In this document: piece by piece, positions 1 to 64,000 of the stretch
Numbering within the stretch: the stretch's first letter is position 1
Layout: every line of letters begins with the position of its first letter
Assembly (NCBI RefSeq): GCF_011290505.1
Contig: NZ_JAANPV010000007.1
Span: forward strand, 124,001-188,000
Origin: Paenalcaligenes suwonensis
Lineage (GTDB): Bacteria; Pseudomonadota; Gammaproteobacteria; Burkholderiales; Burkholderiaceae_B
Reading direction: 5' to 3'
Length of the DNA stretch: 64,000 nt
The notes under the pieces: model-generated
Database searches by the model: none
Told to the model about the DNA's origin: nothing
The model's input: the letters and a program-made list of their open reading frames with translations, nothing else
Translations under genes and position numbers: made by a program

Positions 1-156
1 GATAGGCACTAACATTGCCACACCGTTAATAGGCCCCAAACCAGGCAACACGCCAACAATAGTACCGATGAACGAGCCTATAGCTGCCACCAATAGGTTT
101 ATGCCCGAAAACGCGACGCCAAAACCTATGCCCAAATACGTTAAGGTATCACTCAT
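1..156 (-). CDS. tctA: Tripartite tricarboxylate transporter large permease TctA, 5' part only (gene runs off the left edge)
   Basis: Only the first 52 codons lie in the window. They read MSDTLTYLGIGFGVAFSG and continue with GTIVGVLPGLGPINGVAM, the conserved N-terminal loop of TctA, the roughly 500-residue, 12-TM permease of the TTT family. The ATG at 156 overlaps the tctB stop as ATGA and has AGGAG seven bases upstream. The in-frame ATG at 162 lies too close to that site. It would form the transport complex with TctB and the periplasmic TctC. Substrate is unknown; citrate-like carboxylates are typical for the family. Confidence 0.9.
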   Translation of the reverse strand, partial: MSDTLTYLGIGFGVAFSGINLLVAAIGSFIGTIVGVLPGLGPINGVAMLVPI

Positions 157-599
157 AGCCATTCTCCTAAGATGCCATGCGGCAAGACTACGTCTAAGGC
201 CAAGTCAAACAACAAGAACAAGCCCACACCCATACCTACACCACCTATTACGGCTTGCTTCCATGAAGCGCCAAATAAGCGCCCCACTACAATGGCCATC
301 AACGCCGTTGCGACAATAAAGCCTAGCCATTGAAACAGCCATGCATACGCTGCCAACACACCCACCATCGCCACAATACGTGCTGTAGCACCTGGGGGAT
401 TAGCCGCCACTTCGCCACCACCTTTCACAATCAATCTCAACCCACAGAGGGCAATAATGAATGCCAAAAGTAACGGGAAAGCCTTAGGCCCTACAGGCTC
501 GTACGAAAATGGCGGCTCTAAGTCATAACCGAAAGCCGTAATTAAGGCGGCAAAAACCAGCGCGCTCACACCTAGCACGCGATTATTTAGCGTTATCAT
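153..599 (-). CDS. tctB: Tripartite tricarboxylate transporter small permease TctB
   Basis: The 148-residue product has four hydrophobic segments, near residues 8-22, 40-58, 80-98 and 115-138, the size and layout of the TctB subunit of TTT transporters. It sits between the binding-protein gene tctC and tctA and is coupled to tctA by a 4-base stop/start overlap. Identification rests on topology, length and gene order, since TctB sequences are poorly conserved. A terminator-like hairpin lies just upstream, so the permease genes are probably expressed less than tctC. Confidence 0.85.
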   Translation of the reverse strand: MITLNNRVLGVSALVFAALITAFGYDLEPPFSYEPVGPKAFPLLLAFIIALCGLRLIVKGGGEVAANPPGATARIVAMVGVLAAYAWLFQWLGFIVATALMAIVVGRLFGASWKQAVIGGVGMGVGLFLLFDLALDVVLPHGILGEWL

Positions 600-635
600 G
601 AAGATCTCCTGATCCTCCCGCCCTCGTGTGGCAGG

Positions 636-669
636 ATAAAAAGAGGCCCGGCAATAGCGATACCGGGCC
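636..669 (-). terminator. Intra-operon terminator-like hairpin between tctC and tctB
   Basis: On the minus strand a 7-bp G+C stem (GGCCCGG / CCGGGCC, loop 11 nt) is followed by TCTTTTTA, the form of an intrinsic terminator. It lies after the tctC stop (684) and before the tctB start (599). Partial termination here would give more binding protein than permease, a common arrangement for solute-binding-protein transporters. The function is inferred from shape. Confidence 0.7.
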
Positions 670-683
670 CAAGGGGGTCAGAG

Positions 684-1679
684 TTATTTTTTGATCAGAC
701 CAAAAGAGTCGGCCAACTCACGATACTCCACCACTTGGTCTTTCACGTAAGTGTCCAGCTCTGCGCCTGTCATATTGAATGGGAACAGCCCTTGTTGTTG
801 CTGTAATTGTGCAAATTCGGGGCTTTGCATCAATGTATCGAAAGCTGCCACCCACCACTGATATTGCTCGTCAGAGACTTTTGGCCCCACGTAAAAGCCG
901 CGGATAATTGGCCATTCAATATCAAAGCCCTGCTCTTTTGCCGTTGGCACAGCGGCCAACGCACCATCTAAGCGTTTATCGTTAAAAACGGCCAGTACTC
1001 GTATAGGAGCACCACCTTCTAACATGGTATAGGCTTCGGCTGCATCACCCATATAGGCTTGGATATGACCACCGCGCAAAGCAGTCATCGCCTCACCACC
1101 ACCTTCAAACGCCACAAAACGCATTCTGCGGAAGTCCACATCGGCTGCGCGTGCCGTTAAGGCCGCCTTCATCCAATCTTGTCCACCCACAGAACCGCCT
1201 GCCCCTAATACAATTTTGGTTGGGTCGGCTTTAAATGCAGCCATCAACGAACCCAAATCTTGGAATGGCGAATCATCACGCACAATCGCCACGCCGTAGT
1301 CACTACCAATAGAAGCCACCCAACGCACATCGTTTTCAGAGTACTTACCAAACTTGCCTTGAGCCAAGTTCAATAAGGAGCCACCCGAAAAAGCGGTAAT
1401 AGCATTAGGATCGCTCGCGCGCTGCGCCACAATGTGGTTATAGGCTACAGCCCCTACACCACCTGGCATATAAATCGTGCGCATGGGGTTTTCCAACCCA
1501 CCAGTTTCTAGAAATCCATTCACTGCCACACGACACGTTAGGTCAAAACCACCACCCGGTTGTGCCGGAGCAATACATTCAGGCTTAGACGGTTGTTGAG
1601 CCTGTACCGCCATCGCCAGACCACTTAAGCCAATCATGCTGCTTACCAGCAGCGTACGAAGCGTAGTGCGTGTTGCCAT
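684..1679 (-). CDS. tctC: Periplasmic tripartite tricarboxylate binding protein TctC (Bug family)
   Basis: The 331-residue protein is the periplasmic solute receptor of the TctABC system. It opens with a signal peptide (MATRTTLRTLLVSS, hydrophobic core, AVQAQ cleavage region). The mature protein begins with ECIAPAQPGGGFDLTCR, the ligand-binding loop of Bug/TctC proteins. The start at 1679 is preferred over an upstream in-frame start at 1745 because GGAGATG precedes it and the signal peptide begins there. Length fits the family (about 320-330). It stands between the TctDE regulators and TctB, so the operon probably senses and imports the same carboxylate. Confidence 0.9.
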   Translation of the reverse strand: MATRTTLRTLLVSSMIGLSGLAMAVQAQQPSKPECIAPAQPGGGFDLTCRVAVNGFLETGGLENPMRTIYMPGGVGAVAYNHIVAQRASDPNAITAFSGGSLLNLAQGKFGKYSENDVRWVASIGSDYGVAIVRDDSPFQDLGSLMAAFKADPTKIVLGAGGSVGGQDWMKAALTARAADVDFRRMRFVAFEGGGEAMTALRGGHIQAYMGDAAEAYTMLEGGAPIRVLAVFNDKRLDGALAAVPTAKEQGFDIEWPIIRGFYVGPKVSDEQYQWWVAAFDTLMQSPEFAQLQQQQGLFPFNMTGAELDTYVKDQVVEYRELADSFGLIKK

Positions 1680-1790
1680 GTCATCTCCAGATAGTCCATC
1701 GTTGTTGTAGTACACGCACCTTAACGTAGCGAAGCTTTCACTCACCTTTCAGTTTATGCAGTATTTGCTACCAACAAGGGTATTCCCCAA

Positions 1791-3203
1791 TCATTTAAGT
1801 AATAAAGGTGCAGGGTAAAAGCGCAACTCAATCACTAAACCCTTTTCATCTTTTCCCATTGAAAGGTGCATGCTAGCGTGGTGTAGATGTGCTGTGGCCT
1901 GCACAATCGCCAAGCCTAATCCTGAACCTTGTTGTGCTTTACCAGCTTCGCCGCGCCTAAATCTATGGCCTGCTTTAGCCCTATCGGCTTCACTCATACC
2001 CGGCCCATCGTCCTCAACACGCAGCACACACAGGCCGCCACTCATAACCACGGCTACTGTAATCGTGGCTCCTTTAGGGCAATACTTGATGGCGTTACTC
2101 ACCATGTTGGTTAACGCTTGCAGTAATAACCAATGCACCCCTGCTACGCGTACCGGCGCGTCGGGTAGCTCTAAGCCTAAGTCTTGTTTTTTAGAGCGCG
2201 CTAGACTCCATAGATCATCCACCACTTCTGCCGCCACTTGGCATATATCTACAGTGCCCAACGCCGCTTTGGTACGTAATTGATCAGCCGCATCGTGCAC
2301 GCGCGACAACGCCACTAACTGGTGCGTCATTTGCACAGTGTTGTTCAGCCGCGTTTGTATGGCGTCTAGCACCTCTTTCATTTCGTCGGTTTTAGCCAGG
2401 GTGTGCGCATAGTCCACCTGCGTGAGCAACACGGCTAAGGGCGTTTTCAGCTGGTGTGAGGCGTCATCTAAAAACTGCTGCTGTTCACGAGACTTCAGGG
2501 CATAACGTTCCATATGCAGGTTAATTGTCTGCACCAATGGTCTTACCTCTAACGGCAATCTGCTTTCATCTATAGGCTGCAGGTTGTCAGAAGCACGTAA
2601 ACGCACCGCTTCGCTCGTTTTACGTAAGGGGCGTAACGCTAACAAGGTACCGCCCAAAATCAATAAAACAAACAAACTTAAGGTAGCCACATCTTGGATG
2701 AGATTCTGTAGCAGCACCTTATTGATAAAGGCATTGCGATCGCTCACATTCTCGCCAGCTTGAATAATGATGCGACTATCTTGATAGGTGTTTAAGCGCC
2801 CACCCGATGGGATAATCACCGTCGCTATACGCAAAGGTTCGCCCAAGTAGTGGGCGTTATAAAACACCGGTTTATTGTTTTGCAGTGGCTCTGCTGGTAA
2901 GGGGATGCCAGTAAAACCAATTTCAGACAGCCCATCCTCCGTTGCCACACGGAAATACACTTGGCTGCTAATGGTGTATTCCATGAATTCCATCATGTAG
3001 TAGGACTGCTCCATCGCCAAGCCACCACTAATGGTACGCACATTAGCTTCCATGGACTTCAACGCGCCTGCTAAGGCTCTATCAAAGGCAGTGTTCACCT
3101 GCTCGCTTAGCTCTACGCTAGACACCACCACAGACACGCCAGAAATCACTACCGCTGCAGGTATTAATATAGACAGCAGCGTAGAACGTAAGCTACTAAA
3201 CAT
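1791..3203 (-). CDS. tctE: Sensor histidine kinase TctE-like, partner of the adjacent response regulator
   Basis: A membrane histidine kinase of about 470 residues. One TM segment lies near residues 9-29 and a second near 170-190, flanking a periplasmic TctE-type sensor domain. These are followed by a HisKA box with the phospho-acceptor His in ASHQLKTPLAVL (about residue 250) and an HATPase domain with N, G1 and G2 motifs (LTNMVSNAIKYCPKG, DDGPGM, GSGLGLAIVQ). The ATG at 3203 has GGAG nine bases upstream; an in-frame ATG at 3221 is also possible. It lies just downstream of its response regulator and upstream of tctC, the arrangement known for TctDE control of tricarboxylate uptake. Confidence 0.88.
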   Translation of the reverse strand: MFSSLRSTLLSILIPAAVVISGVSVVVSSVELSEQVNTAFDRALAGALKSMEANVRTISGGLAMEQSYYMMEFMEYTISSQVYFRVATEDGLSEIGFTGIPLPAEPLQNNKPVFYNAHYLGEPLRIATVIIPSGGRLNTYQDSRIIIQAGENVSDRNAFINKVLLQNLIQDVATLSLFVLLILGGTLLALRPLRKTSEAVRLRASDNLQPIDESRLPLEVRPLVQTINLHMERYALKSREQQQFLDDASHQLKTPLAVLLTQVDYAHTLAKTDEMKEVLDAIQTRLNNTVQMTHQLVALSRVHDAADQLRTKAALGTVDICQVAAEVVDDLWSLARSKKQDLGLELPDAPVRVAGVHWLLLQALTNMVSNAIKYCPKGATITVAVVMSGGLCVLRVEDDGPGMSEADRAKAGHRFRRGEAGKAQQGSGLGLAIVQATAHLHHASMHLSMGKDEKGLVIELRFYPAPLLLK

Positions 3204-3235
3204 GGGTATGCGCTCCGGCATCAGCGACGGCTTTC

Positions 3236-3919
3236 TTACAAGACGGCTTCATCTGCGGGCTCTAAACAGTAGCCTACGCCACGTAACGTACTGATCTGTA
3301 CATCCGAATGCTGCAGCTTCTTACGCAACCTATGGATCAGCACTTCTATAGCTTCAATATTAATTTCCTCTACATCCTGATCGTTTAAGCGATCCAGAAT
3401 ATATTTTTTATTAACCGGCTCGCCGCTACGCTGCACCAAGATACGCAGCACTTCAGCTTCACGCGGTGATACGGACAACGTTGCACCCTCTAAGGTAAAA
3501 CGTTTCGATGAAAGGTCATACGCCAATCCAGCACAGGCCATGCGAGGCTTATCTTTACCCCGGCTACGCCGTATTAATGCATTAACACGCGCCACCAACT
3601 CTTCTATTTGAAATGGTTTAGGTAAGAAGTCATCGGCGCCGCACTCTAGGCTTTCCACCCGTTCTTGCAACGAGTCGCGTGCTGTCAGTATGAGCACCGG
3701 CGTACGGTTATCGTTAGAACGCAAACGTTCCAACACCGTACGCCCGTCTAAACCCGGCAAACCCAAATCCAGTACTAGCGCATCAAACTCTTCTACTTGT
3801 AAACGATGATGCGCCACCAACCCGTCGTTTGCCCACTCTACCGCGAAGCCTTTTTTCTCTAGGCTACGGGTAAGCCATAGCGCCAGATCTGGCTCATCTT
3901 CTATAAGTAAGATACGCAT
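3236..3919 (-). CDS. tctD: Response regulator TctD-like (OmpR/PhoB family)
   Basis: The 227-residue protein has an N-terminal receiver domain: acidic pair IEDEPD near residues 6-11, phospho-acceptor Asp in ALVLDLGLPG at about 51, Lys in PKPF at about 101. A C-terminal OmpR-type winged helix ends in IEVLIHRLRKKL and TLRGVGYCLE. It is first in the tctDECBA order, so it probably activates the transporter genes when phosphorylated by TctE. The 14-base gap to tctE indicates co-transcription. Confidence 0.9.
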   Translation of the reverse strand: MRILLIEDEPDLALWLTRSLEKKGFAVEWANDGLVAHHRLQVEEFDALVLDLGLPGLDGRTVLERLRSNDNRTPVLILTARDSLQERVESLECGADDFLPKPFQIEELVARVNALIRRSRGKDKPRMACAGLAYDLSSKRFTLEGATLSVSPREAEVLRILVQRSGEPVNKKYILDRLNDQDVEEINIEAIEVLIHRLRKKLQHSDVQISTLRGVGYCLEPADEAVL

Positions 3920-4089
3920 GATGCTGTCCCAACACCCATTTAAAAGTACGTTATTGTCGACACTATCATAGCCAACCTATGAAATGCACTCGTACTTTTA
4001 CAGAAATTTCGCTGCCATGGCTGTTTCTAATGCTTCAATTCGTGACATAGTGTGTGCTTTGCTAAAACCCCATACAGCCTGCGCAAAAT

Positions 4090-4120
4090 AAAAGGGCCGC
4101 TGTCATAGCGGCCCTTTTTT
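4090..4120. terminator. Bidirectional intrinsic terminator
   Basis: An 11-bp stem AAAGGGCCGCT / AGCGGCCCTTT with a 5-nt loop is followed by T6 on the plus strand and by TTTTATTTT on the minus strand. It lies just downstream of the DUF4387 gene (minus strand) and upstream of tctD, so its main use is to end the AtuA/DUF4387 transcript. The rest of 3920-4143 holds no gene; it presumably contains the tctD promoter. Confidence 0.85.
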
Positions 4121-4143
4121 ACCTACACTCGCTCATCAAGGTA

Positions 4144-4473
4144 CTAGCCATTCAGAGCAGGCACTTCTATATCTAAAAATGGCGCATATTGTTGCGCACC
4201 AAAGATATCGCCATCCCCTGCACTACCGCTAGGTTTTTTGCGCAAAATACTAAACTTAATCGCATACGCAGGATCATACTCAACGAAATCCGACACCTGC
4301 TCCACCGGTATATTCAGAATTGTTGCCACATGCGCTTTACTCAGCACTTGTGCTTTTTTTACGTGCTCGTAAGTGCGTGCCTCACGGAAAATAATGTCGA
4401 ACGTAATCTTGTCTGTCCCTGCATTCTTACTACGTATTGTTTTTGCCAGCTCTGAAATTTTTACAGTTTTCAT
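4144..4473 (-). CDS. DUF4387 family protein, partner of AtuA-type protein
   Basis: The 109-residue protein starts MKTVKISELAKTIRSKNAG and has the FDIIFREARTYEHVKKA block typical of DUF4387. In many proteobacteria this small protein is encoded directly after, or fused to, an AtuA/DUF1446 protein, as here (14-base gap). The pair is thought to act as one enzyme or complex in degradation of an organic acid or terpenoid, but no reaction is established to my knowledge. It is the last gene of its transcript, followed by a strong terminator. Confidence 0.85.
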   Translation of the reverse strand: MKTVKISELAKTIRSKNAGTDKITFDIIFREARTYEHVKKAQVLSKAHVATILNIPVEQVSDFVEYDPAYAIKFSILRKKPSGSAGDGDIFGAQQYAPFLDIEVPALNG

Positions 4474-4487
4474 AGTTTCACCTTAAT

Positions 4488-5849
4488 TTAGTCAACCATC
4501 TCAGTAAATGTAGGGAACAACTCCAATGGATCATCCACGGCCATTGTGTGATTTAAGGTCCATTCGTACGCGGCGCTCGCTTGCATTACCTCATCAAAAA
4601 TAAAGGAAACGCCCCCGGCTGTGCCTTTAACCTCAGGCAAACGCGCATAGAACAATTGGCGAGTACCCGTCAATGCCACCTCTTCAGCCATTTCTTTAGT
4701 CGCGGCAACACCTTGCACCACTACCATCAGTTCATGCGATGGCTGGTCTTTTAAAGGCTCCATCTCACCCATAATGCCGTTACGACCAAAAACGTTGTAA
4801 TGCAATGACCAACCGCTATCACCAAATTTCTCACGCACTTGCTCACGCGCCCACTCAATCACCTTGTCTACATTGGCAATAGTGTAAGGATCACGTATAC
4901 CTGCCATACCCACAAAGCGCTCACCTATCTTTCCTGAACCCTCTAGTTTGACCCTGAACTCCTGTGCTGGCGTAAACATCATCCCGGTCACCCCAGTCGT
5001 TTTTTCGCTGAGCTGTTCATAGCGGCAATTTGTCATGTCCAATAGACCACCAGCCACATACTCATGAAAAGGGTTGGCGCGTTCGTACATGGCATGCCCG
5101 GCTACCGACGCAACAGTACAGCGCTGCTCTGGAAGCATGGCTGTCACGGTTACACGATCCTGAGTGATCTCACCAATGACCGTTTCTTTGGCTCCGTATG
5201 GTTCCGCACAAAACGAAGCACACTCCAGTACCTTGCCTAAATAGTAAGACTCAGCTTCAGGAAAACCATGCAATAACGCGGGAGCCGCAAAAATGGCACT
5301 GTCTGAACTGCGGCCGCCAATCACCACATCACAACCTTGCTTCAGTAGCTCCATGAAGGGATGCACACCAGCTACCGCTACAATGCGCTCTGTGGAGTCT
5401 AAGATCTCTTCTGTTAAGGCGTCCCTAGCATCCAAGCCAGCCACAACAGAACCCGAGCGTATCTTGCCACGCACCACTTCTTTATCAACTTCCGAATAAA
5501 ACCACCCCAGCTTAAACGCTGGCAACTGGTGTTTTTTGGCCAGATTACGAATGATTTCTACATACATGTCTACTCTGCTGTTGCTACCCGTATCACCAGC
5601 AGAACCAATAATCATCGGTTTATTATTTTTTCTGGCGGCCAACAGCATAATTTCCAGATCATGCTCTTGCCATGCCCGTGGGCTTGCACACGTATCCGAG
5701 CCCAATGGCCCTGGACCTATATCATCACTGCCTGAATCTGCCGCGATAATGTCTGGGTTTTCCGCCACACCCAACGCAAAGCTTCCCGGCTTAAGTGGTG
5801 CGAAACCCAAGTGCCCATTTGGGCAAGCGATAGTTAATGATTTTTTCAT
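4488..5849 (-). CDS. AtuA family protein (DUF1446, acyclic terpene utilisation type)
   Basis: The 453-residue protein opens MKKSLTIACPNGHLGFAPL, then has ADSGSDDIGPGPLGSD, MIIGSAGDTGSN, VVIGGRSSDSAIFAAP and DMTNCRYEQL, all signatures of the AtuA/DUF1446 family. The start at 5849 is set by AGGAGGGT eight bases upstream. A member is needed for acyclic terpene (citronellol) use in Pseudomonas, but many paralogues occur with Bug/TRAP transporters and probably act on other acids. Its divergent neighbour is a TRAP-like permease and a GntR regulator lies nearby, so I infer one locus for uptake and breakdown of an unidentified compound. Confidence 0.88.
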   Translation of the reverse strand: MKKSLTIACPNGHLGFAPLKPGSFALGVAENPDIIAADSGSDDIGPGPLGSDTCASPRAWQEHDLEIMLLAARKNNKPMIIGSAGDTGSNSRVDMYVEIIRNLAKKHQLPAFKLGWFYSEVDKEVVRGKIRSGSVVAGLDARDALTEEILDSTERIVAVAGVHPFMELLKQGCDVVIGGRSSDSAIFAAPALLHGFPEAESYYLGKVLECASFCAEPYGAKETVIGEITQDRVTVTAMLPEQRCTVASVAGHAMYERANPFHEYVAGGLLDMTNCRYEQLSEKTTGVTGMMFTPAQEFRVKLEGSGKIGERFVGMAGIRDPYTIANVDKVIEWAREQVREKFGDSGWSLHYNVFGRNGIMGEMEPLKDQPSHELMVVVQGVAATKEMAEEVALTGTRQLFYARLPEVKGTAGGVSFIFDEVMQASAAYEWTLNHTMAVDDPLELFPTFTEMVD

Positions 5850-6179
5850 GACAAGTACCCTCCTAATAAAGTGGTTATAACCACTATAGAATAATAAGGA
5901 TACCAAAGCAAGTCAACCATACGACCCTATGCTAGACAGCGCATATCCACTTCACAAAACAAAATAAAAAATAACACTCAATAAAATCAATGAATTAATA
6001 ACAAAACCCACCGATAACAATGCGTCTATTCATAAAAAACCTCCTTTTTTGTGTGTATTTATCTTCACAAGTGGATATAACATGTTCTAACATACGTACA
6101 TCACCACAGTAGTGATACCACAAAAAATCTGCATCACTGACGTGATTGATACAGAAATAATGACGGAGATACCTTTTTT
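5850..6179. promoter_or_regulatory. Divergent promoter region of the AtuA and permease genes, with palindromes
   Basis: This A+T-rich 330-base region has no gene. It holds a perfect 14-bp palindrome, GTGGTTATAACCAC (5871-5884), next to the AtuA ribosome-binding site. It also has a split inverted repeat ATATCCACTT (5943-5952) / AAGTGGATAT (6069-6078) and, near the permease start, ATCAC-TGAC-GTGAT (6133-6146). The first resembles GGT-TA-ACC type operators of HutC-subfamily GntR regulators, one of which is encoded at 7869-8624. Assigning it to that regulator is inference. Confidence 0.55.
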
Positions 6180-7544
6180 ATGATCCCAACAGCCTTGCTG
6201 CTCATCGTAGCGCTGCTTGCTTTTGTGTCAGTGCTTTTTCTCTTTGCTAAACGCCCCATGTACGAAATCATGGCGTTGTCCTTAGTGGCCATTGTTGCCG
6301 CTACCGGGCAATGGCACGCCTTCACGGACTATCTGCTGTTCCCGGCACAAAGCACGCTATTTTTTACCATTTTTGCTTTTTTAGTGCTTGCTGAAGTCTT
6401 TGACTCCACAAATGCTGTCGCTAAGATTGTTAAAATTCTCTTGCCTATTATTGGTAGGCTACCTGGCGGTGCAGGTTACGTAGCCCTAGTTTCCAGCACG
6501 TTTATGGCCACGCTCTCGGGAAGTGGCCCTGGTAACGTTGCCGCTGTAGGTGTTTTCACTATTCCATTAATGAAACGCACGGGCTTTAGCCCTCACCTCG
6601 CCGCAACCACAGAAATGTCTGCGGGTATGCTAGGCAACATCATTCCCCCCGCTGGTATCATTTTTTTGTCTTTTGGTATTTATGATGCCTTTGCCCCCAA
6701 CAGCATCACCATAGGAAGTTGGCTATTAGCCTCGTATGCGATTGGAGGGTGGTTTATTTTGCAACGCATTTTGACACTGGCGGCGCTTTGCAAAATATAC
6801 CGCATGCAACCCATACCCAAAGCAGAACTGCCCGACCTCAAGGTAGCCTTAAAAGAGGGCTGGCATGCACTGCTACTACCAGTCTTTATCCTCGTCCCTA
6901 TCTTAAGCTCAGCGCTATTTAAAGACTTTTTAATCCTGCGCTTAGGCGTAGAGGGTGAGAAGGCATTCTCTGCCGCCGCCCTGATGTTTACTCCTGGTAT
7001 TGCCGCTGCCTACACTCTTTTTATTAGTCGTCATAACACAGACGCAAGCCGACTGACATTGGCAAACCTCAGTCACTACCTAGGCAAAGCCCTTAGCAAG
7101 ATTGTGCCCGTAGCGGCAACCATTTATTTTGCCTATGCACTGTCTCAAGCGTTTTTGGGCATGGGCGCTAATGATGAAATCCAAGCATGGTTTGTATCAC
7201 TTAACTTAAACACCACGGCGCTCGCCATTATTTTGCCGCTTTTCTTTTGCTTATTGGGCATGATTTTGCCTGGCTCTGCACAAATCGCCATTTTAGGTAG
7301 CGCCATGATTGGTGCTGTGGCCGCCATAGGTGGTGAGGCCAAACTACTGGCTTTGTTGCTACCTGCGATGACAGGAGCCCTAGAGGGGATGACCCCCCCC
7401 TTAGCATTGGGCTTGTTTATCGCTATGGGTATAGCAGGCTCGGATTTTCTGAAAACCGTACAACTGGCGTTAGTGTGGATTGCCTTGCATCTACTCACCT
7501 CGATGCTACTACTTGCTGGACTTCTTCCTATCTACTTTGCTTAA
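6180..7544 (+). CDS. TRAP-type (DctM-like) large permease family protein
   Basis: The 454-residue protein consists almost entirely of TM segments (about 11-12). It contains the TRAP large-subunit signature around residues 110-165: SGSGPGNVAAVGVFTIPLMK, then TTEMSAGMLGNIIPPAG. A similar glycine/proline-rich block repeats in the second half (SAQIAILGSAMIGAVAA, LEGMTPPLALGLFIAMG), as expected for the inverted-repeat fold. GGAGAT lies nine bases before the ATG. No TRAP binding protein is encoded next to it, so it may work with a distant one or alone. The divergent AtuA gene suggests it imports that pathway's substrate. Confidence 0.75.
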   Translation: MIPTALLLIVALLAFVSVLFLFAKRPMYEIMALSLVAIVAATGQWHAFTDYLLFPAQSTLFFTIFAFLVLAEVFDSTNAVAKIVKILLPIIGRLPGGAGYVALVSSTFMATLSGSGPGNVAAVGVFTIPLMKRTGFSPHLAATTEMSAGMLGNIIPPAGIIFLSFGIYDAFAPNSITIGSWLLASYAIGGWFILQRILTLAALCKIYRMQPIPKAELPDLKVALKEGWHALLLPVFILVPILSSALFKDFLILRLGVEGEKAFSAAALMFTPGIAAAYTLFISRHNTDASRLTLANLSHYLGKALSKIVPVAATIYFAYALSQAFLGMGANDEIQAWFVSLNLNTTALAIILPLFFCLLGMILPGSAQIAILGSAMIGAVAAIGGEAKLLALLLPAMTGALEGMTPPLALGLFIAMGIAGSDFLKTVQLALVWIALHLLTSMLLLAGLLPIYFA

Positions 7545-7553
7545 GGTGCTGCG

Positions 7554-7814
7554 ATGACCACGATTACACAACGTATTTTTGGCGTACTTGCGACGCTTAC
7601 CCTACTGGCATCGCTTGTCATGGGACTGCTCTTTGCTATCGCCTTGCTGGTAGGAGGTGAGTTGGCTGCCACACTGGCACTACGAGCCCAGCAACTATCA
7701 GGCCTTAGCATGTATCTGGCTACCCTTGCCGTTGCTGTAGGCATACTGTATTTGTATCTTGCCCGTAAACACGAACTCACCTTTAGTATGCCCAGCAAAA
7801 ACACCACCCCCTAG
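7554..7814 (+). CDS. Small two-TM membrane protein downstream of the TRAP-like permease
   Basis: The 86-residue product has two clear TM segments (about residues 11-36 and 50-68) and a short polar C-terminus. It starts nine bases after the permease stop, so it is almost certainly co-transcribed. TRAP systems need a small membrane subunit (DctQ, four TMs). This protein is too short for a typical one but could play a similar helper role. I do not recognise a family. Confidence 0.65.
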   Translation: MTTITQRIFGVLATLTLLASLVMGLLFAIALLVGGELAATLALRAQQLSGLSMYLATLAVAVGILYLYLARKHELTFSMPSKNTTP

Positions 7815-7826
7815 CGATAGATCACT

Positions 7827-7857
7827 CTCGGCATACTGCGTTTTCGCGTGTGCCGAG
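7827..7857. terminator. Hairpin between convergent genes
   Basis: CTCGGCA and TGCCGAG form a stem with further imperfect pairing (CTGCG / CGC) around a TTTT loop, between the stop of the 2-TM protein gene and the stop of the GntR gene. There is no long T tract, so it is only a possible shared terminator. Confidence 0.45.
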
Positions 7858-7868
7858 TTACATAGAGA

Positions 7869-8624
7869 TTATGTGAAGCTGCTGTAGACCGTTCGCTCTG
7901 TAGAGAACTTGTACTTGTCGCCCAAATAATAGGCCAACCTGTACTCAATCGCCTGCTCACTGTGATACAGAATAGAGGTTATTTTTAATACTGGATGCCC
8001 TGTCTCTACCTCTAGTAGCGCAGACATTTCTTGATCTGCCACAATGGCCTCAAAGGTTTGCTTAATACGTAAAGACTGCTGATGTAAACGTATATGCTGC
8101 AACTCCACGGTAGAAAAGGCTCGCTTTTCTTTTTCTGCTTGCTTCGCTAACGCGACAATCGTTTCACCGATATTTTCAGCAAAGTAACTGTCATAAAACA
8201 CAATAGGGGTACCATTGGCTTCCCCTATTAATTGCACATTCAATACCGCTTCATCGGGCCCAGTATGCAACATACTTTCCATCAGTAGGCCAGCAGTAGT
8301 ACGTTCTATACGATGAATGCGTGTTGATCCGGTAGCGCCTAATGCCGACAAGGTCTTTTCAAAACTCACCACTTTTTTCAGGGCTTGGTTGTACTTTTTG
8401 TCCATGACATAGGTACCAGACCCACGCACTCGCTTGATCAACTGAGCTTGCTCAGCCATTTCCACGGCACGTCTTACCGTGATGCGACTCACATCATAGC
8501 GCTCACAGAGCTCTCGCTCTGACGGCATTTTCTCTCCTGGCTGCCACAAGCCTGTTTCTATATTGGCCTTAATGAGAGCGAAAATCTTCTCATAAAGCGG
8601 AACAGCCGAAGCAAAGGTATCCAT
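7869..8624 (-). CDS. GntR family transcriptional regulator, HutC/UTRA type
   Basis: The 251-residue protein has an N-terminal GntR winged helix: LYEKIFALIKANIETGLWQPGEKMPSERELCERYDVSRITVRRAV (given here in segments) spans about residues 10-55. A C-terminal UTRA ligand-binding domain ends with LKITSILYHSEQAIEYRLAYYLGDKYKF. UTRA regulators usually repress a nearby catabolic or transport operon and release DNA when a pathway metabolite binds. It lies convergent to the TRAP-like permease, two genes from the AtuA gene, and is the best candidate regulator for both divergent operons. Confidence 0.88.
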   Translation of the reverse strand: MDTFASAVPLYEKIFALIKANIETGLWQPGEKMPSERELCERYDVSRITVRRAVEMAEQAQLIKRVRGSGTYVMDKKYNQALKKVVSFEKTLSALGATGSTRIHRIERTTAGLLMESMLHTGPDEAVLNVQLIGEANGTPIVFYDSYFAENIGETIVALAKQAEKEKRAFSTVELQHIRLHQQSLRIKQTFEAIVADQEMSALLEVETGHPVLKITSILYHSEQAIEYRLAYYLGDKYKFSTERTVYSSFT

Positions 8625-8792
8625 GCAATAGAATCGTCAAAAATTAATTAAAGCGAAGACATACATCGTTAAGCAGCAAGCGTCCCTATTCTAGCAAAGT
8701 AACGATTCCACTGCTGTAGCAATGGCCCGTAGCATGTCTTTCATAAACGCTCTATCACGATCTCAATTAACAATCCTTTAGTCTGTATCAAG

Positions 8793-8811
8793 GATAATCA
8801 AAATCATTTCC
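8793..8811. promoter_or_regulatory. Fur-box-like sequence upstream of poxB
   Basis: The sequence GATAATCAAAATCATTTCC matches the classical 19-bp Fur consensus GATAATGATAATCATTATC at 15 of 19 positions by eye. It lies about 80 bases before the poxB start in the region shared with the divergent GntR gene. The rest of 8625-8893 shows no gene. Whether Fur binds here is untested. Confidence 0.45.
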
Positions 8812-8893
8812 AGAACAATCTGTCTACAATACAAAAAGTAACTCAGCAGGAAAATTACCAAGACGTTTTTAACTGATTACACAGGAGTCACGC

Positions 8894-10612
8894 ATGTCTC
8901 AATCCGTAGCACAAATCATTGTCGACACACTGGAGCAGGCTGGCGTAAAACGCTGGTACGGCGTTCCAGGTGACACCTTAAACTACATTACCGACGCCAT
9001 TCGCACCAATAAGAATATGCGTTGGATACATGTACGACACGAAGAAGTAGGCGGCTTTGCAGCAGGCGCAGACTCTATGCTGACGGGTGAGCTCACCGCC
9101 TGCGCAGGTTCGTGTGGCCCGGGCAGTTTGCACTTCATCAATGGCTTGATGGAAAGCCACCGCAACCGTGCTCCCGTGATCTTAATTGCCAGCCAAATCG
9201 TACGCGATGAACTGGGTTTTGATTTCCCACAAGAAGTAGACTTCAAATCGGTGTACGAAAGCTGCTCGGTATTTTGTGAAGAAATCCGTACACCCGAACA
9301 AGCTCAGCGCCTAACGGTAATGGCAGCTCAAGCCGCCCTCGCCAAACGTGGCGTTGCGGTATTAATTGTGCCTGCTGATGTCTCCATGGCTAGCGCACCT
9401 AAAACACCGTATCACTACACCGTACACCATGCGCAACCACGTGTTTTGCCTTCAGAATCTGAAGTGCAGCGCATTGCCGACTTGCTGAATGCCGGTAAAA
9501 AAATTGCTATTTACGGTGGTTCTGGCTGCGAACTTGCCCACGACCATGTAGTAGCACTGGCTGAAAAACTGCGTGCTCCTATCGTACATACTTCTAGAGC
9601 CACTGACTTCTTGGCCCACGACAACCCCTACGATGTAGGCATGGCAGGTATGTTGGGCTACTACGCTGGCGTGCATACACTGGCACATTGTGACACCCTA
9701 CTGCTGCTGGGTTGCGACTTTGCTTGGCGTCAGTTCTACCCCGAAAATGCCAAGATTATTCAGGTAGACATTGATAACACCCATATTGGTAGACGCCACC
9801 CTGTGGATGTAGGCGTTGTGGGGAATATTCCCGATACCGTGCAAGCCTTACTGCCTTTAGTGAATGCACGCCAAGACGATAGCTTCCTAACCGAAGCCTT
9901 AGCGCTTTACGCCAAGGACAAAGCCAAAGAAAACAAGCACAATCTGGATCAGCCGGGCCACCCTATTCACCCACAATACTTGGTAGAAACTATCGCTAAG
10001 TATGCCGACGAAGACGCCATCTATACCGCCGATGGTGGTACCGCCATGTTGTGGTGCTTACGTCATGTGCCTTCTACAGGTAAAAACCGTCGTGTGATTT
10101 CGCTGACACACGGCACCATGGCAGGGGCAATGCCACAAGCCCTTGGTGCCAAAGCTGCTTTCCCTAAACGCCAAGTCATCTCGCTATCGGGTGATGGTGG
10201 TTTAGCCATGCTAATGGGCGATTTGTTAACCGCAATCCAAGAACGCCTACCCATTAAAGTCTGCATTATCAATAACGGTGCTTTAGGCTTTGTAGACTTG
10301 GAGCAAAAAGTAGAAGGGTTGATCAGTGCCTTTACCGATCTGCATAATCCCGACTTCTCTAAAGTGGCAGAGGCGATTGGTTTCTGGTCACGTCGCGTAG
10401 AGAAAAGTGCCGATGTAGACCAAGCCGTTCAAGACTGGATTAACGAGCCTGGTCCAGCGCTACTGGATGTAGTGACCGACAGATTTGAACTCATCATGCC
10501 ACCTACCATTAGCGCTGATCAGGTGTTTGGTACGGCCTTGTACTCCACCAAAGCCATTTTGGCGGGCGAAGGTAAAGATGTGATTGCCATGGCCCGCAAC
10601 CTACTCACCTAA
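8894..10612 (+). CDS. poxB: Pyruvate dehydrogenase (quinone) / pyruvate oxidase PoxB
   Basis: A thiamine-diphosphate and FAD enzyme that oxidises pyruvate to acetate and CO2 and passes electrons to the quinone pool at the membrane. The 572-residue product matches the PoxB layout. The N-terminal TPP pyrimidine domain has the catalytic Glu in RHEEVGGFAAGAD (about residue 50), followed by GSCGPGSLHFINGL. A middle FAD domain includes LLLLGCDFAWRQFYPENAKI. The C-terminal TPP domain has GDGGLAML and the Mg-binding NNGALGFV motif. Length equals E. coli PoxB (572). AGGAGTCACGC precedes the ATG. Acetolactate synthase-type relatives were considered, but the N-terminal block is PoxB-like. Confidence 0.92.
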   Translation: MSQSVAQIIVDTLEQAGVKRWYGVPGDTLNYITDAIRTNKNMRWIHVRHEEVGGFAAGADSMLTGELTACAGSCGPGSLHFINGLMESHRNRAPVILIASQIVRDELGFDFPQEVDFKSVYESCSVFCEEIRTPEQAQRLTVMAAQAALAKRGVAVLIVPADVSMASAPKTPYHYTVHHAQPRVLPSESEVQRIADLLNAGKKIAIYGGSGCELAHDHVVALAEKLRAPIVHTSRATDFLAHDNPYDVGMAGMLGYYAGVHTLAHCDTLLLLGCDFAWRQFYPENAKIIQVDIDNTHIGRRHPVDVGVVGNIPDTVQALLPLVNARQDDSFLTEALALYAKDKAKENKHNLDQPGHPIHPQYLVETIAKYADEDAIYTADGGTAMLWCLRHVPSTGKNRRVISLTHGTMAGAMPQALGAKAAFPKRQVISLSGDGGLAMLMGDLLTAIQERLPIKVCIINNGALGFVDLEQKVEGLISAFTDLHNPDFSKVAEAIGFWSRRVEKSADVDQAVQDWINEPGPALLDVVTDRFELIMPPTISADQVFGTALYSTKAILAGEGKDVIAMARNLLT

Positions 10613-10792
10613 GTCAAACAGGTTAGAACAGCGGAAGCGTTTTGGGGTATGAGAAGCCCCCTCAACACAGCGCTTCCGCGCCTAACAACCACCTTGTTTT
10701 AGCGGCAACGCCACAACCGTCTTTTGTAGTGTCTAGTAACATTCTATACTGCTACCCTACGACATTTTGTCACACACAAAAATAACAACGGT

Positions 10793-11221
10793 TTGACGTT
10801 CTCCCGCTCTCTACACCTTCTTTGTAGCCGTTTTATCTGGCTGCCTGCATTATTCTGCGCACTGCTGTTGCGTAGCATCATGCCTGTGGGCTATATGCCC
10901 AACGCAGAAGCGTGGAGCAACGGTACCTTAGAGCTTACTTTTTGTACGGCGGATGGCAGCTATAGCTCACAACGCATAGATCAGCTTTTTTCCACTAACC
11001 ACTCGCCAGAAGACACTCACCAAACACCTGGACATGCCACATGTCCGGCGTTTCTAGTCCATCTACAGCTATTACCTGACAGCCTTGATACAGCGCTCAC
11101 CGTCGTCGCTAACGCATGGTATAGCTACCCCCTGCTGCCTAGCCATAACGACACACTACAGTGTGCCTATGGCATTTGTGGCCCCCCACTTGGCGCTAGA
11201 GCGCCCCCTGACTGGACGTAA
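10793..11221 (+). CDS. DUF2946-like small envelope protein upstream of a copper receptor
   Basis: The 142-residue product has an N-terminal hydrophobic segment (about residues 13-32), then RSIMPVGYMPNA, a CTADG block, a central HATCPAF and a C-terminal GPPLGARAPP. These are the marks of the DUF2946 family, frequently encoded beside TonB-dependent copper receptors. The first in-frame codon is TTG (10793) with no strong ribosome-binding site; starting at the internal ATG (MPVGY) would lose the membrane segment. Function is unknown; location and Cys/His content suggest a role in copper handling. Confidence 0.7.
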   Translation: MTFSRSLHLLCSRFIWLPALFCALLLRSIMPVGYMPNAEAWSNGTLELTFCTADGSYSSQRIDQLFSTNHSPEDTHQTPGHATCPAFLVHLQLLPDSLDTALTVVANAWYSYPLLPSHNDTLQCAYGICGPPLGARAPPDWT

Positions 11222-11263
11222 TCGCACTTTTTTGTACGTTTAACGTTTATTTCAGGATATCTA

Positions 11264-13294
11264 ATGTCTACCCTTTTCTCTCTGCGACCATGTGCCGCAG
11301 CGGTGGCGCTATGCTGCGCCTACTCTTACGCGCACGCTGATGGAGCCCCTGTCACCAAAGTATTTGATCCACTCGTCGTCACCAGTGTGAGGCCCGATCA
11401 AACTCCTCTGCGCTTTGTGACGGACCCCAAACAACCTAGACAGCCACTACCCGCCAGCGACGGCTCCGATTACTTATCTACCATTGCAGGCTTTAGTGCA
11501 GTGCGTAATGGCGGCAGTAATGGGGACCCCGTTTTACGCGGTATGTTTGGCTCGCGTTTAGCCATTCTGACCAATAATAGCTACATGCCCGGTGCGTGCC
11601 CCGGCCGCATGGACAACCCTACTTCCTATATTTCACCGCAGAACTTTGATGAACTCGAGGTGATTAAAGGTCCACAAACCGTGCTATGGGGCCCCGGAGC
11701 CTCGGCCGGTACCATTCGTTTTGACCGCAAAGCACCCACCTTCACCGAAGGCCAACCTGTGCAATTTGATGGCAGCTTGACGGGGGGATCGTGGGGCCGC
11801 AATGATCAATCTGCCGATATCGCCATTGGCAACACCAGCTACTACGCTCGCATCACCGCTAACAACGCTCATTCTCAAGACTACAAAGACGGGAATGGTG
11901 ATAAGGTGCCGTCCAAATGGCATAAGTGGAATACGGATGTAGCGATTGGCCTCACACCGGATGACAACACGCGTATTGAGCTTTCTGCAGGTACGGGGGA
12001 TGGCGAGGCCCGCTATGCAGGACGCGGAATGGATGGCGTGAAATTCAAACGTCAAAGCCTAGGCTTACGCTTTGAAAAAGAAAACATCAGCGATACATGG
12101 CGCAAACTGGAAACCCAGCTTTACTACAACTACGCTGACCACGATATGGATAATTTTAGCCTACGTGACTTTAGCCCCGCAGGTGGCATGAAAATGCCTA
12201 TGACCTCTAACGTAGATCGTGCCACCTGGGGCGGCAGGTTAGCCTCACAGTTTGTGTTGGCCCAAGACTGGACACTAGATGTAGGCCTTGATACCCAACA
12301 AAGCCGTCACCGTGTACGCAAAGGCATGCTCAAAACGCATAGAGATAAGCCACGCGAAAAAGATGCTGAGTTTTCTAACACAGGCATTTTCTCGGAATTA
12401 GGCTGGCAAGCCACGGACGATCACAAAGTGGTTGCCGGTATGCGCATAGACTTTGCCAGCATCAAAGACTTCCGTGCTCTTAGCCCTACTAGCGGTGACC
12501 GACGTTCACGCACTTTGTACAGTGGCTTTGTACGCTTAGAGCAACGCTTAAGCGAAAACACCAGCTTCTATGCCGGCTTAGGTCATGTACAACGTATGCC
12601 AGACTATTGGGAACTGTTCTCGCCTAACATGGGGACCAACAGCCACCAAAACGCCTTTGCTAGCATTAAGCCTGAAAAAACCACTCAGTTAGACATTGGT
12701 GTGCAGTACCAGACCACAGACGTAAACCTCTGGGCATCCGCCTACGCGGGTCATGTACAGGACTTCATCTTATTTACCTACCATCGTGGCGGCATGATGG
12801 GCATGATGAGCCAAGTGTCTAATGTGAACGCCCGTATTTTTGGTGGTGAGCTAGGCGCAGATTATGCCTTAACACCCAACTGGAAAGTGGGCGGCACCTT
12901 GGCCTACGCCTGGGGTAAAAATACCAGCGACCATCGTGCTTTACCGCAAATCCCACCGTTAGAAGCAAGGTTAAGCCTAGGCTATGAAACGGACAAATGG
13001 TCTGCTGGTGCACTGTGGCGCATCGTCTCACGACAAGGTCGCTATGCGTTAGATCAGGGTAATGTGGTGGGTAAAGACTTTGGCCCTAGTAGCGGCTTTA
13101 GCACCCTAGCCCTGCACACGGCTTACAAAGCCACCAACAACCTCACCTTTAGTGTTGGTGTAGATAATCTGTTTAACCGCACCTACAGCGAACACCTCAA
13201 CCTCGCGGGTAACGCCGGTTTTGGTTACGCCTCTAACCAATCCATCAACAATCCTGGCCGTACCTTCTGGGCCACGATGACGATTAATTACTAA
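11264..13294 (+). CDS. TonB-dependent copper receptor (OprC/NosA type)
   Basis: The 676-residue outer-membrane protein has a signal peptide (ending SYAHADG), a TonB-box region (DPLVVTSVR) and a plug domain with GFSAVRNGGSNGDPVLRGMF, CPGRMDNPTSYISP and ELEVIKGPQTVLWGPGASAG. A 22-strand barrel follows, ending in the aromatic RTFWATMTINY, the usual outer-membrane signature. The Met-rich stretches GGMKMPM and GGMMGMMSQ and the Cys-containing plug are features of the copper-receptor subfamily. It takes up or binds copper at the outer membrane using TonB energy. It is preceded by a DUF2946 gene and followed by copA. Confidence 0.9.
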   Translation: MSTLFSLRPCAAAVALCCAYSYAHADGAPVTKVFDPLVVTSVRPDQTPLRFVTDPKQPRQPLPASDGSDYLSTIAGFSAVRNGGSNGDPVLRGMFGSRLAILTNNSYMPGACPGRMDNPTSYISPQNFDELEVIKGPQTVLWGPGASAGTIRFDRKAPTFTEGQPVQFDGSLTGGSWGRNDQSADIAIGNTSYYARITANNAHSQDYKDGNGDKVPSKWHKWNTDVAIGLTPDDNTRIELSAGTGDGEARYAGRGMDGVKFKRQSLGLRFEKENISDTWRKLETQLYYNYADHDMDNFSLRDFSPAGGMKMPMTSNVDRATWGGRLASQFVLAQDWTLDVGLDTQQSRHRVRKGMLKTHRDKPREKDAEFSNTGIFSELGWQATDDHKVVAGMRIDFASIKDFRALSPTSGDRRSRTLYSGFVRLEQRLSENTSFYAGLGHVQRMPDYWELFSPNMGTNSHQNAFASIKPEKTTQLDIGVQYQTTDVNLWASAYAGHVQDFILFTYHRGGMMGMMSQVSNVNARIFGGELGADYALTPNWKVGGTLAYAWGKNTSDHRALPQIPPLEARLSLGYETDKWSAGALWRIVSRQGRYALDQGNVVGKDFGPSSGFSTLALHTAYKATNNLTFSVGVDNLFNRTYSEHLNLAGNAGFGYASNQSINNPGRTFWATMTINY

Positions 13295-13306
13295 TCCTGC
13301 TGCACT

Positions 13307-13340
13307 CCCCAATGGTTATCATGTCGCATAGCCATTGGGG
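13307..13340. terminator. Hairpin after the copper receptor gene
   Basis: CCCCAATGG and CCATTGGGG form a perfect 9-bp stem around a 16-nt loop, 12 bases after the receptor stop codon. No T tract follows, so it is a possible but unproven terminator separating the receptor from copA. Confidence 0.5.
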
Positions 13341-13369
13341 CTAACCTGCACGCTTTTCACAGCCCCTGC

Positions 13370-13400
13370 TTGACCTTAACCTTATGGCAATGTTTATGCT
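13370..13400 (+). promoter_or_regulatory. MerR/CueR-type promoter of copA with 19-bp spacer
   Basis: A -35 element TTGACC (13370-13375) and a -10 element TATGCT (13395-13400) are separated by 19 bp, the over-long spacing typical of promoters activated by MerR-family metal sensors. The spacer contains ACCTTAACC and TGGCAATGT, an imperfect dyad comparable to CueR sites. The promoter lies 37 bases before the copA start. The copZ promoter has the same arrangement. No cueR gene is in the window. Confidence 0.7.
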
Positions 13401-13437
13401 TCAGGTTATGCGTTACTAAAACTAGTGGGAGCCACAG

Positions 13438-15933
13438 ATGAGTGAGTCCAAAATTCAGCATAATTCCGCCCCTACCGCTACCATCAGTCTGCCTATTGAG
13501 GGCATGACGTGTGCGAGTTGTGTAGGCCGCGTTGAAGCAGCGCTATCTAAAGTAGAAGGTGTGAATACCGTATCGGTAAACCTTGCTACTGAACGCGCTG
13601 ATATACAAGCCTCAGGGCAAATCGATAGACAAGCCTTAGTACAAGCCGTTGAAAAATCCGGCTACACCGTCGCCGCCGGCAGTGTAGAACTGTCGGTTGA
13701 GGGCATGACATGCGCCTCGTGCGTAGGCAGAGTGGAGCGCGCCTTAAAGGCCGTGCCCGGTGTCAATGAAGCCGTCGTTAACTTAGCCACTGAGCGAGCC
13801 ACCATACGGGGTGTGGCCAGCACAGATGATCTGATTGCGGCCGTTGCCAAAGCGGGTTACGACGCTAAGCTTATAGATACCTCGCAGCAAAACGACGATG
13901 AAAATGCCGAAAAGAAAGATGCAGAACGCGCTGCCTTAAAGCGCGATCTGATGGTAGCCACCGTGTTGGCACTACCCGTCTTTGTTCTGGAAATGGGCTC
14001 GCACCTCATTCCCGGCATGCACGAATGGGTAGCCCGTACCATTGGTATACAAGAAAGCTGGTACCTGCAATTTGTGCTGACGGCCTTAGTGCTGCTAATT
14101 CCTGGTCGTCGCTTTTACACCAAAGGTTTTCCGGCCCTGTTCCGCTTAGCCCCAGACATGAACTCACTGGTGGCCGTAGGTACTGCTGCGGCCTTTGCTT
14201 ACTCGGTAGTGGCCACTTTTATGCCATCGGTACTGCCTACAGGCACGGTTAACGTGTACTACGAAGCAGCCGCCGTCATTGTGGCACTGATCCTATTGGG
14301 TCGTTATCTTGAAGCCCGTGCTAAAGGTCGTACATCGGAAGCCATTAAACGCCTAGTAGGCTTACAAGCCAAGGTGGCCCACGTAGTACGTGACGGTACA
14401 ATAGTAGACATTCCTATCGCCGACGTCGTCACAGGCGACGTGGTAGAAGTTCGCCCCGGTGAGCGCGTTCCAGTAGACGGTGAAGTCACCCAAGGCAATA
14501 GCTATGTTGATGAGTCCATGATTACCGGTGAGCCCATTCCGGTAGAAAAAACGGCTGGCAGCACAGTGGTAGGCGGTACCGTTAACCAAACCGGTGCGTT
14601 TACGCTGCGTGCTACTGCCGTGGGTGGGCAAACGATGCTGGCACAAATCATTAGGTTGGTAGAGCAAGCACAAGGTTCCAAACTACCTATACAAGCTGTG
14701 GTAGACAAAGTCACGCTGTGGTTTGTGCCTGCCGTCATGGTAGCGGCCTTGCTGACCTTCGTAGTCTGGTTAGTGTTTGGCCCATCACCCGCTCTTACCT
14801 TCGCTTTGGTAAATGCTGTAGCGGTACTGATTATTGCTTGCCCTTGCGCCATGGGTTTGGCTACCCCCACCTCCATTATGGTGGGGACCGGTCGCGGCGC
14901 TGAAATGGGTGTGCTGTTCCGCAAAGGCGAGGCTCTGCAACTGCTTAAAGATGCCGCTGTGGTCGCCGTCGACAAAACCGGTACGTTAACAGAAGGCCAC
15001 CCATCGTTAACCGACTTAGAAGTTGCCGAAGGCTTTGATCGCCCTACTGTTCTTGCCCAAGTGGCTGCCGTAGAAGCGCGTTCTGAGCACCCTATTGCTC
15101 GTGCCATCGTAGACGCCGCCAATGCCGAGGGTCTAACCCTGCCTGAACTGGATGACTTTAACTCGGTTACTGGCATGGGGGTACGCGCCATTGTGGGTGA
15201 CAACGTACGCGTTGAAATCGGTGCTGATCGCTATATGCGTGAACTGGGCTTAGACGTTAGCAACTTTAGCCTGACGGCCCAACGTTTGGGTAACGAAGGT
15301 AAGTCACCTCTCTATGCCGCGATTAACGGTAGATTGGCAGCCATTATCGCTGTGGCTGACCCCATCAAAGCCTCCACGCCAGCAGCCATCAAAGCCTTGC
15401 ATCAGTTAGGGTTAAAAGTGGCGATGATCACAGGTGACAACGAACATACCGCTCGTGCTATTGCTAAGCAACTAGGCATTGATGATGTCGTTGCCGAGGT
15501 ATTGCCCGAAGGCAAAGTGGATGCGGTACGCCGACTAAAAGCCACCTACGGTAAAGTAGCTTTTGTAGGCGATGGTATTAACGATGCTCCAGCTTTAGCT
15601 GAGGCGGATGTAGGCCTAGCTATTGGTACGGGCACCGATGTGGCAGTAGAGTCTGCCGATGTTGTGCTGATGTCAGGTAGCTTGCAAGGTGTGCCTAATG
15701 CTATCGCTTTATCTAAGGCCACTATTGGCAACATACGCCAAAACTTGTTCTGGGCCTTTGCTTACAACACGGCCTTGATTCCAGTTGCTGCGGGTGCACT
15801 GTATCCTGCATGGGGTGTGTTGCTGTCACCTATTTTTGCTGCGGGGGCGATGGCCTTGTCTAGCGTGTTTGTGTTGGGTAATGCGCTGCGTTTACGAGGG
15901 TTTCAACCGCCGTTGCAAGACGGTAGTCACTGA
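13438..15933 (+). CDS. copA: Copper-exporting P1B-type ATPase CopA
   Basis: The 831-residue inner-membrane ATPase pumps Cu(I) out of the cytoplasm. Two N-terminal heavy-metal-associated domains each carry [12 protein letters not shown] (Cys pairs near residues 25/28 and 92/95). The TM core has the metal-binding CPC in [13 protein letters not shown]. The actuator TGE lies in [11 protein letters not shown], the phosphorylated Asp in [11 protein letters not shown], the SEHPIARA nucleotide-binding motif follows, and the hinge is [16 protein letters not shown]. Eight TM segments are expected. GGGAG precedes the ATG. A MerR-type promoter with a 19-bp spacer lies upstream, so it is probably induced by copper. 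Confidence 0.95.
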
Positions 15934-15962
15934 TAGCGCACGGCCGTATTCATCGCACACGC

Positions 15963-16031
15963 TGGGGAGCTGCGGAACAACTTTTTGTGATTTGAGACAC
16001 CAAATCAAAAAAGTTTTCCTCCGCCTCCCCT
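15963..16031. repeat. Long imperfect inverted repeat between copA and an acetyltransferase gene
   Basis: Two arms of about 31 bases (15963-15994 and 16001-16031) pair imperfectly around a 6-base loop. The innermost part, GATTTG / CAAATC plus the A/T-rich AACTTTTT / AAAAAAGTT, is nearly perfect, and the outer GGGGAG / CTCCCC also pairs. It lies between convergent genes and could act as a bidirectional terminator or be a copy of an intergenic palindromic repeat. No second copy was found in the window. Confidence 0.6.
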
Positions 16032-16097
16032 GATGTATCGCAATTGATAGGTTTACTGCCCTTTCTGTCGCCGCCTAAGGCTTATGCTGCCCAGTCG

Positions 16098-16547
16098 TTA
16101 CTGATTGGGCAGCAGCAAGTGCAACAGAGGATAAGGTTTACCGGCAGCATCTAGCTCGCTGCGCCCTACTTGGCTGCAACCGTAGTGCAAATAAAAGCCT
16201 ACTGCTTGGCTATTTTGCTCATTCACATCCAGTTTAGTCGCCGATAACTGTTGCACCGCGAAATTCAGTAAGGCCTTACCCACGCCTTGGCCCCGTGCGC
16301 TGGCATCGATAAATAACATCTCTACACAGCCATCCAGTACGCCTAGAAAGCCCAGAATAGTCTGGTCGCTATGGCTCGTGGCTTTGTACAGCGTTACAGC
16401 AGGAAAGTACGCGGGTATTAATTGCTGCTTAATTTCTTCGTAGTCGCTAGACGTTAAGAAATCATGCGTTGCCAATACCGACGATGACCAAATCTCTACC
16501 AATCCGGGGTAATCGGCAATGGCTACGGGTTCTATATGTACTGTCAT
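16098..16547 (-). CDS. GNAT family N-acetyltransferase, YjaB-like
   Basis: The 149-residue protein has one GNAT fold. It contains the opening block EIWSSSVLATHDFL, the acetyl-CoA loop in RGQGVGKALL (about residues 95-104), and VNEQNSQAVGFYLHYG followed by GRSELDAAGKPYPLLHL, which closely follows E. coli YjaB. The substrate is unknown. It is convergent with copA and unrelated to it in function as far as can be seen. Confidence 0.85.
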   Translation of the reverse strand: MTVHIEPVAIADYPGLVEIWSSSVLATHDFLTSSDYEEIKQQLIPAYFPAVTLYKATSHSDQTILGFLGVLDGCVEMLFIDASARGQGVGKALLNFAVQQLSATKLDVNEQNSQAVGFYLHYGCSQVGRSELDAAGKPYPLLHLLLPNQ

Positions 16548-16582
16548 GTATTAGTTATTCACGAGAAATGAGACTGTTGCGC

Positions 16583-16623
16583 AAAAAAATTACGCCCCAC
16601 ACATTTTACTGTGTGGGGCGTAA
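16583..16623 (-). terminator. Intrinsic terminator of copZ
   Basis: On the minus strand a 13-bp perfect stem (ATTACGCCCCACAC / GTGTGGGGCGTAAT) with a short loop is followed by T7. It starts 24 bases after the copZ stop. Confidence 0.9.
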
Positions 16624-16646
16624 TGTTGAGCAGATGTGTTGGCAGC

Positions 16647-16841
16647 TTACAGTGCTTTAGGTGGGTAACCCGCCTCGGTAAGCGCTGCCACAATTTGTGC
16701 TTCAGGTGCTGCGCTTTGTATCGTGACTACCTTCGCAGGCACATCAGTCTCTACTGTCGCCGCTGGATCCAACGCGTGTACTGTTTTAGTCACGCGCGTT
16801 GCACAACCACCGCAGGTCATATCTTGAATGTGGAATTTCAT
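16647..16841 (-). CDS. copZ: Copper chaperone CopZ-like heavy-metal-associated protein
   Basis: The 64-residue cytoplasmic protein is a single HMA domain with the metal-binding motif MTCGGCATRV (Cys at about residues 10 and 13). It binds Cu(I) and is expected to hand it to CopA. AAGGAG lies six bases before the ATG. It is a single-gene transcript with its own MerR-type promoter and a strong terminator. A mercury (MerP-like) role was considered, but the cytoplasmic form and copper neighbours favour CopZ. Confidence 0.88.
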   Translation of the reverse strand: MKFHIQDMTCGGCATRVTKTVHALDPAATVETDVPAKVVTIQSAAPEAQIVAALTEAGYPPKAL

Positions 16842-16869
16842 CGTTTACTCCTTAGAAGAACCTAACTAC

Positions 16870-16900
16870 ATACTAAGGATTACCACAGTTGTAAGGTCAA
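16870..16900 (-). promoter_or_regulatory. MerR/CueR-type promoter of copZ with 19-bp spacer
   Basis: On the minus strand, TTGACC (16900-16895) and TAGTAT (16875-16870) are separated by 19 bp. The spacer holds a TTAC-AACTGTG-GTAA dyad. Together with the copA promoter, which shares TTGACCTTA, this points to joint control by a CueR-like sensor encoded elsewhere. Confidence 0.7.
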
Positions 16901-16919
16901 CCCTTTTGCTAATAGCTAT

Positions 16920-17426
16920 TTAACTCGTCGATGAAACAGCTTCCTGCGCAGGGGCCGAACGTAACCTATGCAATAAGGTTAAGGGGCTACTTTGTTGATG
17001 CGTATAGGTTTGTGCGGCTTCAGCCCAGCGCTCCGCAGGGAATGTAGTACTACTGGCTACACTGCTAATCCCACACTGCAACAACATCACAAACTGATCA
17101 GGTAGCAATGGTCCTACCGCACGTATATCACCCGTAAAACCATGCCGTTCACGCAATAGCTTAGCCAAGGTAAAACCGCGCCCATCACGGGTTTGCGCAA
17201 AACCTATAGCGACTATCTTCACCTTATCCAACACGGGCAATAGCTCAGTGATGTTGTGATAACTGTTTACCCATACCCCAGCAGCATACTCACCCGTTTC
17301 CGCATAATGTGACTCCCAATTTTCTAAGGCCACAATACGCTGTGACGAAGGCTGCTCTGCCGCCCCCTCCTGTTCTGGGTACCACCAGATTTCAGTTTTT
17401 ACTTGGCCAGTTGCATCAAACAGCAT
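16920..17426 (-). CDS. DUF934 family protein (sulfite reductase associated)
   Basis: The 168-residue protein belongs to DUF934, short proteins encoded next to cysI or cysH in alpha- and betaproteobacteria; the block VKIVAIGFAQTRDGRGFTLAKLLRERHGFTGDIRAVG (given as one region, about residues 68-104) is the family core. Its start overlaps the 3' end of the sulfite reductase gene by 11 bases, so the two are translationally coupled. An electron-transfer or assembly role in sulfite reduction has been suggested from context; no biochemical function is established to my knowledge. Confidence 0.85.
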   Translation of the reverse strand: MLFDATGQVKTEIWWYPEQEGAAEQPSSQRIVALENWESHYAETGEYAAGVWVNSYHNITELLPVLDKVKIVAIGFAQTRDGRGFTLAKLLRERHGFTGDIRAVGPLLPDQFVMLLQCGISSVASSTTFPAERWAEAAQTYTHQQSSPLTLLHRLRSAPAQEAVSSTS

Positions 17427-19428
17427 GAGTCAGTGCCTCCTTAAATACGCTAATCCCTACACGGTTGTACGTGTCTATAAAGCGTTCAGACCCTTCACGC
17501 TCTTTAAGATAAATGTCCACCAACGCCTCGATGACTTCTGGTACTTCATCGTAAGACACGGATGGCCCCAAAATTTTGCCTAATGCCGCCTCTTGGTCAG
17601 AACGGCCACCCAGCGTAATTTGGTAGCTTTCTTGTCCACCCTTGTCTAAGCCCAGAATCCCAATATGGGCCACATGATGGTGCGCACAGGCATTAATACA
17701 GCCAGACACGTTAATGCTTAACGGCCCTACTTCGCGCTGTTTTTCTTCCGAGAAACGCAAAGCAATGCGCTGTGCTACCGGCACTGAACGCGCGGTAGCC
17801 AGGCTGCAATAATCCATGCCAGGACACGCAATGGAATCGGACAACAAACCTTTATTAGCAGTAGCTAACCCTGCTTTGCATAGTGCTTGCCATACGGTGT
17901 ACACATCGTCTTGCTTCACGTGCGGCAGTACCAAGTTCTGCCTGTGTGACACACGCACCTCGTTCAGTGAGTAACGCTCTGCCAAACTTGCAATCAATTC
18001 CATCTGTTCAGCACTGGCATCACCCGGAATCCCACCACTGGGTTTAAGAGAAACCACCACACTGATGTAGCCCGGCTGTTTGTGCGGGTGCGAGTTATTG
18101 TCTACCCAGCTTGCAAATGCCGAGTTCTCTGCCTTAGCCGCTGTAAAGCTAGACGATTGTGCTGGTAGATTTTGCTCTAGCGCCGGTGCTACAAAGCGCG
18201 CTTGAACCGCCTCTACAATAGCCGGATCCAGCGGTGGCCTCTCAGCCAACAACGCCGCAAACTCGGTGTTAATCATCTCTATAAAGGTTTCGGGCTTGAG
18301 CTCTCGTACCAGAATCTTGATACGTGCTTTATAGATGTTGTCACGTCGTCCCAACGCATTGTAAACACGCAAAATCGCTTCTATATAACGCAGTAAATCG
18401 TGTTCAGGCAGCCATTCGCGCACTAAGGTACCCACCACTGGCGTACGACCTAAACCACCACCTGCATAGATGTGGAAGGCGATATCACCTGCCTCGGTGG
18501 TATCAGCAATAATGCCAATATCGTGAAAACGTATAGCGGCACGATCATTCGCACTACCCGTAATAGCAATCTTGAATTTACGTGGTAAGTAGGTGAATTC
18601 TGGATGTTCTGTGGACCATTGGCGCATGATCTCGGCATACACACGCGGATCTACGCGTTCGTCGGCGGCTGCCCCGGCAAATTCATCCGTCGTGACGTTA
18701 CGTATACAGTTACCACTGGTTTGAATGCAATGCAGATCCGCATCGGCCAGTACCGATAAAATTTCTGCCGATTCAGATAATTTGGGCCAGTTATATTGCA
18801 GGTTTTGGCGTGTAGTGAAGTGCCCATAACCTTTATCAAACTTACGTGCTACATACGCTAACTGCGATAACTGTATAGCACTTAAGGTGCCATACGGAAT
18901 GGCCACACGCAGCATGTAACCATGTAATTGCAAGTACAAACCATTCATCAACCTATACACCTTGAACTGCTCTTCGGTCAGTTCACCCGATAGGCGACGT
19001 TGTACTTGTTCGGAAAAATGCTGAGCGCGTTCCTTTAGAAACGTACGCTCACTATCGTCATAACGGTAAATTCCAGCGTGAGGAGCATCGACTCCTGCCG
19101 CAGGGGCTGCTTGTAAAGCATAGTCTACTGTTTCCGCACCAGCTTGCTTGCCTAAATCGGCACGCACAGACGGGCCACGTGCACGCAATTGCTCCCTAAA
19201 GGTTGTAGGCACAATACCGCGATCAGTTGCTTCGGCGGCCTGGGGCACAGGGTCTACAATTTCGTTATTGGCGACTGCTGCTTGCGCGGCGTGTTGTGCA
19301 GCCTCTAAGGCATCATCGGAAAACACATGGGCATGCTCTAGGGCCTCAACCCATTGATAGCGGCTATCCAGCCATACCACTGCACCATCGTGCAAACGAT
19401 TAGCAGAAATTAAATGGTAGTCACTCAT
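17416..19428 (-). CDS. cysI: Nitrite/sulfite reductase (CysI) with N-terminal DUF2849 domain
   Basis: A siroheme/4Fe-4S enzyme that reduces sulfite to sulfide with six electrons in cysteine synthesis. The four cluster cysteines appear in ACPGMDYCSLA and NVSGCINACAHHH. The ferredoxin-like half-domains FDKGYGHFTTRQNLQYNW and VSHRQNLVLPHV are present. Residues 1 to about 95 (SANRLHDGAVVWLDSRYQW ... FREQLRARGPSVRADL) look like a complete DUF2849 domain, which in other proteobacteria is a separate small protein encoded beside cysI. The total of 670 residues is about 100 longer than a usual CysI, matching this fusion. It is followed by the coupled DUF934 gene. Confidence 0.9.
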   Translation of the reverse strand: MSDYHLISANRLHDGAVVWLDSRYQWVEALEHAHVFSDDALEAAQHAAQAAVANNEIVDPVPQAAEATDRGIVPTTFREQLRARGPSVRADLGKQAGAETVDYALQAAPAAGVDAPHAGIYRYDDSERTFLKERAQHFSEQVQRRLSGELTEEQFKVYRLMNGLYLQLHGYMLRVAIPYGTLSAIQLSQLAYVARKFDKGYGHFTTRQNLQYNWPKLSESAEILSVLADADLHCIQTSGNCIRNVTTDEFAGAAADERVDPRVYAEIMRQWSTEHPEFTYLPRKFKIAITGSANDRAAIRFHDIGIIADTTEAGDIAFHIYAGGGLGRTPVVGTLVREWLPEHDLLRYIEAILRVYNALGRRDNIYKARIKILVRELKPETFIEMINTEFAALLAERPPLDPAIVEAVQARFVAPALEQNLPAQSSSFTAAKAENSAFASWVDNNSHPHKQPGYISVVVSLKPSGGIPGDASAEQMELIASLAERYSLNEVRVSHRQNLVLPHVKQDDVYTVWQALCKAGLATANKGLLSDSIACPGMDYCSLATARSVPVAQRIALRFSEEKQREVGPLSINVSGCINACAHHHVAHIGILGLDKGGQESYQITLGGRSDQEAALGKILGPSVSYDEVPEVIEALVDIYLKEREGSERFIDTYNRVGISVFKEALTHAV

Positions 19429-19510
19429 CGTATACCTGTAGGATTGAAGGCAACGTCAATCACGACGTAGCCCCATCCCGGCTACAGCGCGTTACCTAGT
19501 CATAAACACA

Positions 19511-19527
19511 CCCTGCCACCGGCAGGG
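19511..19527. repeat. Small GC-rich hairpin upstream of cysI
   Basis: CCCTGCC-ACC-GGCAGGG is a perfect 7-bp stem with a 3-nt loop in the 210-base spacer between the cysI start (19428) and the DedA-rhodanese stop (19639). It could terminate the upstream gene or act in the cysI leader. No T tract follows on either strand. No other element was recognised in the spacer. Confidence 0.4.
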
Positions 19528-19638
19528 CATCGCTATCATGCTGTTTATTGTGACCAGACTCGCTATAGCTGACAAAGTATAAAAAGGCATATGCAAATTC
19601 ACGATGACTTGCCTACGCCGTGCGCTAGGGCTTCGGTG

Positions 19639-20580
19639 TTACTGGGCGACCTCTACCAACTCTAGCGGATGGCCCGCCGCCACCCATGCATCAATACCAC
19701 CGTGTAATGGCCGAACATGTGTGTAGCCCAGTAGTTTTAAGCGCTGAACCACCCTCGCTGCAGAGGCATCGTTAGGGCAAGAACAATACACCACTACCTC
19801 GTGACTTAGCTCGATACTTAAGGCCTGTGGGCATTGCAGGTTTTTTTCATCAAGCAGCACCGAACCGGGAATACTGCCATCCGTTCGATAAAACTCACTG
19901 CGCACATCCAAAATTAAGGGTTGAGCCCCATCTTGGATCAAGCAATACAACTCATCTGCACTAATGCGTATGCGACGGATCATCTTCAAAAAAGCATGAC
20001 GCTGCCATGCCTTACGTGCAATAAACAACGCCAACAGCACAGCCAGTATCACCAGTCCCCAGCGGCCTAACGCGTCTAAGGTAGCCAACAACTCGCCAAT
20101 GGTAGCGCTAAACAAGCTGCCCAATAACAATGCCGAACCTACCCAGACAGCAGCACCCAGCATGTCGTACCACATAAAACGTCGCACATCAGTCCCTAGC
20201 GCACCCGCCATGGCACTGGCTACGGATGCAAAACCAGGAATAAATTTTGCGACTAATAGCGACTTAGGGCCCCAACGCAAATACACGTCTTCAGTTTGAC
20301 GCACACACGAATCGGGCGACAGTGACACACGGCACAGCGTGGCCATAACTTGTCGGCCATAACGACGTCCTGCATAGAACCACAATACGTCAGCAATCAA
20401 CGCGGCCACCACCGCTAAGGCTAATAGTGCAGGTATAGAAAACCGTCCAGCCTGCGCCAACGCACTGGTCACCACTAACGTGGGATACGCCGGTATAGGA
20501 GCACCTAACTGCTCAATTAATACATTCAGAAAAACCAGCCCCAAACCGTGCTGTTCAATGACATTCATGAGCCACTGCAT
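19639..20580 (-). CDS. DedA family membrane protein fused to a rhodanese domain
   Basis: The 313-residue protein has an N-terminal DedA/SNARE-associated domain of about 200 residues (EQLGAPIPAYPTLVVTSAL, then KSLLVAKFIPGFASVASAMAG) with four to six TM segments. A cytoplasmic rhodanese (sulfurtransferase) domain spans about residues 210-310: ILDVRSEFYRTDGSIPGSVLLD and the catalytic Cys in VVYCSCPNDASA. DedA proteins move lipid carriers; the rhodanese part would bind persulfide sulfur. It lies upstream of cysI on the same strand, so a link to sulfur metabolism is possible but unproven. Confidence 0.85.
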   Translation of the reverse strand: MQWLMNVIEQHGLGLVFLNVLIEQLGAPIPAYPTLVVTSALAQAGRFSIPALLALAVVAALIADVLWFYAGRRYGRQVMATLCRVSLSPDSCVRQTEDVYLRWGPKSLLVAKFIPGFASVASAMAGALGTDVRRFMWYDMLGAAVWVGSALLLGSLFSATIGELLATLDALGRWGLVILAVLLALFIARKAWQRHAFLKMIRRIRISADELYCLIQDGAQPLILDVRSEFYRTDGSIPGSVLLDEKNLQCPQALSIELSHEVVVYCSCPNDASAARVVQRLKLLGYTHVRPLHGGIDAWVAAGHPLELVEVAQ

Positions 20581-20704
20581 GCTCTAGTTCCTTTGTTCTA
20601 CCAACATCCTGACTACTTCAGCCCTATTATCCCCCGCTACGCGATGGCTGTGAATCACTGACCACACCCTTATTTAGTCCTATGCTTTATTCATAAACAA
20701 TATG

Positions 20705-20723
20705 ATACGATACCGTATCGTAT
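20705..20723. promoter_or_regulatory. TetR-type palindromic operator
   Basis: ATACGATAC-C-GTATCGTAT is a perfect 9-bp inverted repeat around one base, ending 19 bases before the ATG at 20742. It is the form of a TetR-family operator, and a TetR gene is second in this operon (21597-22244). It overlaps the expected promoter, so binding would repress transporter and regulator together. The link to this TetR is inference. Confidence 0.75.
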
Positions 20724-20741
20724 TAATCCATGAGAACTGTC

Positions 20742-21587
20742 ATGAATCCAAAAGCTGCCGCAGCCCTTGCTACCGTACTTTGGGGCTTTACCTACGTTGT
20801 CACCACACTGATGTTGCCTCCGCACCCTTTCTTGATTTCAGCGGTTAGGGCCATGGGTGGTGCCATTATCCTGTTGCTGATTGCGAGGCAACTGCCAGCA
20901 CCTGGCTGGTTAGGTCGTCTGGTTATCTTGGGTACACTCAACACTTGCCTGTTCTTCTCGCTGTTGTTTGTCTCTGCACTGCGTTTACCCGGTGGTGTTG
21001 CCGCTATTTTTCAAGCACTAGGCCCGTTATTCGTTATTTTGCTGGGCTGGGCTATCTTAGGTGCTAAACCTACTACGCTGAAAATTCTCAGTGTCATCAT
21101 CGGTGTTATTGGTGTCGCTCTCGTGGTACTTAAAGGCGATGCACAGGTGGATTTTCTAGGTGTATTAGCCGCCTTAGGTAGTACCTTGTCTTTAGCCTTA
21201 GGTGGCGTACTGATGAACCGCTGGGGCAAACCACCTATGGGCATGATCAACTTTACGGGCTGGCAACTCTTCATCGCTGGTATAGAGCTAAGTTTGCTGA
21301 CTGCCTTGATGGGCGACTTCCCCAGCGAACTCACTAGCACACACTTGCTGGGCTTCTTTATACTGGCACTTGCTCTAACCGCTATTCCTTTTGTGCTATG
21401 GTTTAGAGCTATTGCTCATGCAGGTGCTGTAACCATTGCGCCCTTCTTTTTACTTGTACCCATTACCGCTTTTGCCTTAGACGCCATCATTAAATCCGTT
21501 GTACCCACCCCTTTCCAATTGCTGGGTATAGCCATCGTGATTGCTGGATTGCTACTCAGCCAAAAGAAAATACCTTCAGCTACCTAA
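20742..21587 (+). CDS. DMT superfamily (EamA) transporter
   Basis: The 281-residue inner-membrane protein has ten TM segments in two EamA repeats (AAALATVLWGFTYVVTT near the start; LAALGSTLSLALGGVLMNRWG opening the second). The usual length is about 290. Two in-frame ATGs exist (20730, 20742); GAGA lies six bases before the second, which I prefer. Substrate is unknown; the family exports metabolites, amino acids or drugs. It heads an operon with tetR and an APH(3')-like gene behind a palindromic operator. Confidence 0.85.
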   Translation: MNPKAAAALATVLWGFTYVVTTLMLPPHPFLISAVRAMGGAIILLLIARQLPAPGWLGRLVILGTLNTCLFFSLLFVSALRLPGGVAAIFQALGPLFVILLGWAILGAKPTTLKILSVIIGVIGVALVVLKGDAQVDFLGVLAALGSTLSLALGGVLMNRWGKPPMGMINFTGWQLFIAGIELSLLTALMGDFPSELTSTHLLGFFILALALTAIPFVLWFRAIAHAGAVTIAPFFLLVPITAFALDAIIKSVVPTPFQLLGIAIVIAGLLLSQKKIPSAT

Positions 21588-21596
21588 ACTCTCGTT

Positions 21597-22244
21597 ATGA
21601 CAGATCAGACCACTACCACCTCTGGCACCGGCAGCCGCCTCACTTACCGAGGGGCTGCCAGACGCTTACAGATACTGGAGGTAGCGTCTGAACGCTTTTT
21701 GGAAGACGGTTACGCAGGCGTCAGCGTGGACCAAATTGTGGCCCAAGTTGGTGGCTCTAAAACCAACGTCTATAAGCAATTTGGGGGTAAAGAAGGCTTA
21801 TTTCTGGCCGTGGTACAAAGCCTGTCGAACGCCTTTATACACGACCTAGAAAATATAGATTTGCGCGACCAAGCCCCTGAACAGGGCTTACGCACACTAG
21901 CCAATGCCTTACTTAATATCTTGCTGCAAGACAGGCACTTAGCGTTTCAGCGCTTGATCATTGCAGAATCAAATCGCTTCCCCGAAATGGGACGGGTCTG
22001 GATAGAAAGCGGGCCAGAACAATCGCGTAAGGTGGTAGCCCGCTATTTAGAGCAGCAACAAGAACAAGGGCGGCTGCAGGTACCAAACCCACTACGTGCC
22101 GCCCTATTTTTTCATGACATGATTACCTTTAACCCCGTGCACTTAGCCATGCTAGGCATAGGCTACGATGCAGCAGCGCTAGAGGTATTTATCTCCGATG
22201 CTATTGCCACCTTCTTAGGTGGGCACTTACCTAGAGATTGCTAG
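21597..22244 (+). CDS. TetR family transcriptional regulator
   Basis: The 215-residue protein has an N-terminal TetR helix-turn-helix (ILEVASERFLEDGYAGVSVDQIVAQVGGSKTNVYKQFGGKEGLF, about residues 26-69) and an AefR-like helical ligand domain (LIIAESNRFPEMGRVWIESGP). It starts nine bases after the transporter stop. It probably represses its own operon through the palindrome at 20705-20723, with an exported compound as inducer. This is inferred from gene order. Confidence 0.88.
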   Translation: MTDQTTTTSGTGSRLTYRGAARRLQILEVASERFLEDGYAGVSVDQIVAQVGGSKTNVYKQFGGKEGLFLAVVQSLSNAFIHDLENIDLRDQAPEQGLRTLANALLNILLQDRHLAFQRLIIAESNRFPEMGRVWIESGPEQSRKVVARYLEQQQEQGRLQVPNPLRAALFFHDMITFNPVHLAMLGIGYDAAALEVFISDAIATFLGGHLPRDC

Positions 22245-22261
22245 CTTTTTACCCCCTACGC

Positions 22262-23074
22262 ATGATTCCTATGCCAGAACCACAGCCACTCGCTTCTCTG
22301 CCAGTTTCATTACCTACAGACTGGCAAGCCCTGCTGGCTCCTTATCGCTGGCGCGCTCAAACTGAAGGTTGTTCAGACGCTGCCGTCTTTCGTTTAGAGG
22401 CCATAGGCCAAAACACGCTCTTCCTGAAAACAGAACGTATGCATGCACACGCCGAGTTAGCGGATGAAGAAACACGCCTACGTTGGTTAGCTGCGCAGGG
22501 ACTTGCTTGCCCTGCGGTGATGGCCAGCCATTTCCAATCTGAACGAGGCTGGTTGTTGCTGAGTGCGGTAGCAGGCAACAATATCTACTCCAGCGCACTG
22601 CCCGCCGCACAGGCTGTGCCGCTCATCGCGCACGCTCTTAAAGCCCTACATCAGGTTACCGCCGCGAACTGCCCTTTTGATCATTCAGCAGCCGTACGTA
22701 TCACCCATGCACAAGCAAGATTACAAGCTGGGCTTGTTTTGTTAGACGATGTGGATGAAGAAAACCAAGGCTTAACTGCCGAGCAACTTTTTCAAAAACT
22801 CGTTAGCCTACAACCCAAAAGCGAAGACATGGTCGTCACCCACGGTGATGCCTGTTTACCCAACTTCATGGCCGAAAACGGCACATTTACGGGTTATATA
22901 GATTGTGGACGTTTAGGTGTGGCTGATCGGTACCAAGATATTGCACTTGCGCTACGCGACATCCATGCTGACTTTGGCAGCGCATACGTCCCCCTTTTCA
23001 TGGAGCACTACGGTCTTGCCACGCTAGATGAGCAACGTATAGCCTTCTACACGTTGTTAGACGAATTCTTTTAA
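22262..23074 (+). CDS. Aminoglycoside O-phosphotransferase, APH(3') family
   Basis: The 270-residue kinase-fold protein has the catalytic HGD in VVTHGDACLPNFM, the metal-binding Asp in GYIDCGRLGVADRYQDIALA and a C-terminus IAFYTLLDEFF, all hallmarks of APH(3')-II-like kanamycin/neomycin phosphotransferases (usual length about 264). It starts 17 bases after the tetR stop; ATGs at 22262 and 22271 are both possible, neither with a strong ribosome-binding site. It may confer low-level resistance or act on another sugar-like substrate. No transposon or integron border was seen. Confidence 0.88.
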   Translation: MIPMPEPQPLASLPVSLPTDWQALLAPYRWRAQTEGCSDAAVFRLEAIGQNTLFLKTERMHAHAELADEETRLRWLAAQGLACPAVMASHFQSERGWLLLSAVAGNNIYSSALPAAQAVPLIAHALKALHQVTAANCPFDHSAAVRITHAQARLQAGLVLLDDVDEENQGLTAEQLFQKLVSLQPKSEDMVVTHGDACLPNFMAENGTFTGYIDCGRLGVADRYQDIALALRDIHADFGSAYVPLFMEHYGLATLDEQRIAFYTLLDEFF

Positions 23075-23088
23075 CACCCAGGCCTGAG

Positions 23089-23777
23089 CTACGACAGGCT
23101 GCTGCGGTACTCAGTAGGCCCCATTCCGGTGTGCTTACTGAAATACTTACTCAGGTAGGACGGGTCTACGAAACCCAAGGTATCCGCAATATGCTGAATG
23201 CTCTGATGCGATTTCCTAAGCTCTTTTTTGATTTCTAAAATGACCTGTCTATCTATCAGCGTTTTAGGTGCGTCATTAAAAAACCGTCGCGTCAGCTGCG
23301 ATAAGTAATACGGTGTAATGTGCAACGCCTTGGCATAAAAGGCGACCTCCCTATGCTGCCTACACGCTGTAGATGCTGCTCCCACACCGATACAAATGCC
23401 GTCAGCTCTTCAGACGCAGCAATATAAGGCGACGTGTTTAAGTATGAAAACAAATGATTGGGTAAAGCGTAAGCCACCTCGGCGGCCAGAGAACGCTGCA
23501 ACACATAATACGAACAACGAAACTGCCTAGAACGCTGTTTCATCACGACGATAGAGTCTTCAGCCAATACCAACAAATCATGCGGTTTGACACTATAGGG
23601 CTGAAAGTTCACCTCTAGCTCTGCCTCACCACCTTGGCACACTAGCACCACTACATAGGCCAATTCCAAGGGATGTGCTGGCACGTTACTAAAGCAAATA
23701 GTGCCACAATCAACTTCTGCTGAGCCACACGCTAATAGCGTCGCGTCTGTTTCCATTACTACCGCACTATTTTCCAT
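23089..23777 (-). pseudogene. AraC family regulator, disrupted by frameshift and probable internal deletion
   Basis: The N-terminal part (23777 down to about 23355) encodes a cupin-like sensor domain: PAHPLELAYVVVLVCQGGEAEL ... LNTSPYIAASEELTAFVSVWEQHLQRV. The C-terminal part (about 23370-23089, another frame) encodes a complete AraC DNA-binding domain: REVAFYAKALHITPYYLSQLTRRF, then IQHIADTLGFVDPSYLSKYFSKHTGMGPTEYRSS. The frame changes near 23345-23370. The joined product would be about 220 residues, well below the usual 290, and lacks the linker region, so a deletion of several dozen codons with a frame change is likely. It is probably not functional. Confidence 0.75.
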
Positions 23778-23902
23778 AAAAGCGTAAAAATAACTATTTT
23801 GTTTTCAAAATTACCTTTTTTACTCAAGCTTCTACCTTAGCATAGGCTGCTGTTTTTTCTACACTGTTCTCTGTTCATCGACTACAAAAACAGGAGCACA
23901 CC

Positions 23903-24445
23903 GTGCTGAACACTACACGTTTACTTCTTAGACCATGGCAAGCTAGCGATGCGGCAAGCCTATACCACTACGCCAAAGACGAGCGCGTAGGGCCTATCGC
24001 TGGATGGCCTGCGCACCAAAGCGAAGCAGAAAGCTTAGACATTATTCAAACTATTTTTGCGCAAGACGAGGTGTATGCGGTGGCCCTTGCCAGCGATGAC
24101 GTCGCCATCGGCATGATTGGTTTATTACGAGGCAAAGATAGCAATTTCAGCTTGCCGGACACCGAAGCAGAAGTTGCTTACTGGATAGGCGTCCCGTTTT
24201 GGGGGCAAGGGCTTATCCCCGAGGCTCTGCGCGCCGTCATGCGCCACGCCTTCCAAACCCTAAACGTAGAGGCATTGTGGTGCGGTTATTTTGCTGACAA
24301 CGTGCAGTCATTCAAAGCACAGGCTAAATGCGGATTCATCCATCACCATACGGAAGAACAACAATTTAACCCGTTCATGAACGACTACCGCACCGAACAT
24401 ATTAGCCGTATTACTAAAGCGCAATGGCTGCAAACTCAAGCCTAA
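23903..24445 (+). CDS. GNAT family N-acetyltransferase, RimJ/RimL type
   Basis: The 180-residue protein starts LNTTRLLLRPWQASDAASLY (first codon GTG, with CAGGAG seven bases upstream) and has AYWIGVPFWGQGLIPEALRAVMRHAF, the acetyl-CoA-binding loop of the RimJ/RimL group. Such enzymes acetylate ribosomal-protein N-termini or small molecules; substrate is unknown here. It overlaps the 3' end of the convergent diguanylate cyclase gene by four bases. Confidence 0.85.
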   Translation: MLNTTRLLLRPWQASDAASLYHYAKDERVGPIAGWPAHQSEAESLDIIQTIFAQDEVYAVALASDDVAIGMIGLLRGKDSNFSLPDTEAEVAYWIGVPFWGQGLIPEALRAVMRHAFQTLNVEALWCGYFADNVQSFKAQAKCGFIHHHTEEQQFNPFMNDYRTEHISRITKAQWLQTQA

Positions 24446-25990
24446 GCTTCCACCCTATTTCTGCCGTTATGCTTAGCCTCATAGAGCTTTTCATCGGCTT
24501 GCTTAAGCACAACGGCAGAATCCGTCATCTCAGCAGGCGACATCGCTACGCCTAGAGAAATCGTAATCTGCCCCACGATTGGCATGGCTGTCGCGGCAAC
24601 TTGAGCACGTAAACGTTCGGCCACTTCTACAGCGACCTCTAAGGGTGTGTCCGGTAATAGAATCAAGAACTCTTCGCCACCTATGCGGCATGCTAAATCC
24701 TCGCTGCGCACACAGGCCAACATTTGTACGCCTAGCTCTTTAAGTACCAAATCCCCCACGTCATGCCCATGCGTGTCATTCACTTTCTTAAAGAAGTCTA
24801 TATCGACGGAAATCACCGAGAACAAGCGATGTGTATGTTCATACACACGCAACTCCTGCTCCAAGCCACGACGGTTCAGCAAACCCGTTAAGGGGTCCGT
24901 ACGGTTATCTTTGTCTAGCCGCTCAATGTTGCGCTTTAAAAAGCCCATCCCCATGAGCAATGCTTTCTTTAACTCGTGCGCTTCAAAATACCAAGAACGC
25001 ACATGGCTGATTTCACTTTCAGTCCCTGATGAATGCATCACGCGGGCATTCTCTGCTAATTGACGCAATGGCTTGGCGATTTTTCGTGCGCCCCACCATA
25101 CCAACAGCAACGAAATCACGGCTACGGGCAACGTTTTATGAATCACTTGGTGCATTAAGCCCTCTAAGGGTTCTAGCGTAGCAACCTCGGGACGCTGCGC
25201 CACAATTCCCCAACCACTCAACGGCACTGGCGCATAACCCGCCAACATCGTAATGCCTTGGCTATTTTGCAGTGACAAGCTTCCCGCTTGCGATTGCACC
25301 ACCTTATCAATTGCCTGATTCCCCTCTACCACGCTGCCCACTCGCGTTGTATCGGGGTGGTAAATCAATTCTTTTTCCGCCGACACCACGTACAGGTAAG
25401 AGCCGTCTCTATAAGGATGACTGCCCAACAAGCGGTTCAAAATACTTTCTTTTTTGAGGTAAAGACTGCCGCCCACCAAGCCTCTATAGGTGCCCGCCTT
25501 GTCATAAATGGGGTGTGAAATAAAGACGATGAAATTACCCACCGTCGACAGATAAGGGGCGCTGATATTGGGCTCTTGTAGTGACAAAGCCTCTTGCACT
25601 CCAGGGGTATCCAGATTCATACCCGTTAGCTGCAAGCTTTCTGGAGAAGCGGCCTGCACCTCACCCGCCTGATTAATAATCACTACCGAATTAAAGCTAT
25701 CTGTTTGCAAGCGTAGCCGTTCAGCTTCTAGAAATAAACGCTCATCGTCGTCCAGCACATCCACTAACACTGAAGCACTCACATTGAGCTGTTGCAATGC
25801 TGAGCGTAAGAACTCATTGGTGCTGCTAGCAAGCTTTTGTGCGTAGTTAAAATTGCTTTCCAGTGTGTTTTTGCACCAACTGCTGTCGTTGTACCTTGTA
25901 ACCTGCGTAAAAAGTGTTTACAAGCGTGACCAAGCAACTGAGAATAGTCACCAGCAGGATGAGCCGCAATAAATCTATTTTTTTAAACAA
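24442..25990 (-). pseudogene. Diguanylate cyclase with dCache sensor, interrupted by a 1-nt frameshift near its 5' end
   Basis: The main frame (25797-24442) encodes a periplasmic dCache-like sensor (LQTDSFNSVVIINQAGEVQA ...), a TM near the middle, a HAMP-like linker and a GGDEF domain (DPLTGLLNRRG; active site IGGEEFLILLPD). GGEEF is a catalytically competent form that makes c-di-GMP. Upstream, another frame encodes the expected first TM (KKIDLLRLILLVTILSCLV ... YKVQRQQLVQ) from a TTG at 25990. Removing one base from the A5 run at 25868-25872 joins the frames as LVQNTLESNFNYAQKLASSTNEFL. It is either a real inactivating slip or a sequencing error. Confidence 0.8.
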
Positions 25991-26242
25991 TTCTACAAAC
26001 CATTAATCAGAGATTGCACCGCATTCTGGCGACATTGTATTTTGCCATTAGCGGAGTCAATTACATAATAAACCGCTAAAACTAGGCTTTACACCACACC
26101 ACTGCATAGTCGTTGACCCGAAAATAGAGTTCACTTATCATCTATTTCCTATAACAGTTGACCTGTCCCTGCGTCATGGCCAACGTGTATGGTTCAGCTT
26201 ACATGCCAATACCAATTATTACGGGCAACAAGAGGATAGGTC

Positions 26243-27448
26243 ATGACATCTGTATGGCGTAAAAGCACCTGGATTATGCTGGGTGCATCACTGGTTTTAT
26301 TCTTATCTCTAGGGATTCGACACGGTTTTGGACTGTTCCTCACCCCCATGAGTACGGAGTTCGGTTGGGGCCGTGAAGTATTTGCTTTTGCCATGGCATT
26401 GCAAAACTTAGTCTGGGGCCTAACCCAACCCTTTACCGGTGCGTTAGCAGACCGTTTTGGTGCCAAAAGCACGGTGATCGTGGGTGGCGTACTCTATACC
26501 ATAGGGTTGATTCTTATGGGGTATGCCGACTCCAGCTTATCACTGTCATTAAGTGCCGGTGTGCTGATTGGCATAGGCTTATCGGGCACGTCTTTTTCTG
26601 TGATCTTGGGCGTGGTGGGCCGTGCCGTACCGCCTGAACAACGCAGTATGGCAATGGGTATTGCCGCTGCTGCAGGGTCCTTTGGTCAATTTGCCATGTT
26701 GCCTGGCTCACTAGGCTTAATTCAATGGCTGGGCTGGTCTGCAGCGCTGATTGCCTTAGGCATGATGGTGGCATTGATCATTCCACTTGCCACCATGATT
26801 AAAGATACCCCGCCTGTGGCACAAGGCCCGCAACAAACCATGCTAGAAGCCTTACGTGAGGCCTGTGGTAACGCAGACTTTAGACTCTTGGCATTAGGCT
26901 TTTTTGTCTGCGGTTTCCAAGTGCTGTTCATTGGTGTGCACCTACCCAGCTACTTGGTAGATAAAGGCTTACCGGTAGTAGTAGGTACCACTGTCTTGGC
27001 CTTAGTAGGCTTGTTTAATGTGTTTGGTACCTACTTTGCGGGCTGGCTGGGCGCTACGCGCTCTAAACCGCACATCTTATGTGTGTTGTACTTGGTGCGT
27101 GCCGTTGTCATTAGCCTGTTTATTCTGTTGCCCCTGTCTACGTGGACAGCCTACGCATTTGGTATTTTGATGGGATTATTATGGCTATCTACCGTACCAC
27201 TGACTAATGGCACCATTGCCACCATGTTTGGCGTGCGCAATTTATCCATGCTAGGTGGCGTCGTCTTCTTACTGCACCAATTAGGCTCGTTCTTGGGCGG
27301 GTGGTTAGGTGGCTACATGTTCGACAAAACGGGCAGCTACGATATGGTCTGGTATATTTCTATAGTACTAAGCCTAGTCGCCGCTGCATTAAACTGGCCT
27401 ATTAAAGAAAAACCTGTAGCACGTTTATCCAAGGTGGCCCACGCATGA
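26243..27448 (+). CDS. Major facilitator superfamily transporter
   Basis: The 401-residue inner-membrane protein has 12 TM segments. It has the MFS loop 2-3 motif in FTGALADRFGAKSTVIVGG (about residues 73-91) and resembles monocarboxylate/oxalate-formate type transporters (GIRHGFGLFLTPMSTEFGW near the N-terminus). AGAGGATAGGTC precedes the ATG. Its stop overlaps the start of a 40-residue membrane ORF. The 250 bases upstream contain no gene; a TTAGCGG / CCGCTAA repeat (26048-26079) is the only structure seen. Confidence 0.85.
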   Translation: MTSVWRKSTWIMLGASLVLFLSLGIRHGFGLFLTPMSTEFGWGREVFAFAMALQNLVWGLTQPFTGALADRFGAKSTVIVGGVLYTIGLILMGYADSSLSLSLSAGVLIGIGLSGTSFSVILGVVGRAVPPEQRSMAMGIAAAAGSFGQFAMLPGSLGLIQWLGWSAALIALGMMVALIIPLATMIKDTPPVAQGPQQTMLEALREACGNADFRLLALGFFVCGFQVLFIGVHLPSYLVDKGLPVVVGTTVLALVGLFNVFGTYFAGWLGATRSKPHILCVLYLVRAVVISLFILLPLSTWTAYAFGILMGLLWLSTVPLTNGTIATMFGVRNLSMLGGVVFLLHQLGSFLGGWLGGYMFDKTGSYDMVWYISIVLSLVAAALNWPIKEKPVARLSKVAHA

Positions 27449-27567
27449 AGCGTACCCTCTGGTGGATTGTGGCAGCAATAGCTGCCACTACCATTGCTCT
27501 ATTACTGCTCTATAGTTGGCGTCAGGCCGGTTTTGCCCTGATGCCCATTCAATTGCCCATGTGCTAA
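27445..27567 (+). CDS. 40-residue single-TM protein translationally coupled to the MFS transporter
   Basis: An ORF of 40 codons begins with ATG inside the MFS stop (ATGA overlap). It reads MKRTLWWIVAAIAATTIALL, then LLYSWRQAGFALMPIQLPMC: a positively charged N-terminus, one TM helix and a short tail. The overlap, the sensible membrane topology and the codon use suggest a real small protein acting with the transporter. Similar tiny ORFs follow some other MFS genes, but I cannot assign a family with certainty. Confidence 0.55.
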   Translation: MKRTLWWIVAAIAATTIALLLLYSWRQAGFALMPIQLPMC

Positions 27568-27579
27568 AGGCGACTGCGC

Positions 27580-28167
27580 TTATCGTGGCTGCAACAACTG
27601 CTGGCGTGCTGCCTCAAGTAAAGCATCTGACAGCTCTGTGCCTTCTGTCGCACGCGACAACACCATCGCCCCCACCAACGTAGAGAGCTGCTCCAGCGCT
27701 TGCTGACGTGCACGCTCTGCATCCACCGCGTCTGGCTGCAAAGCACTTAATACCTCGAGCAACTGCTCCACCCCTTGGTGAAACGCATCACGCACCGGCT
27801 TGCTGCTGTCTTCACGCCCCACATCCACCACCAACGTGGCTAATGGGCAACCCGTGCTAGGTGCCACACGGTGCTTAGGGTTCAAGTAGCTCTCTATCAA
27901 GGCTTGCCTAGCTTGCTTCGCATCGCCTATGTCAGCCGCGCGTTGCTTCCACTTTGCAGCAGAACTTTCAAACGCCTTGGCACACGCAATAGCGGCTAAT
28001 TCATCCTTAGATTTGAAATGCCCATAAAACCCACCATGCGTCAGGCCTGCCGCACGCATCACATCGGCGACGCTCACGCTCAGCCCACGCTCTCTAAATA
28101 ATTTAGAAGAGGCCTCTTCAATCGCTAGACGATTTTTTTCAGTTTCAGCTCTGGAGACTCGTGGCAT
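27580..28167 (-). CDS. TetR family transcriptional regulator
   Basis: The 195-residue protein has an N-terminal TetR helix-turn-helix (AIEEASSKLFRERGLSVSVADVMRAAGLTHGGFYGHFKSKDEL, about residues 16-58), with the GFYGHF recognition helix and the CPLATLV block of the YxaF/LmrA-like group. It is convergent with the MFS operon, which it may control, and lies 48 bases after a small membrane-protein gene on the same strand. Confidence 0.87.
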   Translation of the reverse strand: MPRVSRAETEKNRLAIEEASSKLFRERGLSVSVADVMRAAGLTHGGFYGHFKSKDELAAIACAKAFESSAAKWKQRAADIGDAKQARQALIESYLNPKHRVAPSTGCPLATLVVDVGREDSSKPVRDAFHQGVEQLLEVLSALQPDAVDAERARQQALEQLSTLVGAMVLSRATEGTELSDALLEAARQQLLQPR

Positions 28168-28215
28168 AACAGATCAATAGATGAAGAAAAAGCACCTTGG
28201 CAATACGTCGCGTCA

Positions 28216-28560
28216 TCACACTCGGGTAAGAACAAAGCCCAGTACTATTGCCAGCCCTAGGCCCACATGTACTAACCGCGCCGTACACGCTAAGTATCTT
28301 AACTGCTGGTAGTTTGGAAACGCTTGCGCCACCTCAAGAGGTGGTTGAACGGTTCTCTGCAGTGCACGCACCGGGTCGTAATTCATTTGTATAAATGACA
28401 CTGGAAAATACCAATCAGGTATGGCTTTAGACAACCCAAAAGCAGGAAGGTTCTGATTCATTGCTTCTAGTAACGCCCCCAGTTTGTGCTGCACAAACAG
28501 CAAAAACACAAACATCAGCACAGCATAAGTCAGTACCACATAGCCCAATACAGTCGCCAT
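28216..28560 (-). CDS. Hypothetical membrane protein with two TM segments
   Basis: The 114-residue product has one TM near residues 5-24 and one near 93-112. A soluble middle contains IPDWYFPVSFIQMNYDPVRALQ. The topology suggests a periplasmic or cytoplasmic loop of about 65 residues between membrane anchors. I do not recognise a family. It may be co-transcribed with the following tetR gene. Confidence 0.6.
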   Translation of the reverse strand: MATVLGYVVLTYAVLMFVFLLFVQHKLGALLEAMNQNLPAFGLSKAIPDWYFPVSFIQMNYDPVRALQRTVQPPLEVAQAFPNYQQLRYLACTARLVHVGLGLAIVLGFVLTRV

Positions 28561-28612
28561 TCATGCATCCAGAGTCAGATCGTTATCGCGGTCATTGCGA
28601 AGCCGCGCCCTA

Positions 28613-28640
28613 TGCGTAGTGTACTGTAGCGCACTACGCA
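28613..28640. repeat. Inverted repeat between a membrane-protein gene and the siderophore-interacting protein gene
   Basis: TGCGTAGTG / CACTACGCA forms a perfect 9-bp stem with a 10-nt loop just after the stop of the siderophore-interacting protein gene (28665). There is no T tract; it may help terminate that transcript. Confidence 0.45.
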
Positions 28641-28664
28641 CGGCGTACCCGGCTCCTATTTTTA

Positions 28665-29399
28665 TTAACCTTCGCGGTGATCTGCTTTACCCACTTTCCA
28701 ATAGCCTTCGGTAGTCACGCGATGGCGTTCTAAATAGCGTTCACGTAAATAATGGGCTCGTAATTCTTTGGCAATGCGAGACTCGCCCGCTACCCATACA
28801 TAACCAGGCCCCAATGGAAAAGGCCTATATAGCACCCGCTGCTCTAATGCCAAACCGGGCCGTTCACGTGGTTCTAACCACACTACACTTAAGACCGCTG
28901 GACTGCGAATTTCTTGCTGGTCCTCATGCGTAGGAATTTCCACGTACACGCGCGCCCGTATAGTAGGCGGCAAATTCGCAGCGATATTTTGTATCGCTGG
29001 CAACGCTGTCACATCCCCTGCCAAAATCACCCATGCAGCATCTTCGGGCAAAGCAAAGCTTCCTGCGCGTGGCCCAGCCAAGGTAATACGCTCACCTTTC
29101 TGTGCCTGAAAAGCCCAACTCGATGCTGGACTGTATGACTCTTCTTTGTGATGCAACACAAAGTCTAAATCTAGCGTTTGCTGTTCTTTGTTGATCTGTC
29201 TAATGGTGTACGCACGGCCTTCTCCGCTAGGAAGAAACACCTTCACCCAAGCAGCCGGGGTTTCTACCCCATCAGTACGTAAAAAACTTTCTAACGCCGC
29301 ACCACCCACGGTAATGCGTTGCATATGAGGGGTGACATGCTTAATGGCGACCACCTCAGCCTCAACGCGAGCAATGATGGCTCTACCCGTTTCATCCAT
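28665..29399 (-). CDS. Siderophore-interacting protein (FAD-dependent ferric-siderophore reductase family)
   Basis: The 244-residue protein has an FAD-binding barrel (ITPHMQRITVGG-like region; GRAYTIRQINKEQQTLDLDFVLHH with the R-x-Y-T flavin motif) and an NAD(P)H-binding C-terminal domain (WVILAGDVTALPAIQNIAANLP, YVWVAGESRIAKELRAHYL). These are SIP/ViuB family features. Members reduce ferric siderophores in the cytoplasm to release iron. AAGGAG lies six bases before the ATG. It is divergent from a TetR gene. Confidence 0.88.
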   Translation of the reverse strand: MDETGRAIIARVEAEVVAIKHVTPHMQRITVGGAALESFLRTDGVETPAAWVKVFLPSGEGRAYTIRQINKEQQTLDLDFVLHHKEESYSPASSWAFQAQKGERITLAGPRAGSFALPEDAAWVILAGDVTALPAIQNIAANLPPTIRARVYVEIPTHEDQQEIRSPAVLSVVWLEPRERPGLALEQRVLYRPFPLGPGYVWVAGESRIAKELRAHYLRERYLERHRVTTEGYWKVGKADHREG

Positions 29400-29425
29400 C
29401 GCTCACTCCTTCATAAAAACAAATA

Positions 29426-29485
29426 TGAGTAATTGCTCAAGCCCCTCTATAATATAAGCCTTTACTCGCATTTGATACTCGCATT
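29426..29485. promoter_or_regulatory. Divergent promoter region with a TetR-like palindrome and a direct repeat
   Basis: TGAGTAATTGCTCA (29426-29439) is a 14-bp palindrome with one mismatched pair, and ACTCGCATT is repeated 13 bases apart (29464-29472, 29477-29485). Both lie between the siderophore-interacting protein gene and the divergent tetR gene, so either may be its operator. No convincing Fur box was seen. Confidence 0.45.
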
Positions 29486-29496
29486 CCCGTGGTGCC

Positions 29497-30126
29497 ATGA
29501 AACCCCAATTACTGCCTAGAAAATCCCCCAGACAAGCGCGTTCTAAAGCACTGGTTACGGCCATTTTGGATGCAACCGCTCAGGTTTTGGTTGAGCGGGG
29601 CTATGCGGGTAGTAGCACCAACCTTATCGCGTCACGCGCCGGGGTCAGCATTGGCTCTGTTTACCAATACTTTCCGAATAAAGACTCGTTGATTGCCGCC
29701 CTGCGTGAACGTCATGCCACCGACTTATACGACACACTGGATGCCGTACTAACGCGCCGCAATCCGCAAAGCCTAGAAGAAAAATTGTCGGCCATTGTGC
29801 ATGGCTGGATGCTGGCTCATCAGCTAGAACCCGACTTACATCGCGTGGTAGAGCAAGAGTTTCCTTTTTTTGAGCGCGCCCATCAGGATCAAATCCCCAT
29901 TTATCGCACTATCGTTGAGCGCGTACGGCAGTTGCTGGAGGAACACCGTGAACAGTTGCTACCCGACAACCTAGACTTAGCGACATGGATGGTGCTGCAA
30001 ACTATTGAGTCACTCATACATGCTGCAACCACCACAACGCCACTGCCGGTACACCAACCTGCTGCCATCGAACAGCAAATAGTAGAGATGCTGACTCGCT
30101 ACTTGCAGGTCGTAAACCCACGCTAG
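29497..30126 (+). CDS. TetR family transcriptional regulator
   Basis: The 209-residue protein starts MKPQLLPRKSPRQARSKALV and has a TetR helix-turn-helix at about residues 22-65 (VLVERGYAGSSTNLIASRAGVSIGSVYQYFPNKDSLI). The C-terminal domain is of the AcrR-like type (LHRVVEQEFPFFERA). It probably controls the divergent siderophore-interacting protein gene and itself. Confidence 0.87.
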   Translation: MKPQLLPRKSPRQARSKALVTAILDATAQVLVERGYAGSSTNLIASRAGVSIGSVYQYFPNKDSLIAALRERHATDLYDTLDAVLTRRNPQSLEEKLSAIVHGWMLAHQLEPDLHRVVEQEFPFFERAHQDQIPIYRTIVERVRQLLEEHREQLLPDNLDLATWMVLQTIESLIHAATTTTPLPVHQPAAIEQQIVEMLTRYLQVVNPR

Positions 30127-30162
30127 CGCGCATCCCTACTTTTGTCAGGTACGTCGATACGA

Positions 30163-31059
30163 CTACTTGGTAACGCCAGACCTGTGCACTTGTTGCTGTA
30201 TGACTTGCAGCGCCCGTTCAGACGATGCAATAAACACCAACTGTGTCATAGCAGGTGGCGGATCGCACGGCGTAAGCCTGCATTGCCCACCGGTATAGTG
30301 CAGCACGTAGGCATTGCCGTCTTGCTCGTCTATCAGCTTTCCTTTGACTCTATACACCACCGTTGCCCATTCCTCTAGGCACTGCATCAGTGACTTCAAC
30401 GAAATAGGCGTGCGGCTTTCTACGGTGCAACTGTGCCACCCTCCCACCTGCAACGCTGCTGTTGACTGAGGGCTAGCCATAGGCACAGCTTCTGGCATGC
30501 ACGTAGTATCGTAATGCAACACGGCACCGCTGGTTTTCAGCACCGTTTCAAGTGCTTGCGGTAAGTGCTCGCCCCTGTTATAGCGGTTTAGCACCAGTTG
30601 AGTCGCACTTTGAATTTGCTGACGCCACACGGTATTTACCAGCGGATCTTCGCTGTAGCGCTGCGCTTGTGACACATCTACAAAACACCAGATATCTTGC
30701 AGTTGTAAACGCGACGACACACGCACCATGTCGGCCACCCTACCCGCATTCGCAACCCCGCTAACCTCCATATACAGAGCACCCGGTGCCGGCTGCATAC
30801 GGCTAATTTCCGCCAGCTTTTCTGCCATGCTACCGCCTAAGGTGCAACATACGCAGCCGTTATTCAGGCGCACAATCTTATCGTCTTGATAGGCTATTAA
30901 CGACGCATCAATATTGATTTGCCCAAAATCATTCACTAACACCACACTGTTGGCAGGCACACCGTCGTGCAATAGACGGTTTAACCACGTTGTTTTACCT
31001 GCCCCCAAGAAACCCGTCAGGATAATGGTAGGAATACGGTCATGCAGCGGTGTTGGCAT
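30163..31059 (-). CDS. CobW/COG0523 family GTPase, putative metal chaperone
   Basis: The protein of about 298 residues has Walker A GFLGAGKTTWLNRLL, the metal-binding CVCCTLGG (CxCC) motif, a G3-like ECSGVAN-equivalent (MEVSGVANAG) and the guanine-specificity NRYNRG motif. The C-terminal CobW_C domain is recognisable (GNAYVLHYTGGQCRLTPC). Such GTPases load Zn, Co or other metals into target enzymes. The start overlaps the end of the amidohydrolase gene; amidohydrolases need metal, so the enzyme is a plausible client. That link is inference. Confidence 0.85.
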   Translation of the reverse strand: MPTPLHDRIPTIILTGFLGAGKTTWLNRLLHDGVPANSVVLVNDFGQINIDASLIAYQDDKIVRLNNGCVCCTLGGSMAEKLAEISRMQPAPGALYMEVSGVANAGRVADMVRVSSRLQLQDIWCFVDVSQAQRYSEDPLVNTVWRQQIQSATQLVLNRYNRGEHLPQALETVLKTSGAVLHYDTTCMPEAVPMASPQSTAALQVGGWHSCTVESRTPISLKSLMQCLEEWATVVYRVKGKLIDEQDGNAYVLHYTGGQCRLTPCDPPPAMTQLVFIASSERALQVIQQQVHRSGVTK

Positions 31060-32671
31060 GTACACGCCCCCCTACTACCGTGGCACTCACCTGCATAGTG
31101 GGTAGGGCATCGGCCTCTACCGCAAATAAGTCATGGTCCAGCACCACCATATCAGCATATTTACCCACTTCTAAGCTACCCACCTTGTCATCCATACGTA
31201 AGGTATAAGCCGCCCCTAAGGTAGCGGCGTACAGGGCTTGCTCCATACTTAAGCCTTCATGCTCGCCTAATTGATGCCCACTTGCGGTATGCCTACGAAT
31301 CGCACACCACATGGAAAATAGTGGCCCTAACGGCGTAACTGGTGCATCAGAATGCATGGCGACTGGAATCCCTAAATCAAGGGCTGATCGCAGCGGTTGC
31401 ATACGTCGGCTACGGCTATAACCCAAGGTTTTAGTGCGATGCACATCACCCCAGTAGTAAATGTGATTCACAAACATGTTTAAGCACACGCCTAACTTAG
31501 CGGCACGGCGCATTTGCGCTTGGCTGATGAACTGACAATGCTGCAATGTGTGCCGGTGGTCGGCCCTGTACCAGAGGGTTTGCGCTTCTTCGATGGCATC
31601 CAAAATCAGCTCTACTGCTTCGTCGCCATTTGTATGGATGTGTAGCTGCAAGCCTGACTGGTGATAGTCCAACACCATTTGCTTTAGGCTTTCTGGCGGC
31701 GCATTCCAAATACCGTTCTCATGACCATTGTGATAGCCCGGCCACAGCATACGCGCTGAGAAACCTTGAATGGAGCCATCGGTCATAATCTTGACCAAGC
31801 CAAAATGCAATTTGTCGTTATTATCACGTTGGCAAGCCTGAACCCTGGCAATGCCTTGCGCATTCTCCCACTCTAATGCGGCCATTGCAGGCACTAAACG
31901 TACGGCGTAGTCCGCTTCTGCGGAGGCATCGCGCAGCACTTGAACGCCCGCATCACTAAGCGGGTTGTACAAATCTGTGATGGTGGTAATGCCTGTACGT
32001 TGTGCAGCTCGTGCATAGCGCTGCAAGGTTTGTGGGCTATCTACTTCGGAAAACAAACTGCTGCCCAGTGCCTCGAACACAGCGAACATGGCAGCCATTT
32101 CACGTAGTTCGCCATTAGGCCTGCCATCCTTACCCAGCATTACTCCTTCAATCGCCGTGTTTTGCGCCAAGGTAGTTTTTGCCAACATCGCACTGTTCAC
32201 TGTCATCAGGTGCAAATTGGCATGCATGATCACCACGGGTCTGTCGCTAACGACGGCATCAATAATCTGCCTATCCAAGCGATCACCCTCAAAATACACC
32301 GGGTCAAACCCCCAGGCCACCAAGGGCTCACCTTCTGGTAATAGCTCAGCATACTGCGCTAAGGTTTCTTGTATCTGTGCCAAACTTTGGCAACCCGGCC
32401 AACGCTTACCTTCAGGATCGTGCCGTGGAAAGTGCCCTAAATACAGGTACTTCCACATAGCACCTTCCAACGCATGGCTATGACCTTCGACAAACCCCGG
32501 ATACAGGTACTGCTCTGCAAAGCGTGTATCTACTGTTGCCTCACCCAGATCGCGCAGCTCCTCTAACGGCCCTACTCCCAGTACCTTGCCATCTTTTACA
32601 GCAATGTGGGTAGCCTCGGGCAACGAGGGATCCATGGTGATAATACGTTTGGCGGCAAAAATAGTTAGCAT
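31040..32671 (-). CDS. Amidohydrolase family protein (YtcJ-like)
   Basis: The 543-residue enzyme has the metal-binding HxH in GFVEGHSHALEG (about residues 61-65), a middle GLVKIMTDGSIQG, HIHTNGDEAVELILD, LQHCQFIS and the late catalytic Asp in MHSDAPVTPLGPL, the order found in YtcJ-type amidohydrolases (usual length about 540). It hydrolyses an amide or related bond in an unknown substrate in the cytoplasm. It lies between a GltS-like symporter gene (7 bases) and the cobW-like gene (overlap), which suggests uptake, hydrolysis and metal supply in one operon. Confidence 0.88.
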   Translation of the reverse strand: MLTIFAAKRIITMDPSLPEATHIAVKDGKVLGVGPLEELRDLGEATVDTRFAEQYLYPGFVEGHSHALEGAMWKYLYLGHFPRHDPEGKRWPGCQSLAQIQETLAQYAELLPEGEPLVAWGFDPVYFEGDRLDRQIIDAVVSDRPVVIMHANLHLMTVNSAMLAKTTLAQNTAIEGVMLGKDGRPNGELREMAAMFAVFEALGSSLFSEVDSPQTLQRYARAAQRTGITTITDLYNPLSDAGVQVLRDASAEADYAVRLVPAMAALEWENAQGIARVQACQRDNNDKLHFGLVKIMTDGSIQGFSARMLWPGYHNGHENGIWNAPPESLKQMVLDYHQSGLQLHIHTNGDEAVELILDAIEEAQTLWYRADHRHTLQHCQFISQAQMRRAAKLGVCLNMFVNHIYYWGDVHRTKTLGYSRSRRMQPLRSALDLGIPVAMHSDAPVTPLGPLFSMWCAIRRHTASGHQLGEHEGLSMEQALYAATLGAAYTLRMDDKVGSLEVGKYADMVVLDHDLFAVEADALPTMQVSATVVGGRVHANTAA

Positions 32672-32678
32672 GGGCTTC

Positions 32679-34092
32679 TTACTCTCCTACAACAACATTA
32701 GATTTGGCAAAACCGGTTGAAGGCTGTTTTTTCTTCAACATCAACAAGGGCATCAATGCCAAGGGAATAAAGGTGGTGGCGGCAAATACCAGCAAATAGG
32801 TACTGGCACTTAAGCTAGGCGCAATAGGGGTCACGATGTAAAGCACTGGCAAGTTAATTAGTACGATGGCTAAGTTAAAGAAAGCCAGCTCTTTACCTAC
32901 CGAGGTACTGAAATCGGCATCCACTAATCGCAGCAGTAACAGCCCTGTACCGGTAGAGCCCGTGCAACAACCAAACGAGGTAATGGCACGCTCTGGCCCT
33001 AGCTTGCCGCTCAGTTTTCCGCAGTACCAACACAGGATAAATGTCGCAATAGTGACGGCAACTGACACCAACAAAATAGGCACCAGTAAGGAGTACAGCA
33101 CAGCAAAAGCAATGCTCATGATGGTGCCTACCACCATGAAATCCACTGAGGCTCCCGTGATGCGCTTCATGGTTTCATCATCCACAAAGTGGGACCAACC
33201 GGCCTTATCTATCAGCATGCGCATCAACACACACACAATCATGCCGTGCACAAAAAACATGTTATGGCTAAACAGTACGCTTAAGCTCAAGCCAAACGGT
33301 GCTTTACCTGCCACTACACCCTGCATGACATGCAACCACACATAGGTAATGCCATAGGCCACGCCCAACAGCCCTAAATGCCAGCCAAAACTATCCATAT
33401 TGGCGCTATGGCTCACTTCCCTAGAGGTAGTGTGCCCCGACTCTTTTTGATGAAAACCCTGCAAAAAAGTCTGATCAATGGAGGACTTTTTGTTTAGGTT
33501 CAAACCATTGCGTATGATGCGCTGTGCAGCTGGCACCCCCACCACAAACGCAGCCAAAAAACCCAGTGAGGCGTAAATTAGCCCGACTTGAGCCGCATTG
33601 GTAATACCGTATTCTTGTTCCCAAATAGTGCCGTAGGTCAGCGCTTGCCCTGGGCCTTGCGTAAAGCCGTGCGTAATTAATGCGCCCAGCATAGGCCCAA
33701 CTTGGCTACCGGTAAATTGGTCATACAGCACAATCATGCCGTAACCAATCAACACCTGTAAGCCTAAGCTAGAGGTCCAAATCAGGCTAAGCCACATCCC
33801 ACCCTTGGCAATACTACCGCCGGATAACGACTTGTCTTTGCTGCTGCCTGTTAAGCACAGCGACATAAAACTGAGCGTAAAAAAGTGGAAGGTTAAGCTA
33901 TTAAAGTCAGACGGTGTGTAGCCGGGAATCCAGTCCAAACTGAGTAAAACAAAGCCTATTACCCCACCCAAAATACTGGCGGGGATCAGCGTCTTTTGCA
34001 GTATGGGAATATGCCTGCGCAATATCCCCCCCCAAGGCCAACATTCCCGCCAAAAGCGCAAATGCAATAATGCCGTGAAATGAGTCTCCCAT
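32679..34092 (-). pseudogene. GltS-like sodium:glutamate symporter family gene with a frameshift in a G8 tract
   Basis: The main frame (34067-32679) encodes a membrane protein of about 460 residues with SLCLTGSSKD, ITHGFTQGPGQALTYG and FGCCTGSTGTGLLLLRLVD, features of the ESS/GltS family. Its true start lies in another frame: ATG at 34092 with AAGGAG six bases upstream, reading MGDSFHGIIAFALLAGMLAL. The frames meet at a run of eight C (34026-34033; G8 in the coding strand); with seven the product reads ALGGILRRHIPIL without interruption. This may be a switchable (phase-variable) tract, a fixed mutation or a sequencing error. Confidence 0.8.
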
Positions 34093-34472
34093 CACCGTCT
34101 CCTTATTACTTATCGAGATATTTTGTTTTGTTATTTTGTTTTCCAGCCCATTATGAGTAGTAAGTTAGCAGAGTTACACACGTAATAACCCAAACTTTTC
34201 TCACTAAGCAGAACAAAAAGTCTCTATATATGAGAATTATTTTTTAAAACAGTGGCAACTACTAATGGGCGCTTCTGCGCATCTACCTGAAACCACAGTT
34301 CTTTTTTGTCTCGCTACGCTGCCCATCTAGCACGCTCTACAACCAGCACCACGGCTGGTTAATTTGTATCTAAATATGTATATAGCTATCTCTACAGCGT
34401 AATCCGCTATTGTCACAGCAGAGACTACGCTTTTTTTCTTGCCTACCACTGCTGCTTTAAAAGGTTTCTGTT
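34093..34472. other. Intergenic region between the GltS-like and O-methyltransferase genes
   Basis: This 380-base divergent region is A+T-rich and shows no gene. It contains the perfect hairpin AACCAGC-ACCACG-GCTGGTT (34341-34360). An AGCGTA ... TACGCT repeat followed by T7 (34396-34437) lies just before the methyltransferase gene, and a TGAGAATTATT stretch (34231-34241) weakly recalls a Fur half-site. Promoters of both genes must lie here, but none is clear enough to call. Confidence 0.5.
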
Positions 34473-35159
34473 ATGCGTGCACACGATTACCCCACTCCCA
34501 CTATTGAAGAATGCACAGCGGTTGATCACTATTTTGCTGCTAGGCTAGCCCCTACCGACCAGGTGTTAGAACACGTGCTGGCAGCCAATGCAGAAGCAGG
34601 CATGCCGCCACACGATGTAGCCCCTGTACAAGGTAAATTTTTAGCGGTCATGGTGCAGATCAGCCAAGCCAAACGTGTATTAGAAATAGGGACTTTAGGC
34701 GGCTATAGCACCATCTGCATGGCCAGAGCGCTGCCCGAAGGTGGCCGTATTACGACCATTGATAACAATGCCGATTTTGCGAAGGTAGCGGCCCAAAACT
34801 TTGCTCGAGCACACGTTACCGAGCGCATAGATCAGCACGTGGGCACCGCCTTAGAGGTACTGGCTACCTTAGAGGGGCCCTTTGATTTGATCTTTATTGA
34901 TGCCGATAAACCCAATAACCCCGCCTACTTAGATGCCGTTCTGAAACTGAGCCGTGTGGGCACCACCATTATTGGCGACAACGTTGTACGCGGTGGCGCC
35001 GTCTCTAACCCCAACAGCGCAGATCCTAATGTACTGGGTGTACAGCGCTTTTTACAGAAGCTGGCCGGCAACCCCAACCTGAGCAGTACCGCTTTACAAA
35101 CCGTAGGAGAGAAAGGCTGGGATGGCTTTTCGCTTACGGTGGTCAACGCTTTGCCTTAA
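34473..35159 (+). CDS. Class I SAM-dependent O-methyltransferase (CCoAOMT-like)
   Basis: The 228-residue protein has the SAM-binding motif I in RVLEIGTLGGYSTICMARAL (about residues 69-88), the acidic ITTIDNNADF and the family hallmark FDLIFIDADKPNNPAYLDAVL, followed by VGTTIIGDNVVRGG. These mark the caffeoyl-CoA-type O-methyltransferase family, metal-dependent enzymes that methylate catechols and other hydroxyls. Length is typical (about 220). Substrate unknown. It stands alone between oppositely oriented genes. Confidence 0.87.
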   Translation: MRAHDYPTPTIEECTAVDHYFAARLAPTDQVLEHVLAANAEAGMPPHDVAPVQGKFLAVMVQISQAKRVLEIGTLGGYSTICMARALPEGGRITTIDNNADFAKVAAQNFARAHVTERIDQHVGTALEVLATLEGPFDLIFIDADKPNNPAYLDAVLKLSRVGTTIIGDNVVRGGAVSNPNSADPNVLGVQRFLQKLAGNPNLSSTALQTVGEKGWDGFSLTVVNALP

Positions 35160-35184
35160 CGCAGCCCGCCTCCTTCACGCACTT

Positions 35185-36360
35185 TTAGGCGTGGCGGCGA
35201 CGCATGATGTAATACGTTAGTCCGCCACCCACCATGCCCCAAAAGGCAGAACTAATTCCCCAAAGGCTAAGGCCTGACGCGGTAATTAAAAACGTCATCG
35301 CCGCGGCATCTCGCCGCTCTTCATCTTCCATCGCCAGCGTCATGCTGCTGGTAAAGGTACCCAACAACGCCAACCCGGCAATGCTCTTGATAAAGGCTTC
35401 TGGCAACGCGCTAAAGAGCACGCCAATAGAGGCACCAAACAAGCCTGCTAATAAATAGAACACCCCCGCACAAGCGGCTGCCATATAACGACGTGACTGG
35501 TCTGCATGGGCTTCAGGTCCCAAACAAAAGGCGGCTGAAATAGCAGCAATACACACCGTAAAGCCACCTAATGGTGACAGCACCAAAGACATCAGCGCGG
35601 TAATGGTAATCAGAGGGGAAATACGCGGCGTGTAGCCAAAGGCTTGTAAGGTCGCAATACCTGGTGCATTTTGTGAGCCCATACTCACAATAAAGAAAGG
35701 AATGCCTACCCCCAACAACGAGGCCCATTCAAAGGTTGGCGTCACCCAGCTAGGCCAGCTAATCACAGCATGCTGGCTAAAATCCATGCCCTGCATTTTG
35801 CCCGCTGCTAACGCTACCCCCACGACTAAGGTCAACACAATGGCGTAACGTGGAGCTAAACGTCGGGCCACCAAAAACACCAAACACATCACTCCGCTAA
35901 TCAGCAAATCCAGCTCAAACGCTAAAAAAGCTTCCAAACAAAAGCGCAGCAAAATCCCCGCTAACATCGCTGCAGCAAGCGATTGCGGAATACGCTGCAT
36001 GATGCGCGCAAAAATCCCGGTGGCACCACATAACAGCATTAAGCCTGATGCAAAGATAAAAACGCCCACCACTTCGCTTAAGGGCACACCCACCGCACTG
36101 GTTGCCAATACCGCCATACCAGGCGTAGACCACGCCGTTAGAATAGGGATACGGTAGTACAGCGATAAGCCTAGCGAGCTTACCCCCATCGCCAACCCCA
36201 ACATGGTCAGCCAGCCCCCTATTTCAGACGCAGGAACACTGGCCGCATTTAACGCCTGCACCACAATAGCAATAGACCCGGTATAGCCCACTAATACCGA
36301 TACCAATCCTGCTACCACAGCAGAGAACGACAGATGACGCAAAGAAAGAGGTGGACGCAT
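35185..36360 (-). CDS. benE: Benzoate/H+ symporter family transporter BenE
   Basis: The protein of about 391 residues has 11-12 TM segments and BenE family blocks: SAVVAGLVSVLVGYTGSIAIVVQA near the N-terminus, then LTAWSTPGMAVLATSAVGV, IVSMGSQNAPGIATLQAFGY and SPLGGFTVCIAAISAAFCLGPEAHAD. The ATG at 36360 is preferred over an upstream in-frame start at 36390, which would overlap the operator. BenE proteins import benzoate or related aromatic acids; no benzoate pathway gene is nearby, so the substrate is open. It is divergent from an XRE-cupin regulator. Confidence 0.88.
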   Translation of the reverse strand: MRPPLSLRHLSFSAVVAGLVSVLVGYTGSIAIVVQALNAASVPASEIGGWLTMLGLAMGVSSLGLSLYYRIPILTAWSTPGMAVLATSAVGVPLSEVVGVFIFASGLMLLCGATGIFARIMQRIPQSLAAAMLAGILLRFCLEAFLAFELDLLISGVMCLVFLVARRLAPRYAIVLTLVVGVALAAGKMQGMDFSQHAVISWPSWVTPTFEWASLLGVGIPFFIVSMGSQNAPGIATLQAFGYTPRISPLITITALMSLVLSPLGGFTVCIAAISAAFCLGPEAHADQSRRYMAAACAGVFYLLAGLFGASIGVLFSALPEAFIKSIAGLALLGTFTSSMTLAMEDEERRDAAAMTFLITASGLSLWGISSAFWGMVGGGLTYYIMRRRHA

Positions 36361-36376
36361 GCTTAACCTTAATTGG

Positions 36377-36424
36377 ACGTTATAACGCACGAATCAAAGT
36401 ATATAACACTGTGCGTTATAACGT
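36377..36424. promoter_or_regulatory. Paired inverted operators between benE and its regulator gene
   Basis: ACGTTATAACGCAC (36377-36390) and its exact reverse complement GTGCGTTATAACGT (36411-36424) flank a 20-base centre. Each half also contains the palindrome CGTTATAACG. They sit between the divergent benE and XRE-cupin genes and are the obvious binding sites for that regulator. Confidence 0.75.
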
Positions 36425-36464
36425 ACAATGCTGTGTAGTCCCCACTACACAAGGAGCTGTAGTC

Positions 36465-37040
36465 ATGCAAAACATGGCGCATCATTTAGCTCAAACCTTG
36501 AAATCACTACGACAAGATAGACAATGGAGCTTAAGCCAAGCCGCCGAATTCACCGGCGTCAGCAAAGCGATGCTGGGTCAAATTGAACGTGGTGAGTCCA
36601 GCCCTACCGTCGCCACATTGTGGAAAATCGCCACGGGCTTTAATGTGCCCTTTTCTACCTTTTTAGAGGCTGAACAATCACGCCAACCGCTGCTGTTGCA
36701 CCGACAAGGCGCCTTGCCCGTTTACGATCAGGCCAATGCGGATATGCGGGTCACCCCGTTGTTTCCCTTTGATCCACAGTTGGGTTTTGATATTTTCCGA
36801 ATCGAACTGGCTGCCGGTGCGTATAGCGAATCGTCTGCTCACGAGGCTGGCGTGGTCGAGCATGTCATCGTGCTAGAAGGCGAATTAGAGCTTTATGCCG
36901 AAGGCGTATGGCATAGTCTAAAAACTGGCGAAGCCGTGCGTTTTCAAGCCGATCAACCTCACTCTTACCGTAACAGCAGTCGCAGCGCAGTGGTGTTGCA
37001 CGACCTTATACATTACCCACTGCGCCAACCTGCTTGTTAA
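36465..37040 (+). CDS. XRE family regulator with C-terminal cupin domain
   Basis: The 191-residue protein has an N-terminal helix-turn-helix (LRQDRQWSLSQAAEFTGVSKAMLGQIERGESSPTVATLWKIA, about residues 14-55) and a cupin_2 domain (VVEHVIVLEGELELYAEGVWHSLKTGEAVRFQADQPHSYRN, about 128-168). AAGGAG eight bases before 36465 fixes the start. This architecture senses small metabolites and controls neighbouring transport genes, here most likely the divergent benE through the paired inverted repeats. Confidence 0.9.
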   Translation: MQNMAHHLAQTLKSLRQDRQWSLSQAAEFTGVSKAMLGQIERGESSPTVATLWKIATGFNVPFSTFLEAEQSRQPLLLHRQGALPVYDQANADMRVTPLFPFDPQLGFDIFRIELAAGAYSESSAHEAGVVEHVIVLEGELELYAEGVWHSLKTGEAVRFQADQPHSYRNSSRSAVVLHDLIHYPLRQPAC

Positions 37041-37044
37041 GGGC

Positions 37045-37857
37045 TTAGGCTAGTTTTTGCGAACATGTAGCCATAAAAGTAGGCAAGAAACGGTCTACGA
37101 GGAACCTAGGATTAGGCTGCTTATCTTCGTAAAAACCCGTTAACACCAAGCCCGCCTGTAACTGCCCGCCTATTTGATCACTCAAGCTATGACCAAAGAC
37201 CAAAGGACTACCTTGCTCCACTTTTTGCTGTAGGCTGGCGGCATCTAAATCGCTAACATCCGCATACGGCACACTGTATAGCGGGCGAATTAACCCTTCT
37301 TGCATCAGCGTGGGGTCTCTATCCCCAATAAATACTACAGGGTTATAAAAACTGGAGAGCAATTTGCCGCCTGGTTTGAGTACGCGGTAGCACTCTTTCC
37401 ATACTGGTAACACGCTGGGTACGTACAGATTAGAGATAGGATGCACAATCACATCGAAGCTGTTATCAGCAAACGCCGACAAATCGGCCATATCGCTGCG
37501 AACCAGATTGAGCGTGAGATTATCGCGCTTGGCCACTAACCTATCTTGCTCTAACTGCCCTTCAGAAATATCAACTACCGTCACCTCTGCGCCTGCGGCC
37601 GCTAACACAGGAGCCTGCTGCCCACCACCCGATGCCAAGCACAGAATTTTTAGCCCAACCACCGACGCTGGCAACCAACCGGCTGGCATCGCTTGCGGGG
37701 TGATATACACCTGCCATTGCCCTTGTTTAGCTTGTTCAATGACCTCGGACGATACCGGCTGCGACCACGGACATTGCTGCTCTACCAACTTATTCCATGC
37801 ATCACGATTATGTTCACCCAGCTCATGCTGACCCATGAATTTATTATTATCAGTCAT
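37045..37857 (-). CDS. Class I SAM-dependent methyltransferase
   Basis: The 270-residue protein has a Rossmann methyltransferase core: motif I LKILCLASGGGQQAPVLAAAGAEVTVVDIS (about residues 69-98), RSDMADLSAFADNSFDVIVHPIS, and the post-motif ECYRVLKPGGKLL. It resembles UbiE/COQ5-type methyltransferases of unknown substrate. Convergent with the XRE-cupin gene (4 bases between stops). Confidence 0.85.
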   Translation of the reverse strand: MTDNNKFMGQHELGEHNRDAWNKLVEQQCPWSQPVSSEVIEQAKQGQWQVYITPQAMPAGWLPASVVGLKILCLASGGGQQAPVLAAAGAEVTVVDISEGQLEQDRLVAKRDNLTLNLVRSDMADLSAFADNSFDVIVHPISNLYVPSVLPVWKECYRVLKPGGKLLSSFYNPVVFIGDRDPTLMQEGLIRPLYSVPYADVSDLDAASLQQKVEQGSPLVFGHSLSDQIGGQLQAGLVLTGFYEDKQPNPRFLVDRFLPTFMATCSQKLA

Positions 37858-38004
37858 CTATTTTTTATCCTTACAACACAGGGTTACAGGCATACGCAAA
37901 CATCTTTGCGATTTCCCCCATCATACGCTTACAACTTTGTAATCTATATCCCGCCATTTTCTCAGTATAGTTTTCACGGCTATGTCCACATAGCAAGAAA
38001 CGGA

Positions 38005-38018
38005 GTGTGCGCGCACAC
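38005..38018. promoter_or_regulatory. Perfect 14-bp palindrome upstream of the AlkB-like gene
   Basis: GTGTGCGCGCACAC is a perfect palindrome in the 229-base divergent region between the methyltransferase (start 37857) and AlkB-like (start 38087) genes. It may be a regulator site; no candidate regulator is next to it. Nothing else was recognised in the region. Confidence 0.4.
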
Positions 38019-38086
38019 CCGCATACGCTATAAGCTATTGGTACACTACCTAACCAGCCACTGCACTGCCTAAAGCCTAAGCACCC

Positions 38087-38707
38087 GTGAACCTAGACCT
38101 TTTTGATACACCCTTACAAAGCACCAACCTGCTGCCCTATGACGGTGAGGTGCACTATCACGGCGTGGTGCTAACTACCGCGCAGGCAGACACGTATTTC
38201 CAAACTCTGTTTGACACCATCGCCTGGAAGCAAGATGAGGCTGTGATCATGGGCAAAACGCTACTCACCAAGCGTAAAGTCGCTTGGTACGCCGATGAGC
38301 CTTTCCAATACACCTATTCTAAAAAAACCAAAACAGCGTTGCCTTGGCTACCTGTACTGCAAGAACTTAAACACATTGCACAAACACACAGTGGAGTAAG
38401 CTATAACGCGTGCTTACTAAACCTGTATCACACTGGCGAAGAAGGTATGGCTTGGCACAGCGACGCTGAACGCGATCTGAAGAAAAATGGAGCAATTGCT
38501 TCGTTAAGCTTGGGGGCACAGCGTAAGTTCAGCTTTAAACATAAACGCACCGCAGAAACCCAGTCTGTGCTGTTAGAGCATGGCAGTTTGTTGGTGATGA
38601 AAGGCACCACGCAAAGCCACTGGCTACACCGCTTACCCCCTACTCGCACCGTGGCCTTGCCGCGTATTAGCTTAACGTTCAGAACCATTCAACCCGCATT
38701 AGGCTAA
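38087..38707 (+). CDS. alkB: AlkB-like 2-oxoglutarate/Fe(II)-dependent dioxygenase
   Basis: The 206-residue protein has the double-stranded beta-helix of the ALKBH2/3-like DNA/RNA repair dioxygenases: iron ligands HxD in GMAWHSDAERDL and the distal His plus 2-oxoglutarate Arg in SHWLHRLPPTRTVALPRISLTFR. KRKVAWYADEPFQYTYS is the substrate-side loop typical of this group. It reverses alkylation damage (1-meA, 3-meC). First codon is GTG, with a weak ribosome-binding site. The 3' end overlaps the convergent MFS gene by nine bases. Confidence 0.88.
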   Translation: MNLDLFDTPLQSTNLLPYDGEVHYHGVVLTTAQADTYFQTLFDTIAWKQDEAVIMGKTLLTKRKVAWYADEPFQYTYSKKTKTALPWLPVLQELKHIAQTHSGVSYNACLLNLYHTGEEGMAWHSDAERDLKKNGAIASLSLGAQRKFSFKHKRTAETQSVLLEHGSLLVMKGTTQSHWLHRLPPTRTVALPRISLTFRTIQPALG

Positions 38708-39883
38708 GGCGCGCCTAAATGCATACTGCCCAACCACACTAGCTACCAGTAACGTTAACGCTGCTAATAATGCGTGGTCAGCCCCTAAACCACTGATCAC
38801 CGTACACACCGCACCAATCATCATCTGCCCAAAGCCATACAAACCGGATGCCGCCCCCGATAGCTCGGGTTGTACACTAATCACTTGGGTCGCAGCCGCT
38901 GGGCTGGTTAAGCCGGCCGCAATAGAAAACACAATCGCTGGCCCTATAAAGATGCCTACAGAAAGTTCCATACTTAGGCAGGCCACGAACATACATGCCG
39001 CGCTCACAATGCTCAAGGCATTCGCCCCTAACAACACCTGACGTAACGGCAGCCTACGCAGCAAAAAGCGGGCGAGTAAATTGCCTAACGCCATCGCCCC
39101 AATCACTAGCGACAAGTACAGCCCCACCTCAGAGGCTGGTCTGTGCAACTGCTCCATAAATACAAAAGGTGCAGCCGCCACCACCGCGTAAATAGAGGTA
39201 GTCGCTAATCCACCACCAACGGCATAGCCCAAAAACACGGGTGAACGTAGTAGGCTTATGTAGTCGCGTACCACCGATCTAGCCCGTACCGATGGTTGCC
39301 GGGTTTCGGGTAGCAAGAAAATGGTATATGCCATATTCGCAATGCCCAGCAAACACAAAAAGATGAATACCGAGCGCCACCCTAAATGGTGCACCAACAC
39401 ACCGCCTAACAGCGGTGCCAAGCCTGGCCCTATGACCACCATGACATTCATCAGCGCTAAACGGCTGGCCACATCTTGAGCGACGCGGGTGGTATCACGC
39501 ACAATCACCCGTCCCAACACCATCCCCGCACAACCACCAAACGCCGCCATCAAGCGTAATGCAATGAGGTTATGTACGCCGTCCACAAATAACGCGGCAA
39601 AACTGGCGATGATATACAGTAGCAGCCCCGCCAATAAGGGCTTGCGTCTGCCGTAGCGATCCGACAAAGGACCATAAATTAACTGCCCTACCGCCAGCCC
39701 CACAATGTAAAAGCTGATGGTCATCTGCATTTGTGCAGGCGTAGCCGCTAAGCTAGCACCGGCGTCAGGTAATGCCGGCACAAAAATATGCATGGCTAAC
39801 GTGCCACTAAACGTCAACATGGCCAGCCCCCACAAGGGCGGCATCTGAGTATCAGGAATCAACCACTGTTTAAGCGAACGCAT
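38699..39883 (-). CDS. MFS drug-resistance transporter, Bcr/CflA family
   Basis: The 394-residue inner-membrane protein has 12 TM segments. It has the Bcr/CflA opening (MLTFSGTLAMHIFVPALPD), the loop motif GQLIYGPLSDRYGRRKPLL (about residues 65-83) and motif C-like GPGLAPLLGGVL. Such drug:H+ antiporters export antibiotics or metabolites. AAGGA lies eight bases before the ATG. A MarR gene ends 17 bases upstream, so the pair is a regulator-efflux operon. Confidence 0.88.
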   Translation of the reverse strand: MRSLKQWLIPDTQMPPLWGLAMLTFSGTLAMHIFVPALPDAGASLAATPAQMQMTISFYIVGLAVGQLIYGPLSDRYGRRKPLLAGLLLYIIASFAALFVDGVHNLIALRLMAAFGGCAGMVLGRVIVRDTTRVAQDVASRLALMNVMVVIGPGLAPLLGGVLVHHLGWRSVFIFLCLLGIANMAYTIFLLPETRQPSVRARSVVRDYISLLRSPVFLGYAVGGGLATTSIYAVVAAAPFVFMEQLHRPASEVGLYLSLVIGAMALGNLLARFLLRRLPLRQVLLGANALSIVSAACMFVACLSMELSVGIFIGPAIVFSIAAGLTSPAAATQVISVQPELSGAASGLYGFGQMMIGAVCTVISGLGADHALLAALTLLVASVVGQYAFRRALA

Positions 39884-39899
39884 GACGATAGTCCTTTGC

Positions 39900-40334
39900 T
39901 TAACGTGGTTGCCCTAGTAACTGCAAAATCTGCTGCAAACCTGATTGCGTGCTAGACAACAAATCGTCTGGAATCGCATCAAACACTTGCTGCAATACAT
40001 GCTGTGACGCCTGTTTGACCTGTAAGGCCACCTCGGTACCCGCTGACGTTAACTGTAAGCGCTTAATACGCCTATCTTGCGCATCTTCTTGTCGGGTGAC
40101 ATACCCCGCTTTTTGTAAGACATCCAGTAAGCGTACAACGGACGAACGGTCTAAGCCCATCAGCTCAGCCAGATCGTTTTGCGACAATGGTTCTGTTGCT
40201 CTAAACAAATAAATCAATGGTCGCCACGTGCCTTCGGTCAACCCAAACTCAGACAAACTTTCGTTCATCGCTTTGCGCCACACTCGGCTCACTTGCCCTA
40301 ATAGTGAACCAAAGGCTTCATATTCTTGGATCAT
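39900..40334 (-). CDS. MarR family transcriptional regulator
   Basis: The protein of about 144 residues has the MarR winged helix (LSQNDLAELMGLDRSSVVRLLDVLQKAGYVTRQEDAQDRRIKRLQLT, about residues 53-99), including the D-x-R wing. The start at 40334 is chosen because the longer frame begins with TTG and has no ribosome-binding site. It precedes the Bcr/CflA efflux gene and probably represses it, relieved by the exported compound. Confidence 0.87.
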   Translation of the reverse strand: MIQEYEAFGSLLGQVSRVWRKAMNESLSEFGLTEGTWRPLIYLFRATEPLSQNDLAELMGLDRSSVVRLLDVLQKAGYVTRQEDAQDRRIKRLQLTSAGTEVALQVKQASQHVLQQVFDAIPDDLLSSTQSGLQQILQLLGQPR

Positions 40335-40401
40335 ACTCACGGTGCATACCAACTGTTGTTACACAAACAGTTTATATTACAACAAATAAAATTGTAGAAT
40401 G

Positions 40402-40432
40402 CAACGTAGATAACCTATATCCACGTTGCACG
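40402..40432 (-). terminator. Hairpin upstream of marR and downstream of a secreted-protein gene
   Basis: TGCAACGTAGATA and TATCCACGTTGCA pair over 13 positions with one mismatch around a 5-nt loop. On the minus strand it lies after the stop of the secreted-protein gene (40468) and is followed by an A/T-rich tract (TTCTACAATTTTATTTG). It may end that transcript or serve as an operator for marR. Confidence 0.45.
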
Positions 40433-40467
40433 CTTATCGATCCGAAACACGATATAGATGGCTGTAT

Positions 40468-41124
40468 TTACTTGCTTGCCTGCTCTTTGAGCCAGCTATC
40501 ATGCAACCATTTTTCCGTTTGGCGATGCCCCGGAAACGTGATCCACACAATGTCCCGCTCAAATATCATCGGTTTTTCATCACTACCGACGATGACCCAA
40601 AACCACAGTCCATCAGCTAAATTGCGAGCCTTGACTTTCATGCCGGTCAGCGCAACGGTCTCGTAACGGCCATCACGTTGCACACGAATCGGTTCATCGT
40701 GTGTATCTATCCAACTGATTTCCATTCGTGGTAGTAAGTCTGGCGCGATTTCCTGTAGGAACTCACGGGCAATCTGTTCACTGCGTTCGCGCGAGGGTAA
40801 CGGTTTACCTACTAAATCAGCAGTGATATTGGCAAAACCCTTAAGCGTTCCGTCTGCCGCAACTATGGTGCTGAAGTGCTCCCCTTCCAGACCAGCATTG
40901 CGTTCGTCACGACGTTCATAGCGAGTCAGGATCGCGGCTACTCCATCGACTTTCACGTTACTCTGGCTGATTTCCATATGCGTTTCAGGAACGAACTGAA
41001 AAACGTCTTGTTGTACGGTCATAGTGAGATTCTCCTGGATAAACCCTGTTGATTGGGCGGATGACGCTGCACCTACGCCAAACAGAAAGGCGATAGACAG
41101 AGCGGTTGAAGATAAACGAAGCAT
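40468..41124 (-). CDS. Secreted protein of unknown function
   Basis: The 218-residue product has a signal peptide (MLRLSSTALSIAFLFGVGAASSAQS, cleavage near residue 23) and no later TM, so it is predicted periplasmic. The mature part contains SERSEQIAREFLQEIAPDLLP and ETVALTGMKVKARNLADGLWFWVIVGSD; no catalytic motif was recognised. It follows the MFS gene by 24 bases and is probably in the same MerR-controlled operon. Confidence 0.7.
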   Translation of the reverse strand: MLRLSSTALSIAFLFGVGAASSAQSTGFIQENLTMTVQQDVFQFVPETHMEISQSNVKVDGVAAILTRYERRDERNAGLEGEHFSTIVAADGTLKGFANITADLVGKPLPSRERSEQIAREFLQEIAPDLLPRMEISWIDTHDEPIRVQRDGRYETVALTGMKVKARNLADGLWFWVIVGSDEKPMIFERDIVWITFPGHRQTEKWLHDSWLKEQASK

Positions 41125-41148
41125 GGTTAGACTCCTTTATGTACGCAG

Positions 41149-42294
41149 TTAGCAACGAGAGCGTGCTATTGGCAGACCGTTCACGATGAAAGCAGCGCAT
41201 GTCAGCGCAGCACTAGGAACAAGCAACAAGGCCAACCAACCATGCAGCGCTAAGACGTGCGCAATCGGGGGCGCCACACTGGCCCCCATAAACAGCGCAA
41301 AGGTGTAAAGCGACATAGCACGCGCTCGAATAGTGGGTATCGCTCTAACAGCCAGGGTGCCTATTAATCCGGGGACGGCAAGTGCAATTCCCGCCGATAA
41401 CAAAACACTGGCAACAAGCAATAGCCAGAAATTCCCCGATAGCCCGACCAGAAGCCCCGCAGCAGCAATACCAAAACCTATGCGTGCCGTTGCCACCGGG
41501 CCTACCCTACGTATCAATTCAGCAGCAGCAATGCTAAGCAGCAACGGCGGCAAACCCACTAGGCGCAATGTCTGCATATCAGTAATGGACAGCCCCATGT
41601 TCTGTGCTCCGGTATGAAAGATGACAAATGCGAAGAGCACTGTGGTGGCAGCTAGCCACACTCCCATTAACTCGGGCTGTAGCCAAGAATGGCTGGCTTC
41701 CTGCGGCGGCATCGCTGTATGTCCAGACACTGGGGTGCCTAGTGTCTGCGGTAATGTCCATGCCAGTCCTGTAGCCAGCAACACATACGCAATAGCCACA
41801 CCCACCATCATGGACGGTAAGCCCAAGTCAGAAAATTGCGCTGCCATGAACTGCGTCACTGGTGCCGCCGCTAGGAAAGCAAAACTCAGCAACGAAATAC
41901 CCAGCGGCCGCCGTGCAGGCGTAAAAACTTCCGTCACAAATGCCAAGGCGGCGGGGGCAAATGTGGCCGCCAACAATCCTTGCAACACTCTGGCGCCCAG
42001 TAGCATGGGGAAGCTGATTGAACAGGCAACTACCACGCTGCTCACCGCAGTGGCGAGCAAGCCTATCAGCAGAACGCGTCGGCGGCCGTGGCGATCTGAC
42101 AGACGTCCTAACAGTAGAAGCCCAACGGCATAGGCAAAACCAAAAACGCTGCCCACCCAGCTGGCTTGTCCCAGCGTGACCTGCCAGCGAACAGCTAATG
42201 CCTCTACCAAGGGAAGCGTCACATAGAGCTGACCGACGACCAAAAGAGCACCAACCATCAAAAGCAACAGTAGAACAATGGGGTTATGTTTCAT
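41149..42294 (-). CDS. Major facilitator superfamily transporter
   Basis: The protein of about 381 residues has 12 TM segments and the MFS motif in LLLLGRLSDRHGRRRVLLIGL (about residues 55-75). It opens LYVTLPLVEALAVRWQVTLGQA, like YnfM/arabinose-efflux-type carriers. The ATG at 42294 is chosen; an upstream in-frame TTG would lie within the operator. It is controlled by its own promoter behind the merR terminator, with an operator identical in form to the one before merR. Confidence 0.85.
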   Translation of the reverse strand: MKHNPIVLLLLLMVGALLVVGQLYVTLPLVEALAVRWQVTLGQASWVGSVFGFAYAVGLLLLGRLSDRHGRRRVLLIGLLATAVSSVVVACSISFPMLLGARVLQGLLAATFAPAALAFVTEVFTPARRPLGISLLSFAFLAAAPVTQFMAAQFSDLGLPSMMVGVAIAYVLLATGLAWTLPQTLGTPVSGHTAMPPQEASHSWLQPELMGVWLAATTVLFAFVIFHTGAQNMGLSITDMQTLRLVGLPPLLLSIAAAELIRRVGPVATARIGFGIAAAGLLVGLSGNFWLLLVASVLLSAGIALAVPGLIGTLAVRAIPTIRARAMSLYTFALFMGASVAPPIAHVLALHGWLALLLVPSAALTCAAFIVNGLPIARSRC

Positions 42295-42302
42295 TAAATA
42301 TA

Positions 42303-42324
42303 AACCTAACGTCAAGTGTAGATT
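42303..42324. promoter_or_regulatory. MerR-family operator copy 1 (MFS promoter)
   Basis: A 22-bp site, reading AACCTAACGT at its left end and AGTGTAGATT at its right, is conserved with the site at 42771-42792 in 18-19 of 22 positions. The ends AACCT / AGATT form a partial dyad. It lies just before the MFS start, where a MerR-type activator would act. Confidence 0.7.
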
Positions 42325-42330
42325 GTAGAT

Positions 42331-42358
42331 AAAAAAGAGACGACTAACAGTCGTCCCC
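42331..42358 (-). terminator. Intrinsic terminator of merR
   Basis: On the minus strand the perfect stem GACGACT-GTT-AGTCGTC is followed by TCTTTTTT, directly after the merR stop codon. It separates merR from the MFS operon, which therefore needs its own promoter. Confidence 0.85.
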
Positions 42359-42360
42359 TT

Positions 42361-42762
42361 TTAACGTTGCTTATACGCTTCTGCGAGCAACGTTTTTATT
42401 CTAGCGATGCCAGCTTCCAGATCGTGTTCGAAAGCATGCAAGTCACCCAACTTCGCACGTGTGCTCAGCAAATGGGCCTCTAGGATTTTCAGTACTTCCT
42501 CTTTACCTTTAATGCCACTTGGGTCCTCAAAGTACAGGTCTATCACCTCACCTATTTCATCCAAACTAAGACCCAAACTCTTTAAGGCAGCAATTTTCTC
42601 CAACCGCTGTACCGCTTGCTCGTCATAGTAGCGATAACCGACTCCTTCACGCTCAGCCGGACGCAATAGTCCTATACGCTCGTAATAGTGGATGGTACGG
42701 TGGCTAACGCCAGCACGCTGAGCGAGCTCACCAATCTGCAATAAGGCGAGGGAAGCTGTCAT
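42361..42762 (-). CDS. MerR family transcriptional regulator without metal-binding cysteines
   Basis: The 133-residue protein has the MerR helix-turn-helix (IGELAQRAGVSHRTIHYYERIGLL, about residues 10-33) and wing (YRYYDEQAVQRLEKIAALKSLGLSL), then a dimerisation helix. It has no Cys, so it is not a thiol-based metal sensor; a small organic ligand or drug is more likely. It lies upstream of an MFS transporter, and two matching 22-bp sites mark both promoters. Confidence 0.88.
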   Translation of the reverse strand: MTASLALLQIGELAQRAGVSHRTIHYYERIGLLRPAEREGVGYRYYDEQAVQRLEKIAALKSLGLSLDEIGEVIDLYFEDPSGIKGKEEVLKILEAHLLSTRAKLGDLHAFEHDLEAGIARIKTLLAEAYKQR

Positions 42763-42770
42763 CAAAGTTA

Positions 42771-42792
42771 AACCTTACGTTTAGTGTAGATT
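42771..42792. promoter_or_regulatory. MerR-family operator copy 2 (merR promoter)
   Basis: AACCTTACGT ... AGTGTAGATT over 22 bp, eight bases before the merR ATG, matching copy 1 in sequence, length and orientation relative to the downstream gene. This points to autoregulation. Confidence 0.7.
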
Positions 42793-42854
42793 GAAGTATA
42801 GGAGTAGGTGCTCGTACCGTCAAGCTCTGTTCAGTACAGGCATCATGGTGGGTA

Positions 42855-43319
42855 TTAGGGTGTGAACTTTTGTACCACCATCACACCGCCGAAAATCATC
42901 ATCACACCCAATACCCTGCCCAGATTCACTTCTTTCACAGGCAGCCCCATCAGGCCAAAGTGATCAATTAACATCGCCACTAATATTTGCCCAGCAATGG
43001 CACTGATCATAAAACCGGTCGCCCCCAATCTAGGGGTAATCAACAACGCCGCTGTAATAAAGATCACACCCGATAACCCACCAGTCCATACCCACCAAGG
43101 TGCTTGTAAAGCGTGCTCTAACTTAGGTAACGGGGCTCTAAACAAAAACAACAGCGGAATCACTGCTAATAAACTCACACTTAACGACGTCACTGTCGCC
43201 CATAAGGGATGCCCTAACATACGCCCCAGCATGGCATTACTGCCCGACTGAAACGGCACCACCGCGCCAGCAATTAACGCGGCTCCTAGTAACAAGACGT
43301 GGTAAAGAGATGCACTCAT
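42855..43319 (-). CDS. DMT family transporter, YdcZ/DUF606 type
   Basis: The 154-residue inner-membrane protein has five TM segments and the DUF606 blocks GAVVPFQSGSNAMLGRMLGHPLWATVTS and WVWTGGLSGVIFITAALLITPRLGA. These half-size DMT transporters act as dimers; substrates are mostly unknown. It is divergent from a LysR gene, which may control it. Confidence 0.85.
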   Translation of the reverse strand: MSASLYHVLLLGAALIAGAVVPFQSGSNAMLGRMLGHPLWATVTSLSVSLLAVIPLLFLFRAPLPKLEHALQAPWWVWTGGLSGVIFITAALLITPRLGATGFMISAIAGQILVAMLIDHFGLMGLPVKEVNLGRVLGVMMIFGGVMVVQKFTP

Positions 43320-43420
43320 GTTGTTCTAAGCCCTTACACAATTCCTAAGTAATGAACACAGTCTACGTTATATATAATATGAATTGAAATTCCAAATATT
43401 ACACATCTATTATTCTTTAT

Positions 43421-44362
43421 ATGAATAATCTAAGACGTATAGATCTGAATCTGTTGCTGTGCTTGCATGTGTTGCTAGAGGAAAAACATGTCTCTAGGGC
43501 CGCGACTAGACTGCACAAAAGCCAACCAGCCATGAGTCACGCCTTGGCCCATTTACGACGTATTTTTAATGATCCGTTGTTGGTGCGTCGCGCAGGTAAG
43601 CTCAGCCTAACCAGCAAAGCGACAGAGTTATTGCCGTTACTGGGACAATCTCTGCAGCAACTGGAAACCTTGTTTCAAGCCCCTACATTTGACCCTAAAC
43701 ACGAAACACGTAGCTTTAGGTTAGCCATGTCAGATTATGGAGCGAGCATCATTTTGCCTACGCTGGTGCGCACACTGCGACAGCAGGCTCCCAATATCGA
43801 ATTATTTATCAGCCAAGGTAGCCGTGAAGCCATGCTAGCGCAGGTAATGGATGCCGAAGTTGATATCGCCTTTGGCGTCTTTCCATCCGGCATTACACCT
43901 GCGCTAAAGCAGCAAATACTGTTTGAGGAAAACTTCGTCTGCGTGGCCGATGCCTCTACCGTCGACCACACCGGTACGCTTAGCCTAGATCAATGGTTAG
44001 CACGCCCACACGTAACGGTGGCAATGCAACCGCATTTAAACAATGAAATAGACCTTGCACTGCACGCCGTAGGCGCCAAACGCCATGTGCTCGTATCCTT
44101 ACCGCATTGGGGGGTTGCCACTACGCTCATCGCAGGTACAGATTTACTCCTCACTGTTGCCAAACGCACTATAGGGCCAGAAGGCTTAGCACCTACCCTG
44201 CACTGTTTTGCGCCACCGTTAGCGATTGCATCGTTTAATTTTGTACAGGTCTGGCATACCCGTCGCGATGCCGACCCCGCCCATCACTGGCTGCGCCAAC
44301 ACATCGCCCTTATTGCGCAAACACAGCACTCCCTAAGCCCTAGCCGCGTGACGGGTCAGTAA
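43421..44362 (+). CDS. LysR family transcriptional regulator
   Basis: The 313-residue protein has the N-terminal LysR helix-turn-helix (DLNLLLCLHVLLEEKHVSRAATRLHKSQPAMSHALAHLRRIFNDPLLVR, about residues 8-56) of the NodD/NahR-like group and a type-2 periplasmic-binding-like co-inducer domain. The divergent 100-base spacer contains GAATT-GA-AATTC (43381-43392), a possible binding site. It probably regulates the divergent YdcZ-type transporter. Its 3' end overlaps the convergent BASS transporter gene by 30 bases. Confidence 0.88.
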   Translation: MNNLRRIDLNLLLCLHVLLEEKHVSRAATRLHKSQPAMSHALAHLRRIFNDPLLVRRAGKLSLTSKATELLPLLGQSLQQLETLFQAPTFDPKHETRSFRLAMSDYGASIILPTLVRTLRQQAPNIELFISQGSREAMLAQVMDAEVDIAFGVFPSGITPALKQQILFEENFVCVADASTVDHTGTLSLDQWLARPHVTVAMQPHLNNEIDLALHAVGAKRHVLVSLPHWGVATTLIAGTDLLLTVAKRTIGPEGLAPTLHCFAPPLAIASFNFVQVWHTRRDADPAHHWLRQHIALIAQTQHSLSPSRVTGQ

Positions 44363-45265
44363 ACGCGCCACCAACGGTGAGGTGAGCATTTGCACAATCG
44401 CAAAAAACACGGCAGGTATGGCTACCTCGGCCGGCAAGCCTGATGCAGCCACAAAGGCAGCCGCAATACTGAATTCTTTTTTGCTCACCGTGAACAGATA
44501 CGCAATCATATCTTTCCGATCGGCTATCCATAATTTGGCGCACAACCCCACTGCATAACCCGCCATATTTAAGCATAAAGCAGCAGCGGCAATCACCCAC
44601 GCGTACCAACCATACCCCACAATCGTATGAGCGTTAGGGGCGATAACAGCCAGCAAAATAAGTAGGTATAACAGCGACCCCGCACCAGCATAGACACTGT
44701 CATAACGTGCGACTGCAGCAGTAAATCGCGTGCGCAACCACACCCCTAACAAGGTAGGTAGCAGCACAATCGCAATAAGCTCAGCGACAATCGTCCATAA
44801 CGGAACATCCAGCTCTACACCGGTCATCGCTAAGAACAAAAAAGGAATAATAAAGGGCGCTAACGCTGTATTCACCGCATTCAGTACGGCTGCTAGTGCA
44901 ACGTTACCTTTAGCCATCAGCACCAGCAGTGGTGCAGACACATCCGTAGGTAGCATGCCCAATAGTGTTTGGCCATCAGCCAATGCCCCTTGTCCAAAAA
45001 ACCATCGCCCTGTTAACCATCCCAAGAGCGTCATAGGGACGTATACCAAAAATAGGGCTAACACTTGTTTAGAGGGATTTTTCAGTACGAACTGTACGGC
45101 TCTGGCATCAAAGGTAAGGCTGATCACCAACATGAGCAGAGCCAACAACACACTAATACTAGATGCTAGCCATGCACCCAGCACGGGCCAGACCAGCCCG
45201 CTAGCAGCTACCACTACCACCCACACCACAAGGCGAGACTCTATGCTGTGCAAGAGCTTACGCAT
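44333..45265 (-). CDS. Bile acid:sodium symporter (BASS) family transporter
   Basis: The 310-residue protein has nine to ten TM segments and the BASS core motifs LLGMLPTDVSAPLLVLMAKGNVALAAVLNAVNTALAPFIIP (about residues 102-142) and VSKKEFSIAAAFVAASGLP near the C-terminus. The family carries organic anions with sodium; the substrate here is unknown. No regulator is coupled to it. Confidence 0.85.
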   Translation of the reverse strand: MRKLLHSIESRLVVWVVVVAASGLVWPVLGAWLASSISVLLALLMLVISLTFDARAVQFVLKNPSKQVLALFLVYVPMTLLGWLTGRWFFGQGALADGQTLLGMLPTDVSAPLLVLMAKGNVALAAVLNAVNTALAPFIIPFLFLAMTGVELDVPLWTIVAELIAIVLLPTLLGVWLRTRFTAAVARYDSVYAGAGSLLYLLILLAVIAPNAHTIVGYGWYAWVIAAAALCLNMAGYAVGLCAKLWIADRKDMIAYLFTVSKKEFSIAAAFVAASGLPAEVAIPAVFFAIVQMLTSPLVARLLTRHAARA

Positions 45266-45306
45266 ACGGCAACCAGGTCACACTCGCCTCACCTACAGGC
45301 CACCAC

Positions 45307-45495
45307 TTAAGCGCCAGTGTTAGGCATTTGTTGCAAGTTGTCGGGACCGCAATCGTCCAAGCCATTGGTCGCGTTTACATCGCAGGTTACGCCAGGCATG
45401 TCTTCTAATTCTTTGATGATTTTCTTTTCTTGCGTCGTACAGCCAGCCAACGCCACGCCACACACTAACGACACGCCTATAAACAGATTTTTCAT
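45307..45495 (-). CDS. Small lipoprotein of unknown function
   Basis: Starting at the ATG at 45495, the 62-residue product has a lipoprotein signal with lipobox LAGC (Cys at about residue 19): MKNLFIGVSLVCGVALAGCT. The short mature part has two further Cys (TCDVNATNGLDDCGPDN) that could form a disulfide. A longer frame begins at 45600 but has no signal peptide, so the shorter start is preferred. It is divergent from the LexA-box gene. Confidence 0.7.
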   Translation of the reverse strand: MKNLFIGVSLVCGVALAGCTTQEKKIIKELEDMPGVTCDVNATNGLDDCGPDNLQQMPNTGA

Positions 45496-45630
45496 GATGC
45501 TGTAAGCTAAAAGATTGCGATGGCGCATTATACATGCATTGCCGCATGCGCTCGCTGCACCCTGTTCAGGCATCCACGCCACAGGCACGACACAAGCCAT
45601 AAAAAAAGCTTGCTCTCTCTTTTTAATATA

Positions 45631-45646
45631 CTGTATAAATACACAG
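45631..45646 (+). promoter_or_regulatory. LexA (SOS) box-like sequence
   Basis: CTGTATAAATACACAG fits the LexA consensus CTG-T-N8-A-CAG exactly in its conserved half-sites and has the expected A/T-rich centre. It ends five bases before the AAGGAG ribosome-binding site of the following 97-residue gene, so bound LexA would block its promoter. Confidence 0.65.
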
Positions 45647-45662
45647 CATCAAGGAGATGATC

Positions 45663-45956
45663 ATGCTATATATTATCCGCTTAGAAGATGCCCCTAAAGA
45701 CTTAGCTGAACGCAATAAGCGCGATGCCGAATCACGTTTTCAACGTACGCTTGAACGCAAACTGGGCGGGCCAGATGCGGTGATACAAGCCTACCAAGCA
45801 TGGCGTAATGCTGAAGAAACGTCAGAATACGAACTTAGCGACTCGCAAATTGGTTTAGTCAAGCAATGGCTATCTGCTGCATCACAAGCGCAAACCGAAG
45901 GCTTCAGAGAACTAGGCGAAAGCGAAGCCTACTTCGATATACGATTGCAATGCTAA
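45663..45956 (+). CDS. Unknown 97-residue protein behind a LexA-like box
   Basis: The product reads MLYIIRLEDAPKDLAERNKR and continues with DAESRFQRTLERKLGG, a charged, largely helical, soluble protein with no signal peptide or TM. AAGGAG lies six bases before the ATG at 45663, which is preferred over 45657. I do not recognise a family. The LexA-like box suggests a DNA-damage-induced role; small SOS proteins such as DinI and YebG are similar in size but not in sequence. Confidence 0.65.
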   Translation: MLYIIRLEDAPKDLAERNKRDAESRFQRTLERKLGGPDAVIQAYQAWRNAEETSEYELSDSQIGLVKQWLSAASQAQTEGFRELGESEAYFDIRLQC

Positions 45957-45972
45957 CATAATCACGCACCCA

Positions 45973-46542
45973 CTACTGTGTTTTCAACCAGTCCTCGTAA
46001 GCGAAACGATACAACACATGATGACGCAACGGGTGATCTGATGGCAATGCCGGATGCATAAAGTCCTCGCCTTCGGCATAGCGCATGCCTATGCGCTGCA
46101 TAACCGCCTGAGAACGTTGATTTGTGAGCGTCGTGAACGCCACGACTTCCGGTAGTTGTAGCGCAGTGAAAGCGTGTGCCAGCACCACACGCGCCGCCTC
46201 ACTCGCATACCCACTGCCCCACGCTTGTTGGCACAAGCGCCACCCTATTTCTACTGTAGGCATAAACGGTAAGCCGCTGTGCCCAGGCACTGACAGCCCT
46301 ACAAAACCGGCAAAAGGCAGCACTCCCGGTATCTCTAACGCCCAAAAGCCAAAACCATTTTTCTCAAAGCCCGCTTGAATGCGCTGGGCGAAGTCATCGC
46401 TTTGCTCTGCCGTCAGCACAGCAGGAAAATACTCCATCACGGCTGGGTCAGCATTCAGTGCGGCAAATGCGGGGAGATCATCACTGCACCACGGACGTAA
46501 ACGTACACGCTCGCCAGTTAACACCACAGGGGGTTGCATCAT
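45973..46542 (-). CDS. GNAT family N-acetyltransferase, RimJ/RimL type
   Basis: The protein of about 189 residues opens with LTGERVRLRPWCSDDLPAFAALN and has VEIGWRLCQQAWGSGYASEAARVVLAHAF (acetyl-CoA loop) and TTLTNQRSQAVMQRIGMRY, standard for the RimJ/RimL group. AAGGAAAGT lies before the ATG at 46542, so the longer frame to 46584 is rejected. Substrate unknown. Confidence 0.85.
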   Translation of the reverse strand: MMQPPVVLTGERVRLRPWCSDDLPAFAALNADPAVMEYFPAVLTAEQSDDFAQRIQAGFEKNGFGFWALEIPGVLPFAGFVGLSVPGHSGLPFMPTVEIGWRLCQQAWGSGYASEAARVVLAHAFTALQLPEVVAFTTLTNQRSQAVMQRIGMRYAEGEDFMHPALPSDHPLRHHVLYRFAYEDWLKTQ

Positions 46543-46716
46543 ACTTTCCTTAAAACTGTAGCTTTCTAGTATAGAACGAGGCACCTGCTCAGCTACAGCA
46601 CTGATTGTGGTTTTATACTACGCCACATCACCTTCTAAACGCTGTCATGCATGGCCTTGCTTTGCGCGCTTGGCGTGTAAAACAGCACTATCACCGGTAT
46701 TCGTACGGAGACACTC

Positions 46717-47310
46717 ATGGCTGCACCCACTTGGTTAACCCCTGTCACGCTTCAAGGCACTACTGTTACCTTACGCCCCCTGCAGACTAACGATAGAGAG
46801 GCCTTGTTGGCAGCGGCAAGAGACGGAGAACTGTGGAAACTATGGTTTACCAGTGTACCTAGCGTAGACAGCATTGATGCCTACTTAAGCAAAGCGTTTG
46901 CTGACCGCGACGCTGGTGTGGCACTACCGTTTGCCGTCATAGATAACGCAACGGGTGAACTCGTAGGCAGCACCCGTTTCTGTAATGCCGACGTGCTCAA
47001 CCAACGCGTAGAAATTGGCTATACCTGGTATGCCAAACGCTGCCAGCGAACAGCCATCAATACAGAAAGCAAACTACTGCTGTTAACCCACGCCTTTGAG
47101 AACCGTGCTGCCATCGCCGTTGAACTACGTACCAATTGGCACAATCATGCCTCTAGACAAGCGATTGCCCGCCTTGGCGCTAAGCAAGATGGCGTATTAC
47201 GTAACCATCAAAAAATGCCCAATGGCGGTTACCGCGACACGGTGGTCTTTTCCATCCTGAACCACGAATGGCCCTCGGTAAAACAAGCTCTTGCCAGCCG
47301 ATTACTGTAA
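46717..47310 (+). CDS. GNAT family N-acetyltransferase, RimJ/RimL type
   Basis: The 197-residue protein has LQGTTVTLRPLQTNDREAL, EIGYTWYAKRCQRTAINTESKLLLLTHAF and VELRTNWHNHASRQAIARLGAKQDGVLRNHQ, the pattern of small-molecule or protein-N-terminal acetyltransferases similar to YhhY/RimL. GGAGACACTC precedes the ATG. The usual R/Q-x-x-G-x-G loop is degenerate (AKRCQRTAIN), which is common in this subgroup. Confidence 0.83.
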   Translation: MAAPTWLTPVTLQGTTVTLRPLQTNDREALLAAARDGELWKLWFTSVPSVDSIDAYLSKAFADRDAGVALPFAVIDNATGELVGSTRFCNADVLNQRVEIGYTWYAKRCQRTAINTESKLLLLTHAFENRAAIAVELRTNWHNHASRQAIARLGAKQDGVLRNHQKMPNGGYRDTVVFSILNHEWPSVKQALASRLL

Positions 47311-47349
47311 TTTTCCCTTTAACCTCTAGCTCTAGTCTTTCATACCCTT

Positions 47350-48138
47350 ATGGAATTCCTTTTGGCGGGCAACTATGCCCACTACGTGTTGATGCTGTCT
47401 ACCCTGATGTTGCTCATGGGAGCTGCTTTTCTAGGCAAACGCATTGGTAAACGCCGTCAAGCACAAGACCAACCCGTTGATGACGAGTTAAAAATCGTGC
47501 TGGGCGCTATTTTGTCGCTCTTTGGGTTGTTGGTGGGTTTTACCTTCTCCTTTGCGATTAACGGGTATCAAGCTCGCATACAAGCAGAAGAAAACGAAGC
47601 CATTGCCATTGGCAATGCATTTCAACGCATCTCGGTGCTAGAAGACAAATACCAGCCGCGTGCTGAAGAGATGCTGAACCAATACCTTGCTCTGCGCGTC
47701 CATTTCTTTGAGACTACGGATGAAACCGATAGAGCCGAAACACGCATTGCAGCCATACAGTTGCAAACGCATATGTGGAAGCTGATTAGCCAACTGGCAA
47801 AACAAAACCCTAGCGCAGTGATGGTCAGCGCATTAAACGCTAGCAATGAGCTCTACACCGCACAGCAAAAAACCATGTCCAGTTGGCAGCGTCAAGTGCC
47901 TGGTGCGGCATGGATACTGCTGCTGTTCTTTGCTGTGTGCTCTAACTTTTTGTTGGGCCACAACATACGCGGCATTCATGGCAACAACACCATCATCATG
48001 TTATTGCCAGCGCTGATCACGCTCGCTCTCTTGATGATTTCAGAAATTGACTCGCCCGGAGCAGGTCTTATTTACGTCACGCCCGAAAACCTTAATGCGT
48101 TACGCCACACCTTAGAAGTAGGCGGTTTAGCCCCCTAG
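47350..48138 (+). CDS. Bestrophin-like (DUF4239) membrane protein
   Basis: The 262-residue protein has TM segments near residues 8-27, 50-72, 188-205 and 212-230, with a long soluble stretch (about 75-185) rich in charged residues. The block LGAILSLFGLLVGFTFSFAINGYQAR and the C-terminal SEIDSPGAGLIYV are DUF4239/bestrophin-like features. Some relatives are putative anion channels; function here is unknown. A FUSC-type exporter gene follows after 143 bases. Confidence 0.75.
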   Translation: MEFLLAGNYAHYVLMLSTLMLLMGAAFLGKRIGKRRQAQDQPVDDELKIVLGAILSLFGLLVGFTFSFAINGYQARIQAEENEAIAIGNAFQRISVLEDKYQPRAEEMLNQYLALRVHFFETTDETDRAETRIAAIQLQTHMWKLISQLAKQNPSAVMVSALNASNELYTAQQKTMSSWQRQVPGAAWILLLFFAVCSNFLLGHNIRGIHGNNTIIMLLPALITLALLMISEIDSPGAGLIYVTPENLNALRHTLEVGGLAP

Positions 48139-48281
48139 CGCCCTGCCATACCCGGCTACGCTTTTGCACAGTTATGCTTAGTTGTTACTAAAGCCTACAA
48201 ACATTGCGTAGCCCAAAAACTCGATTACCCTGTTCAATAGTACGTTAACTGTGACAGGGGCTAGCGCCTCTGCTTTGCCTC

Positions 48282-50258
48282 ATGCAGCCCAACCAACCCC
48301 ACCCTGCCTCCTTTGCTCACCCCGTGGCGTGGCTGCGGCAGCTCACACGCCTACAACCTGCCAAATGGAACTGGCCTCGTTCCACTCGAGCTGCACTGGG
48401 CATGGGGTTGCCTTTGGCAATAGGCACACTGTCGGGCAATCTAGGCGTATACCTTTGGGTAGCCATGGGGTTTCTGCTGCAAATGGGCGGTGAGCGCGAT
48501 AACCCCTACCATATTTTGTTTCAGCGCATGCTGATCACCACGCCCCTCAGTTTGCTGGGGCTATTGTTAGGCTACTTAAGCTATTTGCCGTGGGAAGTGG
48601 TGATCCTCTGCTTTACCGTTTTAGCCTTTATTTCTGCTATTTTAAGTAGCTATAACTCGGCACTGTCTATAGGCACTATGCAGATGCTGATGATGGGTAC
48701 AGTCGCGGTAGGCAACCCAGCCATTACCCAGTACTGGCACGTGGCATTACTGGCCTTTTCAGGGGTGGTTTTTTACGCCGCCTTATTGGGTATTGAGGCT
48801 TTGCTGCTCAAGCACAGACCCGAGGACCAAGCCTCAGAAAACCTACTACGGGCCTTGGCGCAGTTAGCGTTACACCGCGCCCAGAAGCAACCCACAGAAC
48901 AAGATGAACAACAAATCACCAATAACTTAAACACGCTATATACGCTGATGTTTCATACCCGTTCGCTGTCACAAGGCAGGAACTTAGGTTCGGAACATAC
49001 CGCCGCTGTGCTGCAGCGCTTTGATAGTTTATTTGCCTCTATTGTGGGATGTAATGATAGCGACCAGTTACATGCCATGGCGACCACACTGCAACAAGCT
49101 GCCACCGCCTATGCATCGCGTTCAAAGCACGTTCCAATAGCAGACAATACATCGGGCTGTAACCACAACCTCAGCAAAGACGCCAACGAGCTATTCCAAA
49201 CCTTATGGCAGCGCTCTAGCACCTTGCCCGATAACAGCATTAATGCCCCACAGCCAGCCGCTAAACGTAAGCAATTGGCTGCTATTTTGGGTGAGTTAAG
49301 CCCCGGTAGAGAAGTACTCTTAGCGGCTGCAGCCTTAGCGGTCTGCACCTTTATTGCTTATGCTCTGCGCTGGAAAGATGACTACAGTCATTGGTATTGG
49401 ATACCCATGACCGTGATTCTGGTGATGAAGCCCGATATGGGCTCGGTCTTTTCACGCAGTATGTTACGCAGTATAGGCACTAGCTTTGGCGTCATCATTG
49501 GTGGCTTTATTCTGTACTTTGTGAGCCCTGGGCCGTTATTTGTCATTATTATGGCGGCGTTGGCCTTTGTATTGCCTTGGGCGTCACAACGTTCGTACGC
49601 CATGATGTCGCTGATTATCACACCACTGGTGCTCGTACTAATAGACTATGTGAGCCCAGAAAAAAACGGGGTTAATTATGCGCTGCTACGCTTTGAAGAC
49701 ACCTTACTCGGTGGTGCTATTGCCCTCGTTTTTGGCTATTTATTGTGGCCCAAAACCAATCACCGTCAACTGTATCAAAACTTCCAACAAATACGGCAAG
49801 CCTTAGCACACTACCTACTCGCCACACTACCGCAAGCTACTGGGCCAGCCGAACAAGCCCCATTGCACAGCGCACGCCATGCAGCCTATGGCCAAATAGC
49901 CAATATACGTACCAACCTGCAAAAACAGCTATCAGACCCCCCCCCTGCCAGCCAAGAAGCATTATCGTGGTTTCCGCTTATTTCCAGTGCTGCCCGTATG
50001 GCCAATTGCATTACGGCTTACTCTATTAACAACACCGGCACGCTGAGCACACACGACTTACAGTACATACAAAAGCTTGCCGATCTGATCGCGCATGGTA
50101 CACCGGCTGACTTTCCCAAAGAGGCCTGGCAAAGCGATACACCCGGCTCTGCTGAGGATCAGTTGTTACGTGCAGCCATGAACGAACTACAACATGTGAA
50201 TGGCATGGTGGATGTACGCCCTGCTACCACCGCTACTCATGAAGCCACTACCACCTAA
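48282..50258 (+). CDS. FUSC family inner-membrane protein (YccS/AaeB-like)
   Basis: The 658-residue protein has the FUSC architecture: an N-terminal cluster of about six TM segments (RAALGMGLPLAIGTLSGNLG, then ISAILSSYNSALSIGTMQML), a soluble region (about residues 195-340), a second TM cluster (LLAAAALAVCTFIAYALRWKDDYSHWYWIPMTVILVMKPDMGSVFSRSMLRSIGTSFGVIIG, about 350-415) and a soluble C-terminus. Related proteins export aromatic acids or act in envelope stress. No membrane-fusion partner is nearby. Confidence 0.82.
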   Translation: MQPNQPHPASFAHPVAWLRQLTRLQPAKWNWPRSTRAALGMGLPLAIGTLSGNLGVYLWVAMGFLLQMGGERDNPYHILFQRMLITTPLSLLGLLLGYLSYLPWEVVILCFTVLAFISAILSSYNSALSIGTMQMLMMGTVAVGNPAITQYWHVALLAFSGVVFYAALLGIEALLLKHRPEDQASENLLRALAQLALHRAQKQPTEQDEQQITNNLNTLYTLMFHTRSLSQGRNLGSEHTAAVLQRFDSLFASIVGCNDSDQLHAMATTLQQAATAYASRSKHVPIADNTSGCNHNLSKDANELFQTLWQRSSTLPDNSINAPQPAAKRKQLAAILGELSPGREVLLAAAALAVCTFIAYALRWKDDYSHWYWIPMTVILVMKPDMGSVFSRSMLRSIGTSFGVIIGGFILYFVSPGPLFVIIMAALAFVLPWASQRSYAMMSLIITPLVLVLIDYVSPEKNGVNYALLRFEDTLLGGAIALVFGYLLWPKTNHRQLYQNFQQIRQALAHYLLATLPQATGPAEQAPLHSARHAAYGQIANIRTNLQKQLSDPPPASQEALSWFPLISSAARMANCITAYSINNTGTLSTHDLQYIQKLADLIAHGTPADFPKEAWQSDTPGSAEDQLLRAAMNELQHVNGMVDVRPATTATHEATTT

Positions 50259-50277
50259 GGGCATAGTGGCTGCTACG

Positions 50278-50805
50278 CTAGTAAAACCAATGCGCCAAAT
50301 GTATATCGTCGGGCTCTTTTTCGTAGAGCTCACGATCAGGGGGTAAGCTCAGTTCTGCACCACGGCTAAGGTAAAACTCCACCGTGCGCTGTGTAGAGGT
50401 CGCAGAAATATAAAATCCCACAATGCCCATCACTTCGGCTTCGGCTCTGGTGCGAGCATACAGCTCAGAAGCTAACCCTTGGCCTCGCCAGCCATGACTG
50501 ACATGCAGAAACGCTAACTGGTGCAGCTTAGGATAGTCGGTGACTGGACGGCTATCCATCACACTCACTGCCGCTAACTCATCCCCCTCAAAAGCCCCCA
50601 AGAAAAGGCCACCACGCTCAAAGCAAGCTCGCAGAACCGGACCATATTCGGCCTCTTCACCCTCGGGCCAGCCACGTGTATCGTAAAACTGCTCGCGCAA
50701 TTGCAAACGGTCATTCACCATTACGTAGACATGTTGAACAATTTCACGGCGTTCAATTTTCCATACTTTATCTACTTCTTGCTCTGTTAACCGTCTGTAC
50801 TGCAT
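50278..50805 (-). CDS. GNAT family N-acetyltransferase
   Basis: The 175-residue protein has one GNAT domain with HVSHGWRGQGLASELYARTRAEAEVMG (acetyl-CoA loop RGQGLA near residue 112) and GFYISATSTQRTVEFYLSRGA. The N-terminus YRRLTEQEVDKVWKIERREIVQHVY may be part of the substrate pocket. Substrate unknown. Confidence 0.83.
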   Translation of the reverse strand: MQYRRLTEQEVDKVWKIERREIVQHVYVMVNDRLQLREQFYDTRGWPEGEEAEYGPVLRACFERGGLFLGAFEGDELAAVSVMDSRPVTDYPKLHQLAFLHVSHGWRGQGLASELYARTRAEAEVMGIVGFYISATSTQRTVEFYLSRGAELSLPPDRELYEKEPDDIHLAHWFY

Positions 50806-50893
50806 TCACACCCCTTCATTCTCTACACCTAATCATTCAGCACGCATCACCCACCTCTTTGAAGACGAGCGCTACGGTCTGCCTCTGGCAATA

Positions 50894-50921
50894 AAAAACC
50901 GAGTCAGAGACTCGGTTTTTA
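50894..50921. terminator. Bidirectional intrinsic terminator of the suf operon
   Basis: A 12-bp stem AAAAACCGAGTC / GACTCGGTTTTT with a 3-nt AGA loop gives a T tract on both strands. It begins four bases after the sufT stop and ends the suf transcript on the minus strand. Confidence 0.9.
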
Positions 50922-50924
50922 GTA

Positions 50925-51482
50925 TTACAACATACCTAGCTGTAATCTGGCAGATTCGCTCATCATGTCGCGACTCCATGGTGGATCCCACACCAGATCC
51001 ACATCCACCTGCTCCACGCCTTGTATGGATTGCAACTTGAAGCGCGCTTCATCGGCAATCATCGTACCCATGCCACAACCTGGTGCTGTCAGCGTCATTT
51101 CCATACGGATCGCATACTTATCAGCCTCTAACTGGCTAACGGCGCAGGTATACACCAACCCCAAATTCACGATATCAACGGGAATTTCCGGGTCAAACAC
51201 CTGCGTCAATACAATCCACGCGGCGTCTTCAATGGTTTTCTCGCTGAGTGGCTGCTCCGGCACAAACACTTCGCGCTCTACCACCTCTTGGCCTAATGCA
51301 TCCGCATCAGAGCCTTCCACTCGGTACAGGTTGCCCTCTACCAATACAGTAAAGCTACCACCCAAACGTTGCGTGATGGTTGCCATGCAACCTGCTTCAA
51401 TAGTGACCGGTGAGCCATAAGGAATGGTTACTGCCGGACAATCACGACTAATTACTACATCTTCACGGTCGAAGTAACTCAA
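50925..51482 (-). CDS. sufT: Fe-S cluster assembly protein SufT (MIP18/DUF59 domain)
   Basis: The 185-residue protein ends in a DUF59 domain: EDAAWIVLTQVFDPEIPVDIVNLGLVY and LTAPGCGMGTMIADEARFKLQSIQGVEQVDVDLVWDPPWS, with the conserved Cys in PGCGMG. The N-terminal extension (VVISRDCPAVTIPYGSPVTIEAG) is typical of SufT. It helps mature Fe-S proteins under high demand. It is last in the suf operon, nine bases after sufU. Confidence 0.9.
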   Translation of the reverse strand: MSYFDREDVVISRDCPAVTIPYGSPVTIEAGCMATITQRLGGSFTVLVEGNLYRVEGSDADALGQEVVEREVFVPEQPLSEKTIEDAAWIVLTQVFDPEIPVDIVNLGLVYTCAVSQLEADKYAIRMEMTLTAPGCGMGTMIADEARFKLQSIQGVEQVDVDLVWDPPWSRDMMSESARLQLGML

Positions 51483-51491
51483 GGTCTGCCC

Positions 51492-51947
51492 CTATTCTGT
51501 CTTCGCGGTTTCTTGTGCTTTTGCAATCGCATTATGCAACGTGTGCCATGCTAAAGAGGCACACTTCACACGTGCAGGGAACTCTTTCACACCAGACAAG
51601 ACTTCCAGCTTGCCTAGGTCTCGATCTGGATGCTCATGCGTCAGCATGGCATGTACATCTTCAAACAGTTGCTCTACTTCCGCTTTGCTTTTGCCTTTAC
51701 ACGCTTCCGTCATCAATGACGCAGACGCTTTAGAAATTGCACAGCCATGACCAATAAAGCTCACTTCTTCCACGATTCCTGCGTCATTTAAACGCGCATA
51801 TACCGTTAACTGATCACCGCACAATGGGTTGTGCCCATCGGCTTGGTGGGTTGCCGGATCCAAGGCCTTAAAGTTACGCGGATTACGATTATGGTCAAAA
51901 ATTACTTCTTGATAGAGTTCGCGCAATCCATCGAATGCATTACTCAT
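51492..51947 (-). CDS. sufU: SufU-type Fe-S scaffold / sulfur-transfer zinc protein
   Basis: The 151-residue protein has the SufU signature: first Cys and Asp in NPLCGDQL (about residues 43-45), second Cys in IGHGCAISKASASLM, a family-specific insertion (GKLEVLSGVKEFPA) and third Cys in RVKCASLAWHTL. These four residues bind zinc in Bacillus SufU, which accepts persulfide from SufS. It lies directly after sufS with an 8-base overlap. IscU was considered; the insertion and the suf context favour SufU. Confidence 0.9.
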   Translation of the reverse strand: MSNAFDGLRELYQEVIFDHNRNPRNFKALDPATHQADGHNPLCGDQLTVYARLNDAGIVEEVSFIGHGCAISKASASLMTEACKGKSKAEVEQLFEDVHAMLTHEHPDRDLGKLEVLSGVKEFPARVKCASLAWHTLHNAIAKAQETAKTE

Positions 51948-53190
51948 CACCTACTCCAAAGAGTTTCTGTGCTTTTTTCAAACTAGCCACCAAGGCATCC
52001 ACATCCGCAAAAGTGTTGTACACACCAAATGACGCACGTGCCGTGCCAGGAATACCCAACTCGGTCATGAGTGGCATCGCGCAATGGTGGCCCGCACGAA
52101 TGGCTACGCCATCCATGTCCAAAATAGTCCCTAAATCATGGGGATGTATGCCATCCACCAAGAACGACACCACACCCGCTTTATGCGGTGCAGTACCTAC
52201 AATTTTAATCCCTGTCAGAGCTTGCAACTGTTCGGTTGCGTACGCCAACAGCGCTTGTTCGTGTTCGGTAATGGCGTCAAAGCCTAACTTTTGCACGTAC
52301 TTCAACGCTTCAGCCAACACCACCACACCAGCAATATTAGGCGTACCCGCCTCAAAGCGTTGTGGCGCAGGCGCAAACGTACTGCCCGAGAAGCTAACGG
52401 TATGGATCATGTCACCACCGCCCTTCCAAGGTGGCATCGCATCCAACAGCGCATATTTACCGTACAACACACCCACACCGGTAGGGCCGTAGATTTTGTG
52501 ACCTGAGAATGCGTAGAAATCACAATCTAAGTCTTGTACATCAACGACTTGGTGCGCAACCGCTTGGGCGCCATCCAGCAACACCACCGCACCCACAGCG
52601 TGAGCCTCGGCAATCATTTCCTTAACTGGATTCACCGTACCCAATGCATTGGATACGTGCACCAAACCGACGAACTTGGTACGTGGGCTTAGCAAACGTT
52701 TGTACTCAGCTTGATCCAGCGTGCCATCTTCCAACATAGGCACAACCTTAATCACCGCCCCCTTTTCATCGGCCAACAACTGCCATGGCACGATATTGGA
52801 GTGATGCTCAAGCATGGTCAGCAGAATCTCGTCGCCAGCTTTGATATTGGCACGTCCCCATGTGGCAGCAACCAAGTTGATGCTATCCGTAGTGCCACTG
52901 GTAAAAACGATTTCTTCAGTGCGTGCAGCGTGCAAGAACGCACGCGTGCACTCGCGGCTACGGTCGTATAAGTCCGTAGCATGTTGCGATAGCCAATGCA
53001 CACCACGGTGTATATTGGCATTCTCGCGTTCATAGAATTCGCGCTCGGCCTGAATGACGCACTCTGGTTTTTGCGTCGTTGCACCATTATCCAAATACAC
53101 CAGTCGTTGGTCGCGGATTGGGTGCTGCAAAATGGGGAAATCCCCTTGTACATCCAGTTTGATTTCAGTAATGGCAGAAGCGCTCATCAT
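51940..53190 (-). CDS. sufS: Cysteine desulfurase SufS
   Basis: A PLP enzyme that takes sulfur from cysteine for Fe-S clusters. The 416-residue protein has MLEHHSNIVPW, the PLP Lys in CDFYAFSGHKIYGPTGVGVLYG (about residue 234) and the persulfide-forming Cys in AIRAGHHCAMPLM (about 374), followed by the short C-terminus of class II desulfurases. Starts immediately after the sufD stop, within one translational unit. Confidence 0.95.
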   Translation of the reverse strand: MMSASAITEIKLDVQGDFPILQHPIRDQRLVYLDNGATTQKPECVIQAEREFYERENANIHRGVHWLSQHATDLYDRSRECTRAFLHAARTEEIVFTSGTTDSINLVAATWGRANIKAGDEILLTMLEHHSNIVPWQLLADEKGAVIKVVPMLEDGTLDQAEYKRLLSPRTKFVGLVHVSNALGTVNPVKEMIAEAHAVGAVVLLDGAQAVAHQVVDVQDLDCDFYAFSGHKIYGPTGVGVLYGKYALLDAMPPWKGGGDMIHTVSFSGSTFAPAPQRFEAGTPNIAGVVVLAEALKYVQKLGFDAITEHEQALLAYATEQLQALTGIKIVGTAPHKAGVVSFLVDGIHPHDLGTILDMDGVAIRAGHHCAMPLMTELGIPGTARASFGVYNTFADVDALVASLKKAQKLFGVGDE

Positions 53191-54480
53191 TTATTCCCCA
53201 GCCAAGGCCAAACCACCTGGCAGCAAAGCAGAAATACTAGCGATAGCACGAGCACGTAATGCATCGTGACGAATACGATCCAGGCTGGCAGCAGCAAAGG
53301 CGTAAATCAACAGATTACGTGCCTCTTCCATGCTCAAACCACGCGAACGCAGGTAGAACAGGCTTTCCTCATCCAACTGGCCTACTGTCGCACCGTGCGC
53401 GCACTTTACGTCATCGGCGTAAATTTCCAGCTCGGGGCGGGCATCGCTACGCGCCAACTTAGACAGCAATAAGCTGTCAGAGCGTTGGATTGCATCGGTA
53501 CCATCAGCACCTTTACCCACCACAATACGGCCACTAAACACACCACGTGCCATATCGGTCAAAATACCGCGGTAGTACTCGTGGCTAATGCAGTTAGGCA
53601 CAGCATGATCAATCACCGTGTTGTGATCCACATGACGTTTACCGTCTACGTAGTACAAACCGTTGAACAAGGTTTCACAACGCTCGCCCAAGAACTGGGT
53701 ACGGATATTGTGACGAGAAAGCTTCGCGCCAAAAGACAACGAGTGCGACTCGAAGCGCGAGGATTTTTGCTGTGTCACACTGATATCTGCCAAGTGCAAC
53801 GCTTGTGTGTTTTCCTGTTGGAACTTCACATGCGTGAGGTTGGCGTCAGCGTCTATAACAACTTGCGTAGACACGTTATTCAACGAGGCCACATCATCGC
53901 TAGCACTTACGTGATACTCAACCACCGTTGCTACAGCACCCGCGTCCAGACGAATCACGTTACGTGGAAAGCTGCCGCCTTGAGCACAGGTGTTCATGAA
54001 CACCACTTGCACAGGCTCCTCTAGCGCCACACCACGTGCTACGTGCACGTAAGCACCGTCTTCAGCCAGCGCCAAGTTCAAGGCAGCAACGCTAGTGCCA
54101 GCATCCGCTTGACCATAAACAGCGTCCAAATCGGCGTCGTTCAGATGATCCGCCAATGCGCCCACAGTGACGCCCGCTGGCATATTACCGACGTTAGATA
54201 ACTGTGCTGAGTAACGACCATCCACAAACACCAACCAGTGGCCTGCTTCGTTTTGCTTCACAGCCTTAACTTGTGCCGCTACATCGGCAGACACAGGGCG
54301 TGTGTACGTAACCTGCTCTAAAAATGCCAACGAAGTGTGGTGCCAGTCTTCCAGTTTAGTGGTAGGCCAACCTTCTGCTGCAAAACGTTCTAAAGCTTGC
54401 TGTCGTCGGCTAGCTAGCCAAGCGGGTGCATCTGCCAGTGTCTGCGCATACTCCGTGACCCATGCAGGGAGCTTGCTCAT
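53191..54480 (-). CDS. sufD: Fe-S cluster assembly protein SufD
   Basis: The 429-residue protein has the SufBD beta-helix core (SRFESHSLSFGAKLSRHNIRTQFLGERCETLFNGLYYVDGKRHVDHNTVIDHA) and the C-terminal DVKCAHGATVGQLDEESLFYLRSRGLSMEEARNLL with the conserved Cys/His. It forms the SufBC2D scaffold. The ATG overlaps the sufC stop (ATGA), so translation is coupled. Confidence 0.93.
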   Translation of the reverse strand: MSKLPAWVTEYAQTLADAPAWLASRRQQALERFAAEGWPTTKLEDWHHTSLAFLEQVTYTRPVSADVAAQVKAVKQNEAGHWLVFVDGRYSAQLSNVGNMPAGVTVGALADHLNDADLDAVYGQADAGTSVAALNLALAEDGAYVHVARGVALEEPVQVVFMNTCAQGGSFPRNVIRLDAGAVATVVEYHVSASDDVASLNNVSTQVVIDADANLTHVKFQQENTQALHLADISVTQQKSSRFESHSLSFGAKLSRHNIRTQFLGERCETLFNGLYYVDGKRHVDHNTVIDHAVPNCISHEYYRGILTDMARGVFSGRIVVGKGADGTDAIQRSDSLLLSKLARSDARPELEIYADDVKCAHGATVGQLDEESLFYLRSRGLSMEEARNLLIYAFAAASLDRIRHDALRARAIASISALLPGGLALAGE

Positions 54481-55253
54481 ACGGCGGCTCCTTTAGCAGC
54501 CTGTTCTGCAGCCAACTCTTTCACCCAGCCGTAACCACGTTTTTCCAATTCCAACGCCAAGCTAGCGTCGCCAGACTTAATGATCTGACCATTCGCCAAC
54601 ACGTGTACGTGATCAGGAACGATGTAATCCAACAGACGCTGGTAGTGCGTAATCACGATCATGGCGCGATCTGGTGCACGCAAACGGTTTACACCATCCG
54701 CCACTACACGCAAAGCATCAATATCCAGACCGGAGTCGGTTTCGTCCAGAATCGCCAATTTAGGTTCCAACAGACTCATCTGCAGAACTTCATTGCGTTT
54801 TTTCTCACCGCCAGAGAAGCCTTCGTTCACAGAGCGGTACAAGAACTCTTCACGCATACCTACGGTTTTCATTTCAGCTTTAACCAGCTTCAAGAAATCC
54901 ATAGCATCCAGCTCGGGCTCGCCACGTTGACGACGAATAGCGTTTAGTGAAGCGCGCAAGAAATACGCGTTAGACACGCCTGGAATTTCGATGGGGTATT
55001 GGAAGGCCAAAAACACGCCATTGCGGGCACGCTCTTCAATCGCCATATCCAACAAGTCTTGGCCATCAAACTCTACAGAACCACCGTTAATGGTGTAGTC
55101 ATCACGGCCTGCCAACACTTGCGACAAGGTACTTTTACCTGAGCCGTTAGGGCCCATGATGGCGTGGACTTCACCCGCTTTAACTTCCAGATTCAGACCG
55201 CGCAAAATTTGTTTGTCTTCAATAGAAGCACGTAAATCTTTAATACTCAACAT
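54477..55253 (-). CDS. sufC: Fe-S cluster assembly ATPase SufC
   Basis: The 258-residue ABC-type ATPase has Walker A in MGPNGSGKSTLSQ, signature GFSGGEKKRNEVLQMS, Walker B in LAILDETDSGLDIDAL and the switch His in MIVITHYQRLLDY. It drives conformational change of SufB/SufD. It lies between sufB and sufD in the usual order. Confidence 0.96.
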   Translation of the reverse strand: MLSIKDLRASIEDKQILRGLNLEVKAGEVHAIMGPNGSGKSTLSQVLAGRDDYTINGGSVEFDGQDLLDMAIEERARNGVFLAFQYPIEIPGVSNAYFLRASLNAIRRQRGEPELDAMDFLKLVKAEMKTVGMREEFLYRSVNEGFSGGEKKRNEVLQMSLLEPKLAILDETDSGLDIDALRVVADGVNRLRAPDRAMIVITHYQRLLDYIVPDHVHVLANGQIIKSGDASLALELEKRGYGWVKELAAEQAAKGAAV

Positions 55254-55266
55254 GATGAAGCTCTCC

Positions 55267-56715
55267 TTAACCTACACTGCCTTCCAAACTTACGCCGAGC
55301 AGGTTTTGGGCCTCGACTGCAAATTCCATTGGCAACTCTTTAATGACATCCTTGCAAAAACCGTTCACGATCATGGACACGGCATCTTCAGCTGAAATCC
55401 CACGCTGCATGGCGTAAAACAACTGATCCTCACCAATGCGGGATGCGGTTGCTTCGTGCTCTACGCTAGCCGTAGGATTTTGCACTTCCATGGTTGGGAA
55501 GGTGTGTGCCGAACAGCGTTTGCCAATCAGCAAGGAGTCACACTGGGTAAAATTCCGGGCATTTTCTGCTTTAGGGGTGATACGTACCAAACCACGGTAC
55601 GTGTTCATGCCCTCACCTGCCGAAATACCTTTGGATATGATGGTGCTACGGGTATTTTTACCCATATGTATCATTTTGGTGCCGGTATCCGCTTGCTGAC
55701 GATGGTTACTCAAGGCGACAGAGTAAAACTCACCCACCGAGTCATCGCCACGCAATACCACACTTGGGTATTTCCACGTGATGGCCGAACCTGTTTCTAC
55801 CTGCGTCCAAGAAATACGTGAACGTGCGCCACGGCACTCACCACGCTTGGTCACAAAGTTGTAAATACCACCTACCCCGTCTTTATCGCCTGGGTACCAG
55901 TTTTGCACGGTGGAGTATTTAATATTGGCGTCATCCAGCGCGACCAGTTCAACCACTGCCGCATGCAACTGGTTTTCATCTCGCATGGGCGCCGTACAGC
56001 CTTCTAGGTAGCTAACAGAAGCACCTTCTTCGGCAATGATCAACGTACGCTCGAACTGCCCTGTGTTAGCCGCATTAATACGGAAGTACGTGGAAAGCTC
56101 CATTGGGCAACGCACGCCTTTAGGAACAAACACAAACGAACCGTCTGAAAACACCGCGGAGTTCAACGCCGCATAGAAGTTATCAGCTGGTGGAACCACC
56201 GTACCCAAATACTGACGAATCAGCTCGGGGTATTTATGCACGGCTTCCGAGAAAGCACAGAAAATCACGCCCACGTCTTCTAGCTGCTTTTTAAAGGTGG
56301 TAGCCACTGATACGGAGTCAAATACCGCATCTACTGCCACACCCGCCAAGCGAGCACGCTCATGCAGTGGCACACCTAGTTTTTCGTAGGTACGCAGCAG
56401 CTCTGGATCGACTTCATCCAAACTTTTGGGGCCATCATCTTTGCTTTTAGGGGCCGCGTAATAACTGATGTCTTGGAAATCTATAGGCGCATAATTCACC
56501 ACCGACCATGTCGGCGACTTCATTTCCAGCCATTGCCTATAAGCAGCCAAACGCCATTCGAGCATAAACTCGGGCTCCTGCTTTTTAGCAGAAATCAGGC
56601 GGATGGTATCTTCATTTAGCCCTTTAGGGATGATGACAGATTCAATATCCGTCACAAAACCTGCTTCGTATTCTCTATCGAGAAACGTATCGAGGTGTTC
56701 GTTGACAGTACTCAT
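55267..56715 (-). CDS. sufB: Fe-S cluster assembly scaffold SufB
   Basis: The 482-residue protein has the SufB landmarks [13 protein letters not shown]-like region, [59 protein letters not shown] (about residues 160-218), [10 protein letters not shown] with a conserved Cys, and the C-terminal [36 protein letters not shown]. It is the scaffold on which SufS-derived sulfur and iron form clusters. It directly follows the Rrf2 gene with no gap. Confidence 0.96.
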
Positions 56716-57204
56716 TCAAGAAAGCTCCACTTTGGAAGTGCGTGCTGTGAAAGGTGTTTGGTCTTGCAAGACCGTGCGTTTAAGAGGAAATTCCGAGGGC
56801 GAAGGCCGAATCATATCTGCAACGCTGACATCTTCCAGCGTTCGACGTACAATATCGTTGATTCGTTGCCAGTTGCTACGAATGTGGCAATCTGATTCCA
56901 CATTACAGGCACCCGGAGTCGCCACACATTCGGTAATACCGAAAGGCTGGTCATCCAGGGCATCAATAATCTGAGCAACGCTAATCTCATTAGCTGGCCG
57001 CGCGAGCGTATAACCACCACGCGCACCACGTGTACTGATGACCAGCTCATCCTGACTTAGCAGCTTCAACACTTTGCTGACTGTAGGTTGCCCCAACCCC
57101 AGCTGTGTAGCGAGCTCCGATGCACTGAATACACGGCTGGGATCTCCCGCCATGTGGGTCAGAACAAGGGTTCCATAGTCTATAATTTTGCTGATTCGCA
57201 GCAT
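56716..57204 (-). CDS. Rrf2/IscR-like regulator of the SUF operon
   Basis: The protein of about 162 residues has the Rrf2 winged helix (FSASELATQLGLGQPTVSKVLKLLSQDELVISTRGARGGYTLARP, about residues 26-70) and three Cys in CVATPGACNVESDC (93, 100, 106), the spacing of IscR cluster ligands. It probably senses Fe-S status and represses the operon through the 25-bp palindrome upstream. The ATG at 57204 is chosen; an upstream TTG is less likely. First gene of the suf operon. Confidence 0.9.
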   Translation of the reverse strand: MLRISKIIDYGTLVLTHMAGDPSRVFSASELATQLGLGQPTVSKVLKLLSQDELVISTRGARGGYTLARPANEISVAQIIDALDDQPFGITECVATPGACNVESDCHIRSNWQRINDIVRRTLEDVSVADMIRPSPSEFPLKRTVLQDQTPFTARTSKVELS

Positions 57205-57234
57205 GACGCGATCTCTTGCAAGCCTCAAATAAGA

Positions 57235-57259
57235 ATATAGTACCGCTTTGGTACTATAT
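57235..57259. promoter_or_regulatory. 25-bp palindrome upstream of the suf operon (Rrf2/IscR-type operator)
   Basis: ATATAGTACC-GCTTT-GGTACTATAT forms perfect 10-bp arms around a 5-base centre, 31 bases before the Rrf2 gene. Its 25-bp length and A-T ends match the layout of IscR type 1 sites, though the sequence differs. Self-regulation by the Rrf2 protein is the natural reading. Confidence 0.75.
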
Positions 57260-57384
57260 GCGTCAAATCACCAAGACAGACTGATCACTGTTACGCCCAC
57301 CTCTTGTAATATTTAGCACTTTTAAACAACAGTTTCCCCTACAATAGATGCTTCGTTTACATTTTCTGGCACGCAGCATCTTTC

Positions 57385-58974
57385 ATGGTTTCCCGTCACG
57401 TCGATCTCAACACCGCCTTACAGCTTTGTGCCAAAGGCGACCAACGCGCTTTTGCTGATCTTTATGCTCAGGAGATGCCGCGCATTATGGCCTACTCCCT
57501 GTCCATGCTAGGCAGCCCCTCCGCAGCTGAGAATCTGGCTTGCGAGACCTTCGTGCTGGCATGGAAAAACTCTTTAGGCTTTGACCCATCGCTAGGTAGC
57601 GCCCAAGCGTGGATTTACAGCATTTTGCGTTACCGCGCCCGAGCACACCAACAGCGCGGTACCAGCCCCAGCTCGCTGCCTAATTTCACCAACATAGGTC
57701 ACCGCTATAGCAGCGGCCTACTGGCGTACTTCCCCCGTTTAGATCAAACCTCTAAACAAGTACTGCTGATGTCCTACCTACAAGGCAAAAATTACGCCCA
57801 GATTGCCCAAAGCGAAAACACCACCGTTACCCAATTACGCCGACGCGTACGCTTAGGCCTCGCCCTGCTGCGTAAGTTATTGCACGGTCAAAGTACATCG
57901 TTAGACGAACAACAACTGCAAGTTGCCGAATACACTCTGGGCTTATTGTCTGACACTGAACAGCAGTCCATACAATCACTGCTGCAACACGACGACCAAG
58001 CCGCCTTTGACGCCTTAAGCTGGGAACAAGACCTCATTGCTCTGTGCGACTTGTTGCCACAACAGCAACCGCCGTCTGAAGCCTTGTTCACACGCATACA
58101 AGAAATGCTGGGCCTAACCCCTATCGCGCTAGGCCCCATTGAGCATAACGATCAAAACTTCCAACCCAAGCTCTATCGCGCTGATGCGGCATCTACCTTC
58201 GCCATTCCAGCCAAAGAACAAGAGCCTGAGGTCGCGATCGCCATAGCAGAAGAAAGCCTACCTGCAGAAGCCGAGCAAAACGACGACCACGAGCTGCATC
58301 ACATTAGCTTTTCAGCCAACGACGATGCGCCAGAAGCACAGCCTTACTACGCGGCCCCCAGCACAGAAAACACCGCTCACGACGATTTTTCACCCACGCC
58401 CACAGAAAGCTTTAGCGCGATCAAAAGCGAAACACGTACCGAGCAGCGAAAACCCGCTAAGACGCTGTCACCACAGCAGAAAAAAATCGCACGTATCGCT
58501 GCCATTGTGCTTGCTGTAATCGCCTTGATTATTGTGGTGATCAGCCTACTTCCCACAAAGCCGCCTATTACCGTGATAGAAATGGCTCCTCGTTATGGCG
58601 CAATCCTAATGGCACCAGGCCAATCCTCCACGCCAGGCTGGGTGATGACCTCGGACCCTGAAGGCAACTTATTGCTAGAACCGAAGGTACACACACAGCT
58701 GGATGCCAACCAAAGTGCTCAACTTTGGACACAACGCCCCTTCGATCCCAAGCCCACCTCATTAGGCCTAATCGACCCTAATCAGCCGGTTGCCTTGCCT
58801 GTCTCTCTGATAGGCACCATCGAAAACGATCAGGTGTTTGAAATCACCCTAGAAAACGCCCAAGGCGCAGCCAGTGGCCAACCCCAAGGCCCTGTGCTGT
58901 TCATTGGACGTATCGTGCGCTTTGGTGAAGTACCAGCCATGCAAGCGCCCACTACCAATAGCGAAGCGTCCTAA
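57385..58974 (+). CDS. ECF sigma factor fused to a membrane RskA-like anti-sigma factor
   Basis: One continuous 529-residue ORF. Residues about 10-90 form sigma region 2 (ALQLCAKGDQRAFADLY, LGSPSAAENLACETFVLAW, AQAWIYSILRYRARAH), and about 110-166 region 4 (LDQTSKQVLLMSYLQGKNYAQIAQ, then TQLRRRVRLGLALLRKLL, somewhat degenerate). Residues 176-240 match the RskA N-terminal anti-sigma domain (QVAEYTLGLLSDTEQQSIQSLL). A long acidic linker (250-360) leads to one TM (369-390), and 395-513 form the RskA C-terminal domain (ILMAPGQSSTPGWVM, PVALPVSLIG). Normally these are two coupled genes. Here the sigma domain would be tethered to the membrane unless released by proteolysis. No strong ribosome-binding site was seen. 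Confidence 0.85.
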   Translation: MVSRHVDLNTALQLCAKGDQRAFADLYAQEMPRIMAYSLSMLGSPSAAENLACETFVLAWKNSLGFDPSLGSAQAWIYSILRYRARAHQQRGTSPSSLPNFTNIGHRYSSGLLAYFPRLDQTSKQVLLMSYLQGKNYAQIAQSENTTVTQLRRRVRLGLALLRKLLHGQSTSLDEQQLQVAEYTLGLLSDTEQQSIQSLLQHDDQAAFDALSWEQDLIALCDLLPQQQPPSEALFTRIQEMLGLTPIALGPIEHNDQNFQPKLYRADAASTFAIPAKEQEPEVAIAIAEESLPAEAEQNDDHELHHISFSANDDAPEAQPYYAAPSTENTAHDDFSPTPTESFSAIKSETRTEQRKPAKTLSPQQKKIARIAAIVLAVIALIIVVISLLPTKPPITVIEMAPRYGAILMAPGQSSTPGWVMTSDPEGNLLLEPKVHTQLDANQSAQLWTQRPFDPKPTSLGLIDPNQPVALPVSLIGTIENDQVFEITLENAQGAASGQPQGPVLFIGRIVRFGEVPAMQAPTTNSEAS

Positions 58975-58983
58975 TCGCCTCGC

Positions 58984-59799
58984 TTAGCGCTTACGAGCAG
59001 CAGCGTCTTGCTGCTCCAACCAGTCTAGTTCCACTTGCTCAAAACCCGCCTCAAGTCTAGCGGGGATATTAAATGGCCCTTTTAGCGTAGGGGCACGAAA
59101 TTTCTCAGCCATCTCGGGGTACATCGCCACGGGATCTACCTTTTGCTGCGAACATTGCCAGCGATACCAGTAATTCCCCAATGCCACGTGCCCTACCTCA
59201 TCGCGCAAAATAATATCCAAAATGGCCGCACCCTTTGCATCACCCACTTGAGCTAAGCGATTACGTACCAGTGGGCACGCATCTAGACCTCGAGCCTCTA
59301 AGGTTCTGGGCACTAACGCCAAACGCGCCAGCAAGTCTTCTTGTGTGCGCTCAGCCATATCCCACAACCCATCGTGAGCAGGAAAAGCACCATAATCAAA
59401 ACCCAGCTCTTGCAAATAATCACGCAATAAATTGAAGTGATAGACCTCTTCGGCTGCCACATTTAGCCAGCCGCCATAAAAAGCCTCTGGCATGCCCGCG
59501 AAGCGCCACATAATATCCAAGGCCAAATTAATCGCGTTGAATTCAATGTGCGCCAGCGCATGCAATAAGCCCGCCCTTCCCTCAACAGAACCCAAACCAC
59601 GGTGCGGCACTTTTTGAGGCGGCACAATAACCGGTGCGCTAGGCCTACCCGGCACACCCGTAGGTTCCTTGTAGATGGCAACTGTATCTATCACTGGTGT
59701 AGTAATAGCCTGCATCGCACGCACGAGTTCTGATTTTCGCTGCGGATCAGTTGCTAGTAACGCTGTCAGCGCTTGTTGTCGTATACACGTTTTTTGCAT
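58984..59799 (-). CDS. DUF455 ferritin-like protein
   Basis: The 271-residue protein has the DUF455 helical-bundle blocks LLHALAHIEFNAINLALDIMWRFAGMP (E-x-x-x), AAEEVYHFNLLRDYLQELGFDYGAFPAHDGLWDMAERTQEDLLARLALVPRTLEARGLD and ILRDEVGHVALGNYWYRW. The Glu/His pattern (HIE, EEVYH, DEVGH) is that of a di-iron ferritin-like site. Function is unknown. The ATG at 59799 is only eight bases beyond the terminator hairpin, with no clear ribosome-binding site between. Confidence 0.87.
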   Translation of the reverse strand: MQKTCIRQQALTALLATDPQRKSELVRAMQAITTPVIDTVAIYKEPTGVPGRPSAPVIVPPQKVPHRGLGSVEGRAGLLHALAHIEFNAINLALDIMWRFAGMPEAFYGGWLNVAAEEVYHFNLLRDYLQELGFDYGAFPAHDGLWDMAERTQEDLLARLALVPRTLEARGLDACPLVRNRLAQVGDAKGAAILDIILRDEVGHVALGNYWYRWQCSQQKVDPVAMYPEMAEKFRAPTLKGPFNIPARLEAGFEQVELDWLEQQDAAARKR

Positions 59800-59807
59800 A
59801 GAAAAAA

Positions 59808-59833
59808 GTCCGGCTAATTGCCGGACCCTTTTT
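59808..59833. terminator. Intrinsic terminator at the end of the pheST-ihfA-merR transcript
   Basis: GTCCGGC-TAATT-GCCGGAC forms a perfect 7-bp stem. On the minus strand T6 follows, on the plus strand CCTTTTT. The minus-strand T tract ends directly before the DUF455 start codon at 59799, so that gene has no room for a separate promoter behind the terminator. Confidence 0.9.
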
Positions 59834-59852
59834 GGTACGTAGTCAGTTCATC

Positions 59853-60251
59853 TTACTGCACGACTGCTGTTCTGGTCAGTACATCATCCAACGCATTAGC
59901 GACGTTTTCCAACTCTTGACGCAAACCTTGCAACTCTACAGCACTAAGGCGAACCGCTGCTTCGCTGTCGTAAGGCACTTCCACACCATCACCCAGACGG
60001 TTGCGAGCACCGCTAATCGTAAAGCCCTCTTCGTATAACAGCTTACGAATACGACGAATCAGCAATACTTCGTGGTGCTGGTAGTAGCGTCGGTTGCCAC
60101 GGCGCTTTACCGGCTTAAGTTGCATGAACTCTTGTTCCCAATACCGCAATACATGCGGTTTTACGCAACATAAGTCACTTACCTCACCAATGGTGAAATA
60201 ACGCTTAGCGGGAATTGGAGGCAGATTTGCCGTATTTTCTACATTCGTCAT
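59853..60251 (-). CDS. MerR family regulator downstream of ihfA
   Basis: The 132-residue protein has a MerR helix-turn-helix with the variant ERYFTIGEVSDLCCVKPHVLRYWEQEF (about residues 17-43) and RRGNRRYYQHHEVLLIRRIRKLLYEEGFTISGARNRL. This family regularly follows ihfA in proteobacteria; its target is unknown. The paired Cys in DLCCVKP lie in the DNA-binding helix and are not a typical metal site. Confidence 0.9.
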   Translation of the reverse strand: MTNVENTANLPPIPAKRYFTIGEVSDLCCVKPHVLRYWEQEFMQLKPVKRRGNRRYYQHHEVLLIRRIRKLLYEEGFTISGARNRLGDGVEVPYDSEAAVRLSAVELQGLRQELENVANALDDVLTRTAVVQ

Positions 60252-60297
60252 GATGAGTTCTTAATCAATGCGAGAAACAAAAAGCATAGACCTGCGA

Positions 60298-60612
60298 TTA
60301 GGCTTCAACCACCTGCTCTACATCTTCCACTACCGCTTTCAATTTCTGGCTAGCATGGAAAGTCACAACTCGGCGAGCCGAAATGGGAATCACCTCGCCT
60401 GTTTTGGGGTTACGACCAGGACGCGGCGGTTTATTGCGCACCTGAAAGTTCCCAAACCCAGACAGTTTAACTTCATCACCCTGCTCCAGCGTATTGCGGA
60501 TCTCGGCAAAAAACGTATCAACAATGTCTTTGGCTTCCCGCTTATTCAACCCTACGTGGTCAAATAACAATTCGGTCAGTTCTGCTTTAGTAAGCGTGCT
60601 GCTGACATTCAT
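60298..60612 (-). CDS. ihfA: Integration host factor alpha subunit IhfA
   Basis: The 104-residue DNA-bending protein has [31 protein letters not shown], the DNA-arm sequence [30 protein letters not shown] and the family's characteristic [15 protein letters not shown]. It pairs with IhfB to bend DNA at specific sites. It lies 18 bases after pheT, the classical order. Confidence 0.96.
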
Positions 60613-60630
60613 GAATAGCTCTCCCCTTTC

Positions 60631-63036
60631 TTATGCGCGCTGACGTACTTGGTGATTATCTACCAACGCTTTTAACAACTGTTGCATTGCCTGCTCAACC
60701 GTAGCGTCATCCAAGGTGCTATCTGGTGACTGTAACCAGAAACGCATGGCCAAACTCTGCTCTGCAGGGTCGGCTGGATCACGCCAAATATCGAACAAAC
60801 GAATATCCTTAACGATAGCAAGATTTTCATGCTGGCGCACGGTTTCTTGCAAGGTATCCAGCAAGCTTTGGTAATTCACTTGGCTATTTACCCAGAATGC
60901 CAAGTCACGCTGTACCACAGGCTGTCTGGACAAGGCTTTTGCCACAGGCAACTCTTTGTGCGACAAGGCCTCTACATCGACTTCGAACACCACCGGTGCA
61001 GTCGCCAGATCTAAGTCTGACAACCATGCGGGATGCACTTCGCCAATCATACCGATGACCTTACCGTCTAGCTCAATACGCGCGCTACGCCCAGGATGCA
61101 GCGCTGGGTGCTCGGCCGCTACAAAACGCAATTCTTGCGCTGTATTGCCAAACAAGGTTTCCACGTCTTTTTTCACATCGAAAAAATCAACGTTACGTTT
61201 CGCCATGCCCCATTGCTCAGGGAAAGCTTGCCCCCAAGCTGCACCTGCCAAATAGGTAGGCTGTGCAATGCCACCCACCGTCAAATCGCCACTTTGTACC
61301 GATGCATCGCGGCTAAACACGCGACCCAGCTCAAAGACACGCACACGTGGCTGACGGTGCTTGGCGTTGTAAGCAATATTCGCCAACAAGCCACCAATCA
61401 GCGAAGAACGCATGACTGCCAAGTGACTAGCAATAGGGTTCAGCAAACGGATTGGATCTTGGTTGCCGTGGTAATTCTTTTCCCATACTTCTTCAACGAA
61501 GGAGTAATTAATGACCTCTTGGAAGTCCAAAGCCGCCATGCTGGCACGCAACGCATGCGGACCACGCAATGACTCAGGCTCTTCGTACATGGCGGCACGC
61601 GCCACAGGAGGTACATCGGGCAGGTTTTCAAAACCGTAAATACGCGCTACTTCTTCGATCAGATCCTCTTCGATCTGCATATCAAAGCGGTAGCTAGGAG
61701 GCACTACCGTGAACACCTGATCTTTGCAGTCAAACTCAAAGCCCAGACGCTGAAAAATACGCGCCACATCGGCTTCAGTCACCGGCACACCCAACACTTT
61801 ATGGCAACGCGCCAAACGCATGGATACGGGGTCACGTGTAGGCAGTTTGCGTTGAATATCGTCTACTGGGCCCGCTTGGCCACCGCAGATTTCCAGAATC
61901 AAACGCGTAATACGCTCTACGTGTTCGGTGATGTGATCGAAGTCTACACCACGCTCAAAACGGTGGCTGGCGTCTGACGAGAATTTGTACTCGCGCGCAC
62001 GGCCCATAATGGCTTCAGGCCACCAGAAAGCCGACTCCAAATACACGTCCGTCGTGTCTAGTGTCACGGCAGTATCTTCACCGCCCATGATTCCAGCCAA
62101 GCTTTCAATCTTGCCGTTGCAAGCAATAATGCCCACTTTTTCGTTCAGATCAATAACTTTACCGCTGAGCAGCTCTAGCTTTTCACCCTCTTTAGCCCAA
62201 CGTACTTCCAAACCGCCTTGCAGTTTAGCCAAATCAAATACGTGAGAGGGACGACCCAGCTCTAACATGACATAGTTAGAGATATCCACCAAAGCGGATA
62301 CTGGGCGCTGACCAGCGCGCTCCAAACGGCGTTTCATCCATTCAGGCGTAGTCGCACGAGCATTCACACCTTTGATGACACGGCCCACAAAACGGCCACA
62401 TAAATCAGGGGACTGCACATCCACGGCAACGCGATCGGCAATGCTTACATCAACAGGCTCAAAGCTAGGCACTGTCATGGACAAATCATTCAACGCCGCC
62501 ACTTCACGCGCCACACCCAACACCGACAAGCAGTCAGCGCGGTTAGGCGTCATTTTCAGTTCGAAAACGGTGTCATCTAAGTCCAAGTACTCACGAATAT
62601 CAGTACCCACTGGTGCATCGGCAGGCAGCTCCATCAGGCCTTCGTGGTCAGTAGATAAGCCCAGCTCACGCGCCGAACACAACATGCCAGCAGATGGCAC
62701 ACCGCGCATTTTTACCGCACCAATAGTCATACCGCCAGGCAGTTCTGCACCAATACGCGCTACTGGCACGTGCAAACCTACCGCCGCATTCGGTGCGCCA
62801 CATACGATTTGCAGCAACTCACCTGAGCCATCGTCCACTTTGCACACGCGTAAGCGGTCGGCATCAGGGTGAGGAGTAACCTCAACAATATGTCCCACCA
62901 CTACCTGCGTAAACGCTGGAGCAGCTGTAAAAACGTCTTCTACCTCTAGCCCAGCCATGGTCAACTGATGAGCCAGCGCATCGGCATCCAAAGTAGGATT
63001 AACAAAAGAACGAAGCCAGGATTCTGAAATTAACAT
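60631..63036 (-). CDS. pheT: Phenylalanyl-tRNA synthetase beta subunit
   Basis: The 801-residue protein contains an N-terminal tRNA-binding EMAP-like domain (VVGHIVEVTPHPDADRLRVCKVD), B3/B4 editing domain (DISNYVMLELGRPSHVFD), B5 domain, the inactive synthetase-like core (PALHPGRSARI) and a C-terminal FDX-ACB anticodon-binding domain (QPVVQRDLAFWVN, IRLFDIWRDP). It forms the alpha2-beta2 enzyme with PheS. Start ATG at 63036; 64 bases follow pheS. Confidence 0.96.
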   Translation of the reverse strand: MLISESWLRSFVNPTLDADALAHQLTMAGLEVEDVFTAAPAFTQVVVGHIVEVTPHPDADRLRVCKVDDGSGELLQIVCGAPNAAVGLHVPVARIGAELPGGMTIGAVKMRGVPSAGMLCSARELGLSTDHEGLMELPADAPVGTDIREYLDLDDTVFELKMTPNRADCLSVLGVAREVAALNDLSMTVPSFEPVDVSIADRVAVDVQSPDLCGRFVGRVIKGVNARATTPEWMKRRLERAGQRPVSALVDISNYVMLELGRPSHVFDLAKLQGGLEVRWAKEGEKLELLSGKVIDLNEKVGIIACNGKIESLAGIMGGEDTAVTLDTTDVYLESAFWWPEAIMGRAREYKFSSDASHRFERGVDFDHITEHVERITRLILEICGGQAGPVDDIQRKLPTRDPVSMRLARCHKVLGVPVTEADVARIFQRLGFEFDCKDQVFTVVPPSYRFDMQIEEDLIEEVARIYGFENLPDVPPVARAAMYEEPESLRGPHALRASMAALDFQEVINYSFVEEVWEKNYHGNQDPIRLLNPIASHLAVMRSSLIGGLLANIAYNAKHRQPRVRVFELGRVFSRDASVQSGDLTVGGIAQPTYLAGAAWGQAFPEQWGMAKRNVDFFDVKKDVETLFGNTAQELRFVAAEHPALHPGRSARIELDGKVIGMIGEVHPAWLSDLDLATAPVVFEVDVEALSHKELPVAKALSRQPVVQRDLAFWVNSQVNYQSLLDTLQETVRQHENLAIVKDIRLFDIWRDPADPAEQSLAMRFWLQSPDSTLDDATVEQAMQQLLKALVDNHQVRQRA

Positions 63037-63100
63037 GATGAATACGTAAGCGTAAAAAGTTGCAGTAGCGTTTGGAGGGACAGAGCCTTCAGCGTTTTAA

Positions 63101-64000
<900 letters not shown>

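Follow-up and report, generated by a model that had tools for sequence, protein, structure and literature searches.

In the window, i.e. the whole stretch of 64,000 nucleotides of Paenalcaligenes suwonensis DNA that was analysed, positions 57385..58974 of the forward strand hold one open frame of 529 codons, with the ATG at 57385 and the stop codon ending at 58974, which is present as a single copy in the genome. On the basis of the open frame, Pfam matches and relatives it is described here as a single-chain fusion gene of an ECF sigma factor and an RskA-like anti-sigma factor (529 aa), and all features given below lie on the same strand unless stated otherwise. The sigma part consists of region 2 at residues 10-95 (57412..57669; Pfam Sigma70_r2 at 26-87, E 8.1e-8) and region 4 at residues 113-165 (57721..57879; Sigma70_r4_2 at 116-161, 26.9 bits against a cut-off of 25.7), with a recognition-helix stretch (147-161) that bears four basic residues and a net charge of +4. 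The junction follows at residues 166-180 (57880..57924), where split relatives show an ATGA stop/start overlap, and leads into a class I (RskA-like) anti-sigma domain (ASD) at residues ~181-246 (57925..58122), which was recognised because it aligns with the corresponding domain of separately encoded anti-sigma factors. This domain received neither a Pfam match of its own nor a zinc-finger match in the Pfam scan, and only one of the three Cys of the whole chain lies inside it. Identity to genome G006 and composition delimit a low-constraint linker at residues 247-362 (58123..58470), beyond which the sole hydrophobic stretch in the hydropathy analysis marks a single TM helix (~residues 366-390; 58480..58554). 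The RskA_C domain (residues 376-504; 58510..58896; Pfam, E 1.7e-14, over cut-off) begins within this helix in the Pfam match, and its part beyond the helix is taken as periplasmic. Between genomes G000 and G006 identity amounts to 57% in the linker (residues 247-365) vs 97% in RskA_C. The linker had been called acidic in the first-pass annotation; the linker itself, 116 residues long, is present, but with 22 D/E vs 8 K/R it is only mildly acidic.

The flanking ORFs presumably encode an IscR-like regulator, suf gene products and a DUF455-type protein. Between the fusion and the divergent gene, which we take from its sequence to be IscR-like, an inverted repeat ATATAGTACC-GCTTT-GGTACTATAT was observed at 57235-57259, which could be a putative site of the IscR-like protein itself. 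Comparison of upstream regions of family loci further revealed a -10-like hexamer TACAAT (57340..57345), which occurs within 170 nt upstream in 72 of 90 family loci (200 mononucleotide shuffles: mean 4.0, maximum 10), and a GTTAC box 45 nt before it (57290..57294), present upstream of TACAAT in 33 of 90 rows. Related rows not being independent in these counts, the spacing between both motifs is 22-23 nt in 16 rows, all of Paenalcaligenes or Alcaligenes and comprising most fused loci of these genera besides the window, a longer upstream stretch adding L034 at 23 nt, and 43-45 nt in 15 rows, namely 13 split loci (43-44 nt), the window (45 nt) and G006, while spacings of 32 nt and 100 nt were found in one row each. 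The step of about 20-22 nt corresponds to two turns of the helix, which would be compatible with an activator site that has shifted between two positions. Some split loci also carry GGAAC-like stretches upstream of TACAAT; no -35/-10 pair common to the fused loci, as expected of an ECF-type autoregulatory promoter, appeared in the upstream alignments.

When a profile of eight fusions was compared with solved structures, the best match was SigK of Mycobacterium tuberculosis (4nqw_A, E 6.9e-20), restricted to the sigma part, and PRK09646 SigK was the second-best NCBIfam match of the window protein (65.3 bits, under its cut-off of 226). An ECF sigma factor with regions 2 and 4 that is SigK-like by sequence, an RskA_C domain over its cut-off and one TM helix link the protein to the SigK/RskA type (4NQW); since one frame takes the place of the two separate genes found there, it counts as a variant of that type rather than an ordinary member. 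The lack of a zinc-finger match is a further likeness, as RskA is reported to be independent of zinc (PMC7406223).

Sought in relatives, the same single frame was found in other Paenalcaligenes and Alcaligenes genomes at 36-82% identity, among them P. hominis and P. niemegkensis as well as A. pakistanensis and A. endophyticus, and fusion recurs within the family. The frame is intact in seven of the 11 Paenalcaligenes genomes (G000, G001, G003, G004, G006, G007, G010), and all ten matching genomes of Alcaligenes (g4), eight of which were assembled as one contig, are fused. Contig ends interrupt the gene in G002 in a pattern compatible with fusion, and in G008 no more than a piece of sigma is seen, at the edge of a contig. 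In two Paenalcaligenes genomes the frame is broken, in the linker (G005) and near the start of the ASD (G009); these breaks (L007 and L011) represent decay or sequencing error, and a 603-aa open frame considered for G005 was ruled out by stops in the linker of its translation. A missed stop/start near codons 166-176, by which the first-pass annotation thought the fusion might be feigned, was not encountered: no Paenalcaligenes or Alcaligenes relative read has a stop there, and the breaks in G005 and G009 lie elsewhere. Because the intact fusion recurs in seven of 11 Paenalcaligenes and ten of ten matching Alcaligenes genomes, it is not an assembly error, and the union of sigma, anti-sigma and TM helix in one polypeptide, kept across species, is confirmed as real, neither chance nor assembly slip. 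G005 and G009 do show that errors or decay happen here, but a sequencing or assembly error as the source of the fusion is already refuted by these intact genomes and practically out of the question. The claim of a SigK/RskA-type pair, normally two genes, joined in a single membrane chain thus held with regard to frame, domains and relatives, and the first-pass interpretation as a whole is partly supported.

Separate sigma and anti-sigma frames were met at 59 fetched loci of the same family; in 58 of them the anti-sigma ATG overlaps with the stop codon of sigma (ATGA), and L065 alone has an offset of 6 nt. Judged by neighbouring genes, fused and split genes occupy the corresponding locus: a gene of 801-803 codons, which we take to be PheT in the window, is found downstream in L110, L111, L112, L118 and L140, and a DUF455 gene (Pfam) adjoins the fusion in L110 and L111 at the same place as the DUF455-type ORF of the window. 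Within genus g19 both states occur, CGII-43 (L112) being fused and Go_Leine_bin_102 (L140) split, and the ORFs to either side agree in their series of lengths. Over the first 760 columns, alignment of both genes of this pair displayed a single internal indel, one inserted base at the junction; the linker then has many more. As this one-base difference rests on one isolate (CGII-43, a draft genome) and one metagenome bin (Go_Leine_bin_102), a sequencing error in CGII-43 is possible.

The distribution of both states was traced on a tree of 90 loci (33 fused, 57 split) from 89 genomes and 27 genera, drawn from 155 matching family genomes, for which the junction columns had been removed. Genera with weak matches are represented by few loci (g2 by three) or left out (e.g. 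g8, g23, g26, g31); dropped beforehand were duplicate loci (L001, L013, L014, L015, L017), contig-end fragments or loci split over contigs (L010, L012, L065, L080, L081) and additional sigma factors encoded in these genomes (L018-L024). Nineteen genera are split only, five fused only (g1, g4, g18, g24, g39) and three mixed (g3, g19, g25). The fusions of Paenalcaligenes and Alcaligenes group together (SH-aLRT 93), and further fusions are found in g18, g24, g25 (four of five rows), g39 and g3, which also has separate split pairs; several of these further fusions are long branches flagged by the tree program. The quick tree needs six changes of the fused/split state, of which starred branches for the 'split' label enforce at least five. 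In the careful tree, joining CGII-43 to the Paenalcaligenes/Alcaligenes group, a group named after the tree had been seen, was rejected (p-AU 0.0003), and forcing all fused rows together was not formally rejected (p-AU 0.059) at a log-likelihood 383 lower. Because the 90-locus tree needs six state changes, fusion probably arose repeatedly; at least two origins are supported by these comparisons and five or six suggested. The tree alone cannot separate gain from loss of fusion, and fusion was taken as the change because of the wide occurrence of the split state.

Fusions of only 435-450 aa (L098, L100-L104; g3 and g39) branch separately and resemble the RskA_C part of the window protein less closely, and genome G054 holds both such a shorter fusion and a split pair. 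The split pairs of g13 (L056-L062, L064) have a short anti-sigma factor without a match to the window's RskA_C part. An order-level search (399 genomes, E 1e-20) yielded no fusion outside the family among the frames read, long linkers possibly hiding some, and each listed match that spans sigma and ASD has an internal stop. Four long stop-free frames outside the family (G330, G282, G641, G396) were rejected, their extra length lying before sigma and the frame ending with it; a separate RskA-like frame follows sigma in G330, G641 and G396. Among viral contigs no relative of the fusion was found.

The first-pass annotation had suspected that region 4 is degenerate and that the protein no longer transcribes. 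Pfam matches are indeed weaker in the fused clade: region 2 scores 29.9-39.1 bits in 12 distinct fused Paenalcaligenes/Alcaligenes proteins vs 41.3-57.7 bits in 11 split ones, and region 4 (PF08281) exceeds its cut-off in five of the 12 vs ten of the 11, three of the seven fused proteins that fall short having no reported region 4 match at all. These 12 proteins belong to one clade and are thus not 12 independent observations, one of them (L115) covers only the part of the G005 gene ahead of its frame break, and the E limits of the Pfam scans differed (1, 0.01 or 10). One of five fused proteins from other branches passes the region 4 cut-off, and the CGII-43 fusion is close to its split sister in region 2 (41.9 vs 43.2) and region 4 (16.8 vs 18.7). 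In several fused species the recognition-helix stretch is hardly basic or not basic at all, with net -2 in P. hominis (L004), and its mean net charge is 0.79 in the 33 fused vs 1.12 in the 57 split rows; low helix charge is not a mark of fusion, however, because seven of the eight split g13 pairs also lack basic residues in this stretch.

Poor region 4 matches and low helix charge would suit the explanation that the sigma part no longer starts transcription and persists as a membrane sensor or titrating binder, its fold being kept for binding of the ASD or RNA polymerase. Substitution rates argue against it. In Alcaligenes dN/dS is 0.014 in sigma region 2, 0.017 in region 4, 0.021 in the ASD and 0.016 in RskA_C (28 pairs from eight of the ten genomes, Nei-Gojobori-type count, pooled dS 0.85), so that purifying selection on region 4 is very strong there, and its value lies below those of eight split groups (0.046-0.243). 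Other fused groups gave 0.005 (g3) as well as 0.032 and 0.182 (g25, one pair each) for region 4; dN/dS for the window pair G000/G006 was unusable because synonymous sites are saturated. Relative to RskA_C, region 4 is not faster in fused groups (rate ratios 2.23, 1.33, 2.55) than in split ones (2.5, 1.28, 3.07, 2.15, 0.87), and the window protein retains its four basic residues. Decay of region 4 is therefore not supported, despite the weak Pfam match, and a sigma part without transcriptional function appears unlikely, although binding of the ASD alone could account for the constraint on region 4.

A fusion of sigma and anti-sigma factor is a kind already known (IutY; ECF48, ECF52 and ECF53). 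The group ECF243, with IutY of Pseudomonas putida, is defined by a FecR-type periplasmic domain and a partner TonB receptor gene; the window protein possesses RskA_C and not a FecR-type domain, no receptor-sized ORF adjoins it among the flanking ORFs of the window, and it is not placed in this group. In IutY a cytosolic ECF sigma, one TM helix and a periplasmic anti-sigma domain are likewise combined in a single polypeptide, which is activated by Prc and RseP (PMC5411451), and according to a 2022 review no other ECF sigma factor with this type of activation has been characterised experimentally (PMC8999054). It differs in its siderophore signalling with a TonB-type receptor and in its TM helix, which, to go by truncation lengths (PMC5411451), lies almost directly after sigma and so leaves no room for a full cytoplasmic ASD, whereas a complete ASD and the 116-residue linker lie between both parts here. 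The nearest domain order is that of SCO4117 of Streptomyces (ECF52), with sigma, zinc-finger domain, TM helix and carbohydrate-binding domain in one chain (PMC5826349). ECF48, ECF52 and ECF53 are described as C-terminal fusions with TM portions thought to be anti-sigma factors, and a table of the review places ECF36, 48, 52, 53, 115, 243 and 270 under proteolysis, though some of them partially (PMC8999054). In contrast to these actinobacterial groups with a zinc-finger ASD, and in ECF52 also a carbohydrate-binding C-terminus, the window fusion combines an RskA-type ASD with RskA_C, belongs to Betaproteobacteria and has split relatives in the same family; without a zinc-finger match, and with one Cys in its ASD, it falls outside ECF52. 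No paper on such a fusion in Alcaligenaceae was among the matches listed, in a literature that covered few subscription journals.

The best explanation, and in our opinion a probable one, is that a coupled SigK/RskA-like operon became one gene, whose sigma is inhibited in cis and freed by proteolysis. It starts from the single frame, the conserved fusion, the split relatives at the corresponding locus, the clustered and probably repeated origins and the constrained sigma parts. A translationally coupled operon with an ATGA overlap would have turned into a single gene when the frame changed at this overlap, and would then have been retained in fused form through the divergence of Paenalcaligenes and Alcaligenes. 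Cis inhibition and proteolytic release are inferred by analogy with SigK/RskA and IutY: the protein's own ASD would hold the sigma domain inactive at the membrane, a signal read by RskA_C would lead to a site-1 cut, and RseP would then cut in or near the TM helix and release a fragment of sigma, ASD and linker. The step special to the fusion would come thereafter, because the ASD stays attached after RseP and sigma must escape it. Either a cytoplasmic protease might degrade the ASD from the new C-terminal end and stop at sigma, or the ASD might adopt an activating conformation, as reported for RskA, which is able both to inhibit and to activate SigK (PMC7509140). The window genome encodes RseP (TIGR00054) and a prc-family protease (TIGR00225), both over their cut-offs; since both families are widespread in the controls, their presence is weak evidence. 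The lower Pfam fit of regions 2 and 4 in the fused clade was counted against this explanation, as were the low helix charge of some fused relatives, the higher region 4 dN/dS of one g25 pair (0.182) and the two broken Paenalcaligenes frames. In a possible, though more speculative, extension, repeated fusion would have led to a self-contained one-protein transducer with partial processing or an ASD-bound active fragment, in which the drift of regions 2 and 4 would be an adaptation to cis inhibition.

Activation could also do without a cut, if ASD and sigma rearranged at the membrane and the tethered sigma acted on RNA polymerase as a one-protein activator. RskA itself is reported to activate SigK via its N-terminal part, boosted by the membrane-extracellular part (PMC7509140), IutY and even its cytosolic sigma domain are said to be tightly membrane-associated (data not shown in PMC5411451), and the low-constraint linker would give reach. 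IutY nevertheless needs RseP (PMC5411451), which the window genome also encodes, and an uncut chain is regarded as rather improbable. Far less credible still is the production of two proteins, with ribosomes starting internally or reinitiating close to the junction. The ATGA coupling of the split relatives would favour it, but the window gene has no in-frame ATG between residues 129 and 241 and consequently no obvious separate anti-sigma start. TTG codons near the junction lie at 166 and 188 in the window vs 157, 161, 185, 187 and 199 in G006, none of them shared, and those common to both, 223 and 224, lie inside the ASD.

Gene fusion, possibly with anti-sigma-like sequences, has been suggested in a review as the source of ECF sigma factors with regulatory extensions (PMC8103513). 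Here split and fused states exist in one family, and in one case two members of the same genus differ in state and, at the junction, by a single base; owing to this coexistence, the questions of why sigma and anti-sigma factors mostly remain separate and how a covalent inhibitor is removed can be tested directly. If the reading as a one-protein transducer is true, signalling would have to destroy the inhibitor half and yet spare the attached sigma, or the fragment would act while bound to its inhibitor. As fusion seems to have occurred several times in one bacterial family, both designs, fused and split, are open to direct comparison.
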